Shown here one piece after another: positions 1 to 64,000 of a stretch of DNA of 64,000 nt. The DNA lies in the NCBI RefSeq assembly GCF_001625215.2, contig NC_030383.2, forward strand, positions 45,628,380 to 45,692,379. The letters are read 5' to 3'. The notes beneath the pieces were generated by a model. It made no database searches, was not told the DNA's origin, and saw only the letters and a program-made list of their open reading frames with translations. The DNA is from Daucus carota subsp. sativus (lineage: Eukaryota > Streptophyta > Magnoliopsida > Apiales > Apiaceae). Both the position numbers and the translations under genes were made by a program. Every line of letters starts with the position of its first letter. Position 1 is the first letter of the stretch.

Positions 1-195
1 CCAAGTGATAGTATATGTGTGGTGCCTGATGTCTAAAGGCTTATGCAATAATGCAAGTAGTGCACTGAACTCAACATCAACTATTCATCCTCTCGTTCTG
101 CATTATTAGATATCGATTGTTGATTATCTATGAAATCTAATGAATTGAATAAAGAAGCCGCCGGAATGAAGTCAAAACAATACTGCTTGAACTTG

Positions 196-204
196 TATTT
201 ATAT
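196..204 (+). promoter_or_regulatory. Probable TATA box of the P450 gene
   Basis: The sequence tatttatat lies 77 bases before the preferred ATG at 281. A start of transcription about 30 bases downstream would fall after the in-frame ATG at 224, which supports 281 as the real start codon. This is inference from spacing only. Confidence 0.45.
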
Positions 205-280
205 CTTCCTCTCTTCACTCTCCATGCACAACAAGCCATACCAATTTCTAAGGTTAACTTCACCACCTTACTGTAAATTC

Positions 281-1945
281 ATGGATCCATTCCTCCATTC
301 CCCGTTCTATTTAATTTCCAGTCTGTTTGCGTTCTTAGTCTTTATCTTTTTTGTGGTGAAAAGACATAGCACATATGGAAGACAGGGCATAGTCTTGCCT
401 GAAGCTGGTGGCGCATGGCCTTTCATAGGCCATATGCATCTTCTGGGTCCAAATCAGCTGACGCATTATACACTTGGAACCATGGCTGATAAGTATGGAC
501 CAGCTTTCACCATCAAGCTTGGATCTCACAAAGTTATGGTGTTGAGTAACTGGGAAATGGCTAAAGAGTGTTTCCACACTCATGACAAGAATTTTGCAGA
601 AAAGCCGGCTGTTTTGGCCTCTAACCTACTGGGATACAACTCGGCTATGTTTGCTATCGCTCCATATGGCTCTTACTGGCGCAAGATACGAAAGATTGTG
701 TCCCTTGAACTTCTATCCGTTCGACGAATTGAAATGTTAAAGGGCCTACGAGTTTCAGAGGTGCAGACATCAATAAGAGAAGTGTACAAGTTATGGGTCG
801 AGAGTGGTAGTAACAGGCATGGAGTGTTAGTAGATATGAAGCAACTGTTTGCAAATATAACACATAATTTGATAATGGCTATGGTGGCTGGAAAGAGGTA
901 CTACGGAGGTCGTGCTAATGGTAAGGAAGGAGAGGCACAAAAGTTTGAAAAGATGATGAGGAAGTTTGGATATTTATTTGGAGTGTTTTTATTTTCTGAT
1001 TCTATACCCTTTTTGAAATGGCTGGACTCTAGAGCACATAAGCGGGACATGAAGAGAACTGCGCAAGAATTGGATGATTTTATTCAGGGGTGGTTGGAAG
1101 AGCATAAACAGAAGAGGTTAGTGAGAGGAGAGGGACCAGAAGGAGATGAGGATTTTATGGATGTGATGCTAACCATTCTGAATGATGTTGAAATAGCTGG
1201 TTTCAATGCTGATACCATAAATAAGGCTACATCTTTGGTAAGCAATAGTTTCCTGCATCTTATTTGTTGTGCACTTAAGTGTTATGTATGTGATCTTGAT
1301 GTCTTTTGTGCCTTGCAGAACCTTATATTAGCAGGATCTGACTCCACAACGGTGGCTCTAATATGGGCCGTGTGTCTCCTGCTCAACAATCGTCATATTT
1401 TAGACAAGGCACAAGCAGAGCTTGACAATATTGTCGGCAAAGATAGACATGTTGATGAATCAGACATCAAAAACCTTGTTTATCTCCAAGCAATTGTCAA
1501 GGAAACCTTGAGGCTCTGCCCGCCTAGTCCAGTAATTCCTCTCCGTTCTGCAATCAATGATTGCATCATCAAGCCCGGATACAACATATCTGCTGGTACT
1601 CGTGTCATGGTAAACATTTGGAAAATTCACAGAGATGCGAGTGTGTGGTCTGAGCCAAACGAGTACAAGCCAGACAGGTTCTTGACAACTCACAAGGACA
1701 TTGATGTGAAAGGGCGTAACTTTGAGCTCATTCCTTTCGGCTCTGGAAGGAGATCTTGTCCAGGTTCAGCGCTTGCACTACAGTCGTTGCATCTGGCTCT
1801 GGCTAGTTTCATACATTGTTTTGATATGACCAATATATCTAGTGAAGATGTGGACATGACTGAGAGCTTTGGTTTGACAAACTTCAAAGCAACTCCTCTT
1901 CAAGTTTTTCTCTTGCCAAGGCTGCAGCCTGGCTTGTATCTGTAA
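281..1945 (+). CDS. Cytochrome P450, CYP82 family
   Basis: Two exons, 281-1237 and 1319-1945, give 527 residues. The protein has an N-terminal membrane anchor (about residues 3-25), which would place it on the ER facing the cytosol. It then has the EAGGAWPFIGH hinge, an I-helix oxygen-binding motif AGSDST (324-329; the first Thr of the usual AGxDTT is Ser), KETLR of the ExxR K-helix (380-384), PDRF (437-440) and the heme loop FGSGRRSCPG (459-468) with Cys466 as ligand. CYP82 enzymes oxidise terpenoids, phenolics or alkaloids, and the substrate cannot be read from sequence. The 81-base intron (gtaagc...ttgcag) is a multiple of three and lacks in-frame stops, so uncorrected models would add 27 false residues after the DTINKATSL segment. 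The ATG at 281 is chosen because anchor and hinge spacing are typical from there. An in-frame ATG at 224 would add 19 residues. Confidence 0.92.
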   Translation: MDPFLHSPFYLISSLFAFLVFIFFVVKRHSTYGRQGIVLPEAGGAWPFIGHMHLLGPNQLTHYTLGTMADKYGPAFTIKLGSHKVMVLSNWEMAKECFHTHDKNFAEKPAVLASNLLGYNSAMFAIAPYGSYWRKIRKIVSLELLSVRRIEMLKGLRVSEVQTSIREVYKLWVESGSNRHGVLVDMKQLFANITHNLIMAMVAGKRYYGGRANGKEGEAQKFEKMMRKFGYLFGVFLFSDSIPFLKWLDSRAHKRDMKRTAQELDDFIQGWLEEHKQKRLVRGEGPEGDEDFMDVMLTILNDVEIAGFNADTINKATSLVSNSFLHLICCALKCYVCDLDVFCALQNLILAGSDSTTVALIWAVCLLLNNRHILDKAQAELDNIVGKDRHVDESDIKNLVYLQAIVKETLRLCPPSPVIPLRSAINDCIIKPGYNISAGTRVMVNIWKIHRDASVWSEPNEYKPDRFLTTHKDIDVKGRNFELIPFGSGRRSCPGSALALQSLHLALASFIHCFDMTNISSEDVDMTESFGLTNFKATPLQVFLLPRLQPGLYL

Positions 1946-2908
1946 ATTCCAGCCTGCCCCCTATAGCTGGGATAGTGTTTCAAATAAGTCTTTGCTTTCA
2001 GTCATTACTCTGGTAATAATCTTCAAGGAAAGAGCTTGTTATGTTTTAATCTCCAGACACAGTCACAACATCCATCATAGATGCTGTTTGTTTTTTTATA
2101 TCCGTTTCTGCTTTGTAATAGCTCAAGTGTGCTGAAATTTATTATCACACCCCCCTTAAGCTTCCTTTTTTCCTGTAAGAAAAGCTGAATAGCAATTATT
2201 ATCTATTTTACTACAGTTCATATGCTCTTCTGCTTTGGTAAAAAATTGTTTTCTTTTTACCCATTCGAAGAGGTGGCTTGTTTTTTAAGATAACCACATT
2301 TGATAAGTGATTGACTGATAAATGATAATTTATAACTAGGATTGATTAGTTTTTATATGTTGTTGAATAAAAATTATATATATATACAGATTTTGAAAAT
2401 AACAAGTTTAAATAAGAGTTCGTTTATTAAACGACGAGATTAAAAATGAGTCGAATAAAAATGAAAGTGCTTATTCAGCTTATTTGATAAAGTAAATGAT
2501 TATACTATATATTAAGTTCAAAAATGAAATTATATGATATGGTGTCAAATTTTTTATTTTGTCAAGAAAATTAGTGGTAAAAGTGAAGAGATAACGTGGT
2601 GTTTAGTTTTATCTATAAAATTTTAATCAGCTTGTATAATTATATTATTTATTTGCTTATAAATGTTTAGATATAAAATCTAACATCAAATAATATAATA
2701 ATTTAATGAATAAAATTAGTAAAATAATATATATTAATTTTGAAATTAATATAAATTAAATTTCAAAAATTCAAACAAATCGCTAATTTCTACGTATCAG
2801 ATTTTACAAGTCGCAGAGCAAACCAGGCCCACTATCGTACTGATAAGTGATATCCAAACGCGCCTCTATTTGTGAACCCTTGTCCCTGACCTTGAGCCAC
2901 TCACTCTC
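1946..2908. other. P450 3' region and AT-rich intergenic spacer
   Basis: The first 250 bases are probable 3' UTR, T-rich with no other coding signal. The remainder to 2,780 is A/T-rich without an open frame or repeat I recognise. The last 130 bases are the presumed promoter and leader of the RUS gene; no clear TATA box is visible. Confidence 0.5.
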
Positions 2909-5900
2909 ATGCAAATTAACTCGATCCCTGCTTCAAATTCACACTTGCCATGGCCTTCATCAAAAATCCATTATTTTTTCACATCATATAAGCAACTGAA
3001 GCCCCTTTCTTTTTCATTAAAAGCTTCTTCTTTTGAAGCCCAAGACCCAAAACTCACTATTCCGGCACGTCTTCCGGTGACTATTCGCCGGTCCGGCAGT
3101 GTTTTTCAGTATTCATGGGATGGTAATCAGTTAAAGCTGATATCTTTAGATAAAAGATCCTCGCTTTCCTCTTCGTTGGATGATTTTGAAGATGGGTATA
3201 AAAGATTGTTCAAGTTTGTTAGCTTGCCTGTTAGAAACTTTTTTTTGCCCAGGGAAATTAGTGGGAATTATGTAGAATATGTGAAATGGAAGTTTTTGCA
3301 TAGAGTTTTTAGCTCTGCGCTTCAAGTTCTTGCTACTCAGGTTTTAATCTTTTGCACTTTGTAATTAGTTGTTTTTTTGTTTGTGAACTTGTTATATTTG
3401 TTCTTGTTTAGTTTTCGGAAATTTGGGTCTTAAAGTTTTGTTCTTTCATGACTGTTTTTTATTTTTATTGGCAAATTGTAATGTGATGATTATTAGGATT
3501 TTGAATTGGTTACTGCTAGGCAATGTTTAGGGCAATTGGAATTGGGTATGCTCATTCGCTTCCATCTGCTGCCGCCCTCAACTGGGTATTAAAAGATGGT
3601 CTCGGACGCCTTAGTAGATGTATCTACACTGCTTGTTTAGCGTCGGCTTTTGATACTAATCTTAAGGTATATTTAGAGCACTTGTTGGTGATTTAAGAGC
3701 TGTGAAATATAATTTTGTAGAATGTGTTAGAATATCATTTTAAGAGTTTTATCGAATTTATTCTTATCCACTGTTTTTTTTCAAGCGAGTTAGGTTCTCT
3801 ACCTCGGTTGTGTTCAGTTTGAGCGTTGGCCTTGAGTTGTTGACTCCTGCATTTCCTCAGTACTTCCTTCTTCTTGCATCTGTTGCCAATATTGCAAAGC
3901 AAATAAGCCTTGCATGCTACCTAGCAACAAGTGTAAGTTTCTGATGTTATCTACTGCTTTATTCTAAGAAAAACATTAATAAAATGATACTGTATTACAT
4001 GATAAGATATGAACTTATAACTGGTGATATTAATTTTTTACCTCTTTCATATTTTCCTATATATGAAGTTTGTTATTGGGTTTCTGAGAATATTTGTCGT
4101 CTCTGCTTCTGGAGTAATTATTTGTTATAAATGTATAACAGTAAGGTTTGATTTCGCATAATCAACTTGAATCAAACTGTGGATTGAATCTCTGCCATCA
4201 GTTTAAATAATGCCATATCTCATCTAAGATATGTCTGGTATTGCTTAAATTTTACAATTTTTCCAAACTTGGCTAACATGGGTACATCTTTAGGGCTTTA
4301 CTGTCCAGCAATTATAATTGCTATATTAGATGCTGTATTTGTTTTTACTTAATCATGCCAATGATTTACCAGTTACCAAGTCATTTGAGAGTTAGAGATT
4401 GAGTTGGGAAAATTTTATTTTCCCCTTATGTCCAGTTTCTCCTGAAGTTTCATGTATTCTGGTTCAACATCCTAAAGAAAGGTCTAAAAGCTGTCAAATT
4501 GTGTTTGCAGTCTGCTGTTCATCGAAGCTTCGCAATAGCAGACAATCTGGGTGAAGTTTCTGCGAAAGCACAGGTCGTGTATATTTTCTTAGTAAATGCC
4601 CTTTTTATAATGTCGGTTTTAGTTTCTGGGAAGTAAATTTTGGTTTTATTTTCAGATTCAATCCGTGTCATTCGACAATCTTGGTCTTTTGCTAGCTGCA
4701 TCCTTGAATATGTTGTTTAAAAATAGCCCCAGGTTTTCTACTTTTCATCTTAGTTATCATAAACTTGTCAACTCCCTTTGAATGTATTTAATCTCCCCCT
4801 CCCCCTTTCTAGAAAAGCATAAGAAAAGAGATGGTAATTGTTAGGAACATATAGTATCTTTCTTTGCTACAGCATAATTATATAGTATCTTTTTGTCTAT
4901 CTTGAATTGAAAAAAATACATGTGTGTTGCATGTTTATAATTGGCCTGCTAAAAATGCACTTGTAAGTACTTAGTGTTAGCAATGTTTATATAAAAGGTC
5001 ACATGACTAAATAAAAAAAAAATTTAATGTCTTTTAACATTTTGACGTTCTTAAAGATTGCAAGCAGGTTTACCATTTGCTATATATCCAGTATTCACGG
5101 CAATTGACCTTTTTGGAATTTATCAAGGGCTGAAGCATGTCCATCTACAAACTTTGACCAAGGTAGGTCTCATATTTTAGCTTTAACATTGTATCACAGG
5201 ATGACCATGTCTCATCCTTTCATGGTATCATATGCTTGGTTCAGTTAGTAGTATATATTATACTGGTTCACTAATTTTCCCTTTCTGAATTTTAGGATAG
5301 ACTTGAGATTATACTAAATACGTGGATTGAGGTAGGATATATCCCATCACCTGCGGAAGTAAGTAATGCTGAAGGAATTGATTTCTTGTCTAATGGAGGT
5401 GAAATTTCTTTTACCGGGTGTTTGTTGTGGCATTTTTTATACGCCAATATTGGAATCAGCTTTTTACTTAGATTTGCATCAGGCAGGGAACTGTGGAACA
5501 TTAGAATTGGCTGCTTAAATACCAAGAGTCAAATACCAATGCTGTCAATGATGACCGTAAAATCTTTAAAGAATGAAGATTTATACTTTATTTGTATGGA
5601 GATATCTCAACATAAGTTGCTAAGGAAGAATCATGTAAGTATATCGTGTGTGTTTTTGTGTTATGCACTGTGTATGACGAGGTCTCAGAGCTCTCATTTT
5701 ATTTCTGTCGCCAACATAACAGCTAGGTATACTGCTTTGTGTACGTGAAGGGGCACAGACTGCAGATGTTATTCTGGGTTTATTGCAGGTATTAGAATAG
5801 CATTATCTTGTTTTCTTAAACATTTTTTTTATGGGACACAATGACAGGATCTTGAAGAAATGAGGAAACATGATCCAGCTTAGCTTGTTTGTTTATATAG

Positions 5901-6192
5901 CACGCCATGTTGATCAGTAACCTAATGTTCTTTCGTTTTTTAGGCATGTTATCTTCGCAAGAGACTCCTATGTAGTGCAACCAAATGGGACACTATATTA
6001 GAAGCTTGCCACAAATCAGATTTAGTACTAGGTGACTGGTTTAGTCTAGTAGAAGACAGCAAACACTCAGCACTTGCAAATTTCGACTTGTTAAAAGAAA
6101 AATTAGTGGAAGCAGGTTGGGCTAGCAAGAACATTTTGTTGAGCACAAAGGAGCAAGCTCGTTACAGTTTTCTAGATGACCCTCAGGGATAA
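2909..6192 (+). CDS. RUS4: ROOT UV-B SENSITIVE (DUF647) protein, RUS4-like
   Basis: Spliced model: exons 2909-3340, 3520-3666, 3786-3932, 4511-4573, 4656-4732, 5057-5162, 5296-5398, 5483-5634, 5723-5788 and 5944-6192, giving about 513 residues. All introns are GT-AG and the reading frame is kept throughout. The N-terminus is Ser-rich and looks like an organellar transit peptide. The DUF647 core runs from about residue 100 to 360, with the conserved stretches GYAHSLPSAAALNWVLKDG, SSAVHRSFAIADNLGEVSAK and LQAGLPFAIYP. The C-terminal part ends in GWASKNILLSTKEQARYSF. RUS proteins are linked to vitamin B6 and UV-B responses (RUS1/2) and to stamen development (RUS4), but their molecular activity is not settled. 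The 84-base segment 5399-5482 is in frame and stopless. I treat it as an intron because removing it restores the family's usual spacing before WNIRIGC. If it is retained the protein has 541 residues. Confidence 0.86.
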
Positions 6193-6718
6193 GAGATATC
6201 GCACGAACGTGGTGGACTCCTAAGGAGATTTATTAAATTTTGGTTTAAGATGTGCGCTCATCAAATGGTCATGAAATCATGCAGTTCCACCCATTTAAAA
6301 TTGAATTAGTGGAAATGGGTAGTTTAAGCATAGTCTCATGATCACCTCAATTTTTTCAAGATAGGTCCCTTTTTATTATAAAGAGAACTTCTCATTATAG
6401 GATCTCCAGGGATGAGTCTCCCTAAGAGTTTTGTTACCTTTTTTTATACAAGTCATATTTGTTAGCAAGTGGTGAATAATGTTTTCAGCCCGAAACATAT
6501 TTAGGGTAGTTAAATTCACGAGTTTATGTGATGAATTTACAACTAAAGTGTGAAATAAGTACGTATACAGTTTGACAAGTCCTTGAAGAGTGAAAAATTG
6601 AATATGATACTTGTAATTGTAAAGAACTCAGAAGTTCAATATACTTGCTTCTTTTCTTCTTCTTTTTTGCAAAGTTGTAATCTCAAAGTAATACTCCTAC
6701 ATAATTACAAATGGGCAG
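6193..6718. other. RUS4 3' region, no gene seen
   Basis: Probable 3' UTR followed by unique-looking A/T-rich DNA with short T-rich runs near 6,650. No open frame or repeat recognised. Confidence 0.4.
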
Positions 6719-6726
6719 CCTGGAGT

Positions 6727-7275
6727 TAGAGGTGGCAAAATGTGGTTTTGGTTTGGTTTTGGTTCTTATAAAATAGATTTGGTTTGGATAGATGAACCAA
6801 AACCATTTTCAAACCATATATTAATAAATTTGGTTATGGTTTTAGTTTGAATTATGGGTAACTAGTTTAGTAAGTAAAAATAAGTTTTATATAATGAACA
6901 AAAGTTAATACACTCAAATCACAATATAATGAATACTAAATATAACAAAAGTATGTGTGAGTGTGTGAGTTGATGGAGTGGTTTAAGCTCTTGGCTTCTC
7001 CAAGTAAGGTCATGAGTTCGAACCATGGGATGTGCATGTGATAATTAGCAAAAAGAAAGAAAGAAAAGAAAAGGAACATAATAGTGTGTGTGGAGAGTTA
7101 TAAGAAATCTTAAAAGTGAGACCAAATGTGGTTAGAACCATATTTTGTGAGAAATGTGAGACTAAAAACCAAACCAAATCCATTTTTCTAAATGTGATTT
7201 CAGATGGATCCAAATTCACAATTTTGGTTTGGTTTGGATTGGTTTAATGATTTTGCATCCATATTGCCACCTCTA
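6727..7275. mobile_element. hAT-type MITE with perfect 12-bp terminal inverted repeats
   Basis: The ends are tagaggtggcaa at 6727-6738 and its exact reverse complement ttgccacctcta at 7264-7275. Both sides carry the same 8-bp target-site duplication cctggagt (6719-6726 and 7276-7283). An 8-bp duplication with this TIR is the hallmark of hAT elements. At 549 bp with no transposase it is non-autonomous. The subterminal parts are rich in ggttttggtttgg. It sits in the 3' flank of the RUS gene. Confidence 0.85.
6958..7050 (+). repeat. tRNA-derived SINE-like fragment nested in the hAT MITE
   Basis: The stretch has an A-box-like tgatggagtggtttaagc and, about 50 bases on, a B-box-like gagttcgaacc, the split RNA polymerase III promoter of tRNA-derived SINEs. 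It does not fold as a complete tRNA on inspection, and no poly(A) tail or duplication was found, so it may be a partial copy or captured sequence. Confidence 0.4.
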
Positions 7276-7283
7276 CCTGGAGT

Positions 7284-8950
7284 TAACTTTGTACTTGTTG
7301 GTTTTGCTACCATGGTAATCAGGAATTGAATTAGGACTTTGTGGGAGATTGATTATACGCGTCAGTTGATTCAACATGACAGTTTTTTGTTTCAACGGGG
7401 AAGTTGACAATGAGCTAGTGACAGACTGACAGTTAACAACAAGGATCTCCCTCTGTATTTTAATTCATGATAATTAAATTTTGGCACACATTTTTTAAAT
7501 ACTCTGGTTTTACATTAAAAATATTATTTTTTGCAATTTTTTGTGAATTATAATTCTAATGTATTTTATTTGAAAATGAAAATTTCAAAAATAATCATAT
7601 TAACTACTGTGACAACCTAAAGTGTCTCAAAATCAAGACGTGAATATTGATGAATATTGTGACAAATTTAACTATATTCTTTAAGCATACCATCTGTTTA
7701 TATTTTATTATTATTTAAAAAAAAGTAGGCGAGAGAAGTGAATAAAATTGAAGTTAAGTAAATATGATATTCAATAATAATAAGTTAAGAGCATCCAGAT
7801 ACTTTTTAAAAGAGAATGGAGACATGAGACTCTTAAAGAATCTCCGCTGATATTTTTAAGTCATTTCTTAAACTACAATAATATAAATTGTCAAACTCAG
7901 TGAGTTAATAGATTGAAGAACGTAATAACTCCAATACTACTCTTTATATTTAGCTCTTTAATTATATTTTATATTTATTTTATATAAATGAGAAAGAAAC
8001 ATTAACTAAAAAAGAGAGAAGATTGCAAGGAAATTAATATTATATCATAAATAAATATTAAGAGTTATCGATAGAGTAACCAGTAGGTTGTTAAACTTCT
8101 AAAAATCTTGAAGGAATCCATTGGAGTCCTGATTCTTGACTTCTTCTTTAAATTTGCCCGTTGGGCGCCTGTCTCTTGAATGGACTGAATCCATTAGGAA
8201 TACCATTAGAAATTTTGAATATTTATTTATTATTTAAAAAATATATTTATTAATAAATATTATCTTTCGAATCGGGTTTGAGTTACTCGCGGGTAGTGCG
8301 GGTCGGGTTCGAGTCGGGTATTCTGACCCATTAAAATTTCGGGTCGGATTCGGGTTGGGTAAAATTTTTGACCCCGACTGTCAACCCGATCCGAAACTCG
8401 AAATTGCGCGAATTTGTAACTTAGCAGTTAGCACACAGCCACAGAGGTCTGCCCCTGGTATTTTAGCCTCTTCTAGGAAACACGTTGTGCAAGTAGAGGG
8501 GTCTGAAGCCCCTAGTATGCGAGCCCACACTCTTCGAGCTACACGGATTGGGGACCTTGGGGTTGGCGGTTGGGTCTGATCAGCCCCTGATTGACTCTTT
8601 CCCGGCTTATCCTAATGCTTTCAGGTTTTTTCTTCTTTTTTTTTTTTGGCTAAAAACTTTCAGGTTTTGTTGGGTTTACGTTGACGTGTTATTTTTATAC
8701 TTGCAAGAAAATGACATGTCAGAATTCATAATCATAATTGAAAATTTTGGGTGCCTGCTTTTTTTTTTATTTAAATTGAAGCTAGAAATATTTGAAAATT
8801 ATATTATCACAAAGAACTGATTGTGATGTAGTCATTTTTGAGTTAAACCAATAAGCTATCCACAGGGCCGCCATTTTGCAAAAACCACAGTTTTGAGATG
8901 ATACTGTGGGGGGCCTCAATATAACAACCACCGACATAAAGCTCTTTCAC
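7284..8950. other. Intergenic, repeat-like, no gene
   Basis: AT-rich to about 8,260. From 8,270 to 8,390 there is a run of gggtcggg and cgggttcg words, with reverse-complement copies at 8,370-8,400, able to form stem-loops; this is a common plant repeat type. The following GC-richer piece to 8,600 is open in one frame but has no recognisable domain. I treat it as transposon-derived, not as a gene. Confidence 0.4.
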
Positions 8951-8952
8951 TC

Positions 8953-8966
8953 TTTAATATAAAGAG
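8953..8966 (+). promoter_or_regulatory. TATA box of the small-protein gene
   Basis: ctttaatataaaga lies about 70-80 bases before the ATG at 9034, a normal spacing for a plant TATA box with a short leader. Confidence 0.5.
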
Positions 8967-9033
8967 CATCCTCCTCACCAAGATACATTCAGATTACTAT
9001 CTATTCTCACTACCCCTGTCAAAATATTTATCA

Positions 9034-9348
9034 ATGGCTTACAAGATATCAAATAACCAACAGGATGCGTTTTTAGAAACTGAGAAGCTGAGTCTCTCAG
9101 GAGCTGGAGATGACAAGCAGCTTGGCTCTCCCAACAGCACTTCAGTTACAAGCAAGCTTTATATCAAAGCTTCTTCCTCAGCTCAAACTCAAAACTCATC
9201 AGGAACACTAGACAGACAAGTTGTTCTGAGGCGTATTCGTCAGCACAAGTGCTTAAAGAAGGTGCAAAACACTTTCCAGGCTCTGCTCCCCCAAGCCGCT
9301 TCTCACCAGGGATGGCTAGAACAAGATGATGTTTTTACGTCCCCCTGA
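9034..9348 (+). CDS. Small Ser/Gln-rich protein of unknown function, 104 residues
   Basis: A single-exon frame with a well placed upstream TATA element. The N-terminal 60 residues are polar and low in hydrophobics (Ser, Gln, Asn), so probably disordered. The C-terminal part carries a basic segment, VVLRRIRQHKCLKKVQNTFQ (about residues 64-83), that could form an amphipathic helix, and a tail ending WLEQDDVFTSP. No signal peptide or membrane segment is seen. I recall a similar RRIRxHKxxxKV segment in small uncharacterised angiosperm proteins but cannot name the family. Coding-like base composition compared with the flanks and the ordered promoter favour a real gene. Confidence 0.6.
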   Translation: MAYKISNNQQDAFLETEKLSLSGAGDDKQLGSPNSTSVTSKLYIKASSSAQTQNSSGTLDRQVVLRRIRQHKCLKKVQNTFQALLPQAASHQGWLEQDDVFTSP

Positions 9349-10528
9349 TTCAAGTCTCGGGTTAAGTAACAACCTCAGGAATCACGCGACTCCAGCAGTT
9401 GTGTTGGGATTTATGGATGCCCACTGTGGCAAGATAAGTAACTTATTTTGGACCTATTAGAAAGAAATTGATTCACTCAGGAGTGCTTCCATTGAATTTA
9501 ATTGCTTTGTGAAATAACCAGTTGCTCTGCCATCGTCATCATATTATGTACTTGTATAACATTAAACTCAGTGTCATTTTGATTTTATTATAATTGAATA
9601 TTGAATATTACGGTTGGTTTTATTGGGGACATGAATATAAACACAAAATATTTTGGAGTTGTGTTACGCATCTTAAATTATGTTCTCAAACGTATTTTTA
9701 AATGACATTACAGATAGATAACTAATTTTAATTATGTGATTGATGTGCATACGGGAAATTCAGTTATTATTAGTGTGAGTTAAACGAAACATACATTTTG
9801 ACATTTAGATTTTAAAAAAAAAAAAATTGTAAAGACACATGACATTTTGTAATATTTTGGGCAATCCACTTGCGTTAAATAAGATATGCCTTCTAAATTA
9901 AGTACGGCTCAAGATAAATGATGCCTTTTAAACTTTACAAATATCCCACCATCGATTTAAGGGAAAAACTGAGCTCAAGTTTTGGGGTGTCACTAGCAAT
10001 AATGTTAGTATTTCTTTTTCTCCATCGTTTGTTTTAGCTAAACAAACGGTGTCTTTTCTTAATAGTGAACCAAAGTAACGCTGGAGTGAAAATTAAAATA
10101 AATATCCATTTGCATATGAATATCAAGTGTGCTTTCCATTATGGATGAGTATCCGATCAATTTGGACCTGGAATGCTATCCTGTTCCTGGTTCTCGAATT
10201 TAAAGTCAAGTTACGAATTTTCTCTAATTTTTTAGATGGGAACTTTTCCTGCTTCTTAATCCCCGTTCTGATCAAAGAATGGGACCCACAAGAATTCGAG
10301 AGATTTATATTTTTAAAATATATATTATGAAAACTTTTTAATAACATGATTTTTACGTACAATTATTCGAAAGAGATCATGTAAAATATTTTTTATTATA
10401 TGTCATATATAAAAATCGCTTCAAATTAATAAAATGAAATATAAAACTAGATTGATTATTATTATTTTACATTATAGTATAAATTAATTTAATCAAAAAA
10501 ATTGTGAGAAAAATTGAAATTTACAAAT
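9349..10528. other. Intergenic, no gene seen
   Basis: 3' flank of the small gene, then AT-rich DNA. A short inverted repeat at 10,023-10,051 (catcgtttgttt ... aaacaaacggtg) could form a hairpin. No open frame with a recognisable product. Confidence 0.4.
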
Positions 10529-12534
10529 TAATACTCTTTATTAATAAGCGAAACCACGTTTCGGTGGAACATCAGAGTACCAAAATTTGATCATCATATA
10601 TTATATTTAATTATTATTATATCATTATTATACTCCTTTTAAAAGTATTATACTCCTATTAAAAGATATAAGACATATATATTGATGAAGACTTTTTTAT
10701 ATAACGATTATTCATGATATAGAATTCTATCCCAATATAACTAAATATTTTAATTTTTAAAACCGAAACGATTTAACTTAGAATTAACTCTATAAAATCC
10801 TTATCACATAAATAGAAATTCTCTATTAAATTTCTATCAAATAAATATAGGGAGTCAACAGAGCTTTTGTGCGGATCTGAGAACATAAAATAAATTAAAT
10901 ATTTAAATAATGAATTTTATTTATTAAACATATATAAGTTATTTAACTTAAAAATTTCTTCAGACTTCTATATTAGTTTGTCATACAAACAACTAATACT
11001 TTTACGTCTAAAAGAACTCCAACTCATATTAGAATTACCTATTCTAACTATAAAACAATTACGGATTAAATATATATAACACAAATTAATTACAAATTAT
11101 AGATTTATCGAACAATTTAACATAGTAATCAACCGTATAGAATTTCTGTCAATTAAATATGAATCAACTCAAATTTCATATCAAATAAATATAAGGAGTC
11201 GGCAGAGTTTTTGTGTGGATATGAGAACATAAATTGTTTTATTGTTGTTTCATTATTTATTATGAATTTTATCTATATAATATATTTAAGTTATATAACT
11301 TAAAAATTTCCTTCGACTTCTATATTAATTTGTCATACAAACAACTACCACTCTGTATGCAAGAACTCCAACCAACCAACATTACACATACCTATTATAA
11401 GTCTAAAACAATTACAATTAAATAACATTACACATATCTATTATGAATCTAAAACAATTACAAATTATTATTATAAATTTTAATTCATTCCGTGCTCTTG
11501 AGAAGTTTGCGATAAAGATGAATAAGGCGGTGGTAACACTAAATTGACAAACATAATCTCGAAGAGAATGAAGTCATTGTTCATATTGCAACATATAGTA
11601 AAAGAATCGAAACACAAGACATCTGTCAATTTGATATAAAATTAGTTTTGAAAAATTAATTAACTTTGTCAAACTACAATATTAGTTTGTCAAACAACTA
11701 CAACACCGCTGTTATATTTACAAGAACTCCAAATATAATTATATATAACGTTTGCCTATTAGATTGATATAACAATTATTACTTAAAATATTGAATTTTA
11801 TTCGAGATTAAAGACGCTATAAACGAACTTATATGTGTTGATCTTGAATATTATTTTCACAATATTAAAATCATCAAAAAATATAATGTTTTGACTAAAA
11901 TAAAACATATTGTTAGAGTTAAGTTCCATAAAGTCCACATTTAATCTGTAGTAAGTACTGGTCATAATCTTTTAGTTTAGTCGTCAATAATATATTTAAG
12001 CATTTAAATTTATATATAATTTACCATCTTTAAGTAGTTTTAAATATAATTATCAATTAATCTTTAACATCTTTCAACTCCAACAATCATTAAGATCATT
12101 ATTCTCTTATGAGTTATATTTTAGAACATATATAGTGTTTAGTGATTTATAAAATAATTGTTTTTTTTATTGCAACGATTATATCATAGAATATAATCTG
12201 CAGATTGTCGGATGTTTACAAATATTATAGACTAAACAAATCAAAATTAAAACGAATAGATTATTTTTAAATAATTTTGGACTCCAATACTCCTTATTTT
12301 GTGAACTCCATAGAACGAGAACTCATATTGTTATGAAATAAATTTAAAATAAGATCAAATTTTAATATAAAATCTTATTTTTAAATAACAATAATTTAAA
12401 TATCATTTAAAAACAATAATTTAAATAATTATAATAAAAACATGATAATGTAATTAAAAAAATATTATCCTTCCAATAAATAATAAGTTTTAAAAATTTA
12501 TTTAAACCCGTGCTTGGCACGGGTCATAAACTAT
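10529..12534 (+). mobile_element. 2-kb non-coding Helitron-like repeat, copy 1
   Basis: This block aligns by eye over its whole length with 61,718-63,786 in the same orientation. Shared landmarks include aaaccacgtttcggtggaac near the left end, gcagagtttttgtgtggata, aacgtttgcc and a shared right end. The right end carries the palindrome acccgtgcttggcacgggt (12,506-12,524) followed by cataaacta, which resembles a Helitron 3' hairpin placed just before a CTRR end. Neither copy encodes a protein of note. The left end is uncertain by about 10 bases. Family assignment to Helitrons is inference from the hairpin and the end sequence of copy 2. Confidence 0.65.
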
Positions 12535-13654
12535 ATATAGAAATATAGAGCTTGTTTGTTTAGGAGAAGTCACTTTTGCTTCTGAGTTCTATTTTTCTTA
12601 ACCAGTTTGTCTATATAAGTAGAAACGCTTTTAAGAATCTGAGAAAACTAGCTTCTCTCTCTCTCTGAGTTTCTACTTCTTTTCTAAACATTTTATTAAC
12701 TTAATTTCTCAATTCTACTCCACTTCTTTAAATTAAGTAAGAAGTCACTTATTTTAAACTAACCCAAACGGCCCCTAAAAATTCGCGCCTACTAAATTAT
12801 TCGTGTAAAAATAAAATCTATTATTTTCAGGAACTTATTAATTCAATATCTAGTTGGTCAAATATAAAATTTCACTCTTGAAATTCTCGCACTATTTTCA
12901 AATTTTGGCAAATATTTTTCGCTCTTAAAATAATCCGACGCAAATGTCTTATATTTTAACTAATTTATTCGCGCAAAATAATCAAATTATTTCATAATGG
13001 CGTAATTACGTGCTTTGAAATTTTGAGGTCGTTACAGAATTTCGGTTTCAAGAGCTAATTTTCGTTAATTTTGATTTCAGTTAATCGAAAAAAATCCGGT
13101 TTCGATTAACCGAATCCTCACCCCACTTAGGACTACAGAAGTGGTCCTGCCCAGATTAAGAAAATGAAGGGCGGAGTTCTTTGTTATCTAGTTTTGTTGA
13201 GACGTGACCCGGTGAATAAGGTAAGGTAGTTTCTTAGTCATTTATTATGTACACTAACGGATTTAACAATTCATTTCGTGTCGTGCACTTTCATGTCGTG
13301 TGCTTGGTACACGTACACGAACATGACACAAAATAAATTCATGTATCTGAAATTCAAATATGAATATGGCAAAAAAAAAATTAAATAACAGGACACGACA
13401 CGAAGTACACGAATTTTTTGTGTGCTTGGAAATACACGACACGAATTGAACACGAAAAGTATACGAAATGTACAGGAAATAAAATATACACGAAAACTAC
13501 ACGACTAAATGTGCACGAAAAGTGCACGAAATGAAAAAATAGAATAGTAAATTACATTTTAATATATTAAAAATTGATATTTAATTAAGTTTTATATATT
13601 ATTTGATATTATATCTATGTCATTTATAAAAACTACTATTATAATTAAATTATA
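12535..13654. other. Gene-free DNA with MITE-like and acacga-rich repeats
   Basis: 12,546-12,775 starts with gcttgtttgtttagg and ends with cccaaacggcccc, which looks like degenerate terminal inverted repeats of a MITE. 13,260-13,530 is rich in cacgacacga and gtacacgaa words with reverse-complement copies, a known plant dispersed repeat type. No gene is seen. Confidence 0.4.
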
Positions 13655-13692
13655 CTAGTATGCTTGCCCGCTACGCATGGGCAGGCATTATT
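13655..13692 (-). mobile_element. Helitron 3' terminus, minus orientation
   Basis: Read on the minus strand the sequence is a hairpin with tgcctgccc and gggcaagca arms around atgcgtagc, then tactag followed by T. A stem-loop just before a CTAG end with T beyond is the Helitron 3' signature. The element body would extend to higher coordinates, through the minus-strand gene fragments that follow. I could not find the matching 5' TC end. Confidence 0.6.
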
Positions 13693-14767
13693 CTTACGAA
13701 TGAAATATTCTTTTATAGATTTAATGTGTTAATATTAAAATTTAAGTTGATATATAATATATATGTCGGTGTTTATTTTCTCTATTTACATACATCTACA
13801 TTAATCTCCTTAGTCGCTCTTTTCCTTTTTGAACATAACCCTCTTCTCTCTCTTATTTTCCAAAGACTACCAAATCCTATAGCTATATCCTTGCAAACAA
13901 TCGGTGCTTGCCGTTTCTGTTTATGTCCATATTGAAAAATAAAAAATTCAAATTGTCTTAAAGAATAATCCTGTTCATGTTCCATAATTTAAATTAAATG
14001 GTATATCTCTATCGTCTAATGACATGCTATGACTATGACTTACTTTAAAATTGAACTTTTAAGTAGTTTATAAAAGAACAGGAGAAGATCATTTAATTTA
14101 TTTGTACTAAAAGAAGTAGTTACAAATTAAATAGGATTTACACGCCTGTAATTATATACTTCCTCTGGTCTTTTTGATAAGTCATTTTGACTTGTTACAC
14201 ACAAATCTAAGCGTTTTGACCACACACACTTAGAATTAATAATTTTTTTAATTTTCTTTTTTAAAATAAAAATATACATCTCATATTTTCATTCAGAAAA
14301 AAAAATTATAAAAAATATAATTCTAAAAAAGTGGTCAGAAGAACTATTGGTAACATTTATGATTGTAAGAGAATAAAATGATATTCTATTTTTTATTAAC
14401 AATTAATAACGAAAAATTTTAGTTGAATCAGTATGAGCACAGTGCTTTAGTACTGCTTAATTTACACGACAAATGATCAAGAAACTAATAGCCGGCTATT
14501 GGTTGTCACTGATGACTGATCACATGCTGAAAAATTAAAACCCACTGCTTGGTTGTTTTGTATTAGTGCACGAATGGTGGTTCTGTATATCAAGGCAAGA
14601 TCAAGGTCTAAGAAGCTAAGCTCCGCCCCCAAATTACAAAAATGTGTGACCGAAGCTAAGGCAGTAGTTGAGAATGAACTATGTACATCTACAACATATC
14701 ATGTCTCCAGAAATTTTTGAGGGAGGAATTCAGATTAGAATTACAATGTCTGCACTAATACTATTGT

Positions 14768-14991
14768 TTAGTTGGTTTTCTTGTCGTCGGGTTTAATTAA
14801 CTGAACTGGAGCTGCAGGTATACTGTACCACCATTCGCGCGCATGCGCCTCAGCACTTGGTCGCTACTATCTTTTCTCAGGGGCATTTCTCTTGTATATG
14901 CCTTGTTGAATGCCAATAAAATCAGATATCGTACAGGCACAAATGCAAATACCACTGCCAGGACCATCAGTATGGCAGTTCTGTCTGTCGC
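14768..14991 (-). pseudogene. DUF639 family C-terminal exon, frameshifted fragment
   Basis: On the minus strand, after an acceptor ag at 14,992-14,993, the DNA encodes a hydrophobic helix and the stretch AYTREMPLRKDSSDQVLRRMR. The frame then breaks. In the next frame it resumes as EWWYSIPAAPVQLIKPDDKK and a stop at 14,768-14,770. The REWWxxIPAAPVQL ending is characteristic of plant DUF639 proteins. The break is explained by two extra bases in the cgcgcg run near 14,836-14,842. Only the last exon is identifiable, so this is a fragment. It lies about 1.1 kb inside the Helitron 3' end and points the same way. Confidence 0.65.
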
Positions 14992-16177
14992 CTAAAAACG
15001 AAACAATATACAGTCAGTTGCAGAAAATAGATACGAAAAGAGGAAAGGCAAAGAGAATTAATTGAGAAAGCTAACACAGAAGTGAAAGTGAAATATAACA
15101 CGGACATTGGAAATGAAAATAAGGCCTCGAGTAATACTAATTTCAGACACAAATAATATATTGATGTATGACCATGATGCATTCCATGAATGGTTTCTAA
15201 GTTTCGCAACCTTTTCTCCATGACAACTTATTGTACCGGAAGAATAATATAATCATCAATGTCAAAAGAATTCAGAGAATCAAGGTTTAGAAATTTGATA
15301 AGTTTCTTATATGCTTCTGATTAAGAAACCACATAACAGATCAAGAAAAACATGGAAGCTTAATGTGAATATGAAGCTAATATTAGGCAGTAGATGCTCC
15401 ATTTCAGATCAAGAAACTGTATGCAAATTTAAGAAAGTTAATTGACTATACAGAGATGAACTGCTTGGGCATTATCACTCAACACAAATTAGTATCAAAG
15501 GATGCCTTACAATCAAATGCGGAGCACATGTATAAAACAATTAGCCAAGACCCAGAGATCCACATGTCATTATGCACCTCTATGTTCTCAGAAAGTGCTG
15601 TAGAGAGATTGCAGTAACACTGAACCATGCAAATGCTTCCTAGGAATTATAGACCTCACACAATTATCTATTCAGTTTATTTGCTTCTGTGAGAGAACAG
15701 GAGCATAAACCAAGTCTAGTCAACTCCTTTCCTGAAATTGCTATTGTTAATAATTGAACAAACTCAATAAAAGAAGTCGATGACTTTGACAGAAGGAGAT
15801 GACTGACATTATATATATATTTTTTAACAATGGTCTACCTTGCTTGAAGGAGTTGTCACTGACCAGCTAGTAAGATCGACATTGTTGTCTTGTATTCTGA
15901 ATTTGACTATATCAGATGTATAATCAGCCATTAAAGTTGGACTGTTATAAGATTGATAGCTGCTTGTAAAACACTTATTTCAAGCAGATGAAGGCTATTA
16001 TCTTAATCTCCATCTAAGTTTCAATTCATCTTTCATACTCTGACATGTACCACATCCTTATCTTTAAATGAATCTAATAGTGACAAACCTATACTCCATG
16101 AATCACATGAAACTAATAAAACTAACACATATGTATATTTCAAGGGAGATTAGTAGTGACAAATAAATAATCATTAC
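14992..16177 (-). other. Presumed intron-like spacer between gene fragments
   Basis: No coding signal on either strand. The sequence is less AT-skewed than true intergenic parts and looks like intron DNA of the minus-strand fragment unit. Confidence 0.35.
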
Positions 16178-16660
16178 CTGAAAACAGCATGCGTGCAAGC
16201 AGTGCAACACGTGTAGACTTCATTGGCACCCTCTTCATGACCAAGAGTTGCACCCTTGGTAATAGTTCCTAAATCCCAAAAAGAAGGCGGATTAAATTAT
16301 TGGTGCTATAAGGATCTTTAGAGCTCAGAAACACCAAATGCTATGCAAAATGACTATGGTCTTTTTACGGTACTTAAGTGCTCAATCTATAATTAGCTGA
16401 TGCCTCTTATGTTTAATAAAAATCAATAGTGCACTCAACTCGTGACTATGATCATACTGAATAACAGAATTAATACACACCATACACACAACCTATAAAC
16501 AACAAAGTAGCAAAACAAAGAAAATAGGTGAAAGTGTGACCTTTTTTCTCAGACATCCCAGCTTTCACCAGCACAGAAGCAAGTTTCCTGTAATCTTTTG
16601 ATAGCCGTGGAGCCATGAGAGCTTATGGCTGCGTGAAACACAACGCAATACATCTCAGTG
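16178..16660 (-). other. Unidentified possible exons in the minus-strand chimeric unit
   Basis: Segment 16,178-16,268 (minus) is bounded by an acceptor (tttag) and a donor (gtaatg). Segment 16,541-16,617 (minus) ends at a donor (gtcaca) and opens with an ATG. Joined, they stay open, with MAPRLSKDYRKLASVLVKAG in the first. This frame does not continue into the DUF639 frame downstream. I recognise no family. They could be a third captured gene fragment, or chance. Confidence 0.3.
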
Positions 16661-16788
16661 CGGCGCACACTGTATCCCATAGTAATTGTCCTTTTTCCTT
16701 CTGTCAACAGATACGTGGATGTGTTTCATAGCAACAAAAGTTTTGATATTGTAAAACAGATTTAGGAAATCAATGATATAAATCTGAC

Positions 16789-18871
16789 CGTGCCATGATA
16801 ATATCTTGCTCTTTTGACACTTCTCAGAGGTCATGTAATCATAGTCATAGACAGCGTATCGGCAATCATTTTCTGGCAAGGTGGAGGTGAAATTATCATA
16901 GCTTTCAGCAGGCCCACCAGTCTTCTCAACAACCACTTCATTTTTCTTCTCAGCGATCATTAAAATCACGTACCTATGGACCTTCTTCCACTGCAATTCC
17001 AAGAATGTATTTTTGCACTGATCTGCAACACCCATGCCTGAAGAGGCATTTGCCTGGGAATAATCTGTATAGTGAGTTATGGATGGCTATAAAGTATTAT
17101 AAACGCCCAAAAAAATGTAAATCACTTCTGGTACATCGAATTCTGCAGGTTATTTGAGTTTGTAACATGGAAAGTTTGAATTTAAACACAGTCCTCTCTC
17201 TATATATACACAATTTTGTTTGAAATACTTAGGGAATTAATAATTGATTATGATAAGAAAAAGCTTCAACGAAAGAGATAATACAAAGCAAATAATTTAT
17301 ATAAAGTATTAACGCGAAAATTACTTTTAGCAAATGAAGTACTTAATATCCTGAGAATGAATTTGGTCCTAAATATCACTTGGAGCAGGAGGGTGTAACA
17401 TTTTTAATGCTATTCGGAAGTAGCTAACACAACCCAAATGCATCTGCAAGGCTTTAGCCTAATTACCCCTTTCCACCAGGAATTTAAGGTCAAGGGTTCA
17501 ATAATTGGTGAAGGCATTTGTGTGTGTGAGTTTAGATTCATGTAATCAATCATTACACAGAAAAGGAAAGCAGTAACAAAAAATTAATAGAAAGAATCTT
17601 AAAGACATGTTTGACATGATCAATGAAGTATCATACCCCCTACTTAGTGAAGGAATGCTCCCTTCTCTATCATACCTATTTTCTACCCAAATCTCATCAT
17701 AGAAAATTTGCACCCACTCATTTTTTTTCAAGTCCTCCCTTCTACCCCTTATTATTTCCTTTTACTGCCACTCATATCATTCCATTCCATTCACCCCAAC
17801 CGACACAACATAAAAGTTTTAGCAGAACTTGTAACTTTATACTGTATGGCACGAGGTAAGATAGGTTTGAGTCCAAATTTCCTAACTCGAACACATTACA
17901 AATATTGTCCCATATATTAGCTATTATTGATCCACTCTTGAGCTCCAAAATATATCAGATAGAAAAAGCAAGTAGAATATTATCAAATTGTATCCTTATT
18001 CTAAAGAAGAAGAAAAATTTAAACATATATAGACATGTGTCATTAATGCACGATGACCAAGTCAGAGGTGTTAGAAATCAAAATATATTTCTTTTAGATG
18101 ATACAAAATATATTATGCGATATTTATAGCACTTTCAATATCGTTTGACATGAGAAATCAGAATAATATAATAAATATCTTGATCATTGATCAAACAAAA
18201 GGACAACAGAAAATAGTATATCTCACATCATAGTATACCTCAATCTCAATAATCTTTAAGTCCTCTTTTAAAAAATATTACAATGTTGCACCTGCAATTC
18301 CTAAAACAGAAAATCACCCATCATATTATATAAAAATTACATAAGCTATACTTGTTTTGATATGAAATCACAGAAAAATCATATCAAAACATTCAACAAT
18401 AACATATAATTATAATGAATCCAAAGATCGAGATCATTTCAGGCTCTTATATCAAGATCTGGTGAGTAAACAAACCTCAGCAAAATATTAAAACTGCAAA
18501 AAAAAAAAACACGAAAACTTGTGTCAGAATTTCATCAAACACTTACAAAGCATGCAACAAAGAAAACACTCCTTAAGCATGAACAGCAAGATCATCTTTT
18601 CAAGCCTGATACCTGAAAGGTGGATATTACCGAACTAACTACACGATTTAAACCACTGAAAAACAATCGATCAATTATAACACAACCTTTTCATTATATT
18701 CATAAATAAACACGTAATATAGCTATAATTACCACCTCGACCAATAACAAAAGGCACAAATCAGATCAAAAGAGCATTAAATCCGAAAATAAAGCAGTTA
18801 TAAAACCCTAATTAAGCGTAGTTAAAGTAAACCGAATTAAGAAACGGAGAGAGGGGTAGAGAGATTACCAG
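16789..18871 (-). pseudogene. Actin-depolymerizing factor fragment (promoter side, exon 1, exon 2)
   Basis: Minus-strand exon 17,053-16,789 follows a cccag acceptor and begins ANASSGMGVADQCK, the standard start of ADF exon 2. It continues with VEKTGGPAESYD, LPENDCRYAVYDYDY and SEKCQKSKI. ADFs bind G- and F-actin and sever filaments. The conserved IFFIAW that should close this exon has become ILSWH. Exon 3 (SPD... to the C-terminus) is absent, so no working ADF can be made. Plant ADFs splice right after the start ATG. Here the likely leader exon ends at 18,869 with ctg directly before gtaatc, so the start codon seems mutated to CTG. A G-box cacgtg lies upstream at 19,063-19,068. Exon 2 is strongly supported; the exon 1 assignment is inference. 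Confidence 0.75.
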
Positions 18872-19346
18872 CTCTGTTGGAGAGATAGATTTAATAAGAA
18901 AATTGATTTCCCGGCGGCGAAGCGGAGCTTGGAATCCTAGAAAAAGGGGCACAGCGCGCAGAGAGAGAATTTGAACGGTGGTTTGAAATTTGAATAATTT
19001 GAATCCTAGAATGGAGTGTGGTGTATGTAGGACGACTATGGGTTTTGTGGCCGGGAGAGAAACACGTGGCGATGAGTGGCCGTATAAAGAAATTAGTGAA
19101 AATGTAGAGGGACAAAACTGACTTTTTGTAGCTAAATAGGCAACAGGATTTATAAAGTAGAGAGATATGATAAATCATGTTATTACTATTTATTATTAAT
19201 TATATATTATTATAAAAGGAAACATGTACATATGACTAATAAGAGTAGGAACAGGGATAAAACTTACTTCAGCTTTCAGTGGGCACTTTTCAGAGACAGC
19301 ATTCTCGTGTTCACTTTTCAATCTTGAGTATTCTTCCTCAAGCTTC

Positions 19347-19545
19347 TGTTAGAAATCAAACTCTCTCAAGACAGTTAGTAAAACAGCTGCGGATATATCA
19401 TCTTGAAAATATGGTGGGCATAGTTTGTTCATATCTATCGTCAAGCTTTCACACAAGAATATGCACGTATGCGGTAACTATAATAAAGGCATGAACTTAA
19501 TGCCACAAAATAAGGTGGTCAGTACAACTGGAACTTATATGTACG
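19347..19545 (+). repeat. Truncated 5' LTR of the Copia element
   Basis: Matches the first 199 bases of the 3' LTR with about four visible differences. The match stops after tatatgtacg, where the sequence jumps into gag. The LTR promoter region present in the 3' LTR is therefore missing here. Confidence 0.85.
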
Positions 19546-22500
19546 AGGACGAGGAAGACAGTCCTTCAATAGAGGCCAGAATTCTGAAGGCTATCAGCCA
19601 TCTGGTCGTGGTCAAAAATTTAGAAACCGAGGACGAGGCGGATATCAACAACGAGTTGATAAGTCTCAATATCAGTGCTATAACTGTAATAAATATGGTC
19701 ATTTCAGTTATAAGTGTAGAGCACCAAAGGCGGAAGAAAGAATTCATTTTGCAGCAGCAAAAGAAGACAAAGATGTCGGCACTGCTATGTTCCTCACTTA
19801 CAAAGGAGACGAGGAAAGCAAGAAGAATGTTTGGTATCTTGACTCGGGAGCCAGTAATCACATGACTGGTCACAAGGAGTTATTCACGGAGATAGACGAC
19901 ACCATCACTGGAGAAGTTACTTTTGGTGACTCGTCAAAGATTCCAGTCAAAGGAAAAGGTACCGTCACAATCATGTCAAAGAAAGGTGAAAAGAAGTATA
20001 TAAATGATGTTTATTATATTTCTGCTTTGAAAAATAATATTATCAGTCTTGGCCAACTTGTGGAGAAAGGATATAATATACAGATGCAGGACAATTCCCT
20101 CATTATCAGAAATCAAGCCCGGGAATTGATTGCAAATATGGAGATGTCAAAGAATCGTTTGTTTACGCTTGATATGCAAACGAATGTACAGAAGTGCTTA
20201 AAGTCAGTCATTAAAAATGACTCGTGGTTGTGGCATTTGAGATATGGTCATCTTGGTTTTTCTGGCTTGAAATTATTGTCAAAGACAAAAATGGTGGACG
20301 GTTTGCCAGAAATCAACGAACCAGAAAATTTGTGTGAAGCGTGTGTAAAGGGGAAGCAACATCGACAAAGTTTTTCCGTTGGAAAATCATGGAGAGCCAG
20401 GAGGCCATTGGAGATTGTTCATACAGATATTGCTGGTCCATTTGATATCTCATCATTTAGAGGTAATGGATATTACCTAACATTTATTGATGATTTTAGC
20501 AGGAAAAGTTGGGTGTATATCATCAAAGAAAAGTCGGAGGCTCTTGATAAATTCAAGGAGTTCAAAGCACTTGCATAAAAGCAAAATGGTCATTATTTGA
20601 AAGTACTCAGATCAGACAGAGGAGGCGAGTATACTTCAAATCTGTTCAGAAGTTTTTGTAGAGCACATGGAATCAATCATCAATTGACGACGGCCTATAC
20701 TCCTCAACAAAATGGTGTTGCAGAAAGAAAAAATCGCATTATTCTTGACATGGCAAGGAGCATGGTGAAAGCAAAGCACTTGCCGAGAACTTTTTGGGCC
20801 GAAGCCATTTTATGTGCAGTTTATTTGTTGAATCGATGTCCAACAAAAAGTGTCAGAATCAAAACTCCAAATGAAGCATTGAGTGGTAGCAAACCATTAG
20901 TGGGACATCTCAGAATTTTTGGGTGTATTGCATATGCCCATGTCCCAGATCAGAAAAGGAAGAAGTTGGATGATAAAGACGAGAAGTGCATCTTTACCGG
21001 ATATGACAAGAGGCGTAAGGTGTACAGACTCTATAATCCTCTTACGAAAAAATTAACCATTTCTCGAGATGTTGAGTTTGATGAATCTGATTATTGGAGA
21101 TGGAGCGGGGAGGAAAGAAAAGTTGCTGGGTTATTTTTTTAATAATGATGATGATGGCAATGATGATCCCAACATGGAAGCTGACGAGGATGATGCTCAA
21201 ACTCCTCCACAAAGTCCGAATCAACAAACTCCCGCATCACCACCATCTGATTCAAATGGAAGTAGAAGTTCAGGGGGAGCACCAAGAAAAATGCGGAGTC
21301 TGGATAATATCTATGAAGCTACAAGTCCGGTACAAACAACCTTTGATTATTCGTTATTTTGTTTAATGGCTGAAGTGATCCAGTTACATTTGAGGAAGCT
21401 TCTGAAGAAAGCAAATGGAACAAAGCCATGGATGAGGAAATTGGTGCAATTAAAATGAATGATACATGGAAGCTCATAGATCTTCCAGAAGGACACAAAA
21501 CAATTGGTGTCAAATGAGTCTATAAGACAAAGACAAATCAGGATGGTGAAGTGGAGAAATACAAGGCAAGGTTGGTGGCTAAAGGCTACAAGCAGCGATA
21601 TGGCATTGACTATGATGAGGTGATTGCTCCAGTTGCACGAGTTGACACCATCAGACTTCTTACATCAATTGCCGCTCAGAATCAATGGAAGATATTTCAT
21701 ATGGACGTGAAGTCGGCATTTCTAAATGGTTATCTCGAAGAAGAAGTCTACATCGAGCAACCTCCAGGATATGTTCAGAAAGGCCAGGAAGATAAAGTCT
21801 ACCGGCTAAAGAAAGCATTGTACGGCCTAAAACAGGCACCGAGAGCGTGGAACACAAAGGTTGATGAGTACTTTCAGAAGAACGGTTTTGTGAAGAGTCC
21901 ATACGAGCATGCTCTCTACACGAAAACAAATTTAGGAGGAGATATTATAATCGTTTGCTTATACGTGGACGACATGATATTTACCGGAAATAATCCTGGT
22001 ATGTTTGATGATTTTAAGAAAGTTATGACTAATGAATTTGAGATGACAGATATTGGTCAAATGTCATACTTTCTTGGAGTCGAGGTGAAGCAAAGCAAAG
22101 ACGGAATTTTTATGTCTCAAGAAAAATATGCGGAGCAAATTTAAAAAAAAAATCAGAATGGAAGAATGCAAGCCAGTGAGAACGCCAGCAGAAGCAAGCA
22201 TAAAGCTCCGAGTTGATTCAACAAGGGAGTCGGTAAATCCGACATTGTTCAAAAGTTTGGTTAGAAGTCTGAGGTACCTAACTTTTACTCGTCCGGATAT
22301 CATGTATGCAGTCGAATTGGTTAGTAGGTACATGGAGAAGCCGAAGCAAGATCATTTCATGGCGGCTAAAAGAATTTTGAGATATATTAAAGGTACACTT
22401 AATAATGGTTTGTTTTACACGCATTCTCAAGATTCAAAATTAGTTGGCTACTCAGACAGTGATTATGGTGGATATTTGGATGACAAGAAAAGCACATCCG

Positions 22501-22909
22501 GATATGCTTTTCATATTGGCTCAGCGATATTTTCATGGTCATCAAAGAAGCAACAAACAGTCGCTCTCTCAACATGTGAGGCAGAATATATTGCAGCAGC
22601 AGGAACAACATGTCAAGCTATTTGGTTAAGCTATATATTGGGCGAGTTAAATCTTGCAAAAGAAGACCCGGTTAAAATTTACGTGGATAATAGATCTGCT
22701 ATTTCACTTGCGAAAAATCCGGTGTCACACAGTCGAAGCAAGCACATCAATATTAAATATCATTTTCTTCGAGAACAGGTGAACGATAAAAATGTGGAAC
22801 TGGTGCACTGCAGGACGGAAGAAAATCTAGCAGATATTTTCACTAAATCTCTGAAGCCATACGTATTTCAGAAAATGAAAAATAAGCTCGGGATGGTAAA
22901 TCGAGTTTG
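19546..22909 (+). pseudogene. Copia gag-pol remnant
   Basis: Domains in order: a gag C-terminal zinc knuckle of CX2CX4HX4C type (19,676-19,717), aspartic protease with DSGAS (about 19,840), the GAG-pre-integrase and integrase core with DRGGEYTS (about 20,605), reverse transcriptase with YVDDM (about 21,965), and RNase H ending at 22,910. Visible breaks are in-frame stops at 20,576-20,578 and 21,515-21,517, a frameshift at the T run near 21,134-21,140, another near 21,370, and one at the A run near 22,143-22,152. The polyprotein is therefore not translatable as a whole. Confidence 0.9.
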
Positions 22910-22917
22910 AGGGGGAG

Positions 22918-23620
22918 TGTTAGAAATCAAACTCTCTCAAGACAGTTAGTAAAACAGCTGCGGATATATCATCCTGAAAATATGGTGGGCATAGTTTGTT
23001 CATATATATCGTCAAGTTTTCACACAAGAATATGCACGTATGCGGTAACTATAATAAAGGCATGAACTTAATGCCACAAAATAAGGTGGCCAGTACAACT
23101 GGAACTTATATGTACGTGTACAAGTAAACCCAGAGGTGGTGGCCGGTCTTTGTTCAAAACCTGAAATTATGGTGGGTAGAAGACGTGTGTAATAAATTAT
23201 ATATCAAAGTTCAAAGAGCGGTGTATTGAAAAAGTTAATATCTAGGAACATGCATGCAGGCTAAAAGAGTTCACACAGGTTTTCTTATGTGACAGTAGTA
23301 TGAAAGAAATGATAACAGGTGAGTAGCTCTAGGAAATAAGGTAGGCCAGCAAGCTTGTATTAAATAGGATGCATGTCACAGATGATGTTAGTGTGTATTT
23401 TGAAGCCTATAAATAAGGCTCATCTATTAGTATTGTAATATATCGAGTGAACTATTTGTGAAAGGAAAAGTGCAGAAGCTATGTGTCTTGTACTGGAGAA
23501 AAAGGCTGTAGCCTGTTTTATATAAAATAGAGTCGTATTCCTGTTAAGTGAAACAAATAAGGGCGGTTGAGTTTATCTTTAAAGTAATATCTTGTTTTAA
23601 AGCTCATTACGTTTCCAACA
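22918..23620 (+). repeat. Full 3' LTR of the Copia element (703 bp)
   Basis: Begins tgttagaaatcaaac just after the polypurine tract and ends gtttccaaca before the target duplication. A TATA-like cctataaataagg near 23,406 is the likely LTR promoter and reads toward 23,620, that is into the disrupted HD-Zip homeodomain exon in antisense direction. Confidence 0.9.
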
Positions 23621-24006
23621 GCTTCTTGCTCTTGTACCGAGTCCTTCTGTTTTGGAACCAAACAGCTACTTGGCTTGGATCAAGGCCAAGTTCCGCAGCA
23701 AGTCTATCCTTCCTCCCAGACTCCAATATGTGTTCGTTTTGAAATTGAAGCTCGAGCATGTTTACCTGCTCATCACTAAGTTTCCTCTTCCTAAATCCGC
23801 TGTTTGACTCCACTTTATTATTCTTGTGCCTTCTTCTTGGTTTCGTCTCTGATCCTGAATAGAGTCCAAACAATCTAGAAAGTTATATCTTGTGATCCTA
23901 TTCATTAATGTTGCATGCATGTAAATATGTAATATCTTTATATAGAGTGAAAAAGAGAGGCAGATTGCCTTATACAAAATACTGCATACTGACCTTGCAC
24001 TGATGC

Positions 24007-24421
24007 AGAGCCGGTTTTGAGCAAGTGCAAGAGGGGCGACGGCACAAGGTCCTAAAATTTCAGGGGCCCCAAATTTTGAGAACCCTAAATTTTTATTAAA
24101 TAAAAAATATATTAGAAAGTTAAAATTTAAAATATATAATACATGAAACTGTTAATTAGTCCATTTTAACTTTTATTTTTTTGTTAAATTTCGATTTTCA
24201 CTCACTCAAAATTTATCTAAAACCAGATATTACTTATTAGATTATAATTTATATATTTTAAGAAAAATGAAAATTGCTTTTCATGATATTTTTTATTTTT
24301 TATTTAAAAATTATATTATTACAACAATTGAGTAATAATAATATATTTTTATATATAGAAATTTAGGGTTTTATTATTAATTTTTTGCACAGGGTCCCAA
24401 AATTTGTTGCGACGACACTGT
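24007..24421. mobile_element. hAT-type MITE inside HD-Zip exon 1
   Basis: A 415-bp insertion flanked by exact 8-bp duplications actgatgc (23,999-24,006 and 24,422-24,429). The ends cagagccgg and cgacactg are weak inverted repeats, and both subterminal parts contain gggncccaaaattt. Removing the insert and one duplication restores a normal exon 1 end and donor site. Reading through the insert from exon 1 meets a stop within about 50 bases. Confidence 0.75.
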
Positions 24422-24717
24422 ACTGATGCCACCTGCAGAGTGTATACATCAGGATAATAGTGATTGAGTACTACCATCTGATCATCAAACTGATTATTCA
24501 AGCTGCTTGACATTTTTTAACAGGTTTATAATATTATGAGAGGGGGTGTATTGATGAACTATATCAGAAAGATAGGACTATAAAAGGGAATACAGTCCAC
24601 TGGAGAAGTCCCATTCCCATTTACCTATGTATAAAGCCGCGGATTTGGTAATCGTCCTCAATTTTGTTTAAAATATCAGGTTTGCCATCTAATAGATAAG
24701 AGATGGATGCATAGAAT

Positions 24718-24850
24718 TCACGGATACACTTCCTTGTCACACCAGAATTCGGTCCTAATTTATTTTCAATTTTTTTATTTTTCGACAATTTAAGCTTATG
24801 TGTTTTACAAATGAGTATCCATTCTAATATTTTTTGAGATGAGTCAGAGT
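24718..24850 (+). repeat. Direct repeat, copy A
   Basis: Starts cacggatacacttccttgtc and aligns for about 130 bases with 27,171-27,310 through gaattcggtcct, tattttcaatttt and aatgagtatc. It lies about 200 bases upstream of the HD-Zip start codon. Confidence 0.7.
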
Positions 24851-25743
24851 TGATGTGTTAAATTAAGTCTACCGCAAGGCACGGTGTCTGTTGTAAATAA
24901 ATACCAGCAAGTACCGTTGAATCCACAAGGAGACGGATTTCAAGATATTTAATCTAATTATTATAAATTGCTTCTAGAGAAAAAGTGATTTGTGAAGAAT
25001 TTTAATTAACTACTAATGCAAATAAAGTATGTTTTAAACTAATTAACTAATTAAAGTCTAGGGCAATTCAGGTCTACCTTACTTACACCAAAGCTAATTA
25101 TGTGAATATTGCAATTCAATGGTTCGTGTAATTAGAGCAATTGTTAATCTCTCTCAAGTATTAACGCTCTCGGAAATCCACTTATACTCTCGTACTCAAT
25201 TTCAATTCCGTCAATTGTATGTGTGTTTCTAGAAAGTATATCTCTCGATCAAAACCCCATTCACATAAGATTAATTTATGATATTGGCCAATTACACAGA
25301 TTAAATATTTAATCATATATCAATCGGAATTCATTTTACTTATTAAACCACTATCACATTAAAGCATAGTTATGATGCAAGCATGCCCTAAAATGAAACT
25401 GCTCACACAGAGTAAAAGTAAAAGCAACAAGATCTATATAAAAAGCCATATATAAAAACAAGAGAATAAAGGAATACCTCAAACTTAATATTATAAAGAT
25501 TGGGCTTTGATATTAGAATCTTCGAGTTCTTGATAATGAATTGGCTGAACTTTATATTACACCGAGGCTTGAACAATTAATGAATTTCTTTCAGGGTACG
25601 GGTACCTCTGTTAACTGCATTGTCTTCCGTCATATCGGATCTTCAAGCTGTTAATTCCTGTACTCGTATTTACATATTGTTTCATGTTAATTATTTTATT
25701 TTGTTAAATTATCACTTATCACTTCTTGTTCATTTCTTTACTT
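24851..25743. other. Non-coding, probably transposon-derived
   Basis: The segment from 24,885 (ggcacggtgtctgttg ... gtaccgttgaatccacaagg) resembles degraded retroelement DNA by wording, but I find no ends, duplication or coding domain. No gene seen. Confidence 0.35.
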
Positions 25744-25746
25744 TAA

Positions 25747-26209
25747 GAGGGGTGAATTGGATTGGGATTTTAAAGCATTTTTTTGCATTCATGAAATCCG
25801 AGGGTATTCGATTGGGATTGTTTGGAATCCATTAAAATCTTGAGGTATTCAATTGGGATTTTAAATTATGCCACAAAATCTGGTGGTATTCAATTGGGAT
25901 TTTAAATTATATTTTAAAATCCGATGGTATTCAATTAGGATTATTTAAGATCCATTAAAATCTGATGGTATTCAAATGTTGATGGATTCTTTTGGATTTC
26001 ATAATATGATGGATTTTGTGGCATTCTTCAGTGTATTTTAAATTTTTTGAAATCCCACCAAAATCAATTGGATTTTGAAGCATTGTGCTTAAATCCCATC
26101 AACTCTGCGACATTTTATTAAGAATCCGCACAAAATCAAAATCACATACAATCCATTAAAATTCATAAACTAAAAACAATTCATTAAAATCCCAATTGAA
26201 TACCCCCCG
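25747..26209. mobile_element. Tourist-like (PIF/Harbinger) MITE
   Basis: Left end gaggggtgaattggattggg and right end cccaattgaataccccccg form imperfect inverted repeats, continuing into attttaa on both sides. The flanks carry taa on each side (25,744-25,746 and 26,210-26,212), the usual 3-bp duplication of this group. The interior repeats ggtattcaattgggatttta several times. 463 bp, no coding capacity. Confidence 0.65.
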
Positions 26210-26691
26210 TAAGTAAGAAGCACTATTTTTAAGTTTATCCAAACAGTCCGATCTTTGTCAAAATTAAACTGAGGAGCGGGCTTCTTTCCATTTTTACTAG
26301 GAATCAACAATTAAAAGGAAAATGCTTGGTGCCATAATCGTGTATAAAAACATGTACATAATGACATGTGGTGGATTCTAATTGGATGGCTCCCCTGCAT
26401 TTACACCAACCACCCCAATTAAAACCCACCACATCACCTGCCACATCATTATGTACAAATTTTCTGTACACAATTTGTTTATCGATGAAATAATTTTTAT
26501 AGTAAGAACAAACGAGTGAAAACATGGAAAGTCTACAAGTATAAAGAAATTTAGGAGAGAATCTCTCACTTGTTTGAAATTTTGAAAAATTTAACAACCA
26601 AAAGTTTGATAAAACCTTAATCATTACAGACCGTATCAATCTTGTCTGCTGCCTTTCAATGAAAATTCTTATTTGGTGAGTATAAATATTA

Positions 26692-27015
26692 CTCCCTCCG
26701 TCCGGGTGAGTAGTATACATATGGGGAGTGATAGGAAGGTTAAGAAAAAGTGTAGTTTAGTGATGAAAGGTAAGAAAAATGGGTGAAGTGTTGGACCGAT
26801 TAATATTTAAAGTGTAAAATAAGTGTAGTGTGTGTAAAATGGTGGGACCTATTAAATATTTAAAGTATAAAGTGAGTGTAGTGGAAGAAAGTAGTGGGTG
26901 TAATTAAGTTTTTATATTATAAAAACTTATTATTTTTTATATGTATACAATTGATGGAACATCTTTTGAGAAAGTGTATAGTAGTACAATTCAATGGGAG
27001 AGGGGACAGAGGCAG
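26692..27015. mobile_element. Stowaway-type MITE
   Basis: Begins ctccctccgtcc and ends ggacagaggcag, inverted repeats of the Tc1/mariner Stowaway type, with ta on both sides (26,690-26,691 and 27,016-27,017). An inner match, gtagtatac against gtatagtagtac, extends the similarity. 324 bp, no protein. Confidence 0.8.
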
Positions 27016-27170
27016 TATATCTCTATCTGTCTGCAATTTAACAGTGTATTACAATAAGTTGAGAGGGAAAGTCAAAGTTGATGGTTTTGCACAGGCCCAG
27101 CTGCGAAGGAGCGGCGCATTGTTCGTGTCTCATCAAACTTGTTGCAATAATATTCCTGCGTAAACAACAA

Positions 27171-27310
27171 TCACGGATACACTTCCTTGTCACAACAGAA
27201 TTCGGTCCTGTTCTATTTTCAATTTTATTTTATTTTGATAATTTAGACTTGTATCTTTTACAAAATGAGTATCTGTTCTTTCCAATATTTATGGGGATGA
27301 GTGAGTCAAA
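27171..27310 (+). repeat. Direct repeat, copy B
   Basis: Starts tcacggatacacttccttgt and is the partner of 24,718-24,850, about 2.45 kb away in the same orientation. Differences are scattered substitutions and small indels. Confidence 0.7.
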
Positions 27311-27729
27311 CCGGATGTCTCAGAGGACAGTAGCACCATTCTTCCAAGAAAATCGAATAATACGAAAATTTAAAAAATCATATATATTCTATGAAATATT
27401 TTGAAATATTTAATTATGTGATCTAGATTCAAGCCTACATTAGTATCTGATATCTCCGATAAATAATGGTATCATATAAATAAGTATTTTATATAATTCT
27501 TTCCACAATTTTTAGACATTTTATAGTCGGTTTTGATTCCGTCTTCTATTTTAAAGAAGTCCTTTGTTTGTTAGATACACATTTTTAGGTCATTTGATCA
27601 TATCACCAATATTATCATTTTTGATTTTTTTTTTAAGACATAATATTAATCGCGTATTTTGTTTAATTTTTTCTAAAGTAATAATTTTAACTGGTCAAAG
27701 GAGTTGAAATATGTGTCAAAAAATTTAAA

Positions 27730-28930
27730 TCAATATACTTATATAAAGGAGAAGCGAGTGGCGTGTAGGTGGCGCTTCTCACATCCCTCCGTTCTATTTT
27801 TCTAAATTTCTGGAATTTTTGGATGAAAAATATCAAAAATTAGAACTACCTTTTTTAGTTTCGGGTATATTAGAAACAAGTTTCAGAATCTGATTTTATT
27901 TCAGATTATTTATAGAATATAATAACTTGAAAGTTTTAATCTGATTTGATTTTGTTTCAGATTATTTAATTATGGGAAAGACAAATTATTTATGGAATAT
28001 AGTAGCTTGAAAATTTTAATCTGATTTTGTTCAGATTATTTAATTATGGGAAAGAGTAGCAAACAAGTTTCTCTGCACCTATAAATACCGTATAGATCGT
28101 AGGGTTTTGGATCATCTAAACACAACCTCCTCTCTCAATACCACAAACCTGCCTGATAGTTCTCTTACTACTCGATTTTTAAAGGAGAAGCGAGGGGTTT
28201 GTAGGTGGCGCCTCTCACATCGCTCCGTTCTATTTTTCTGAAATTCTTGGATGAAAAATATCAAAAATTAGAAATATCTGTAAAGGTTGTTGCAAGCAAA
28301 TGTAGTTATAGACCGTTACATTGGAGTCGACAAATCCAAACACGGGAAAAGAATATAGTCTTGACATGATATTGATGGTTGATGTCAATAAATTAATTAT
28401 TATTGATGTATGCTTGTCGGTTATTCTTTTATATTTGTTTTGTTCATCGGACATGTTTGTTGTTGTTAATTTTTATATTATTCACTTTGTATACATGAAA
28501 ATATTATTCATGCATTATCTGTTTTCTCTGTTTAATCAACTTTTAAGAGGGTAGTTATATTTAAGTTAGATGTTTTTGTGCACAATCAATCCAAAAAAAT
28601 TGGAGGAAGGTGACAATGTAAGAACATGATTACTTTTCAAAAAAAAAAAAAAAATTAAAATTCGTCATGCTTTAAATTGTTAATTACGTGTATAAATTTA
28701 TTTTCATTTTTCACTATGAATTATAATCCAATTTTGCAATTTTATATATTAGTATTGGTATTAAATCAAGATTTTTATAATATAAATTTATTTTATCCTA
28801 CAAATATTAACTTTAAAACATTAATATATTTTTTATAGATAGCCATAAAATTATTTTATTCTATAAATATTAATATTAAATCATTAATATAATTTTTATA
28901 GGCCGCCGCAACGCGCGGCTTCTCAACTAG
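27730..28930 (+). mobile_element. Small non-autonomous Helitron with duplicated 5' head
   Basis: 5' end a|tcaatatacttatataaagg at 27,730. The 3' hairpin gccgccgcaacgcgcggc is followed by ttctcaactag at 28,930 with t beyond. The first 100 bases (aaaggagaagcgag, ggtggcgcttctcacatc) occur again at 28,181-28,280, so the head is present twice. No rep/helicase is encoded. 3' end wording matches the Helitron at 47,554-49,385, so they are probably one family. Confidence 0.75.
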
Positions 28931-29150
28931 TTAATTTCTATTACAAAATCAGAGGAAGTATTATTTATTGATGGACATGTTTGGTTCGCGTTGCTTGAGA
29001 AGAAAATAACTTATTTCGTGAAAATAATATTCATATTCTTATTATAACTTTTATATTAAATATATATTTAACATTTCTTATTTGAAGAAATTAGTCATTC
29101 TTTTCCTGAAAAAAAAAATATATATAGTATCTACCTTCTTTTAGAATATA

Positions 29151-29944
29151 AGAGCAACTCCAAGGAACATCTCCCTTACCTATAATGAGCCTACGTGGAC
29201 AAAAATAGGGGTTTGTGTAAAATTTCTTCACTCCAACCATCCTCTCCTTAGAGCATCTCCAACCATCTAAAGCCCTTGGCTAAAAGGTGAGTTGGCATAC
29301 TTAAAATAAAAAAATTTAGCCAACAGCTCCAAAAACTCAACTCCAACCATGATCAGCTGTTGTCTATAAATTTAGCCAACCTCTTATGGATGGCTAAATT
29401 TGTCGAACCTCTACAGGTCTGTAAGAAAATCTGTAGGAAGATTGTACATCATTTATTACCATATTGAATTGATATATTCTATTTTAACAATTTAAAATAT
29501 TAATAACATACTATTTGTGAATTATAGCCAGCCAATATAGCCAGTACCATTGAAGCAAAATGTCTTACAGGTTGCAAATTTTACATAATGTCTTACAGGT
29601 CCAATTTAGCCAACGATTATAGCCAACACCGTTGGAGATGCTCTTACCCATCATTTTTAAGTGAGAGAAAACAAAACCCCTTATTTAGGGGATAGAAAAG
29701 TAAGCCCCTATTCTTTTCCACCTCATCTCCCTCTCTCATTTTCTTTCATTTTTCATTTTCCCTCCATTTTTTATCTATCTCATCATAGTAAAAATTCTAA
29801 TAAAATATTATTTTTTCAAATATAACGATGATTATAGGGAATACCGTTGGAGGAATACAAGTTTTTGCTTACCTATATTTTAGGTAATCATTATTTTATT
29901 ATATTTTAGGGGTTCAAAATAGGTAACACCATTGAGGTTGCTCT
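29151..29944. mobile_element. Outer MITE with nested inner MITE
   Basis: Ends agagcaactccaagg and ttgaggttgctct are imperfect inverted repeats, and ttacctata and its reverse complement follow inside each end. The element is interrupted at 29,250 by another MITE. No coding capacity. Confidence 0.6.
29250..29644. mobile_element. Inner MITE nested in the outer one
   Basis: Ends agagcatctccaac (29,250) and gttggagatgctct (29,644) are exact 14-base inverted repeats, a very common plant MITE end. Interior words ttagccaa and ttggctaaa repeat in both directions. I could not define the duplication. Confidence 0.7.
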
Positions 29945-30231
29945 AAGGACTTATTTCGGAGAATCAACTTAATTTAGTTACATGATATGCTTAATTTAGT
30001 TCAACTTGTACTCGAAATCCACGAAAATCAATTATATGCAGTCTATTATACCGTGAAAGTCGTGGAAGAGCAAAACACAATAAGATCGTGCGCCTCGCGT
30101 TTCATCTCAAGACCAAACCATATCATAAGCTCAGCACCTCCAACTCTTGAACAACTAGTCCCTTACTTCCCGTCCCAAAATGACTGTCACATAATTCTCA
30201 ACAAAGCCTCAACTCCCCTGTCACACAAAAA

Positions 30232-33200
30232 ATGATACTAATCATCACCACAATCATCACAACACTTTTTCTCCTCTCCTCCTCATCATCACAGGCCTCG
30301 CACAATTCATCATGTAGCCGCGTCTGCGGAGCTCATAAATCAACTCAAATCCACGTCCAGTATCCTTTCGGATTCTCGCCGGGCTGCGAGATTCAGCTAG
30401 CTTGTTTAAACTCTTCTGTTAAGATTGAGCAGTTTCGTGTGCAGAACGTAACGAATGATCATATCTTGGTCGACATTCCGGCTCAATGTGATCGGAATAT
30501 CAGCGCGATCAGGCCGCTCTTCGGGAGAAACTTCGCGCCTTCTTCCCGGAATAGCTTTCTGTTGCAGAATTGTAGTCGGCCTGTTAAAGAGTGTTTGATT
30601 GAGACCAGTTTGTTAGAAGATAGATTTCAGGTGGACACGTGTCAGTCTGTGAGGAGCAATGTTAGCTGTTATGTAGAGGATAGAGATGTTGAGTTTATGA
30701 GTTTCGAGACGCTGGAGAAGACAGGCTGTTCGGAGCTCTTCACGGCGATTGCGGTTGATTTGTTTGACAATCGGAGCGTTGATTCATCGGTGGCTATTGA
30801 AATTCAGACGCTGGAGTTAGGGTGGCTTTTGGAAGGGCCTTGTAAGTGTGTTGCGCAAGCCGATTGTGTTAATTTGACTCTCGGCGGATTGCAGGGGTTT
30901 CGGTGTCGATGCAAGAGTGGATTTGAAGGAGATGGATTTGTCGACGGCGGTGGCTGCCGGAAAGGTTAGTTCATTGCTGCCGGTATTTACTTTTTTCTAG
31001 CCTACCTGTCATTACATTTTCTTTTCTTAGTCATAATTGTATTTTTGTTGACTCGTTGCGGCGTAAAAAGTAAATAGTAATATTTGAAACGTATGTGTAT
31101 GTCAAAAGTCGAAACGTAAACTAACAGAGATGGTATTTTAATTTGGACGGATGACCTAATGAAGTTTGACTAGGGATATCTGTAATCGTTCTGTACCGGA
31201 GCTTCAACTGAATTACGCAACAAAGGTTTCGGTGATATATATTAATGATTATTTGACCAAAAGTAGTTATTTTAGTTTAGCTAGTAATTGTGTTGTGCAG
31301 CGCAACAAGAAAAAACGTTGAATACTGTATTCCACTAATTATAGTATCATCTTTAGTGCCTACTTTTCTTCCTCAACATGTATTTTAGTAAGTGGATTCC
31401 GCGGTTTTGAGCTGCCAAATTATGCTTTGTGACATGGGTTGGCAAAAAGTCTTCTTGCCACTACAGGATTAGTTTAGTATTAGTTAGTTTTTATAATTAC
31501 TGGAATTTCAAGGTGTGTCGATTAGTTGTTGGTTCACCTAACTGTTTGTCTTAGTAATTTTCAACAACTGATTTTCCAAAACTACAATTTTGATTGTTAT
31601 GTTCAATATACCATCTATCTGATACGGGTTAGAGATGGAAAAAAGTATAATTCATTTAATCCTACTTAATATGTGTGAAATTAGTAAAGGGTCATTTAAA
31701 TTGAGGTAGATAAAGCGAGTATATAGGATTTGGTTCCAAAATATCAATATTTTCCATAATATAGCTGGCCATGTGGACGTAGGGAGTTAAATTCTTATGA
31801 ATCTTAAAAACGAGAAAGACTTAGATTATGCAATTGATTAAACGAATGGATCGCGTATGGAGTACATAGAATTGCTAAGTTATTTACAAATTACTCTACA
31901 CTGTGACTTTGAAATGAATGGATCTCATAGGAGAAGTCTGAAGAAGCTCATGTGTGATTGATTGTGCTTTATTTGACTTCAATATTGTCTGCTAGAGTGC
32001 TATGACCATTTCTCTTTGTTGTAAGGTTTCACACTGAAACTCTGAATGGTAAAGCAGACACTGTGGTATAAACTATTATGAAATGGCAACCAGTTTCTGG
32101 TACAACTTTTATCACAATGTTAAGCAATCTCTATAGCAAAGCGGTTCAATGGTTTAGGGACAGAAAGAGCAACGCTGTCCCCAGTTTTTGCTATTCCTGC
32201 TACCAAATGTGAATCCGAATACATGTCAAACGTTGTATTAAGTTCATACCAAAAAGTTGCTCAAGGCAATATCATGTGATTGGTTCTCTTTGCACCGTAG
32301 CACTAGACAATGCTCCAAAAGCAAGGAAGTTGATGCTCAGGATTGACATGGGAATGAAATTGCATATGGATGAAACACTTGTTTTGTTATAAAGACTTGT
32401 TGCTTCAAACTTGTACTTTCTTAGGTGAAATAAAATCTCTAATGTTTCAGTAATAACCCTTTGTATAGAGATGCAGATAAAGGTTTAGACAATGTTTGAA
32501 TCAAATTAATTGGTATTGTCACACCCTATATTATAATATAGCATGTGTTTAACAAGACTACTAGCCTTGTTCCCTTAAGGTATATATTTATAATAATGGT
32601 TGTTTGCCATGAAAAGGCCTTGCAAGATAATATACATTATAGCTTAGCCCGAAGACAAAATGCATATCCTCATAATATGAATGTTTATTTCCATTATTGT
32701 GCTTGCAGAGTGAACAATGATTTTATCATGTTTTGTTTGCTTTACTGATCCTTTTTTCTGGCTTATTCTCAGTCAGTGGATGCAGTGCCTCAGGATACAT
32801 GTCTGGTCGATGTGGAGGGACTACGAAAGTGGGAGTTCTTTTCGGTGGTAAAATTTCTTTGTCTATCCACTTCTTTTAATTTTTTTCAGTAACTGCTCAT
32901 AGGATAACTTACCTTCTGACCACCCGTAAGAGTTCTAAGACTACCATCCTTATCACGCGGCTTACAAAAACAGAACCTGAGTGGATAACACCTTTAGCTA
33001 ACACCTTTTTTTTAAATAAAATTTTAGGTATTGCTGCTGGAGCCGGTATAGTAGCTGCTGTGGCTCTTATATATTACTGTATCCGCAAACGGACATCACA
33101 TCTGAAAAATCAGTTAAGTGCAAAGCGCCTCATAAATGAAGCCACAGGCAGCTCTACAGTTCCTCTCTTTCCATACAGAGATGTTGAGAAGGCCACACAT

Positions 33201-34316
33201 GGCTTTTCTGAGAAGCACAGACTGGGTACTGGAGCCTATGGTACAGTTTATGCTGGGAAGCTCCACAATGATGAGTGGGTTGCAATAAAGAAACTAAGAC
33301 ATCGTGATGCTGATGGAATTGACCAAATCATGAATGAGATAAAGCTTTTGTCCTCGGTGAGCCATCAGAATCTAGTTCGCCTTTTGGGTTGCTGCATTGA
33401 GAAGGGTGAACAGATTCTTGTCTATGAATACATGCCCAATGGAACTTTAGCTCAGCATCTACAAGGAGAAAGGGGCAAGGGCCTTCCATGGACTGTACGC
33501 CTTACCATTGCAACCGAGACTGCACATGCAATTGCTCATCTACATACCGCTACACATCCCCCAATTTATCACAGAGACATTAAATCTAGTAATATACTTT
33601 TAGATGTTAACTTCAACTCCAAGGTAGCTGATTTTGGTCTTTCAAGGCTCGGCATGACAGATGATTCTCACATTTCCACAGCCCCACAAGGGACTCCCGG
33701 CTATGTTGATCCACAGTACCATCAAAACTTCCATCTTTCAGACAAAAGTGATGTTTACAGTTTTGGCGTGGTTCTTGTAGAGATTATAAGTGCAATGAAA
33801 GTGGTTGATTTCACTCGACCTCCCACTGAGATTAATCTAGCTGCTATTGCTATCGACAAGATAGGAAAAGGTCGTGTGGATGATATAATAGATCCGTTCC
33901 TTGAACCTAATAGAGATGCATGGACTTTGTCATCTATTCACAAGGTAGCTGAGTTAGCTTTCCGATGTCTTGCTTTTCACAAGGACATGAGACCTTCTAT
34001 GACGGAAGTTGCAGAAGAACTAGAACATGTCAGACTTAGTGGTTGGGCACCAATCGACGAAAATATAGGCATGGGATCATCGGTGTCATCTTCGTGTGCA
34101 TCGCCATTTAATGGAAGTGAGCTGTCAGTAGGCGGCACTAACATAAAGAAAGCAGGCATAGGAAGTCGAAGGGTGATAGTCACACAAAGAGAAGTAGCTT
34201 GCCTCACTACAATGGAAGAAGTTAGTGATAGCTCCCCTGTTTCTGTTCATGATCCGTGGTTAAGCGATCAGAGCTCACCCTCCACAAACAGCTTGCTGGG
34301 TAACATTACTCACTAA
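30232..34316 (+). CDS. Wall-associated receptor kinase-like protein, WAKL14-like
   Basis: Three exons, 30232-30964, 32773-32847 and 33028-34316, give 698 residues. A signal peptide (about 1-22) is followed by a Cys-rich galacturonan-binding-type region starting CSRVCGAHKSTQIHVQYPFG. A Cys-rich EGF-like stretch ends exon 1 (CKCVAQADCVN ... CRCKSGFEGDG). A membrane helix spans about 264-288. The kinase domain has the G-loop GTGAYGTVYAG (from 336), Lys in VAIKKL (357), HRDIKSSNILL (from 451), DFGLSRL (from 471) and GTPGYVDPQY, so it is an active-type RD Ser/Thr kinase. The domain order and sequence are closest to Arabidopsis WAKL14. WAK-type kinases sit in the plasma membrane and sense the wall; the ligand here is unknown. 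The 1.8 kb first intron holds no gene. Confidence 0.9.
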
Positions 34317-34592
34317 ACGCACCTATATAAAGTTATTAATAGCTTGAGTGAATTGTTCATGTTAATATTATACAGGACTGTCAGGTATTCAAGAGCAGAA
34401 AGTTATACGTTGTCACTAAACTCTTTTCGCCATTTTTTCATAGCCTTCCCATTCCATAGAATGGAAGTTTTAAAGGACTTGCATCATCTCTGTCACTAAT
34501 ATTGAAGAAATTTATGTATACTATTTTATATAATCATCTCGAATACAAATCACAAAACAATATTTTTCTAGGACGAAACAAAAAGATAACAT

Positions 34593-35063
34593 TCAAGATT
34601 TCTGAGCTTCAGGTCCTAGAATACCATTTACAACAGCACTAGCCACCAAAACTCCCACAAATTCTGCTCCAGCCACCACTCCAGCCTGCGCGAGGCCTCC
34701 GAAGCTCAGCACGGTCTCAATCTCCTCCTCAGCCGATTCCACTCCCCTCTCTGCAGCTTCTATCCCCTTCTCAGCTGTCTCTAGTCCCTTCTCTGCAGTC
34801 TCGAAACCTTCCTTGACTATCTCCTCGGCTTCCTCCTCCGCCTTCTCTAACTTCTTCCGTAATCCAAAAAATCCAATACCCTCAGCTCTGGATGGTAGCT
34901 CCATGGCCTTCAGTGACAGAGTTGAGGTGAGCAGGAGCAAGCATTGCCTCCTTCCGTTGGTAGGCACCACAAACTGTGCATGCTTAGGAGTGTTCGCGTT
35001 GCGGGCGGAGAGTGCTGCATTGTGCACACTTTTTATGGAGAGAGTAGAGCCTGCAGAAGCCAT
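34593..35063 (-). CDS. Probable plastid protein with ETAEKG repeats, unknown function
   Basis: 156 residues on the minus strand, 277 bases after the WAKL stop and convergent with it. The first ~40 residues are Ser/Ala/Arg-rich, like a chloroplast transit peptide. They are followed by NGRRQCLLLLTSTLSL and SRAEG, which resembles a twin-arginine thylakoid lumen signal ending at an AxA-like site. Residues about 70-115 are a charged helix built of near-heptads FETAEKG, LETAEKG, IEAAERG, VESAEEE. The end is a hydrophobic Gly/Ala/Val segment (AGVVAGAEFVGVLVASAVV) that could span or lie in a membrane. I recall conserved plant plastid proteins of this build with no assigned function. The lumen assignment is inference. 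Confidence 0.8.
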   Translation of the reverse strand: MASAGSTLSIKSVHNAALSARNANTPKHAQFVVPTNGRRQCLLLLTSTLSLKAMELPSRAEGIGFFGLRKKLEKAEEEAEEIVKEGFETAEKGLETAEKGIEAAERGVESAEEEIETVLSFGGLAQAGVVAGAEFVGVLVASAVVNGILGPEAQKS

Positions 35064-35176
35064 GAATTTTCTTGAGGAGTTGATGAAAATTTGCTCAAGA
35101 GAAAAGGCTCATCCTTTGGAGACTATATTTTGTGGTTTGTGAACCATATGCAACTCAGATAGAAGATAACGTGGAC

Positions 35177-35184
35177 GTTTAAAT
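35177..35184 (-). promoter_or_regulatory. TATA box of the plastid protein gene
   Basis: tatttaaa read on the minus strand, about 115 bases before the ATG at 35,063. Just downstream on the same strand are ccacgt and gttatc, G-box-like and I-box-like words typical of light-regulated plastid genes. Confidence 0.45.
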
Positions 35185-35189
35185 AACCA

Positions 35190-36395
35190 TCCGTCAACAC
35201 TGGACAACAGGACAAGTGGAGAAAAGTGTAGTAATCCCCGAGCCTCTCCCTATTTGTAGTGGCTTTCGCCTTTCAGTAATGTCCACTTTATAAACAACAC
35301 TCACATCTCATAAAACTCTTATAACAAATTTAGATATTATGTAAAAAAATTTGAAAGGGTCAGTCCGTCTGTGATATTGTAGAATACATAATTATTATTA
35401 AATAAAAAAATATAGATATTTGGAGCATTTTCTATGTGAAAAGAAAGAATTCTAACTTCTTGGTTAAAAATATAAATATAGCCAACCGGGCGGCCCAAAA
35501 TTAGGAGTTCCAAATTTTTTTGGTTAAAGTTGTAAGGAAGCCGTTTTTTAAAAATTGCTTTAAAATAGAGAAATACTAATACTGTGAGCACGGTTTTTTG
35601 AAAGAGACCTTAAAAAAAGGACAGAGTGAGTCTAATTTCTATGTTAATCATTCATTAATATAATTTTCAAAAACTATCATAAAAATGACTATAAAATTCA
35701 AAGAAGATGGGTGAAAACTTAATTATATCTTTGTGTAAATAATGTTATTATAATGATAAAAATGAGAATATGACATCATTTATAATATTTATGAAATCAG
35801 AATTTTGTAGGTGTGCTCATTGAGACACCAACATCAATTTTAGTTGACGGATTTTCATTTATTTGGATTACTTTATAAAGGGCACCAACATCAATTTTAG
35901 TTGATGGATCTTCATTTATTCGGATTACATTATAAAGGGCGTTTGATTTTTTACATGTATTCTAAAGAGGTTTGATTATATATTTAAAATTGGTATTTTT
36001 TAAAAAAATATTCTGAATAAAATTATTTATATTATATTTTTATTCAAAAATTATAAAAATATTAATAATTGTTATATTGTCAAAGCACCTAAATTTAGGT
36101 GTAAAATCAAACAGGGGTAATAATTTTTCTTGAAATTCACATATAAAACTACTCTCTCCGTCTCTTTTTATTTGTTACTTTGTCTTTTTGCACGTAATTT
36201 AAAATGATTAAAAATATATATTTCTGCTTGTTTTTTTAAAATTTTCTTTTTATAAATTTAAAGATAAGTTATAGACTTTAATTCAGAAAAAACTTAAAAT
36301 AATAAGAAAAATTATGTCTTAATCACCTTAAATATGTGAAAAAATCAAAAACAACTAAAGAAGGACGTATTAAAATTTTTAAATGTGACCCGGGG
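35190..36395. other. Intergenic AT-rich DNA with small repeats
   Basis: Contains a 57-bp tandem duplication (35,826-35,939) and a Stowaway-like degraded MITE (about 36,151-36,372; actctctccgtctctttttatttgt on one side, aaagaaggacgta on the other). No gene seen. Confidence 0.45.
35826..35939 (+). repeat. 57-bp tandem duplication
   Basis: Two head-to-tail copies of a unit starting caccaacatcaattttagtt and ending tataaaggg, with four visible base differences. Confidence 0.8.
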
Positions 36396-36399
36396 GCTA

Positions 36400-36543
36400 G
36401 GAGAATATAAATGAGTTGTTAAAAGTGAAGAGTCAAAGAATAACCGAAAATCGCGTAATACCAAGAAAACAATTGAGTGCGGGGGCCACAGCTGTAATAA
36501 GTGTAACAACTAACACGTGTCTGCGTTATCATCGACACCCGAC
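36400..36543 (+). promoter_or_regulatory. COR413 promoter region
   Basis: gaatataaatg near 36,401-36,411 is a TATA candidate. A G-box/ABRE core cacgtg lies at 36,514-36,519 inside acacgtgt, and a ccgac word at 36,539-36,543 resembles the core of cold-response (CRT/DRE) elements, though the preceding base is c, not a/g. These fit the ABA and cold induction known for COR413 genes; function is inference. Confidence 0.4.
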
Positions 36544-36635
36544 CCATACAGAGAAAGCTCCAGTAACTAGTGTCATTGTTATCACAAAACAATTGAGAAG
36601 TGAGGAAAAACACACACCCAACTGAAGCGAGAGAA

Positions 36636-39251
36636 ATGGTGAGGGGCAACTTTTTGGCGATGAAAACTGATCATGTGAGCCAGGACATTATAAATTCAGA
36701 CATGAATGAGCTTAAAATGGCTGCCACGAATCTGATTGCGGATGCTACCAGGCTTGGTGGCCTTGGCTTCGGGACTTCTTTTCTTAAATGGGTCGCTACC
36801 TTCGCTGCTATGTCAGTCTCTCTCTCTCTCTCGTTTGATATGCTACAGTGTTTTTCATTTGGGCTTTCTTAGAACAATTCTAGTATGTCCTCTGGCTGTG
36901 TTGATAAACAGATATTATATCTGTACATAGTATTAAAAACTGATTAACTAGTATAATAATCCGAAATTGATAAGTGCTACAGTGATATGTTATTTACTCA
37001 TTTACATTATGACCCTTATACTAGCCTTTTAATCCAATGCATGAAGTGACCAATTCTCCTAAAACCGAGGGCTTAGCATTCTAACATTCCTTCTCACTTG
37101 AAAGCGCATTTTTGGGTCGAGAGTGTATCACAGGAGCCCATCCTTGGGGCATTACCAAGATCATATAGTATTCTAACATTCCCTCTCACTCGAAAGCCCA
37201 TTTTTGAGTCGAGAGTGGATCACACTTCCCCATGTCTGAGTTCTGATACCAGGTTAAATGAACCATTCTCCTAAAATATCAAGGTGTTAGGAGGAGGGCT
37301 TACCAGGATCATATAGTATTCTAACATCTTGGAGCTTTAAGTTTTGTCAATTGTATGCTTTACTCCCTTTAAATTTGTTAGATGTATGTTGTGATCCTCG
37401 CTTAGCGAGTGTTTTTTCCTGCCAAATTGGAGGGTGCAAGGGTTAGCATATATAATTGACAAACTTTAAGGATCGTCAGTACGACTTTTCATTTCCTTTT
37501 CTGTCTTTCAATAAGTAGTCAGCTGTGGGCTAAGAAACCTCGTAGTCAGACTTAACATTGATTGAAGCAGCTGCTGGAGAAACGCGGTTTTCAGTTAGAA
37601 AGCTGAATATATCCTTAATGGAGTAGCGGAGGGCGTTGGGACTCATTCGAGGTCTCTCATAAGAGTATATTTTTGGTATAAAAAAAAAAGATGAAGTATT
37701 CGTGTGTACTGCCTAATAGAACTTTAGGGTCAAATTGTAAAAGACCCTGGTATAGTAGTATAGTGAGGTAAGAACTTAAAGAAATTTGAAGTGGACTTTA
37801 TATAATTATGTGATTCTATGGCGGAGATCTGGTGTCCTGTCTTGAATAAACATGTACATGCTTACTGGCGGTTACCTGATATATATTATATGTTACCGTA
37901 GTATCTGTTGTGCTTAAATGTTCTTTCTATTTAACAAAAGAGGCTTGCACTTCAACATTTATGAAACTTAAGCTTTGTGATAGCTCGGACGCGTACCTCA
38001 ACATTTATGAATATTTTTTAATCCATTTAAAGATAGTTGTAGTTTTTGACTTGTGTGTATATCAACACTGCACCGTTTTTTGCAGTTATCTGCTGATATT
38101 GGATCGAACACACTGGAGGACAAACATGTTGACTGGGCTCCTAGTACCTTACATTTTTTTCAGTTTTCCTTGGGGTTTGTTCAACTTCTTTAGGTGAATA
38201 TCTCTACTTGAACTACTTACCGCACATAAAATTCTGTAATTTCTTTTTTTACCATCTATATCTTAAATGTTACCCATCTATAGGAGCATCTTCACTTTTT
38301 GATTTATCTACTTAGGGGGGAAGTGGGAAAATGGATTGCTTTCATAGCAGTTGTTTTAAGGCTTTTCTTCCCAAGACATTTCCCAGGTAAAAGAATGTGT
38401 ATATTACTTGGTTTCCCCACTTTTTATATAGACGCTTAGTTGTCTTTTAAATATACAGTAGTGTTCTATTTTATATTCACACCACTTATATTGATTAGCA
38501 GACTTGAGTTTTTTGACTCTGTATTTTAAATTTTTTCTTAAAATTCCAATACTAAAGGGTACTTAGTTTGTTGCTGGAAGTTGCTTTATGTCCAGTACTC
38601 TAGTCCCTTTGCTGATCCATGATTCTCCATCTCTTAACAATATCGAGTCTGTACATCACTCTCTGGTATTCAGAATCCTTCACTCCTGTATGTCAGATGT
38701 GACATTTCACATTGTTGCATTCTTGGCTCCTGCCTCTGGGGTGTCGTCGTGGAAAGTTTTTTGGAGCGATTTAATTTTATGCCTCAAGTTTGTGAGGGCA
38801 ATCGTGAAACTTACGGATTCTGTTCGATTATCGTAGTAATATGTGCATTAGTAGCAAGAATAATATCTGATCTTTCAAATGGTTGCCTTGTATATTCCAA
38901 TGGAGGCTTTTGTATAAATGCATTTCTCTATCATATGTGGTTTGTTTGTGATACATTGGCTTTCATCCATCAGTTCTTACTATTGCTTTGTTTGCAGACT
39001 GGCTTGAGATGCCTGGGTCCTTGATTCTTCTGCTGGTGGTTGCTCCCGGTTTCTTTGCCTACACAGTAAAGGATAGCTGGGTTGGGGTTGCAATATGTCT
39101 TGTAATTGGTTGTTACCTGCTGCAAGAGCATATTCGGGCATCTGGAGGATTTAGAAATTCCTTCACAGAACGCCATGGTATCTCAAACACTCTTGGCATC
39201 ATCCTTCTGTTGGTGTATCCAGTGTGGTCTTTAGTTCTGCATATTGTGTAA
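36636..39251 (+). CDS. Cold-regulated 413 plasma membrane protein
   Basis: Four exons, 36636-36811, 38086-38193, 38316-38386 and 38998-39251, encode 202 residues, the usual size. Landmarks: LAMKTDHVSQDIINSDM near the N-terminus, LGGLGFGTSFLKW, then YLLILDRTHWRTNMLTGLL, GKWIAFIAVVLRLFFPRHFP, DWLEMPGSLILLLVVAPGF, and the signature GCYLLQEHIRASGGFRNSF before a last hydrophobic segment. The family has several membrane helices and is induced by cold and ABA; it is thought to stabilise membranes. Intron 1 (1.27 kb) carries two partial copies of a cattc-cc-tctcac-gaaagc-catttttg-gtcgagagtg unit (37,079-37,133 and 37,170-37,224), transposon debris that does not affect coding. The start follows family alignment, although an in-frame ATG lies upstream at 36,600. 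Confidence 0.93.
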
Positions 39252-39695
39252 AGCATGTTGAGGCATGCATCCATCAAATTTTCCAATCTACTTGTCTAGT
39301 CGTCATGTCTGAACAGATTTCTTGAAATAAAGAATAAAGTATCTGTAAAATAGTACTCTCACCTTGATTTTCTTTAGCACACATGGTTTAAAAAACAATG
39401 CTTATATGTAGATCAGGGATAGTCATGGCCTTGCTATGCAGGGAGTATGGAAATAGTCCGAGATGTTTGATGAACAGTTGCCTGGGTGATAAATCAGTTA
39501 TATTGTGATTGCTAGGCTTTTGGAATTTGGCTCGGTTTGAGAGTTTATGAACCTAATACAAGTGGGTGTGGTATCTATAAATAAATTACTGCAGTAGTAA
39601 ATTATACTAAAGCGAACATATTCGAATGAGCAACTGTTTCACAAGAATCACAACGTTACGCAACCTTAAAGACTACTTATGATGGTATTAACTAA
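39252..39695. other. COR413 3' region
   Basis: Probable 3' UTR with a polyadenylation-like aaataaag at about 39,325, then unremarkable sequence. No gene seen. Confidence 0.4.
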
Positions 39696-39828
39696 GGGGT
39701 GTTTGGTTCATGGTTAATGAGCCTAGTTAACAGAAATCAGAACTTTAATCCCATGAGAAGTGTTTGGATTAGTTACCATACCATTCCCATTCCCGATTCG
39801 CATTCCCAACTTTAATCCAAACGCCTCC
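39696..39828. mobile_element. Short Tourist-like MITE
   Basis: ggggtgtttggttcatgg at the left and ccaaacgcctcc at the right are inverted repeats with two mismatches. taa flanks both sides (39,693-39,695 and 39,829-39,831). 133 bp. Confidence 0.6.
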
Positions 39829-40266
39829 TAAAACTACATATCTTATGCTATACAAGTGTGCAATGTTAAATGTTAATTATAAGATAGTGTATCAAATGAA
39901 AATATTACAGTAAATCATATATAATTTTAACAATTTTGAGGACTATTTATCATACATGGTATGGTACGCTATCATTTACCCTTGCCACAAGATAAATATT
40001 CGGAGATCTCTACTATTTTACTATGCAAGTCAATGTTTGATCAGCTATCCATCGCTTTACATAGGTGACCAAATATCTTCATGTTAAAATCTAAAGTTGC
40101 CACATTGGACAACATGAAACCAGAGATATGAGCTCAAAGCAACCAATGAAATTATACCTTATCCTAATCTCTTATCTTCCCTGAACCTAAGCCACCTATT
40201 AATTCCTCTACTTGTACAACTACTATTACTACTACATCCTGGACACCGGATAGATTGCACAAATCA

Positions 40267-41464
40267 ATGGCAGCCTCACTCCAAGCAGCTGCAACTTTCA
40301 TGCAACACAGCAGGGTGGGAGGTATCCAAACCCGACCTACCCTACAACTGAGGTCTTCTCCTAGCCTTTGCAAGGCTTTCGGCGTAGAATCCACCGGAGC
40401 TAGGGTGACATGCTCCCTGCAATCTGATCTTAAGAGCTTGGCTCACAAGTGTGCTGACGCAGCCAAAGTTGCCGCCTTTGCCCTTGCCACTTCTGCGCTT
40501 GTAGTTTCTGTATGTGATTAGACACAAAGTTTTGCTATAACAACAAACTGTTATGTAGATGTTCCCCGGAGTTGATCATGAATGACAGGCGCAGATTGTT
40601 CATGCATTTTTTTTTCCTGCATTTCATAACAAAAATTTATTAGAATCATGCTCACAATATTACTACTGCTATTTGTACCAAAAGAAACTGATTATTTGGA
40701 TTTTACAGGGTGCGGGTGCTGAAGGTGTTCCAAAGAGGCTAACTTATGATGAAATTCAAAGCAAGACATATATGGAAGTGAAGGGAACTGGAACTGCTAA
40801 CCAGTGCCCAACCATTGAAGGTGGATCTGAAAGCTTCACTTTCAAGGCTGGCAAATACAATGCCAAGAAGTTCTGTCTAGAACCTACATCATTTACTGTG
40901 AAAGCTGAGAGTGTAGGAAAGAACGGCCCACCTGAATTCCAGAAGACCAAACTTATGACCCGCTTGACCTATACACTAGATGAAATTGAGGGACCCTTTG
41001 AGGTTGCATCAGATGGAAGCGTTAAGTTTGAGGAGAAAGATGGAATTGATTATGCTGCTGTTACAGTTCAGCTTCCTGGCGGAGAGCGTGTGCCCTTCCT
41101 CTTCACAATTAAGCAGCTAGTAGCATCTGGAAAACCAGATAGCTTTTCGGGAGATTTTCTTGTGCCATCTTACAGGGGTTCATCCTTTCTTGACCCAAAA
41201 GGCCGAGGTGGTTCCACTGGTTACGATAACGCAGTTGCATTACCTGCTGGAGGAAGAGGAGATGAAGAGGAGCTTGCTAAGGAGAATACAAAGAATACAG
41301 CATCTTCAACTGGGAAGATTACCTTTAGTGTTACCAACAGCAAGCCAGAGACTGGGGAGGTGATTGGAGTGTTTGAGAGCATTCAACCATCTGATACTGA
41401 TTTGGGAGCTAAGGTTCCCAAGGATGTGAAAATCCAAGGTGTATGGTATGCTCAACTTGATTAG
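40267..41464 (+). CDS. psbO: Oxygen-evolving enhancer protein 1 (33-kDa subunit of photosystem II)
   Basis: Two exons, 40267-40509 and 40709-41464, give 332 residues. The first ~85 residues are a bipartite targeting peptide: a Ser/Arg-rich stroma-targeting part, then a hydrophobic lumen signal ([14 protein letters not shown]) ending at GAGA. The mature protein starts [20 protein letters not shown]. The two Cys of the conserved disulfide are in NQCPTIEGG and KKFCLEP. Later landmarks are [54 protein letters not shown] and the C-terminus VWYAQLD. PsbO stabilises the Mn4CaO5 cluster on the lumen side of photosystem II. All family landmarks are intact. The single intron lies just before the cleavage region. 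The promoter shows an I-box-like cttatcttcc near 40,171 but no clear TATA, common in photosystem genes. Confidence 0.97.
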
Positions 41465-42536
41465 TAGGGTAGAATCAACTGTAATTTGTTTCTTGGTTAA
41501 GATTTTGTTGTGCTATAATCTTGTTGATGAAGTCTCGACTGACCCTGTAAGGCGTAAGCTTTGAGACTATTATCTTGATTGTATATTATGATAATCGGAT
41601 AAGAACTTCAAAATCCTTTAAATTTCAAGTATCAAGACCTTGTAATAAATAAGCTTAACAAGCTTGAATGTAATAAACTAGGCATCAAATTCGAAGATCC
41701 TATCTGCATTATAATTATGCAGGCATTATCTACCAAACAATAAAGAAACCTTGTAAGTTTTGCATAAGTAGAAAAATACCTTACAAGTTTGAAAGTTCCA
41801 GCAGAGATTACTATTGCCAATTAAGATATGAAACAAATGCACACTTGCCACTTTACTCCAATATAGGAATCTTTAAGCTTCCAACCCTCGCATTGTAAGT
41901 ATCAAACTACGGATCATGACTGTAGCATTAGCACCTTCAATAAGGCGAGATCTACTCCCGAGTATATATCACCGTGCACTTTGGTGGTAAACAATATGAC
42001 TTCCAATTTCTTCTTAAGACTATAGTGATTTGTGATATTCCGTAATATACCCTATTTGAAGGATCTTAAATCTCAAAAAGTTTTCATGTATGTAGTCCTT
42101 TGAGCCATTGACACCACACTATGTGTCATAGCCTGATAAACAAGACAAACATCAGCCGGTTTCCTCTCTCAGGACATTCTCGGAAATGTTTTGAAAGATG
42201 ATGCAAGCAGCACTCCAGGTATACTTTGCACGGCTGCTCTCCAGTTCCAAAAAATGGTCACAGTATACAAAGAATAGAATTACGTTAAGGATACAGTCAT
42301 TATTCCATCAAAGGAAATGTTTTGTTGAGTTGACTGCTCTTTAATCTGTATGCACCTGTTGCATGGCATTTAAAAAGGGAATGTTAGAGCCAGGGTGTCG
42401 AACTAGTTTCTTTCATCCCACCTGTCATAACCTGAGGTGTCTCCGAAAGTATCAAAAGTATGCAGACTTTTCCATTCCTTGCAAATCACAACCCCCTTAA
42501 AAAGAGTACTCTAATCATGCCTTATTAAAGTCGATC
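41465..42536. other. Convergent 3' regions of psbO and the PPR gene
   Basis: Probable 3' UTR of psbO, then about 900 bases without open frames or recognised repeats, which include the PPR 3' UTR on the minus strand. Confidence 0.45.
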
Positions 42537-44612
42537 TTACCAAAAGTCTTTGCAGGAACAAGTTCCATCTTTAAAATGATGAAACCTTAAAGAATCTCTC
42601 ACAACAATTTGTACACCGACAATCTTTGCAATAAATTTAATAGCATTATGGCAATCGCCACATATTCGCAAGTTCTTAAATACCCTAACTGACGACTCCC
42701 CGTTCAAATTGAGTATTGCATAAGCAACAGCAAGTCTCTCACAGTGATTGCACAAACTATCCTCCTTTTCCTCTTGATCTAGATCCTGTAGAACAAATTC
42801 AGTGTCAGGCAGATACCCCGCTAACTTCATCTTTTGACCCATATCATCTAAAAACCTATAGATTTCAGCACTGTCGTAGTTGCTGATATCACCAACAACA
42901 AAGTTATGCACTTTGTTTTTCACCTGAACCCAACTACAACCTGGCACTTTCTTGACACCTTTGTCTCTCATAGATTTCCTGACCTCAGCGGCCTCTCTCC
43001 AAAGCTTTGCAGCAACAAAGATATTCGATAATAACACAAAATTTCCAGGGTTGTCAGGTTCGATCTCAAAAAGTCTTTTCGCTGCAATTTGTCCCAGATC
43101 TACATTCTTATATATTCGGCATGCACCAAGCAAGGCTCCCCAAGCAGCAGCACTTGGTTCTATTGGCATTTCTTGGATGAAACGATATGCCTCTTCAAGC
43201 CGACCACCTCGACTTAGAACATCAACCATGCAGGAATAGTGTTCAGAATCAGGTTCGATGTCGTGATCAATTTTCATTGAATAGAAAGTCGAGATTCCCT
43301 CATCTACAAGCCGTGAGTGGCTGCATCCACAAAGAACAGCAGTAAAAGTAACAGAATTAGTTTGTATACCTAACTTCACCATTTTATGGAACAACAACAA
43401 GGCTTCCTCCCCATTTCCATGCATCGAATTGGCCATTATAATTGTGTTCCAGGCAATCGTATCCTTTACTGGCATCATTTGGAAAACTCTACATGAACGT
43501 TGCAATTCACCACACTTCGCATACATATATACTAGAGCAGTTGTTGCTGTTATGTCATCAAGGAACCAGTGCCTAAACATAAACCCATGGATCTCCTTTC
43601 CACTCCTTAAGCTTTCTAAATGAGTACAAGCAGGTAGCACGCTAGTAATTGTAATATGATTCGGCTTCAATCCTGATTTTTGCATTTGAATAGCTATCTC
43701 AAGTGCTTGCTCTGTTCTCCCATTTTGGACGCATCCACCAATTATAGCATTCCAGGAAGCATAATTCAGTCTGATTCCTTCGTTTCTCATTCGACTAAAC
43801 GTAGTAAAGGCCTTATCAAATTCTCCATTTCCAAAGTAAGCTGTTAAGATCACATTCCATGATACAATATCCCTCCGACTCATATTCTCAAACACCAATC
43901 GCGCTTTATCAATACATAAACAACTAGCATACATGTCCACAAGCGCACTACTCACAAAAACATTCTCCTCCATTCCATTCTTCATCACATATCCATGAAC
44001 CTCTCTTCCAGCATTCAGATCCTTCAACCTCGAACAAACAGGAAGGACAGAAGACACCGAAACACTATTAGCTCTCACACCATCCGAACCCATCTCCCGA
44101 AATACCCGGAAACCTTCCCTCAACATTCCACAATTAAAATAACAAGAACACAACGAAGTCCAAGAAATCACATCTCTAACCTGCAAAGAGCTAAAAACAT
44201 CCTTAGCACCATCAATGTACCTACATTTCCCAAACATATCAATCAAAGCATTCCCAAGAAACAAATCACCGTGAAAACCAAACCGCTTAACGTCATTACC
44301 AATCTCTTTAGCTTTAGTAACCTCACTTAAAGAAGCACAAGCCTTGACAACAGACAAAAGTGCCAACTTATCAGGCTGAATATCTCTCGCCCTCAGCTCA
44401 GAATACAAGTTCAAAGCTTCCTTAGCATGACCCTGTTTTGTATAAGCATTAATCAGGACAGTACATGAATGTATATCTGGTTGGAGAATTTTATCAAACA
44501 GCTGGCGGGCACGTAGTAAGTCACCTGAGTTTAAATATATTTTGATGAATTTGAGACTTAAATGGGGTGGAAGATTGGTTGGCAACTTTGAAAGCACGCT
44601 CATCGAATTCAT
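42537..44612 (-). CDS. PLS-class pentatricopeptide repeat protein with E and DYW domains
   Basis: An intronless gene of 691 residues. About a dozen PLS-type PPR repeats cover residues ~20-500 (for example VISWTSLCSCYFNCGMLREG, GLKPNHITITSVLPACTHLE). They are followed by E/E+ motifs (PSAAAWGALLGACRIYKNVD, PDNPGNFVLLSNIFVAAKLW) and a DYW cytidine deaminase-like domain. In that domain the zinc-binding HxE is HCE in LCNHCERLAVAYAI, and the CxxC is CGDC in RICGDCHNAIKF. The protein ends CSCKDFW, with Phe replacing the usual Tyr of the DYW tripeptide. DYW PPR proteins edit C to U in chloroplast or mitochondrial RNA at sites chosen by the repeats. It resembles Arabidopsis At1g20230 as I recall. The N-terminus is short and its target organelle is not clear from sequence. 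Confidence 0.93.
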   Translation of the reverse strand: MNSMSVLSKLPTNLPPHLSLKFIKIYLNSGDLLRARQLFDKILQPDIHSCTVLINAYTKQGHAKEALNLYSELRARDIQPDKLALLSVVKACASLSEVTKAKEIGNDVKRFGFHGDLFLGNALIDMFGKCRYIDGAKDVFSSLQVRDVISWTSLCSCYFNCGMLREGFRVFREMGSDGVRANSVSVSSVLPVCSRLKDLNAGREVHGYVMKNGMEENVFVSSALVDMYASCLCIDKARLVFENMSRRDIVSWNVILTAYFGNGEFDKAFTTFSRMRNEGIRLNYASWNAIIGGCVQNGRTEQALEIAIQMQKSGLKPNHITITSVLPACTHLESLRSGKEIHGFMFRHWFLDDITATTALVYMYAKCGELQRSCRVFQMMPVKDTIAWNTIIMANSMHGNGEEALLLFHKMVKLGIQTNSVTFTAVLCGCSHSRLVDEGISTFYSMKIDHDIEPDSEHYSCMVDVLSRGGRLEEAYRFIQEMPIEPSAAAWGALLGACRIYKNVDLGQIAAKRLFEIEPDNPGNFVLLSNIFVAAKLWREAAEVRKSMRDKGVKKVPGCSWVQVKNKVHNFVVGDISNYDSAEIYRFLDDMGQKMKLAGYLPDTEFVLQDLDQEEKEDSLCNHCERLAVAYAILNLNGESSVRVFKNLRICGDCHNAIKFIAKIVGVQIVVRDSLRFHHFKDGTCSCKDFW

Positions 44613-44789
44613 ATGAAGCTACAACACTGCAAACAAAACCAAAAAAACTCAAATAATGTGCTTAACTGATTTCAATTTCAAGGTGACCATTTGAAAGATA
44701 TGTTTGGAAAAAAACACCCCCAGGAGTCAGGAGATACCTTGATGTGTAAGTTAGAATTTAGGATATTTGGTACTCCGTCCCAAGAATTT

Positions 44790-45560
44790 TCTTATTTAAG
44801 TTTTTACAAGTCCAAGTGTCCAATAGTGTCCTAGCAAATGCCTTATAAATATAATAAAATATAATGTCTTAGTGATTTAGGACATCATCTCAATATATCA
44901 ACTCCAACAACATGCCCCATTATTGTGTCTTATCATTAAAATAATAATATATATTTGAATTGTTATTGGAAAGAAATGAAAAGGAGGGAGGAGAGAGATG
45001 TAGTGGAATGGTAAAAACTACTTTTTTTATTGATAGGGCATGCATAGTAGTGCCTCAAAAATAAGTCACTTGTTACATGTCCTAGTGTTTTAAGAGCAAG
45101 TCCAACACTATGCTAAGGGGTTCCCTAAAAATATTATAAAATAATATGTCTTAGTGATTTAGCACAAAATTTAGCACATGAGCTCCAATAGTACTCCCTA
45201 TATTCATTCCCTATTATTATAATAATATTAAATTTAAACAACTTTGGTGTGGAAGAGAGAGGGAAATGATGTGGAGAAGAGAGAGAAATGAATATTTTAA
45301 TGATAAAAATAGTTTAGGAGTGGCTAGCATATTCTAAAAATAGGGAAGGGGAAGCTTGTGCTAGTGATTTAGCACATCACTAGCATAGTGTTGGAGTGCA
45401 ATTTTATCCCATATTCCTTATTTTTGGATTTAAGACTTGATTTAGCACACCTATTGGACTTGCTCTAAGACAACACTAGGACATTGATGTAGCATTGATT
45501 TGCTTCACATGCCTTAAATTTTGATTTAGGACATCAATATAGGGCACTCTTGGACTTGCT
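44790..45560. mobile_element. Outer MITE (foldback) with nested MITE
   Basis: Left end caagtccaagtgtccaatagtgtcc (about 44,808-44,832) and right end actcttggacttgctct (about 45,548-45,564) are imperfect inverted repeats. Inside, catgtcctagtgtttta and its near reverse complement flank the inner element, so the inner one sits at the centre of a foldback. No coding capacity. Confidence 0.6.
45094..45466. mobile_element. Inner MITE
   Basis: agagcaagtccaacacta at the left and tattggacttgctct at the right are inverted repeats (agagcaagtccaa exact). The interior carries tgtcttagtgatttagcaca and similar words in both directions. Confidence 0.65.
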
Positions 45561-45569
45561 CTTAAGCCC

Positions 45570-47553
45570 GGCCGAAATTAAAATCTGGGTTGTCTTTTTT
45601 TTGAAATGAAAATCTGGATTTTAAACCTGGATTTTTATGTTCGTATAAGTCAGAAATCAGTCTAAAATTTAAAATAAAACTTAAAATCAGAAATTAGTTT
45701 TTGAGTCATTAATTTTATTTTTTTAAAAAAATTAATAAAATTATTTATAAATCATAATTACTCATAAATCATTTTTATTTTTACTATTATATTTTTAATA
45801 ACTCATAAATTATGAATAAGTCAAAATTATTTAAACATACATTTTGAACGCCAAATTTATCATATCAAATCACTTTTGAGTAATAAGTTACAATTTAAAC
45901 TCAACCAAACAGCCTCCATATCTATAACAATGTTCACATGGTTTAATAATTTGAATTGTATAGATTATTCATTAGAAATATAATTTAGTTATGATTTTTG
46001 TATTTATACTATAATGTATGTGCTATAAATAAATAGATATGTGACTGTTATATTGGAACAAAATTATTTAAATATATATATAAAAAAGTAAAATAAATAA
46101 ACTCCTTTTGCAAGTAGTTGTGTATTATATATAATAGTATTAAATTTAGATAAAAAATTTACCAAAACAAACCATCCTAAATAAAAACAAGATATGGTGT
46201 TGGAAACCATCCACTAGCTATGACATTTGGGTATATGTGTTGGCCGAACAAACGTCATACCAGTGCTAGAGTGGCCACAGTAGTACTAGAGTGGCCTATC
46301 CTGGAACACAACTTAAATCATTTGACACTTGCTAGAGACATAGACTTAAACATGTTGTTATGTGTTTGTATTTCTTTTATACCAAACATATCTTGATAGT
46401 TAAAAGAATAATTAACATTATTATACATCGGGCCTTGGCTAAATACTGTAATGTGTCTATAGAATAGTGTTATTTTATTAGAAAAATTAGCTAATCAATT
46501 AAAATTGTTATCAATAATTTGTTATATGGGTTGACTAATGATTCCATTATAATTATATCACTAATTATTTATTTACAAATTTTAATATGAAATGAGAGCG
46601 GTATGTCACAATCTAATCAAACCAGAATAATATGACAAACTAGCTATTGTGCTGGTTCCACTTGTACAGGAATGAGTCTCGAAATCTTAACAAAAACAGA
46701 TCACAGTGCGTAAGCTATGTCGGGTTGTTGGCCTTCATGCTGATAACCCCGTTGGGCCGGAATCCTCCATGACACACTTGTTCTAACAGCAAAATAAGTT
46801 TCCATTTGTACCCTCCAACAAACCGTGAAACTACAAGTTGGCCATTCCTTTTATTTAACTGCGGTCTGCATGAAATGTGAACTGTACTGTAATAACTACC
46901 CAATAACTAAATTTAACCACATGTACGGTGAAATACGGTTAGTACTTAAACAGTCCTTTTTGCTCGTTATTCGTGTTGACTCCTATCACCGTAAATGTAA
47001 ATTTCAATGGGATGATAGAAAAGAAGTGTCATCAGCTTTGTTAAAAAGGCTTGCATATAGGATTTTCCATTCAAAACAAAAACAATTTAAAAAATTTATT
47101 TTGTATTTGGAGATAATTGCTAATTGCTATGTATATTTAACTTATACTTTGTACTCACATATTTGGAATTAGTACTATTAATTCTAAAGTATATAATTAA
47201 ATAAGTGATTAATTAAATTTTCAAAAATAATTATATAACTACTTAGATAGAGATGTTTCATTTTCCTAAAATTTAGAATAATATACCGGTTACATTAGAA
47301 TATTCTTCAATTACTTCTTCTTTTTCAAATTAGCAGCCGACTTCTTATAACTAAAATGAGTAAATTTTGGCTTAAAATTTAAAAATAATATAAGAACAAA
47401 TTAAAAATCCAGCTGAATATTGTTCAATTTAACAACAGATAATAAAATTAAATTAACAATCTTAAATTAAGTTCATACTATTAAGCTCGCGTAATACATT
47501 CTAATTTCATTCCAATATGATCAATTTGATCACAAATAAAAAAAAAATATCAA
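45570..47553. other. AT-rich gene-free DNA
   Basis: Much of 45,600-45,920 is A/T-rich and ends in ctcaaccaaacagcctcc, a MITE-like end. A local duplication of agagtggcc and ccagtgctagagtggcc lies near 46,262-46,300. The open frame at 46,825-47,172 has no recognisable domain and is not called. Confidence 0.4.
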
Positions 47554-49385
47554 TCAATATATATATATATATAAAGGAGGATGCGGGCGTCTCCAGGACT
47601 GTTCGATTCAGTCTTCTGATTTTTCTCAAATTTTGGAGAGAAATATATAATTATAATTAAAAAAAATCAGGTTTAAGAATTCTTAAGATAATATAGTTCT
47701 TTTCTTAACGAATTCTAAAGCTAATACTCTAGAATATAAAAAAAAATCATAAAAATAATACGATTCTTTCTCGTATTTAGCAATCATAAAAGTAATATAA
47801 TTCTTATTTTTAATTACCAGCTTACTAACGGAGTCGACCACGATAGCTCCGCATCATCATTCTATAAGGCCACGGTTACGGGAGTCTCTGCAAACTTTCC
47901 GTTTAATTTTTCTAATTTTTCGAGAGTCACTGGACTTACATGGCGTTAAGGTTACGGGAGTCTCTACAAACTTTCCGTTTAATTTTTCTAATTTTTTGAG
48001 AGAAAATATGTAAAATAACTAAAAAATAGTAATTGTAAAATACATATAATTCTAAGTAGTTAAGAAATAAGAATTCTAACAAAAATATAATAACTAAAAT
48101 CTATGAAATTCTAAGTAGTTAATAAATAGGAATCTTAAAAAAAAAAAGATAATTCTAAACAATTAAGAAATATGAATCTTAAAGAAAAATATAATAGCTA
48201 AAATCTATGAAATTGGATATATTTAACTAATTATAATTATAATTTTATCATAATGTAAATAATTCTTGATTACTATTGAGTTTGAAGGGAGTGCGGCCCA
48301 AATTAATTTTTATCTAAATAATTATAAATTTTTTATTAGTATTATGTTTGACGGGAAAGCGGCTAAAATAATTTTTTATCTAAGTTATAATATAATTTTT
48401 TTCTAAAACGGGCCGACAGCTTAAAATAATTTTTTATCCAATTATAATCTTTAACTTTATCATAATTATAATAAATTTTATTAGTAGTGTGTTTGACGGT
48501 AGGCCGATTCAAACTAATATCTATATTATAATTTTTTGTTGTTAGTATTGTGTTTGACAAGAGAGCGGCTCAAACTAATTTTTATCTATATTATTATATT
48601 TAATTTTATCATAATTATAATAGTTCTTGATTAATATTGTCTTTGATGAGAGGGCGGGTCAAATAATTTTTATTATTAGTATTGTATTTTACATGAGGGC
48701 CACTTAAACAAATTTTTACGTTAAATTATAATTTTTTTTATTAATGATAGATTTAACGGGAGCATGGCTCAAAATAATTTTTATGCAATTATAATAATAA
48801 TTCGTATCAAAATTATTAAAAAAGATTCTTGATTAATAGTATTGTGTTTCAGGGGAGGGCGGCCCAAATTAATCTTTATCATAAATTTTCTATTAGTATT
48901 ATGTTTGACGAGAAAATGGTTAAAACAATTTTTCATCTAAGTTATAATGTATTTTTTTATTAAAATGAAACCACGGCTTAAAATAATTTTTATCCGATTA
49001 TAATCTTTAACTTTATCATAATTATAATAATTTTTCATTAGTATTGTGTTTGACGGGCTACTCAAACTAATATCTAAATTATAATTTTTTGTAATTAGTA
49101 TTGTGTTTGACAAGAGACTGGGTCAAACTAATTTTTATCTATATTATTATATTTAATTTTATCATAATTATAATAATTATTGATTAATATTATCTTTGAT
49201 GGGAGGGCGGTTTAAACAATTTTTTTTATTAGTATTGTATTTGACAAGAGGGCCTAATATTTTTTATTAATAATATGTTTCACGGTAACATGACTCAAAA
49301 TAACTTTTACGCAATTATAATACTTTCGTGTCAAAATTTATAAAAAATTCATAACGCCGCCACGAAGCGCGGCTTTATTCACTAG
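47554..49385 (+). mobile_element. Non-autonomous Helitron with internal repeat array
   Basis: Begins a|tcaatatatatatatatat then aaaggaggatgcgggcg, and ends with the hairpin ccgccacgaagcgcgg followed by ctttattcactag at 49,385 with t beyond. 1,832 bp, no rep/helicase. A head-like segment (ggttacgggagtctctncaaac) is duplicated at 47,876 and 47,948. Same family as the 27,730-28,930 element by its ends. Confidence 0.75.
48255..49330 (+). repeat. Higher-order repeat inside the Helitron
   Basis: A unit of roughly 65-95 bp built on ttagtattgtgtttgacggg ... gcggctcaaa ... aatttttatct recurs about a dozen times. On top of that a block of about 560 bp is duplicated. Anchors are gcggcccaaattaat at 48,293 and 48,859, tattagtattatgtttgac at 48,334 and 48,891, and aatctttaactttatc at 48,446 and 49,002. 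Confidence 0.75.
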
Positions 49386-49523
49386 TTTGAAATCAAATTC
49401 ATAATATGAACCAGTATAATCAATGAGGATTATTGTTATTGATCATAAATTATTATACCGATTCATATTGAGAAGTACTGAACAGCGTGAAACCAGATAC
49501 AGAGAAAAAAGAGCACATAGATG

Positions 49524-49784
49524 CATTGGCGGAGCCAAGACCAAATATATAAAAAGACATTATAAATTTCTTTAACAAAACATGTCTTGAAGCCAACTGA
49601 GAGGCGAGAGAAGAAGTACTTAAGGATGGGGTATGTGGGAAGATCAACACCTAAAAATAATAATTATATAGTTTCAGATGGGTCACATGTTAATAATACA
49701 TGTGAGATCCATAAAACAAAAATTGTTTTTTTAAAAATGGCAGGGGCACGTGCCCCCAAGTGTCCTCATGTGGCACCGCCACTG
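49524..49784. mobile_element. Short hAT-type MITE
   Basis: Ends cattggcggagcc and ggcaccgccactg are inverted repeats with two mismatches in 13. The sequence atagatgc appears on both sides (49,517-49,524 and 49,786-49,793) as the 8-bp duplication. 261 bp; the exact end may shift by one base. Confidence 0.75.
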
Positions 49785-51420
49785 TATAGATGCAATTATA
49801 CATTATTAGAGATTATAATTATAATTTATATGATATAATACATCTAACGTATTAAATTCGAGTCATGATATATACTAATTTTTATTTAATATGGATGAAA
49901 ATATTTTTAAAGAAAGTAAGCCGGACCTAAACAATTTTATTTTCATTCATTCAATTAAATAGACCGACTTTTCACATCAAACTATGCCCAATAAACATAA
50001 TTAAATTGGATTTAAATTTTTAGGTTCGCTTTTACTCATAAAAAATTACGCTTTGGACGAAAAAGACTTGCACGCCCAAATGCACAACAACACAAGTATG
50101 AGCACCGAAAAAAATGTGCACAAAAATGGAATGGTTCCCCTTGTTTTGCTGAAGCGGTGGTTCTTGTCTTATTCATTTACTACCGGCAATGTTTATCTGT
50201 TCCACGCTGCTTGTCTTGTTGTGCCGTTATTACGTTTCAGTCTCTCTGCGCATCCCGGCAGCAACATAAAACACCAATTTAAGGTGACCAAAGAAAGTCA
50301 GTTTGAACCGCAATATAATAAGAAAACAGATTGAATTTACTATTTTACATCCATTGAACTGTTTCATGTGTTAACGTAACTTCGTAGAGGCGAATTATTT
50401 ACTTTCTCACTCTTTCTTTTCGAATAATAATCGTTCTATGAAAATATCTGTATTTTGAGGTGTATAGTTTCTGTTAATGTGGATGATAATTACTATAAAT
50501 TTGATTAATTATGAATATTTTTAACATTTTACTACATAGTTCTTATGTCATGAAGATGGGGAATTGAAAGTGAAACACGGTAAAATTCGAAAATTGTCAC
50601 TACTACTGGTCTCTTAGGATCATCCTTATAGAATAAGATATAACATTACTACATAGTGGCTACTTATTTGAAGAAAATATGGCTCCTCTTTGGTGCAGGT
50701 ATGAAAAAATTTACCGAAAAGAAGTGATAAGCATGACTGATTATTTGATAAGGTTTTAAATTTGTTGGATCACCTAGGTAAAAAACCCAGCTGTCTTACC
50801 GTGATACGTGAGTAATATCACATAATCGGTTTTATCCTATTTTCCAAATAAATTATTAATTTTTGAAAAATAGAAATAAATATATTTTTTCTTGATATTG
50901 TTTAATTTATTTCTGCAAAAAAATGTCAAATGCTTATTAAATACTTAAAACTAAAAGTTATTATATAAATACGACATTTTTGTAATATTCAATTTTTTAT
51001 ATTAATATTTAAGACGGGCCACATATGCACGATAGATTATGTTATCTATATAGTGAATTTGGTACATAAATGTAGCTATGTGCACAATATTGCATTGCAT
51101 ACATATTCAGTTGTGGACTAGATGACATATTCAGTCTTCAAATTCGAATTTTTCTTCCCTTTCGAGCGAGGCAGTAATAATCTGAATCGATATGAAAATG
51201 AGGAGAAGGGTGAGAAATAAGTGGATACTCGTACCGTAATATAAGCAAAAAGATAGGGGCAAATGTGATATGTAAGTCTAAATTTACAACCTGTCATCCA
51301 CAGGTTTACAGCTTGGCACAAGGTTCTGTGACGCCTTCCCAGTTCCCACTGTTCCATGTATTAATACCCCAAAAGTAGAAAAGACGTAGAGATATACAAC
51401 CCCACCCCCGGGCCCCACCT
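49785..51420. other. Intergenic, no gene seen
   Basis: Mostly A/T-rich. An open frame at 50,053-50,334 shows no domain, promoter or codon pattern that would support a gene, and I leave it uncalled. Confidence 0.4.
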
Positions 51421-51422
51421 CA

Positions 51423-51490
51423 CGCGTACGTGGCCACCTGGTTCACTTTACGAGACACCTCTACAACATAGTTTTCATGCCTATAAAACA
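51423..51490 (+). promoter_or_regulatory. Promoter of the DUF4228 gene
   Basis: A TATA box tataaaac at 51,482-51,489 lies about 75 bases before the ATG. Upstream, cacgcgtacgtggccacc (51,421-51,438) contains acgtggc, an ABRE-type core. Stress and ABA responsiveness is common for this family; here it is inference from the motif. Confidence 0.6.
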
Positions 51491-51561
51491 CCCATCTTGT
51501 CCATCCTCATTTCCAAACCAAACTCAAACAACAACACTTCTCTTCTCTTGTCCTTATAACA

Positions 51562-52032
51562 ATGGGGATTTGTAGTTCATGCCACACTTCCAAATCAAAA
51601 CCCACGGCTAAACTCATACAACAAGATGGGAATTTACAAGAATACCCTTACCCTGTCAAAGTCTCCCATGTCTTACAAAACAACCCTTCTTCTTTCATCT
51701 GTAACTCGGATGACATGGACTTTGACGACATAGTTGAGCCCATCAGTGACGAGGATGAGCTTGTTCCCGGTCAACTCTACTTTGCACTTCCGTTGACTAG
51801 GTTAAAGCGGCCGATCCGACGTGAAGAAATGGCGGCGCTGGCTGTCAAAGCTAGCAATGCGTTGAGTAAAGGTGGTGGAGATAAGTGTGGGTGCGGCGGC
51901 AAGAGCTTTACTGCGGTGGTGGAGAAGCCGGGAAAGAGACAAGTGGCGGATGGTGATGTGAGGAGGCGGCGGAGTGGCGGTGGCGGAAAGCGGCGGAGTG
52001 GCACGGCGGTGTTGAGTGCTATACCGGAATAG
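51562..52032 (+). CDS. DUF4228 (PADRE) domain protein, 156 residues
   Basis: Single exon. The N-terminus MGICSSCHTSKSKPTAKLIQ has Gly2, a Ser at position 5-6 and Cys at 4 and 7, fitting N-myristoylation and perhaps palmitoylation, so membrane attachment is plausible. The DUF4228 core follows: an early beta-strand VKVSHVLQNN, then FICNSDDMDFDD, and ELVPGQLYFALPLTRLKRPI, the family's most recognisable stretch, followed by MAALAVKASNALS. The C-terminus is Gly/Arg-rich and low complexity, then ends TAVLSAIPE. Plant DUF4228 genes respond to pathogens and abiotic stress; the biochemical role is unknown. The upstream TATA and leader support the start chosen. Confidence 0.92.
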   Translation: MGICSSCHTSKSKPTAKLIQQDGNLQEYPYPVKVSHVLQNNPSSFICNSDDMDFDDIVEPISDEDELVPGQLYFALPLTRLKRPIRREEMAALAVKASNALSKGGGDKCGCGGKSFTAVVEKPGKRQVADGDVRRRRSGGGGKRRSGTAVLSAIPE

Positions 52033-54109
52033 AGATAGAATAATAAATTAGTCATTTTATATTTACTGCAATGTTTTTGTTGTAAATGAAAGTGCATGTT
52101 ATGTTTATGTAGTTAGATTTAGATAACGATGTGTTGAGTTTTTTTAGGTTCGTGAATCGTGAGACATGAGTCCACTTTCCGGCGACCGGTTTTTCATTTT
52201 TTGGTTCTTTTGTTACATTTTCTGTCGGCTCTTTAGAGAGCCATGTTACTGTTCAGCTGTTCTGATGAGTTAAGATAATTTCAAGTTAAAGCATTTAGAT
52301 TTTTCTGATTTCTTCTCGATTTTTATTTTTATTTAGTATATATTCTAATTGAATATGTGTAATTTTAATTTTAAATGAAGAAAATAGGAAATATTACAGT
52401 CAAATGCAAATCTAAAACAATCTGGATAATTCTAATATGAATATGTACTTGTCTTATTTATTCAAAATAAATAAAATGGAACAATTTTGATCTTCAAATT
52501 TCAAATTTATTAATAATATAATGATATTCCTGATATTACTTTTAAAATGCAGACGGGTGCTTGATTGAGTGTTTATCACATAGATAAGTGATAAGCAATA
52601 ACATGTAGGTATACTTATCAGTTTGCTTAAGCACCAAGATTTTAGCCTAGCTCGTATAACCAACATTGATTATCAATGGAATCAAAATTAAACCAAATTT
52701 CATTAGTATATCAATTATGTCCGGTGTGACAGTATATGTGACATTGCTAAACTTTAGGTTCAAGAAAAATCAAAAGCTAGTTGTCATCCTTTTCATTTCA
52801 TTTTTGTTTGATGATAAATTTAAGACCTATTACACCATTAGATGTTCGTTTTTAATAAAAAAAAATATTTCAAAATAATTTTAAAATCAACTATATATCA
52901 TATATTATATTTGGTCAAGCTAATAAATATGATTATAAATAAAAGTTTTCAATATAATTTAACTTTTCTTAATATGCGTAACTTTATTAAAAGTGGACAT
53001 GTAATATGAAACGGAGAAATATTGGGTCAAATCTGGGGCTTAAGCATCATTGACAAAATAAAATTTTAACAATAAAGTTTAAATTTTAAATATATAACCA
53101 CCCCTTTAAAAAATTAGTATTGTTAATAATAGATTTTATATTTATGATTTTATACTTGACATGAAAAAAACTATCAATGTTTAAGGAAATTTTTTATAGT
53201 GATTAAATCTAGTTTATCAAATTCTGGTTCGTACTGCTACTTTGAGTAATTAAAAAGTAAACTTAATACATCTCCAAATAAAAAAGTTGCATGTATGTTT
53301 CAAAAAAGAAATACTCTTGATAGATGGTTCTGGAAATAATATTATCACGAGTAACTATTTGATAAAAAAAATTCTTTAGTTAATCACACAAATACTTCCA
53401 ATTGATCAGTCATTGCCGATGGTTCATGCTAGTTCTGTTTTGTCAAAACAAAATTGGGTGACAATCGAACCGCAATATGATTTGGTGAGATAAAAATTAG
53501 AACTGATTAGAAAATCTCAAATAACTTAAAACTTCAATTTTATTCGGTCTGAAATAATTTTATCTTGATATAAATCGACTTGTTAACAGGAGCACAATAT
53601 ATGTTATCCAAAATTACCACCCACGTAAACCACTAAGCCAGCACGTAAAGCTGATCAGGGATATTGTTAATTAGGGTAGAAATTTTCTTGGTCGAACAAG
53701 GAAACCAAAATTTTGTTGGTACAGAGTAAAGTTTATATCAGTGTGTACTGAAAACAAACGGGCATTGGTGAATGGTGATGAATTGATGAGTCCAAATTTG
53801 AGAGTCTCAAGACATAGGATTCCACAATTTATTTAAGTCCATTTATGACTTACTATCTTCTATCACACTCCATGCAAAACAAAATTTACAATATTAATGG
53901 TACAAAAATCTAATGTATTCCGAAGGTGAATGGTTCATGAAAAAGGATGTCGAACGGGGCAACTTGCAGTTAATTTGCTCCTTGCGAAGTCCCTATAATA
54001 TTTAAAAATATGTAAATACTTCATGACTTCCGTCCATACACATCATACACATATATAATGATAAATGACAACCTCCGTCCAATCTGGTTGATGATCAATA
54101 TGTGCAAAA
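52033..54109. other. AT-rich intergenic DNA
   Basis: Short 3' UTR of the DUF4228 gene, then about 2 kb of A/T-rich DNA without coding signal or any repeat I can define. Confidence 0.45.
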
Positions 54110-54400
54110 CTGTAGCTTAATGGTAAGATGCGCACTAGCTATGCCGCTTCACCCTCATCACCCATTGTGCCAATTGCCAATGCCACACAGGGATGCATCA
54201 CCCTAATTATGTTACTTTTGAGCCTCAATACGGGTTCAACTTTTGTCTACACACATGTGATATACCAGTGATACACCATACCGATCGAAGGAGCAGTGCT
54301 CTTCTAGATGGTTGCTTCACACGTATAGAAATCTACACGAAAATATCTACGGTGATTTCGTTAGCAACAAATATTAGTATTTCAAAAAAAAAAAAAAAAT
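54110..54400 (+). mobile_element. SINE-like retroposon with poly(A) tail
   Basis: Opens with tgtagcttaatggtaagatg, which fits an RNA polymerase III A box. A B-box-like gggttcaac lies downstream near 54,233, further than in a tRNA. It ends in a 16-A run (54,386-54,400). About 290 bp, no protein. I could not define a target-site duplication. Confidence 0.5.
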
Positions 54401-54530
54401 TAGCGCTTATTTTTATGCTGAGTAATAATATCCTGTTATTACAAGAGTAGCATCCCCTCCGAAGTGTTATACTGTTATTACACTGACGTAGTGACGTTAC
54501 GAGTGTTCAAGAATTTAGAATTATGATTTA

Positions 54531-54765
54531 CTCCACCTGTTTTATAATATATGATGTTTAACTTTTTGGAACAAATTTTTAAATACTTTAATCGTGTATT
54601 CAAAAGTATTATTTTTAAAATTTACTTTTTCCGAATAAACATATGTAATCAAAATTTTAATTCACAACAGAAAAAATCAATTAAAAATAATAATTTTTAC
54701 GATCCGGTCAACCCACCTAAAGTTAGATACCCAAGTTAAAAGTGTCATATAAAAAAACAGAGGAG
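54531..54765. mobile_element. Stowaway-type MITE
   Basis: ctccacctgttttataatatatga at the left and tcatataaaaaaacagaggag at the right are inverted repeats, with ta on both sides (54,529-54,530 and 54,766-54,767). 235 bp. Confidence 0.75.
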
Positions 54766-54767
54766 TA

Positions 54768-56485
54768 AGAAATAACGTCAAAATCTAGAAAAAATATTTT
54801 ATGAATAATTTATGACTTATGAATAAATTTTATCAAGGTAAATTTAACAAAATTAGGTGACTTAAAAAATAACTCAAACATATATTGGAAAAGAACCCTC
54901 ACTCTCAAAAACTAGAGTTTAAGAAACCGTCTCATATCCTTTGTCTTGTCTTTTTTCAAGCTAGTTAAGGGCTTCTACTGGTTTTATCTCCGGTGAAAAG
55001 CCCAAACCCTTCGTTTTCTTTCGTCCGTTGATTCTCTTTCAATAAAACTCATTTTTTTTTTGTATTTGTGTGTCTCTTCTTTTGGAGTGTGTTTGTTTGT
55101 CTCTTCTTTTGGAGTGTTTGGTTATGTTTTTGTTTAATTATGTTTGAATTTATTTGATGTTGGATCTGTTGAGAATGATCCTGTTGATGTTTTGGGGATC
55201 TGGAAAACCCACATCAAATATCAGTCGGTGATAATTACGACAAGAGCTCATCTTTCACCACCAAATATTGCTCATCCGTAAGGGGTTGCATGTCTGTAGC
55301 TTGTATGCGGCATGTAGATAGCTCGGGTGTCGCACCTCCAATATCAATATATGAGATTAGGGTTTCAGAACATTAGTCTAATAATGACTTTTATGTAATA
55401 AGGTATACGGTGATGTTGGTACAATTTGGATCGCTTGGAATATCTATACAGGCTCATGATCAAATACAAACCAATCTTAAAATAAAAACTAAAAACCACT
55501 ACTGAAACTCCTTAAATTAATAAAGGCACTCCACCCACACTTATAACCCAGCATAACAACCCCCACCTAGATCTGCCGCACATCTTTCCCCTCCTTCCAC
55601 GTCTGCTGTGACACTCAGACCAACACTACCACCCACCTCACCGCACCATCATCTTCATCAATTTTGTCCCTCTCTCTCCCTGTCACTATCCTTGCCGTCT
55701 CTCCACCATCACATCCTCCGTCCGCTCTCCGACATCCCTTTCGACAATCTCTCTCTCTCTCTCTCTCTTCAATCTCATGAACGAACTAGACTGTGTCATG
55801 GATTATAGCATTGTTAAAGCTTTGATATACCTGTTGATATATTTAAAGGAATCACTGATTTCTGCTGTACAAATTAGTGATATGCACTTTAGAAATTATT
55901 GATATTCTCTTTAAAATTTAGTGATTTGTGTTGTAAAATTGGTGAAATTTCCAAGAATCGGTGAAAATCGGTGAATTTGTTCTTATACTCGATTCTGGTG
56001 CCGGTGGCGATGCTGGAGATAGTGGAGGTGTGGGTAAAGATGAAGGCGGTGGATATGAGCTAATAGAGCAACAATTTCAGCAAGAGTGTGTTCGGCAGAT
56101 TTGATATATAAACAAAATCGAGCAATGCCTTTAAATTGGCAGTAAAGCAATGGAGATGGCGGAGATGAAGACGACAGAGGTGGGGGAGGTGACGCAGGAG
56201 GAGAAGGTTGGAGGGGATGGTGGAGGTGGAGTGGATGTTGGTGGTGGAGGCAGACTGGAGGGATGACGGACATGGAGGAGTCGCATTGGAGGGACGACAG
56301 ACGTGGAGATCAAGGCGGCGGACTGGAGTTGCCAGAAGCAGAGGCTCATTAGCTTGAGATGATGGAGGTGAAAGTGGGGTTGTTAAAAGATTTAATGAAA
56401 TCATGTTTAGATTTTAGTGATATTGCAACCGAGTTTTTAGTTTGTAGTTGAATAAGACACCCTCTCTTTCTGTATTTATATAATA
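54768..56485. other. Gene-free DNA with CT-rich and GGTGGAGG-rich low complexity
   Basis: 55,600-55,790 is CT-rich and contains a (tc)n run near 55,750. 56,000-56,380 is rich in ggaggtgg words; open frames on both strands there are products of the base bias. 55,850-55,980 repeats tagtgatttgtg-like words. No gene called. Confidence 0.45.
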
Positions 56486-57179
56486 CTAGCCTATAATCCG
56501 TGCGAAGCACGGGCGACCATATTATTTCTATTTTTTTATTTGTAAGCTTAATATCATTTTTTGTGTTTTATTATTAATTTAATATAATGGTATTAAATTA
56601 TATTAACTGATTGGTTATATTCACTTTTGAAAGTTTGGCTTGTACAATATTTTTCTCTATTATAAAATATTTTTAAGCATAATAAAAAAGTACAATGGCA
56701 ATACGATTTAGCAATAACATGAACAGCTTAATGATTGATCACAATCATTTACAAACCATCCAAATGTAAAAATATCTCTAATTCTTACTCACATTATGGT
56801 CAATTTCAGATACATAAATGGTGCAACGAATATTTTCATCTCTTTGAGACTTAAAAGTTTTCCACTTATCCGCTTCCTTCCCCGGTTGAAGTTAGTTCTT
56901 CTCTATTGAAACAAAATTCGAAAACTAAAATATAAATCATATTGACATTGTATAAAAAATACTTTTAATCACCGGAAAGGCCTCAGCAATCTCATGCACT
57001 TTAATCAGAACCATGGAAGAAATCTCCTCCGCAGCAAATTGTTTATCCTCACCTTTGTAAGATACAGTACTAAAAAATTTCACTATATTTCAATATAATT
57101 CAGATCCTAAAAAATTAAAAAATAATTGCTTTTTTTAAGTAGATGAGGACACTTAACTCACAAAACAGAGTCAAATGAA

Positions 57180-57891
57180 TGCCACTTCATTCTTCAAGTC
57201 CTGTTCAAAACTTGGCAAGGGAGCATTCCTTTGGGAGGTTGTTTTCAAATCTCTTATTATCTTGGCAATAATCATATATGAGATGATATTTTCTCACCAA
57301 CTTGAACCACCTTCTTTGTGTCTGGCTTAATGACCTAAACCTCCTTATGCTATCAATTTGTCAAGCTTTCTCTGCAAAACCTTGCATTCCCTTTCCACAC
57401 ACAAGCATCAATCTGGTAGTTCCTGAATGAGGTATTGAAGGGACCCTTTGACCAATTAATACGTTCTGCTATCCTATAGGCTCACTTTAATGCTCATTGG
57501 TTGCCACATTGGATATTCAACTCCCTTGTCAGCATAGTTCCTGCATGTCCTTATGGGAACAAAATCCACCATGAACCTACACCGAGTACAAATAAATAGA
57601 TTAGTACAAATAAATAGATTGCTTATATGCTTGTGCATCATTTTCTGAGATTATACATATAATCAAAAAAAAATTCATCGTTTGAAAATTCACTTACACA
57701 ATTTGGTAAAGATTCCAGAGGATGGAGTATGTTTGAAAATCCTTCGTCGGGTCAAACCACAAATATATCCTTTCTTCTCTATTGTCAAAGCCATCAGCAA
57801 AAATATTGGTCTGAAGTATGTAAGGCTGCCCGTACACATTTCCAAGTAACTCAAAATCTATTTCATCGTGATTAGGCTGATCACATGTAAG
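57180..57891 (-). pseudogene. Xyloglucan endotransglucosylase/hydrolase (XTH) fragment
   Basis: Minus-strand exon 57,891-57,698 has a gcag acceptor and a gtaagt donor and is intact. It contains the GH16 catalytic motif [11 protein letters not shown], then [20 protein letters not shown] and [16 protein letters not shown]. The next exon starts at 57,576 (FMVDFVPIRTCRNY, then GVEYPMWQPMSI). It then decays: stops and frame changes break it, but YHLIYDYCQDNKRF and LPKECSL near its end still match XTH C-termini. Exon 1 with the signal peptide is absent. XTHs cut and rejoin wall xyloglucan; this copy cannot be secreted or complete. Confidence 0.85.
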
Positions 57892-58786
57892 CTGCAATCA
57901 CAAAGACATTCTTATCTATATTTCTCAAATTGTGAGTTCTTAGGGGACATGTCACAATGTCCATCATGTGATTTCATCAGTAATGTGCATATGCTAGCTT
58001 AACATGATGTACTACATTCACTGTTATATTACATATATTGTGTATGTAGAAACATGGCCAATTAAGAAGGTGAGTTGCAGGATTTATTTGTCATCTGCAA
58101 TCTAGGAGTAATTAGCTTTACTCAAATATAAATACACAAACTCTCCCACCTTGTGAGGTATAAGGGCTTCAGTATTATCATAGCCTATTATCTCTGTAGC
58201 CAAATTATATGTCCATCACATTTGATGTTTCGTCTGCTCCCGCTCCTAATGATGCACACTCTGTCCGGACAACCACTCACACCTAAGTTGTTATATAATT
58301 GACCTGGTCTTCTCGATTTGGATCAACTTTAGCTGCCGAGTGAGAATTGGGTACTTGGGAGATTCTCCTAAAAAATCAGTTGAGATGCGGATAACTCTTT
58401 TTTTCGGACCTGGCTTGCGAATTCCATGACATTGGAATATTAGTTATACATTTGTAGTTATATGGGCTATGGACAGTAGAGAACCTTCAGGACCATGTCA
58501 AGAAATTTACTCAGATTTGGGTGATTAGTCCCTGTATCTATGAATTAGCACCAAATAACAGTAATACTTGGACCTATTTACTATGATACTATATATGAGA
58601 GAAAATCTACAGAATACCAATCACACATCAGAAAATATAGAAAACACTTGAAACTTCAAACTTCTTGCTGGACGCAGCATTGACACCAAAACATGATAGG
58701 ATTTCAGCCTTTAGACTAAATACCACGAAACTAATCAACTTACAACCAGTTTATAAAATTACATTCCTTCGCAATCATTGCATAGA

Positions 58787-59041
58787 TATTAAAGACCAAA
58801 ATATGAGATCTTCATTGCACATAGATAAAAAGATGCTGCAAAGCACATTTACTTGAATTTCACCACATACATATTAAAGACCAAGAAATGAGATCTTCAT
58901 TGCATATAGATAAAAAGATGCTGCAAAGCACATTTACCTGAATTTCACCACATACAAATTAAAGACCAAGATATGAGATCTTCATTGCATATAGATAAAA
59001 AGATGCTGGCAAGCATATTTACCTGAATTTCTCACATATGC
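58787..59041 (+). repeat. Three-copy tandem repeat, 85-bp unit
   Basis: Each unit contains attaaagacca, atgagatcttcattgca, tagataaaaagatgctg and atttacctgaatttc. Copies start at about 58,787, 58,872 and 58,957 and differ by a few bases. It lies inside the Helitron, between the two captured gene pieces. Confidence 0.9.
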
Positions 59042-59819
59042 AAGATGTACTGACCACACAAGAATTTATCACCTGAACATAAAATCAGAAAAAAAATAAA
59101 ATTATCGTGCTACTGCGATCTAGAAAGTATAGAGGAGACCCCTGCTACCTGAATAGCAAAAAGAACAGCAATAAATAAATAAAAATGAGCAATGAGTTCT
59201 GCACTTCAGTTATAGCATTATATAAAATACTGCTGCAGAAAATAAAATTAAAGAAAGTTAAGGAGTAAAAGACCTATAAGAAATTATCAACCAGGCTACT
59301 CATAGTGATAAGAACTGAATTCACACCATATAACAACTTCATATTGAGAAGAGAGAAAGCATACCTATTCTAGCGCTCTCGGTTCCACAACTACCCCATC
59401 AGATTCTCTATCTCCAAACTCAACATCTACAAACTCAACAGTCATGATATATTATTCCTTGCTTCAGTCTTTCTCAATTTTATTAGATCATCTTCAGCAC
59501 TCTTTATAGGCATACATGGGTGCATTGAGAATAACTAACCTACTCCATTATCAATCATATTCTTCCCTAGGTCCCCTGTACCACCAAATGAAGACCCCCG
59601 ATCAAAACCTCCGTGTATATATACAATCTAACCAATGAAAACAAAAGGACTTGTAAAATGGAATTTAAAAAGTCTTTTAACCGTAACAATCAATAAACTG
59701 GAAAAATAGAGTCCCTTATTAACTTAAAAATATTTTAATTTTAATTCCAAGCCACCAAAATGAGCAAAGCACAGAGGAGCCTAATAATTATAAAATGAAA
59801 TGGAGAGATTTCAGAGATG

Positions 59820-59866
59820 ACACGTCATCCTCTGAAGATCCTCCTTTATATATATATAAGATAAGA
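59820..59866 (-). mobile_element. Second Helitron-like 5' terminus
   Basis: Minus strand: a|tcttatcttatatatatata then aaaggaggatcttc. This matches the 5' head style (tatataaaggagga) of the elements at 27,730 and 47,554. No matching ccgccgc-type 3' end is seen nearby, so it may be a leftover head or a nested copy. Confidence 0.5.
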
Positions 59867-60965
59867 TTAATATTTCTACAACATAGGACATTTGCACCAG
59901 ATCCAATAGGTCAGAAGGTAACATAATACCTGTAAAACTTGAACACCAGTCCATTAACAGCCTCGTACATAAGCCAACAACTTTAATTTGTCAATTATTT
60001 TTAATCATAGATATCTGTCATATATAAATACATATTGAAAAAAAGATCACAAACCTTTATCACCAAAACAAACTTTATGAAATTCTCTGCAGACCAACCA
60101 AAACAAAGCATACAGTATACAACTAACAAAGCATACAGTATAGGTAACAATCTTTTAATGAATACACGAGTTTCAAGTTAATTTGGTATAGTTATTAACA
60201 AAAAGCAGTACCATTTTATGAATGTGGATATATTGGTGCTCTAATACAGCCGAGTGAGGGTCTGAACCCACTCATACATCCAAGAAAAAAAAAATTAGCA
60301 CAAAAGAGTGTTACAAGTTTTTAAACTCATTTTCCAGATTGATAACCTTCTCTTGTGACGCCAAAGATTCAAGTAATAGCAGCAGGATCAGAAGAAGAAT
60401 TAGGCAACAACTCTCTGTGACTCTCTCCGATCACATAATCAATTTCCAGCTGCTGGAATACTAACAATACAGTTCATAAATTAACAGCAGCTGAACAAAT
60501 CATTCACTCGCAGATGTTCGCAAAGTGTGAGATATATCCAATATTAATTATAAAAATATGTATATGAAATGCCTTGAAAATCAAAATGATATAAACAACA
60601 AAGATGAAATTATCAATCCTTATAAGCAACTAAATTACTGAACTTAAGATAAATAAACAATGGATAACAAAGAAAGCTAGTTATTTAGAACACAGAGAAC
60701 TCATATTCATATATATGTATCCCGAATATACCTTCAGGGGAGATGAATTATGTAGTGTTCTTGAGAGATGGAATGAAAAGTAGCACAGGAGCTCGCTGAG
60801 ATGAAGAGAGAGACAGCAGGCTATGGTGATAGGCTCTTGTAATTCTACTCTGTCCCTCAATCATTTTTAAAAAATCAGATAAATGGTGAGGTTTTTTTCG
60901 TGAAGGAGCCGACAAAATCGATGGATTGATACTATAGACTACAGGTTGCAGAGAACAGTACTTAC

Positions 60966-61222
60966 TTCATGAATACCTGCAGAGAAACAAAAAGCAAATG
61001 CAATTAGGGACGAGTTTAAGTGAGTAAAGGTAAGAATGAGGAGAGACAGAGATAGAATTACCGAAGTGAGAATAGGCGAAGTAATAGTCGGCGCTTGTCT
61101 GGTCGGCGCCGATGATAGAGCCGTCGAGGCCACACATGGCAGAATCCTCTTCGAGAATGGAGCTACCTGTTGTGGTTCCTTCCAATTCATTGTCCTCCTC
61201 GTCCTCAAATTTTATTTTTGAG
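60966..61222 (-). pseudogene. Protein arginine methyltransferase (PRMT1-like) N-terminal fragment
   Basis: The minus strand encodes KIKFEDEEDNELEG, then LEEDSAMCG, and SADYYFAYSHFG, followed by a donor (gtaatt) near 61,061. A second exon begins at 60,976 with the codons for IHE (G-IHE across the junction) and is cut at 60,966. Plant PRMT1 proteins carry [21 protein letters not shown] here, so the fragment lacks one residue (DS became A) and the catalytic domain is absent. No start ATG is present in frame. It is a captured 5' piece, with an intron retained. Confidence 0.75.
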
Positions 61223-61717
61223 AGCTTCTATGAAGTATTCATATGATCATATCCTAGGGTTTATCTGTGTTCAGGGTTTTCGATTCCAATTGAGAGCCGC
61301 TCTTGTTTGTCAAATGTTTTATGTAGTATTTGGTTTTTCTTCAAAGTCGATCTCTGTTGGGAATAGGAGACGTAGTCTAATGATGACAAAAAAATAGGAC
61401 GAAAAATATAGTACGAAACCAAAAAACGTGAACAAAAAGTACGACTACAAATTATACCCATGTTGACTTATTATAGTATAGTATAGATTACTTAAAAATT
61501 ATTATTTTTAATTAAATTAAAATAAAAATAATCACATATCCTATATCTTATTTATATTTTTTAAAACTAAAACAATATATATGTGTGTGTGAGAGAGATT
61601 TTATTATGTTATTAATGTGATTCTTACGTTAATTATTACTATTTTATATAGATATTATGTTATAGATAGTTTAATATATTATTGACTGGAATCAGACTTT
61701 CGAACTTTACAAATCAA

Positions 61718-63786
61718 TCAATACCCTTTATTAATAAGTGAAACCACGTTTCGGTGGAACATCAGTACTAGAGTACCAAAATTTATAGAGTTAATTTATA
61801 AAAAAGTCCTAATCAATATATGTCTTATATCTTTTAATCAATATATGTATTATACTTCTATTAAAAGATATAAGACATATATTGATTAGGATTTTTTTAC
61901 ATAACGATTATTCATGATATAGAATTCAATCCCAATATAACTAAATATTATAATTTTTAAAACCGAAACAATTTAACTTAGAAATTAACTCTATAAAATC
62001 CTTATCACATAAATATGAATTCTCTATAAAATTTCTATCAAATATATACAGGGAGTCAACAGAGCTTTTGTGCGGATCTGAGAACATAATATAAATTAAA
62101 TATTTAAATAATGAATTTTATTCATAAAACATATTTAAGTTAATTAACTTAAAAATTCCTTCAAACTTCTATATTAGTTTGTCATACAAACAACTAATAC
62201 TCTTACGTCTAAAAGAACTCCAACCCACATTAGAATTACATATTCTAACTCTAAAACAATTACGGATTAAATATACGTAACACATATATAACTCTAAATT
62301 AATTACAAATCATAGATTTATCGAACAATTTGACATAGGAATTAACCGTATAAAATTTCTATCAATTAAATATGAATCAACTCAATAAAATTTATATCAA
62401 ATAAATATAAGAAGTCGGCAGAGTTTTTGTGTGGATATGAGAACATAAAATAAAAAAGAGGCTAAAAAACTCTATTATTGTTTTGTTTTATTGTTGTTTC
62501 ATTATTTATTGTGAATTTTATCTATAAAATATATTTAAGTTATATAACTTAAAAATTTCTTTCGACTTCTATATTAATTTGTCATACAAACAACTACCGC
62601 TCCTAGATGTGCAAGAACTTCAACCAACCAACATTACACATACATATTATAAGTCTTAAACAATTACAAATTAAATAACATTTCACATACCTATTATAAA
62701 TCTAAAATGATTACAAATTAATAATATAAATTTTAATTCATTCTGTGCTCTTTAGAAGATTGCGATAAAGATGAATAAGGCAGCGGTAACACTGACTTGA
62801 TCACAAACGGAAACTCGAAGAGAATGAAGTCATTGTCCATATTGCAACATATAATAATAAAATGAAAACACAGGACATCCGTCAATTTGATATCAAATTA
62901 ATTTTGGAAAGTTAATTAACTTTGTCAAACTACAATATTAGTTTGTCAAACAATTACAACACCACTGTTGTATTTACAAGAACTCCAATTATAATTATAT
63001 ATAACGTTTGCCCATTAGATTTGAATATAACAATTACGACTTAAAATTTTAAATTTTATTCGAGATTAAAGACGCTATAAACAAACTTATATGTGTTGAT
63101 CTTGAATATTATTTTCACAATTTAAAAATCATCAACCAATATAATGATTTTACTAAAATAAAACATATTGTTAGAGTTAAGTTCCATAAAGTCCACATTT
63201 AAGCTGTAGTAAATACCGGTCATAATCTTTTAGTTTAGTCGTAAATAATATTTTTAATTAGTCAAATTTATATATAATTTATTATCTTTAAGTAGTTTTA
63301 AATTTAATTATCAATTAATCATTAACATCTTTCAATCTCCAACAATCATTAAGATCATTATTCTCTTATGAGTTATATTTTAGAACATATATAGTGTTTA
63401 GTGATTTATAAAATAATTGTTTTATTTTTTGATTGCAACGATCATATCGTATAATATAATCTGCATATTGTCGGATGTTTACAAATATTGTAGACTAAAC
63501 AAATTAAAATTAAAACGAATATATTATTTTTAAATAATCTTGGACTCCAATACTCCTTATTTTGTGAACTCCATAGAATGGGGACCCATATTGTTATGAA
63601 TTACATTTAAAATAAGATTAAATTTTAATATATAGAAAGTCTTATTTTTGAATAACAATAATTTAAATATCATTTAAAAATAATAATTTAAATAATTATA
63701 ATAAAATATGATAATGTAATTAAAAAATATATTATCTTTCCAATAAATAATAAATTTTAAAATTTTTTTAAACCCGCATCAACTAA
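61718..63786 (+). mobile_element. 2-kb non-coding Helitron-like repeat, copy 2
   Basis: Full-length partner of 10,529-12,534. It begins a|tcaataccctttattaataag and ends catcaactaa|t, that is TC...CTAA with A and T flanks, as expected for a Helitron. The 14 bases tgcttggcacgggt present before cat in copy 1 are missing here, so the terminal hairpin is lost. It also has an extra perfect 30-bp inverted repeat (61,807-61,836 and 61,862-61,891) and a 20-30 base insertion near 62,450. No protein. Confidence 0.65.
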
Positions 63787-63831
63787 TATTTATTAAATAT
63801 AAGAATTTAATATAATAATTTAGTCACTTGA

Positions 63832-64000
63832 TTTTTTTTTTTTTTTTGACAAAATGCAAATTCACTCCATTAAATTAAAACAAGTCTAGTCGGCACAGAT
63901 CCCCAACTGACAATGCAATCAGGTTAATAAACAATAAAACGAGCTAAACAAATAGCCGCATTGTTTCCAGACTGCTTAACACAATGAATCCAATGATTCT
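63832..64000 (-). mobile_element. LINE 3' end, cut by the window edge
   Basis: A T run on the plus strand (63,832-63,847) is a poly(A) tail on the minus strand. Upstream of it on that strand the frame reads NHWIHCVKQSGNNAAICLAR and stops soon after. This matches the end of the RNase H domain of plant LINEs (xxVxRSGNxxAHxLA), with His replaced by Cys-like drift. The rest lies beyond 64,000. Confidence 0.6.

What the first reader, a model, noticed from the sequence alone, without database searches (positions are those of the whole stretch)
56486..61487. Helitron that captured XTH and PRMT1 gene pieces
Seen: an A|TC start at 61,487, a GC hairpin and CTAG|T end at 56,486, and inside on the same strand a PRMT1 N-terminus followed by XTH exons 2 and 3, all with splice borders. 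The XTH exon still has the full catalytic HDEIDFE motif. PRMT lacks its start ATG and is cut after IHE. This is a clear second case of gene capture in the same 64 kb.
Basis: partly seen in the sequence, partly recalled or inferred. Interest (0 to 1): 0.75.

Follow-up and report, generated by a model that had tools for sequence, protein, structure and literature searches.

The report
Carrot Helitron carrying many gene pieces
This is a jumping DNA element of the Helitron type, probably in carrot, that has picked up broken pieces of at least five ordinary plant genes from several chromosomes and exists as at least three near-identical copies; it is a clear and young example of a known process.

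Summary
Window 56486-61487 (minus strand) is one complete 5,002-bp Helitron without a long reading frame of its own: A|TC start, GC hairpin, CTAG|T end. Both ends belong to a large family (1,345 and 1,455 genome hits, controls 9 and 0). Full-length copies lie on C8 and C9, 0.1% apart and about 0.6% from the window copy. For both, relatives without the insert run through the joined flanks with no target duplication. The window copy's own empty site was not found.

PRMT1-type and XTH donors lie on C3 and C1; introns came along. Further cargo: fimbrin-like, receptor-kinase intron, Pumilio-like, HSP70 and an unnamed C5 piece, plus the 5' end of a second Helitron family. Two details were wrong: the PRMT ATG is present (stop at codon 5), and the piece continues past IHE into intron.

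Beyond the common ends, a C7 relative shares the 5' part and a C4 relative the 3' part, so the element is a mosaic built in steps, as described in maize. Ordinary in kind, well resolved in detail.

The parts
56486..61487 (-). complete non-autonomous Helitron, 5,002 bp (el 1-5002; window = 61488 - el)
   Evidence: two further full-length copies, C9 and C8; longest stop-to-stop frame on the element strand is 90 aa
61413..61487 (-). family 5' end, starts TCTATACTATACTATAATAAG after host A
   Evidence: 686+659 genome hits, control 6+3; 8 of 8 opened copies (the first eight listed, all on C1) preceded by A
60840..61332 (-). captured PRMT1-type gene piece: 5' UTR, exon 1 (61062-61242, ATG present, stop at codon 5), intron 1, micro-exon 2 (60966-60976, IHE), part of intron 2
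   Evidence: donor gene C3:42.11 Mb, L017; a donor exon matches PRMT8, PRMT3 and PRMT1 chains at E 3e-19 to about 1e-17
60340..60839 (-). stretch of unknown origin, shared with the C7 element
   Evidence: el 1-1148 aligns to L018 at 85%; its own genome search did not complete
60144..60344 (-). piece of a fimbrin-like (CH-domain) gene or of a repeat that bears it
   Evidence: five other loci at 89-97%; CH domain downstream in L040, E 2e-4, below the Pfam cut-off
60017..60128 (-). short piece, source C7:22.63 Mb or relatives
   Evidence: 89.7% over 116 bp (L048), 96% over 76 bp (L051)
59867..59943 (-). piece of a receptor-kinase intron
   Evidence: 88% to L052, between two exons with LRR and kinase domains
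59777..59866 (-). internal 5' end of a second Helitron family (A|TCTTATCTTATATATATATAAAGGAGG...)
   Evidence: 29 of the 49 matches lie on this stretch (40 of 73 candidates scored); 5 of 5 relatives read start A|TCT; the match to the receptor-kinase donor stops at this A|T. That it is a Helitron 5' end is inferred; its 3' end was not identified
59359..59615 (-). piece of a Pumilio-like gene, donor C2:41.17 Mb
   Evidence: 81% to L046; name from recalled motifs, no Pfam hit for the donor frame
57966..59297 (-). piece of an unnamed C5 donor at about 46.96 Mb; holds an 85-bp tandem, three copies here
   Evidence: 80-91% to L031; tandem three copies in window, C9 and C8, two in C4
57150..57921 (-). 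captured XTH gene piece: end of intron 1, exon 2 (57697-57891, HDEIDFE), intron 2, exon 3 (57205-57577, to stop codon), 3' UTR
   Evidence: donor C1:45.75 Mb, L030: 93.3% of aligned bases, BLAST 86.2% with gaps; Glyco_hydro_16 3e-19 and XET_C 1e-15
56976..57068 (-). HSP70 coding piece
   Evidence: E 3.9e-6 to HSP70 chains; Pfam HSP70 0.0055, below cut-off; donor not located
56746..56965 (-). stretch shared with other loci, probably family members; holds an RRM-like peptide (tentative, recalled motif)
   Evidence: no Pfam hit
56486..56671 (-). family 3' end with hairpin 56498-56512 and CTAG, followed by host T

Best explanation
A non-autonomous Helitron that gathered gene pieces as genomic DNA in several steps and was then copied as one unit. 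Shown: the ends, family membership, two further full-length copies, A-T insertion without target duplication (for the C8 and C9 copies), donor loci on different chromosomes, introns kept, and relatives that, beyond the common ends, share only the 5' part (C7) or only the 3' part (C4). Inferred: movement by a Rep/helicase protein supplied by an autonomous relative; cargo gained by read-through past a 3' end, by fusion of neighbouring or nested Helitrons, or by repair filler. The 5' part shared with C7 and the 3' part shared with C4, with the 5' end of a second Helitron family between them, favour fusion or exchange between Helitrons for at least one step.
For: Ends 1,345 and 1,455 hits, controls 9 and 0. 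C8-C9: 5 substitutions in 4,979 bp; window 31 of 4,977 from C9 and 33 of 4,978 from C8. Empty sites: 31 of the 70 matches other than the copy's own flanks cross the C8 joint, 11 of them with at least 26 bp before it; three were read. 38 of the 38 such matches cross the C9 joint; three were read. In each search 40 candidates were scored, of 398 and 759. Donor identities and introns. C7 relative: same 5' end, same PRMT stop, different downstream cargo with lipoxygenase (3e-60) and weakly supported HSP90 pieces. C4 relative: A|TC and CTAG|T, different 5' cargo, same XTH and HSP70 3' part.
Against: No empty site for the window copy: 0 of the 40 matches other than its own flanks cross the joint (40 of 130 candidates scored). 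At the C8 site the relatives carry roughly 0.5 kb more sequence 30 bp before the joint, a separate difference: 38 matches end there. No autonomous relative shown: the search for PF14214 did not complete (14 tries). No 3' end found for the C7 relative in about 17.7 kb downstream. The C4 relative's hairpin is imperfect and was missed by the strict scan. Which capture route acted at each step is not shown.
Confidence: 0.97

Rival explanations
1. The XTH and PRMT pieces are remnants of neighbouring native genes or an old segmental duplication, with Helitron-like ends by chance.
For: The pieces keep splice borders and introns, as genomic duplicates would.
Against: Donors lie on different chromosomes; the ends belong to a family of over a thousand hits each; three copies share their ends but not their flanks; empty sites for two of three copies.
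Confidence: 0.01
2. A Pack-MULE, Pack-CACTA or other terminal-inverted-repeat element carried the pieces.
For: Such elements also carry gene pieces in plants (PMC13317346, passages seen).
Against: No inverted repeats at the two ends (direct reading of the ends) and no target duplication at the C8 and C9 sites.
Confidence: 0.01
3. Two Helitrons, nested or side by side, rather than one: one with PRMT, another starting at 59866 with Pumilio-like to XTH cargo.
For: An internal 5' end of a second family sits at 59866, where the receptor-kinase match stops.
Against: Three copies are held as one 5.0-kb unit, and the receptor-kinase donor sequence does not resume further on in the element. It may still describe an ancestral step, which the main explanation allows.
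Confidence: 0.05

Closest known systems
Maize Helitrons with several gene pieces gained stepwise (Dong et al. 2011, PMC3288121; passages seen, parts of the abstract among them)
   Same: TC and CTRR ends, hairpin near the 3' end, insertion between A and T, several gene pieces from different chromosomes, partial sharing of pieces between related elements, nested Helitrons giving extra internal ends
   Different: Other species; here one element is tied to donor loci, near-identical full copies and empty sites; the internal end seen here is a 5' end of another family
Carrot Helitrons in the DH1 v3 genome paper (PMC10581907; passages seen)
   Same: Same probable species; a Helitron insertion that disrupts a gene is reported there
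   Different: The passages seen do not describe gene capture by carrot Helitrons

Membership tests
Helitron (plant, non-autonomous) | 5' TC and 3' CTRR | tested here: met
   C9 copy CTAG, C8 copy CTAA
Helitron (plant, non-autonomous) | 16-20 bp palindrome, 10-12 bp before the 3' end | tested here: met
   17-nt hairpin 11 nt before the end in C9 and C8; 15-nt hairpin 12 nt before the end in the window, just under the stated length; criterion as worded in PMC3288121
Helitron (plant, non-autonomous) | insertion between A and T without target duplication | tested here: met
   C8 and C9 empty sites; for the window copy only the flanking A and T, no empty site
Helitron (plant, non-autonomous) | multi-copy family with the same ends | tested here: met
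   4 of 8 opened 5' copies had a hairpin and CTAG|T within 332-765 bp
Helitron (plant, non-autonomous) | autonomous Rep/helicase partner in the genome | not tested
   the search for PF14214 did not complete; the element itself has no long frame
Pack-MULE / Pack-CACTA | terminal inverted repeats and target duplication | tested here: not met
Processed (retroposed) pseudogene | introns absent | tested here: not met
   introns present in PRMT and XTH pieces

The most novel reading that the evidence does not exclude
Members of this Helitron family trade cargo blocks with each other and with a second Helitron family, so that the window element is a fusion of a PRMT-bearing 5' part (as on C7) and an XTH-bearing 3' part (as on C4), joined near an internal 5' end of the second family. 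Even the fimbrin-like piece may have come from other Helitrons rather than from the gene: for two of its five other copies a family 3' end lies on the same strand, 5.4 and 4.9 kb from the start of the piece; no 5' end was seen within 1.5 kb of those copies.
Probability: 0.45. Interest if true: 0.5.

Novelty: new member of a known kind. Interest (0 to 1): 0.37.

Why it matters
Multi-gene capture by Helitrons is known from maize (PMC3288121, passages). Here one element can be taken apart into donors, copies, part-sharing relatives and empty sites within a single genome, and the C8 and C9 copies differ by only 0.1%. That makes it a good test case for how Helitrons build up multi-gene cargo. It changes no general picture.

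Tried and rejected
Native neighbour genes and segmental duplication: rejected (donors on C3 and C1, family ends, differing flanks, empty sites for two of three copies). Inverted-repeat elements and retroposed copies: rejected. An empty site for the window copy: looked for, not found; its 3' flank is a repeat that starts 28 bp past the joint. A 3' end for the C7 relative: not found in C7:2747000-2766999; a family 3' end exists at C7:2771277, but another family 5' end lies between, at about C7:2766265. Identity of the C5 donor: not reached; one of its frames was scanned without a convincing hit. Donors of the HSP70 and RRM-like pieces: not located; one search scored only 40 of 979 candidates. 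A single PRMT capture for window and C7 was not argued from shared differences alone, since changes in the gene give the same pattern; the shared junction, stop codon and downstream stretch carry that point.

Literature: searches for Helitron with carrot (32 papers, 10 listed), with Daucus carota (19, 15 listed), with Apiaceae and captur (7, all listed) and with XTH and captured (1). None of the listed titles or abstract starts describes gene capture by carrot Helitrons; of these papers only passages of PMC10581907 were opened. This does not show that it is unpublished.

Full report
The element. The window lies in a 441.1-Mb genome of 11 contigs, at C3 45628380-45692379. Carrot is inferred: the published DH1 v3 assembly has nine chromosomes, 440.7 Mb and a longest sequence of 64.5 Mb (passages of PMC10581907), and C3 here is 64.56 Mb. 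On the minus strand, 61487 to 56486 reads A|TC...CTAG|T with a hairpin 12 nt before the end. The 5' 21-mer is found 1,345 times with up to 2 mismatches, reversed control 9; the 3' 26-mer 1,455 times with up to 3 mismatches, control 0. These counts are sites, not whole elements. Of eight opened 5' copies (the first eight listed, all on C1 and without mismatch), 8 of 8 follow an A, and 4 of 8 have a hairpin and CTAG|T 332-765 bp downstream.

Copies and insertion. The element is found whole on C9 and C8, BLAST identity 98.8% with gaps. Window against C9: 31 substitutions in 4,977 aligned bases; against C8: 33 in 4,978; C9 against C8: 5 in 4,979; gaps of 8, 10 and 5 bp set C9 and C8 apart from the window copy. 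With recalled rates of 6.5e-9 to 1.3e-8 per site and year this is roughly 0.04-0.08 million years for C8-C9 and 0.24-0.51 for the window split (arithmetic); a rough guide only. Joined flanks of the C8 copy met 72 matches: 2 its own flanks, 38 that end 30 bp before the joint, 1 that starts after it, and 31 that cross it, 11 of these with at least 26 bp before it. The relatives have roughly 0.5 kb more sequence at that point 30 bp before the joint, a difference separate from the Helitron. Three of the crossing ones were read and are continuous at the joint. Joined flanks of the C9 copy met 40 matches: 2 own flanks and 38 that cross the joint, the best over all 460 bases at 85%; three were read. 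For the window copy 0 of 40 other matches cross. Each of these searches scored 40 candidates, of 398, 759 and 130.

PRMT and XTH. The PRMT piece (60840-61332) matches a gene on C3 at 42.11 Mb: 93.2% of aligned bases, exon 1 94.5%, intron 1 94.1% (BLAST 88.4% with gaps). A donor exon matches PRMT8, PRMT3 and PRMT1 chains at E 3e-19 to about 1e-17, and 2 of 4 donor frames scanned match PRMT_C, one other only general methyltransferase models and one nothing. The window peptide itself has no Pfam hit and no significant match among solved structures. The piece has its ATG; codon 5 is TAG where the gene has CAG, and the C7 relative shares the TAG. The XTH piece (57150-57921) matches a gene on C1 at 45.75 Mb: 93.3% of aligned bases, exon 2 94.4%, intron 2 91.7%, exon 3 93.6% (BLAST 86.2% with gaps). 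Two of 3 donor frames scanned hit Glyco_hydro_16 and XET_C above the Pfam cut-offs; the N-terminal frame had no hit. The window exon 2 frame is open with HDEIDFE; exon 3 is broken by stops and frame changes. Neither piece can give a working enzyme as it stands (inference).

More cargo. Also present: a fimbrin-like piece, a short C7 piece, a receptor-kinase intron piece, a Pumilio-like piece (name recalled), a 1.3-kb piece of an unnamed C5 donor, an HSP70 piece (E 3.9e-6) and a tentative RRM-like peptide. For the six pieces whose gene direction could be read (PRMT, fimbrin-like, receptor kinase, Pumilio-like, XTH, HSP70), 6 of 6 run with the element (two-sided p 0.031); the C5 piece, the short C7 piece, the unknown stretch and the RRM-like peptide were left out of that count. 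An 85-bp unit inside the C5 piece is present three times in the window, C9 and C8 copies and twice on C4. BLAST places all three window units on one stretch of the donor; the motif scan with fixed mismatch limits found none there.

Mosaic history. A C7 element has the same 5' end, the same PRMT junction and the same stretch to el 1148 at 85%, then a lipoxygenase piece (3e-60) and HSP90-like peptides whose Pfam scores lie below the cut-offs; no 3' end was found for it. A C4 element starts A|TC and ends CTAG|T with an imperfect hairpin; after its first 75 bp its cargo differs, and then it holds the window's el 2374-2632 and 3109-5002, XTH and HSP70 included. A C6 locus joins part of the C5 piece to the family 3' region in another order. 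At 59866 the match to the receptor-kinase donor stops at an A|T, and what looks like the 5' end of another Helitron family begins. So the element was put together in several steps, and at least one step probably joined two Helitrons (inference).

Known or new. Stepwise capture, pieces from different chromosomes and internal ends from nested Helitrons are described for maize (PMC3288121, passages). A 2026 review counts captured gene sequences in maize Helitrons among known cases (PMC13317346, passages). This is a new member of a known kind, with unusually complete evidence for one element.

Noticed in passing
10516-12510 and 61702-63776: Two direct copies of a 2-kb repeat, 88% alike; the first runs to a hairpin at 12507-12523 of the kind seen at Helitron 3' ends. 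Possibly another Helitron-like family next to the element's 5' flank.
   Followed up: partly
19347-23127: Copia-like retrotransposon frames (label recalled) between 210-bp repeats that are 96% alike.
   Followed up: no
61799-61899: Two 40-bp arms, 98% complementary with 21 bp between, a fold-back or MITE-like repeat.
   Followed up: no
48219-49347: A+T-rich tandem-like repeats of about 80 bp and longer units.
   Followed up: no
L018 (C7:2747000-2756999): Related element with PRMT, lipoxygenase (Pfam 3e-60) and weakly supported HSP90 pieces, and no 3' end found.
   Followed up: partly
L029 (C4:29916000-29925999): Related element whose 5' cargo includes a peptide that resembles a STRUBBELIG-type receptor (recalled, no Pfam hit).
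   Followed up: no
L048 2318-3115 (-): Long open frame of possible retroelement origin about 0.7 kb from the short C7 piece; not examined.
   Followed up: no
C9:3965208-3965646: Best empty site of the C9 copy, 85% over all 460 bases, about 22 kb from that copy; a local duplication is possible.
   Followed up: partly
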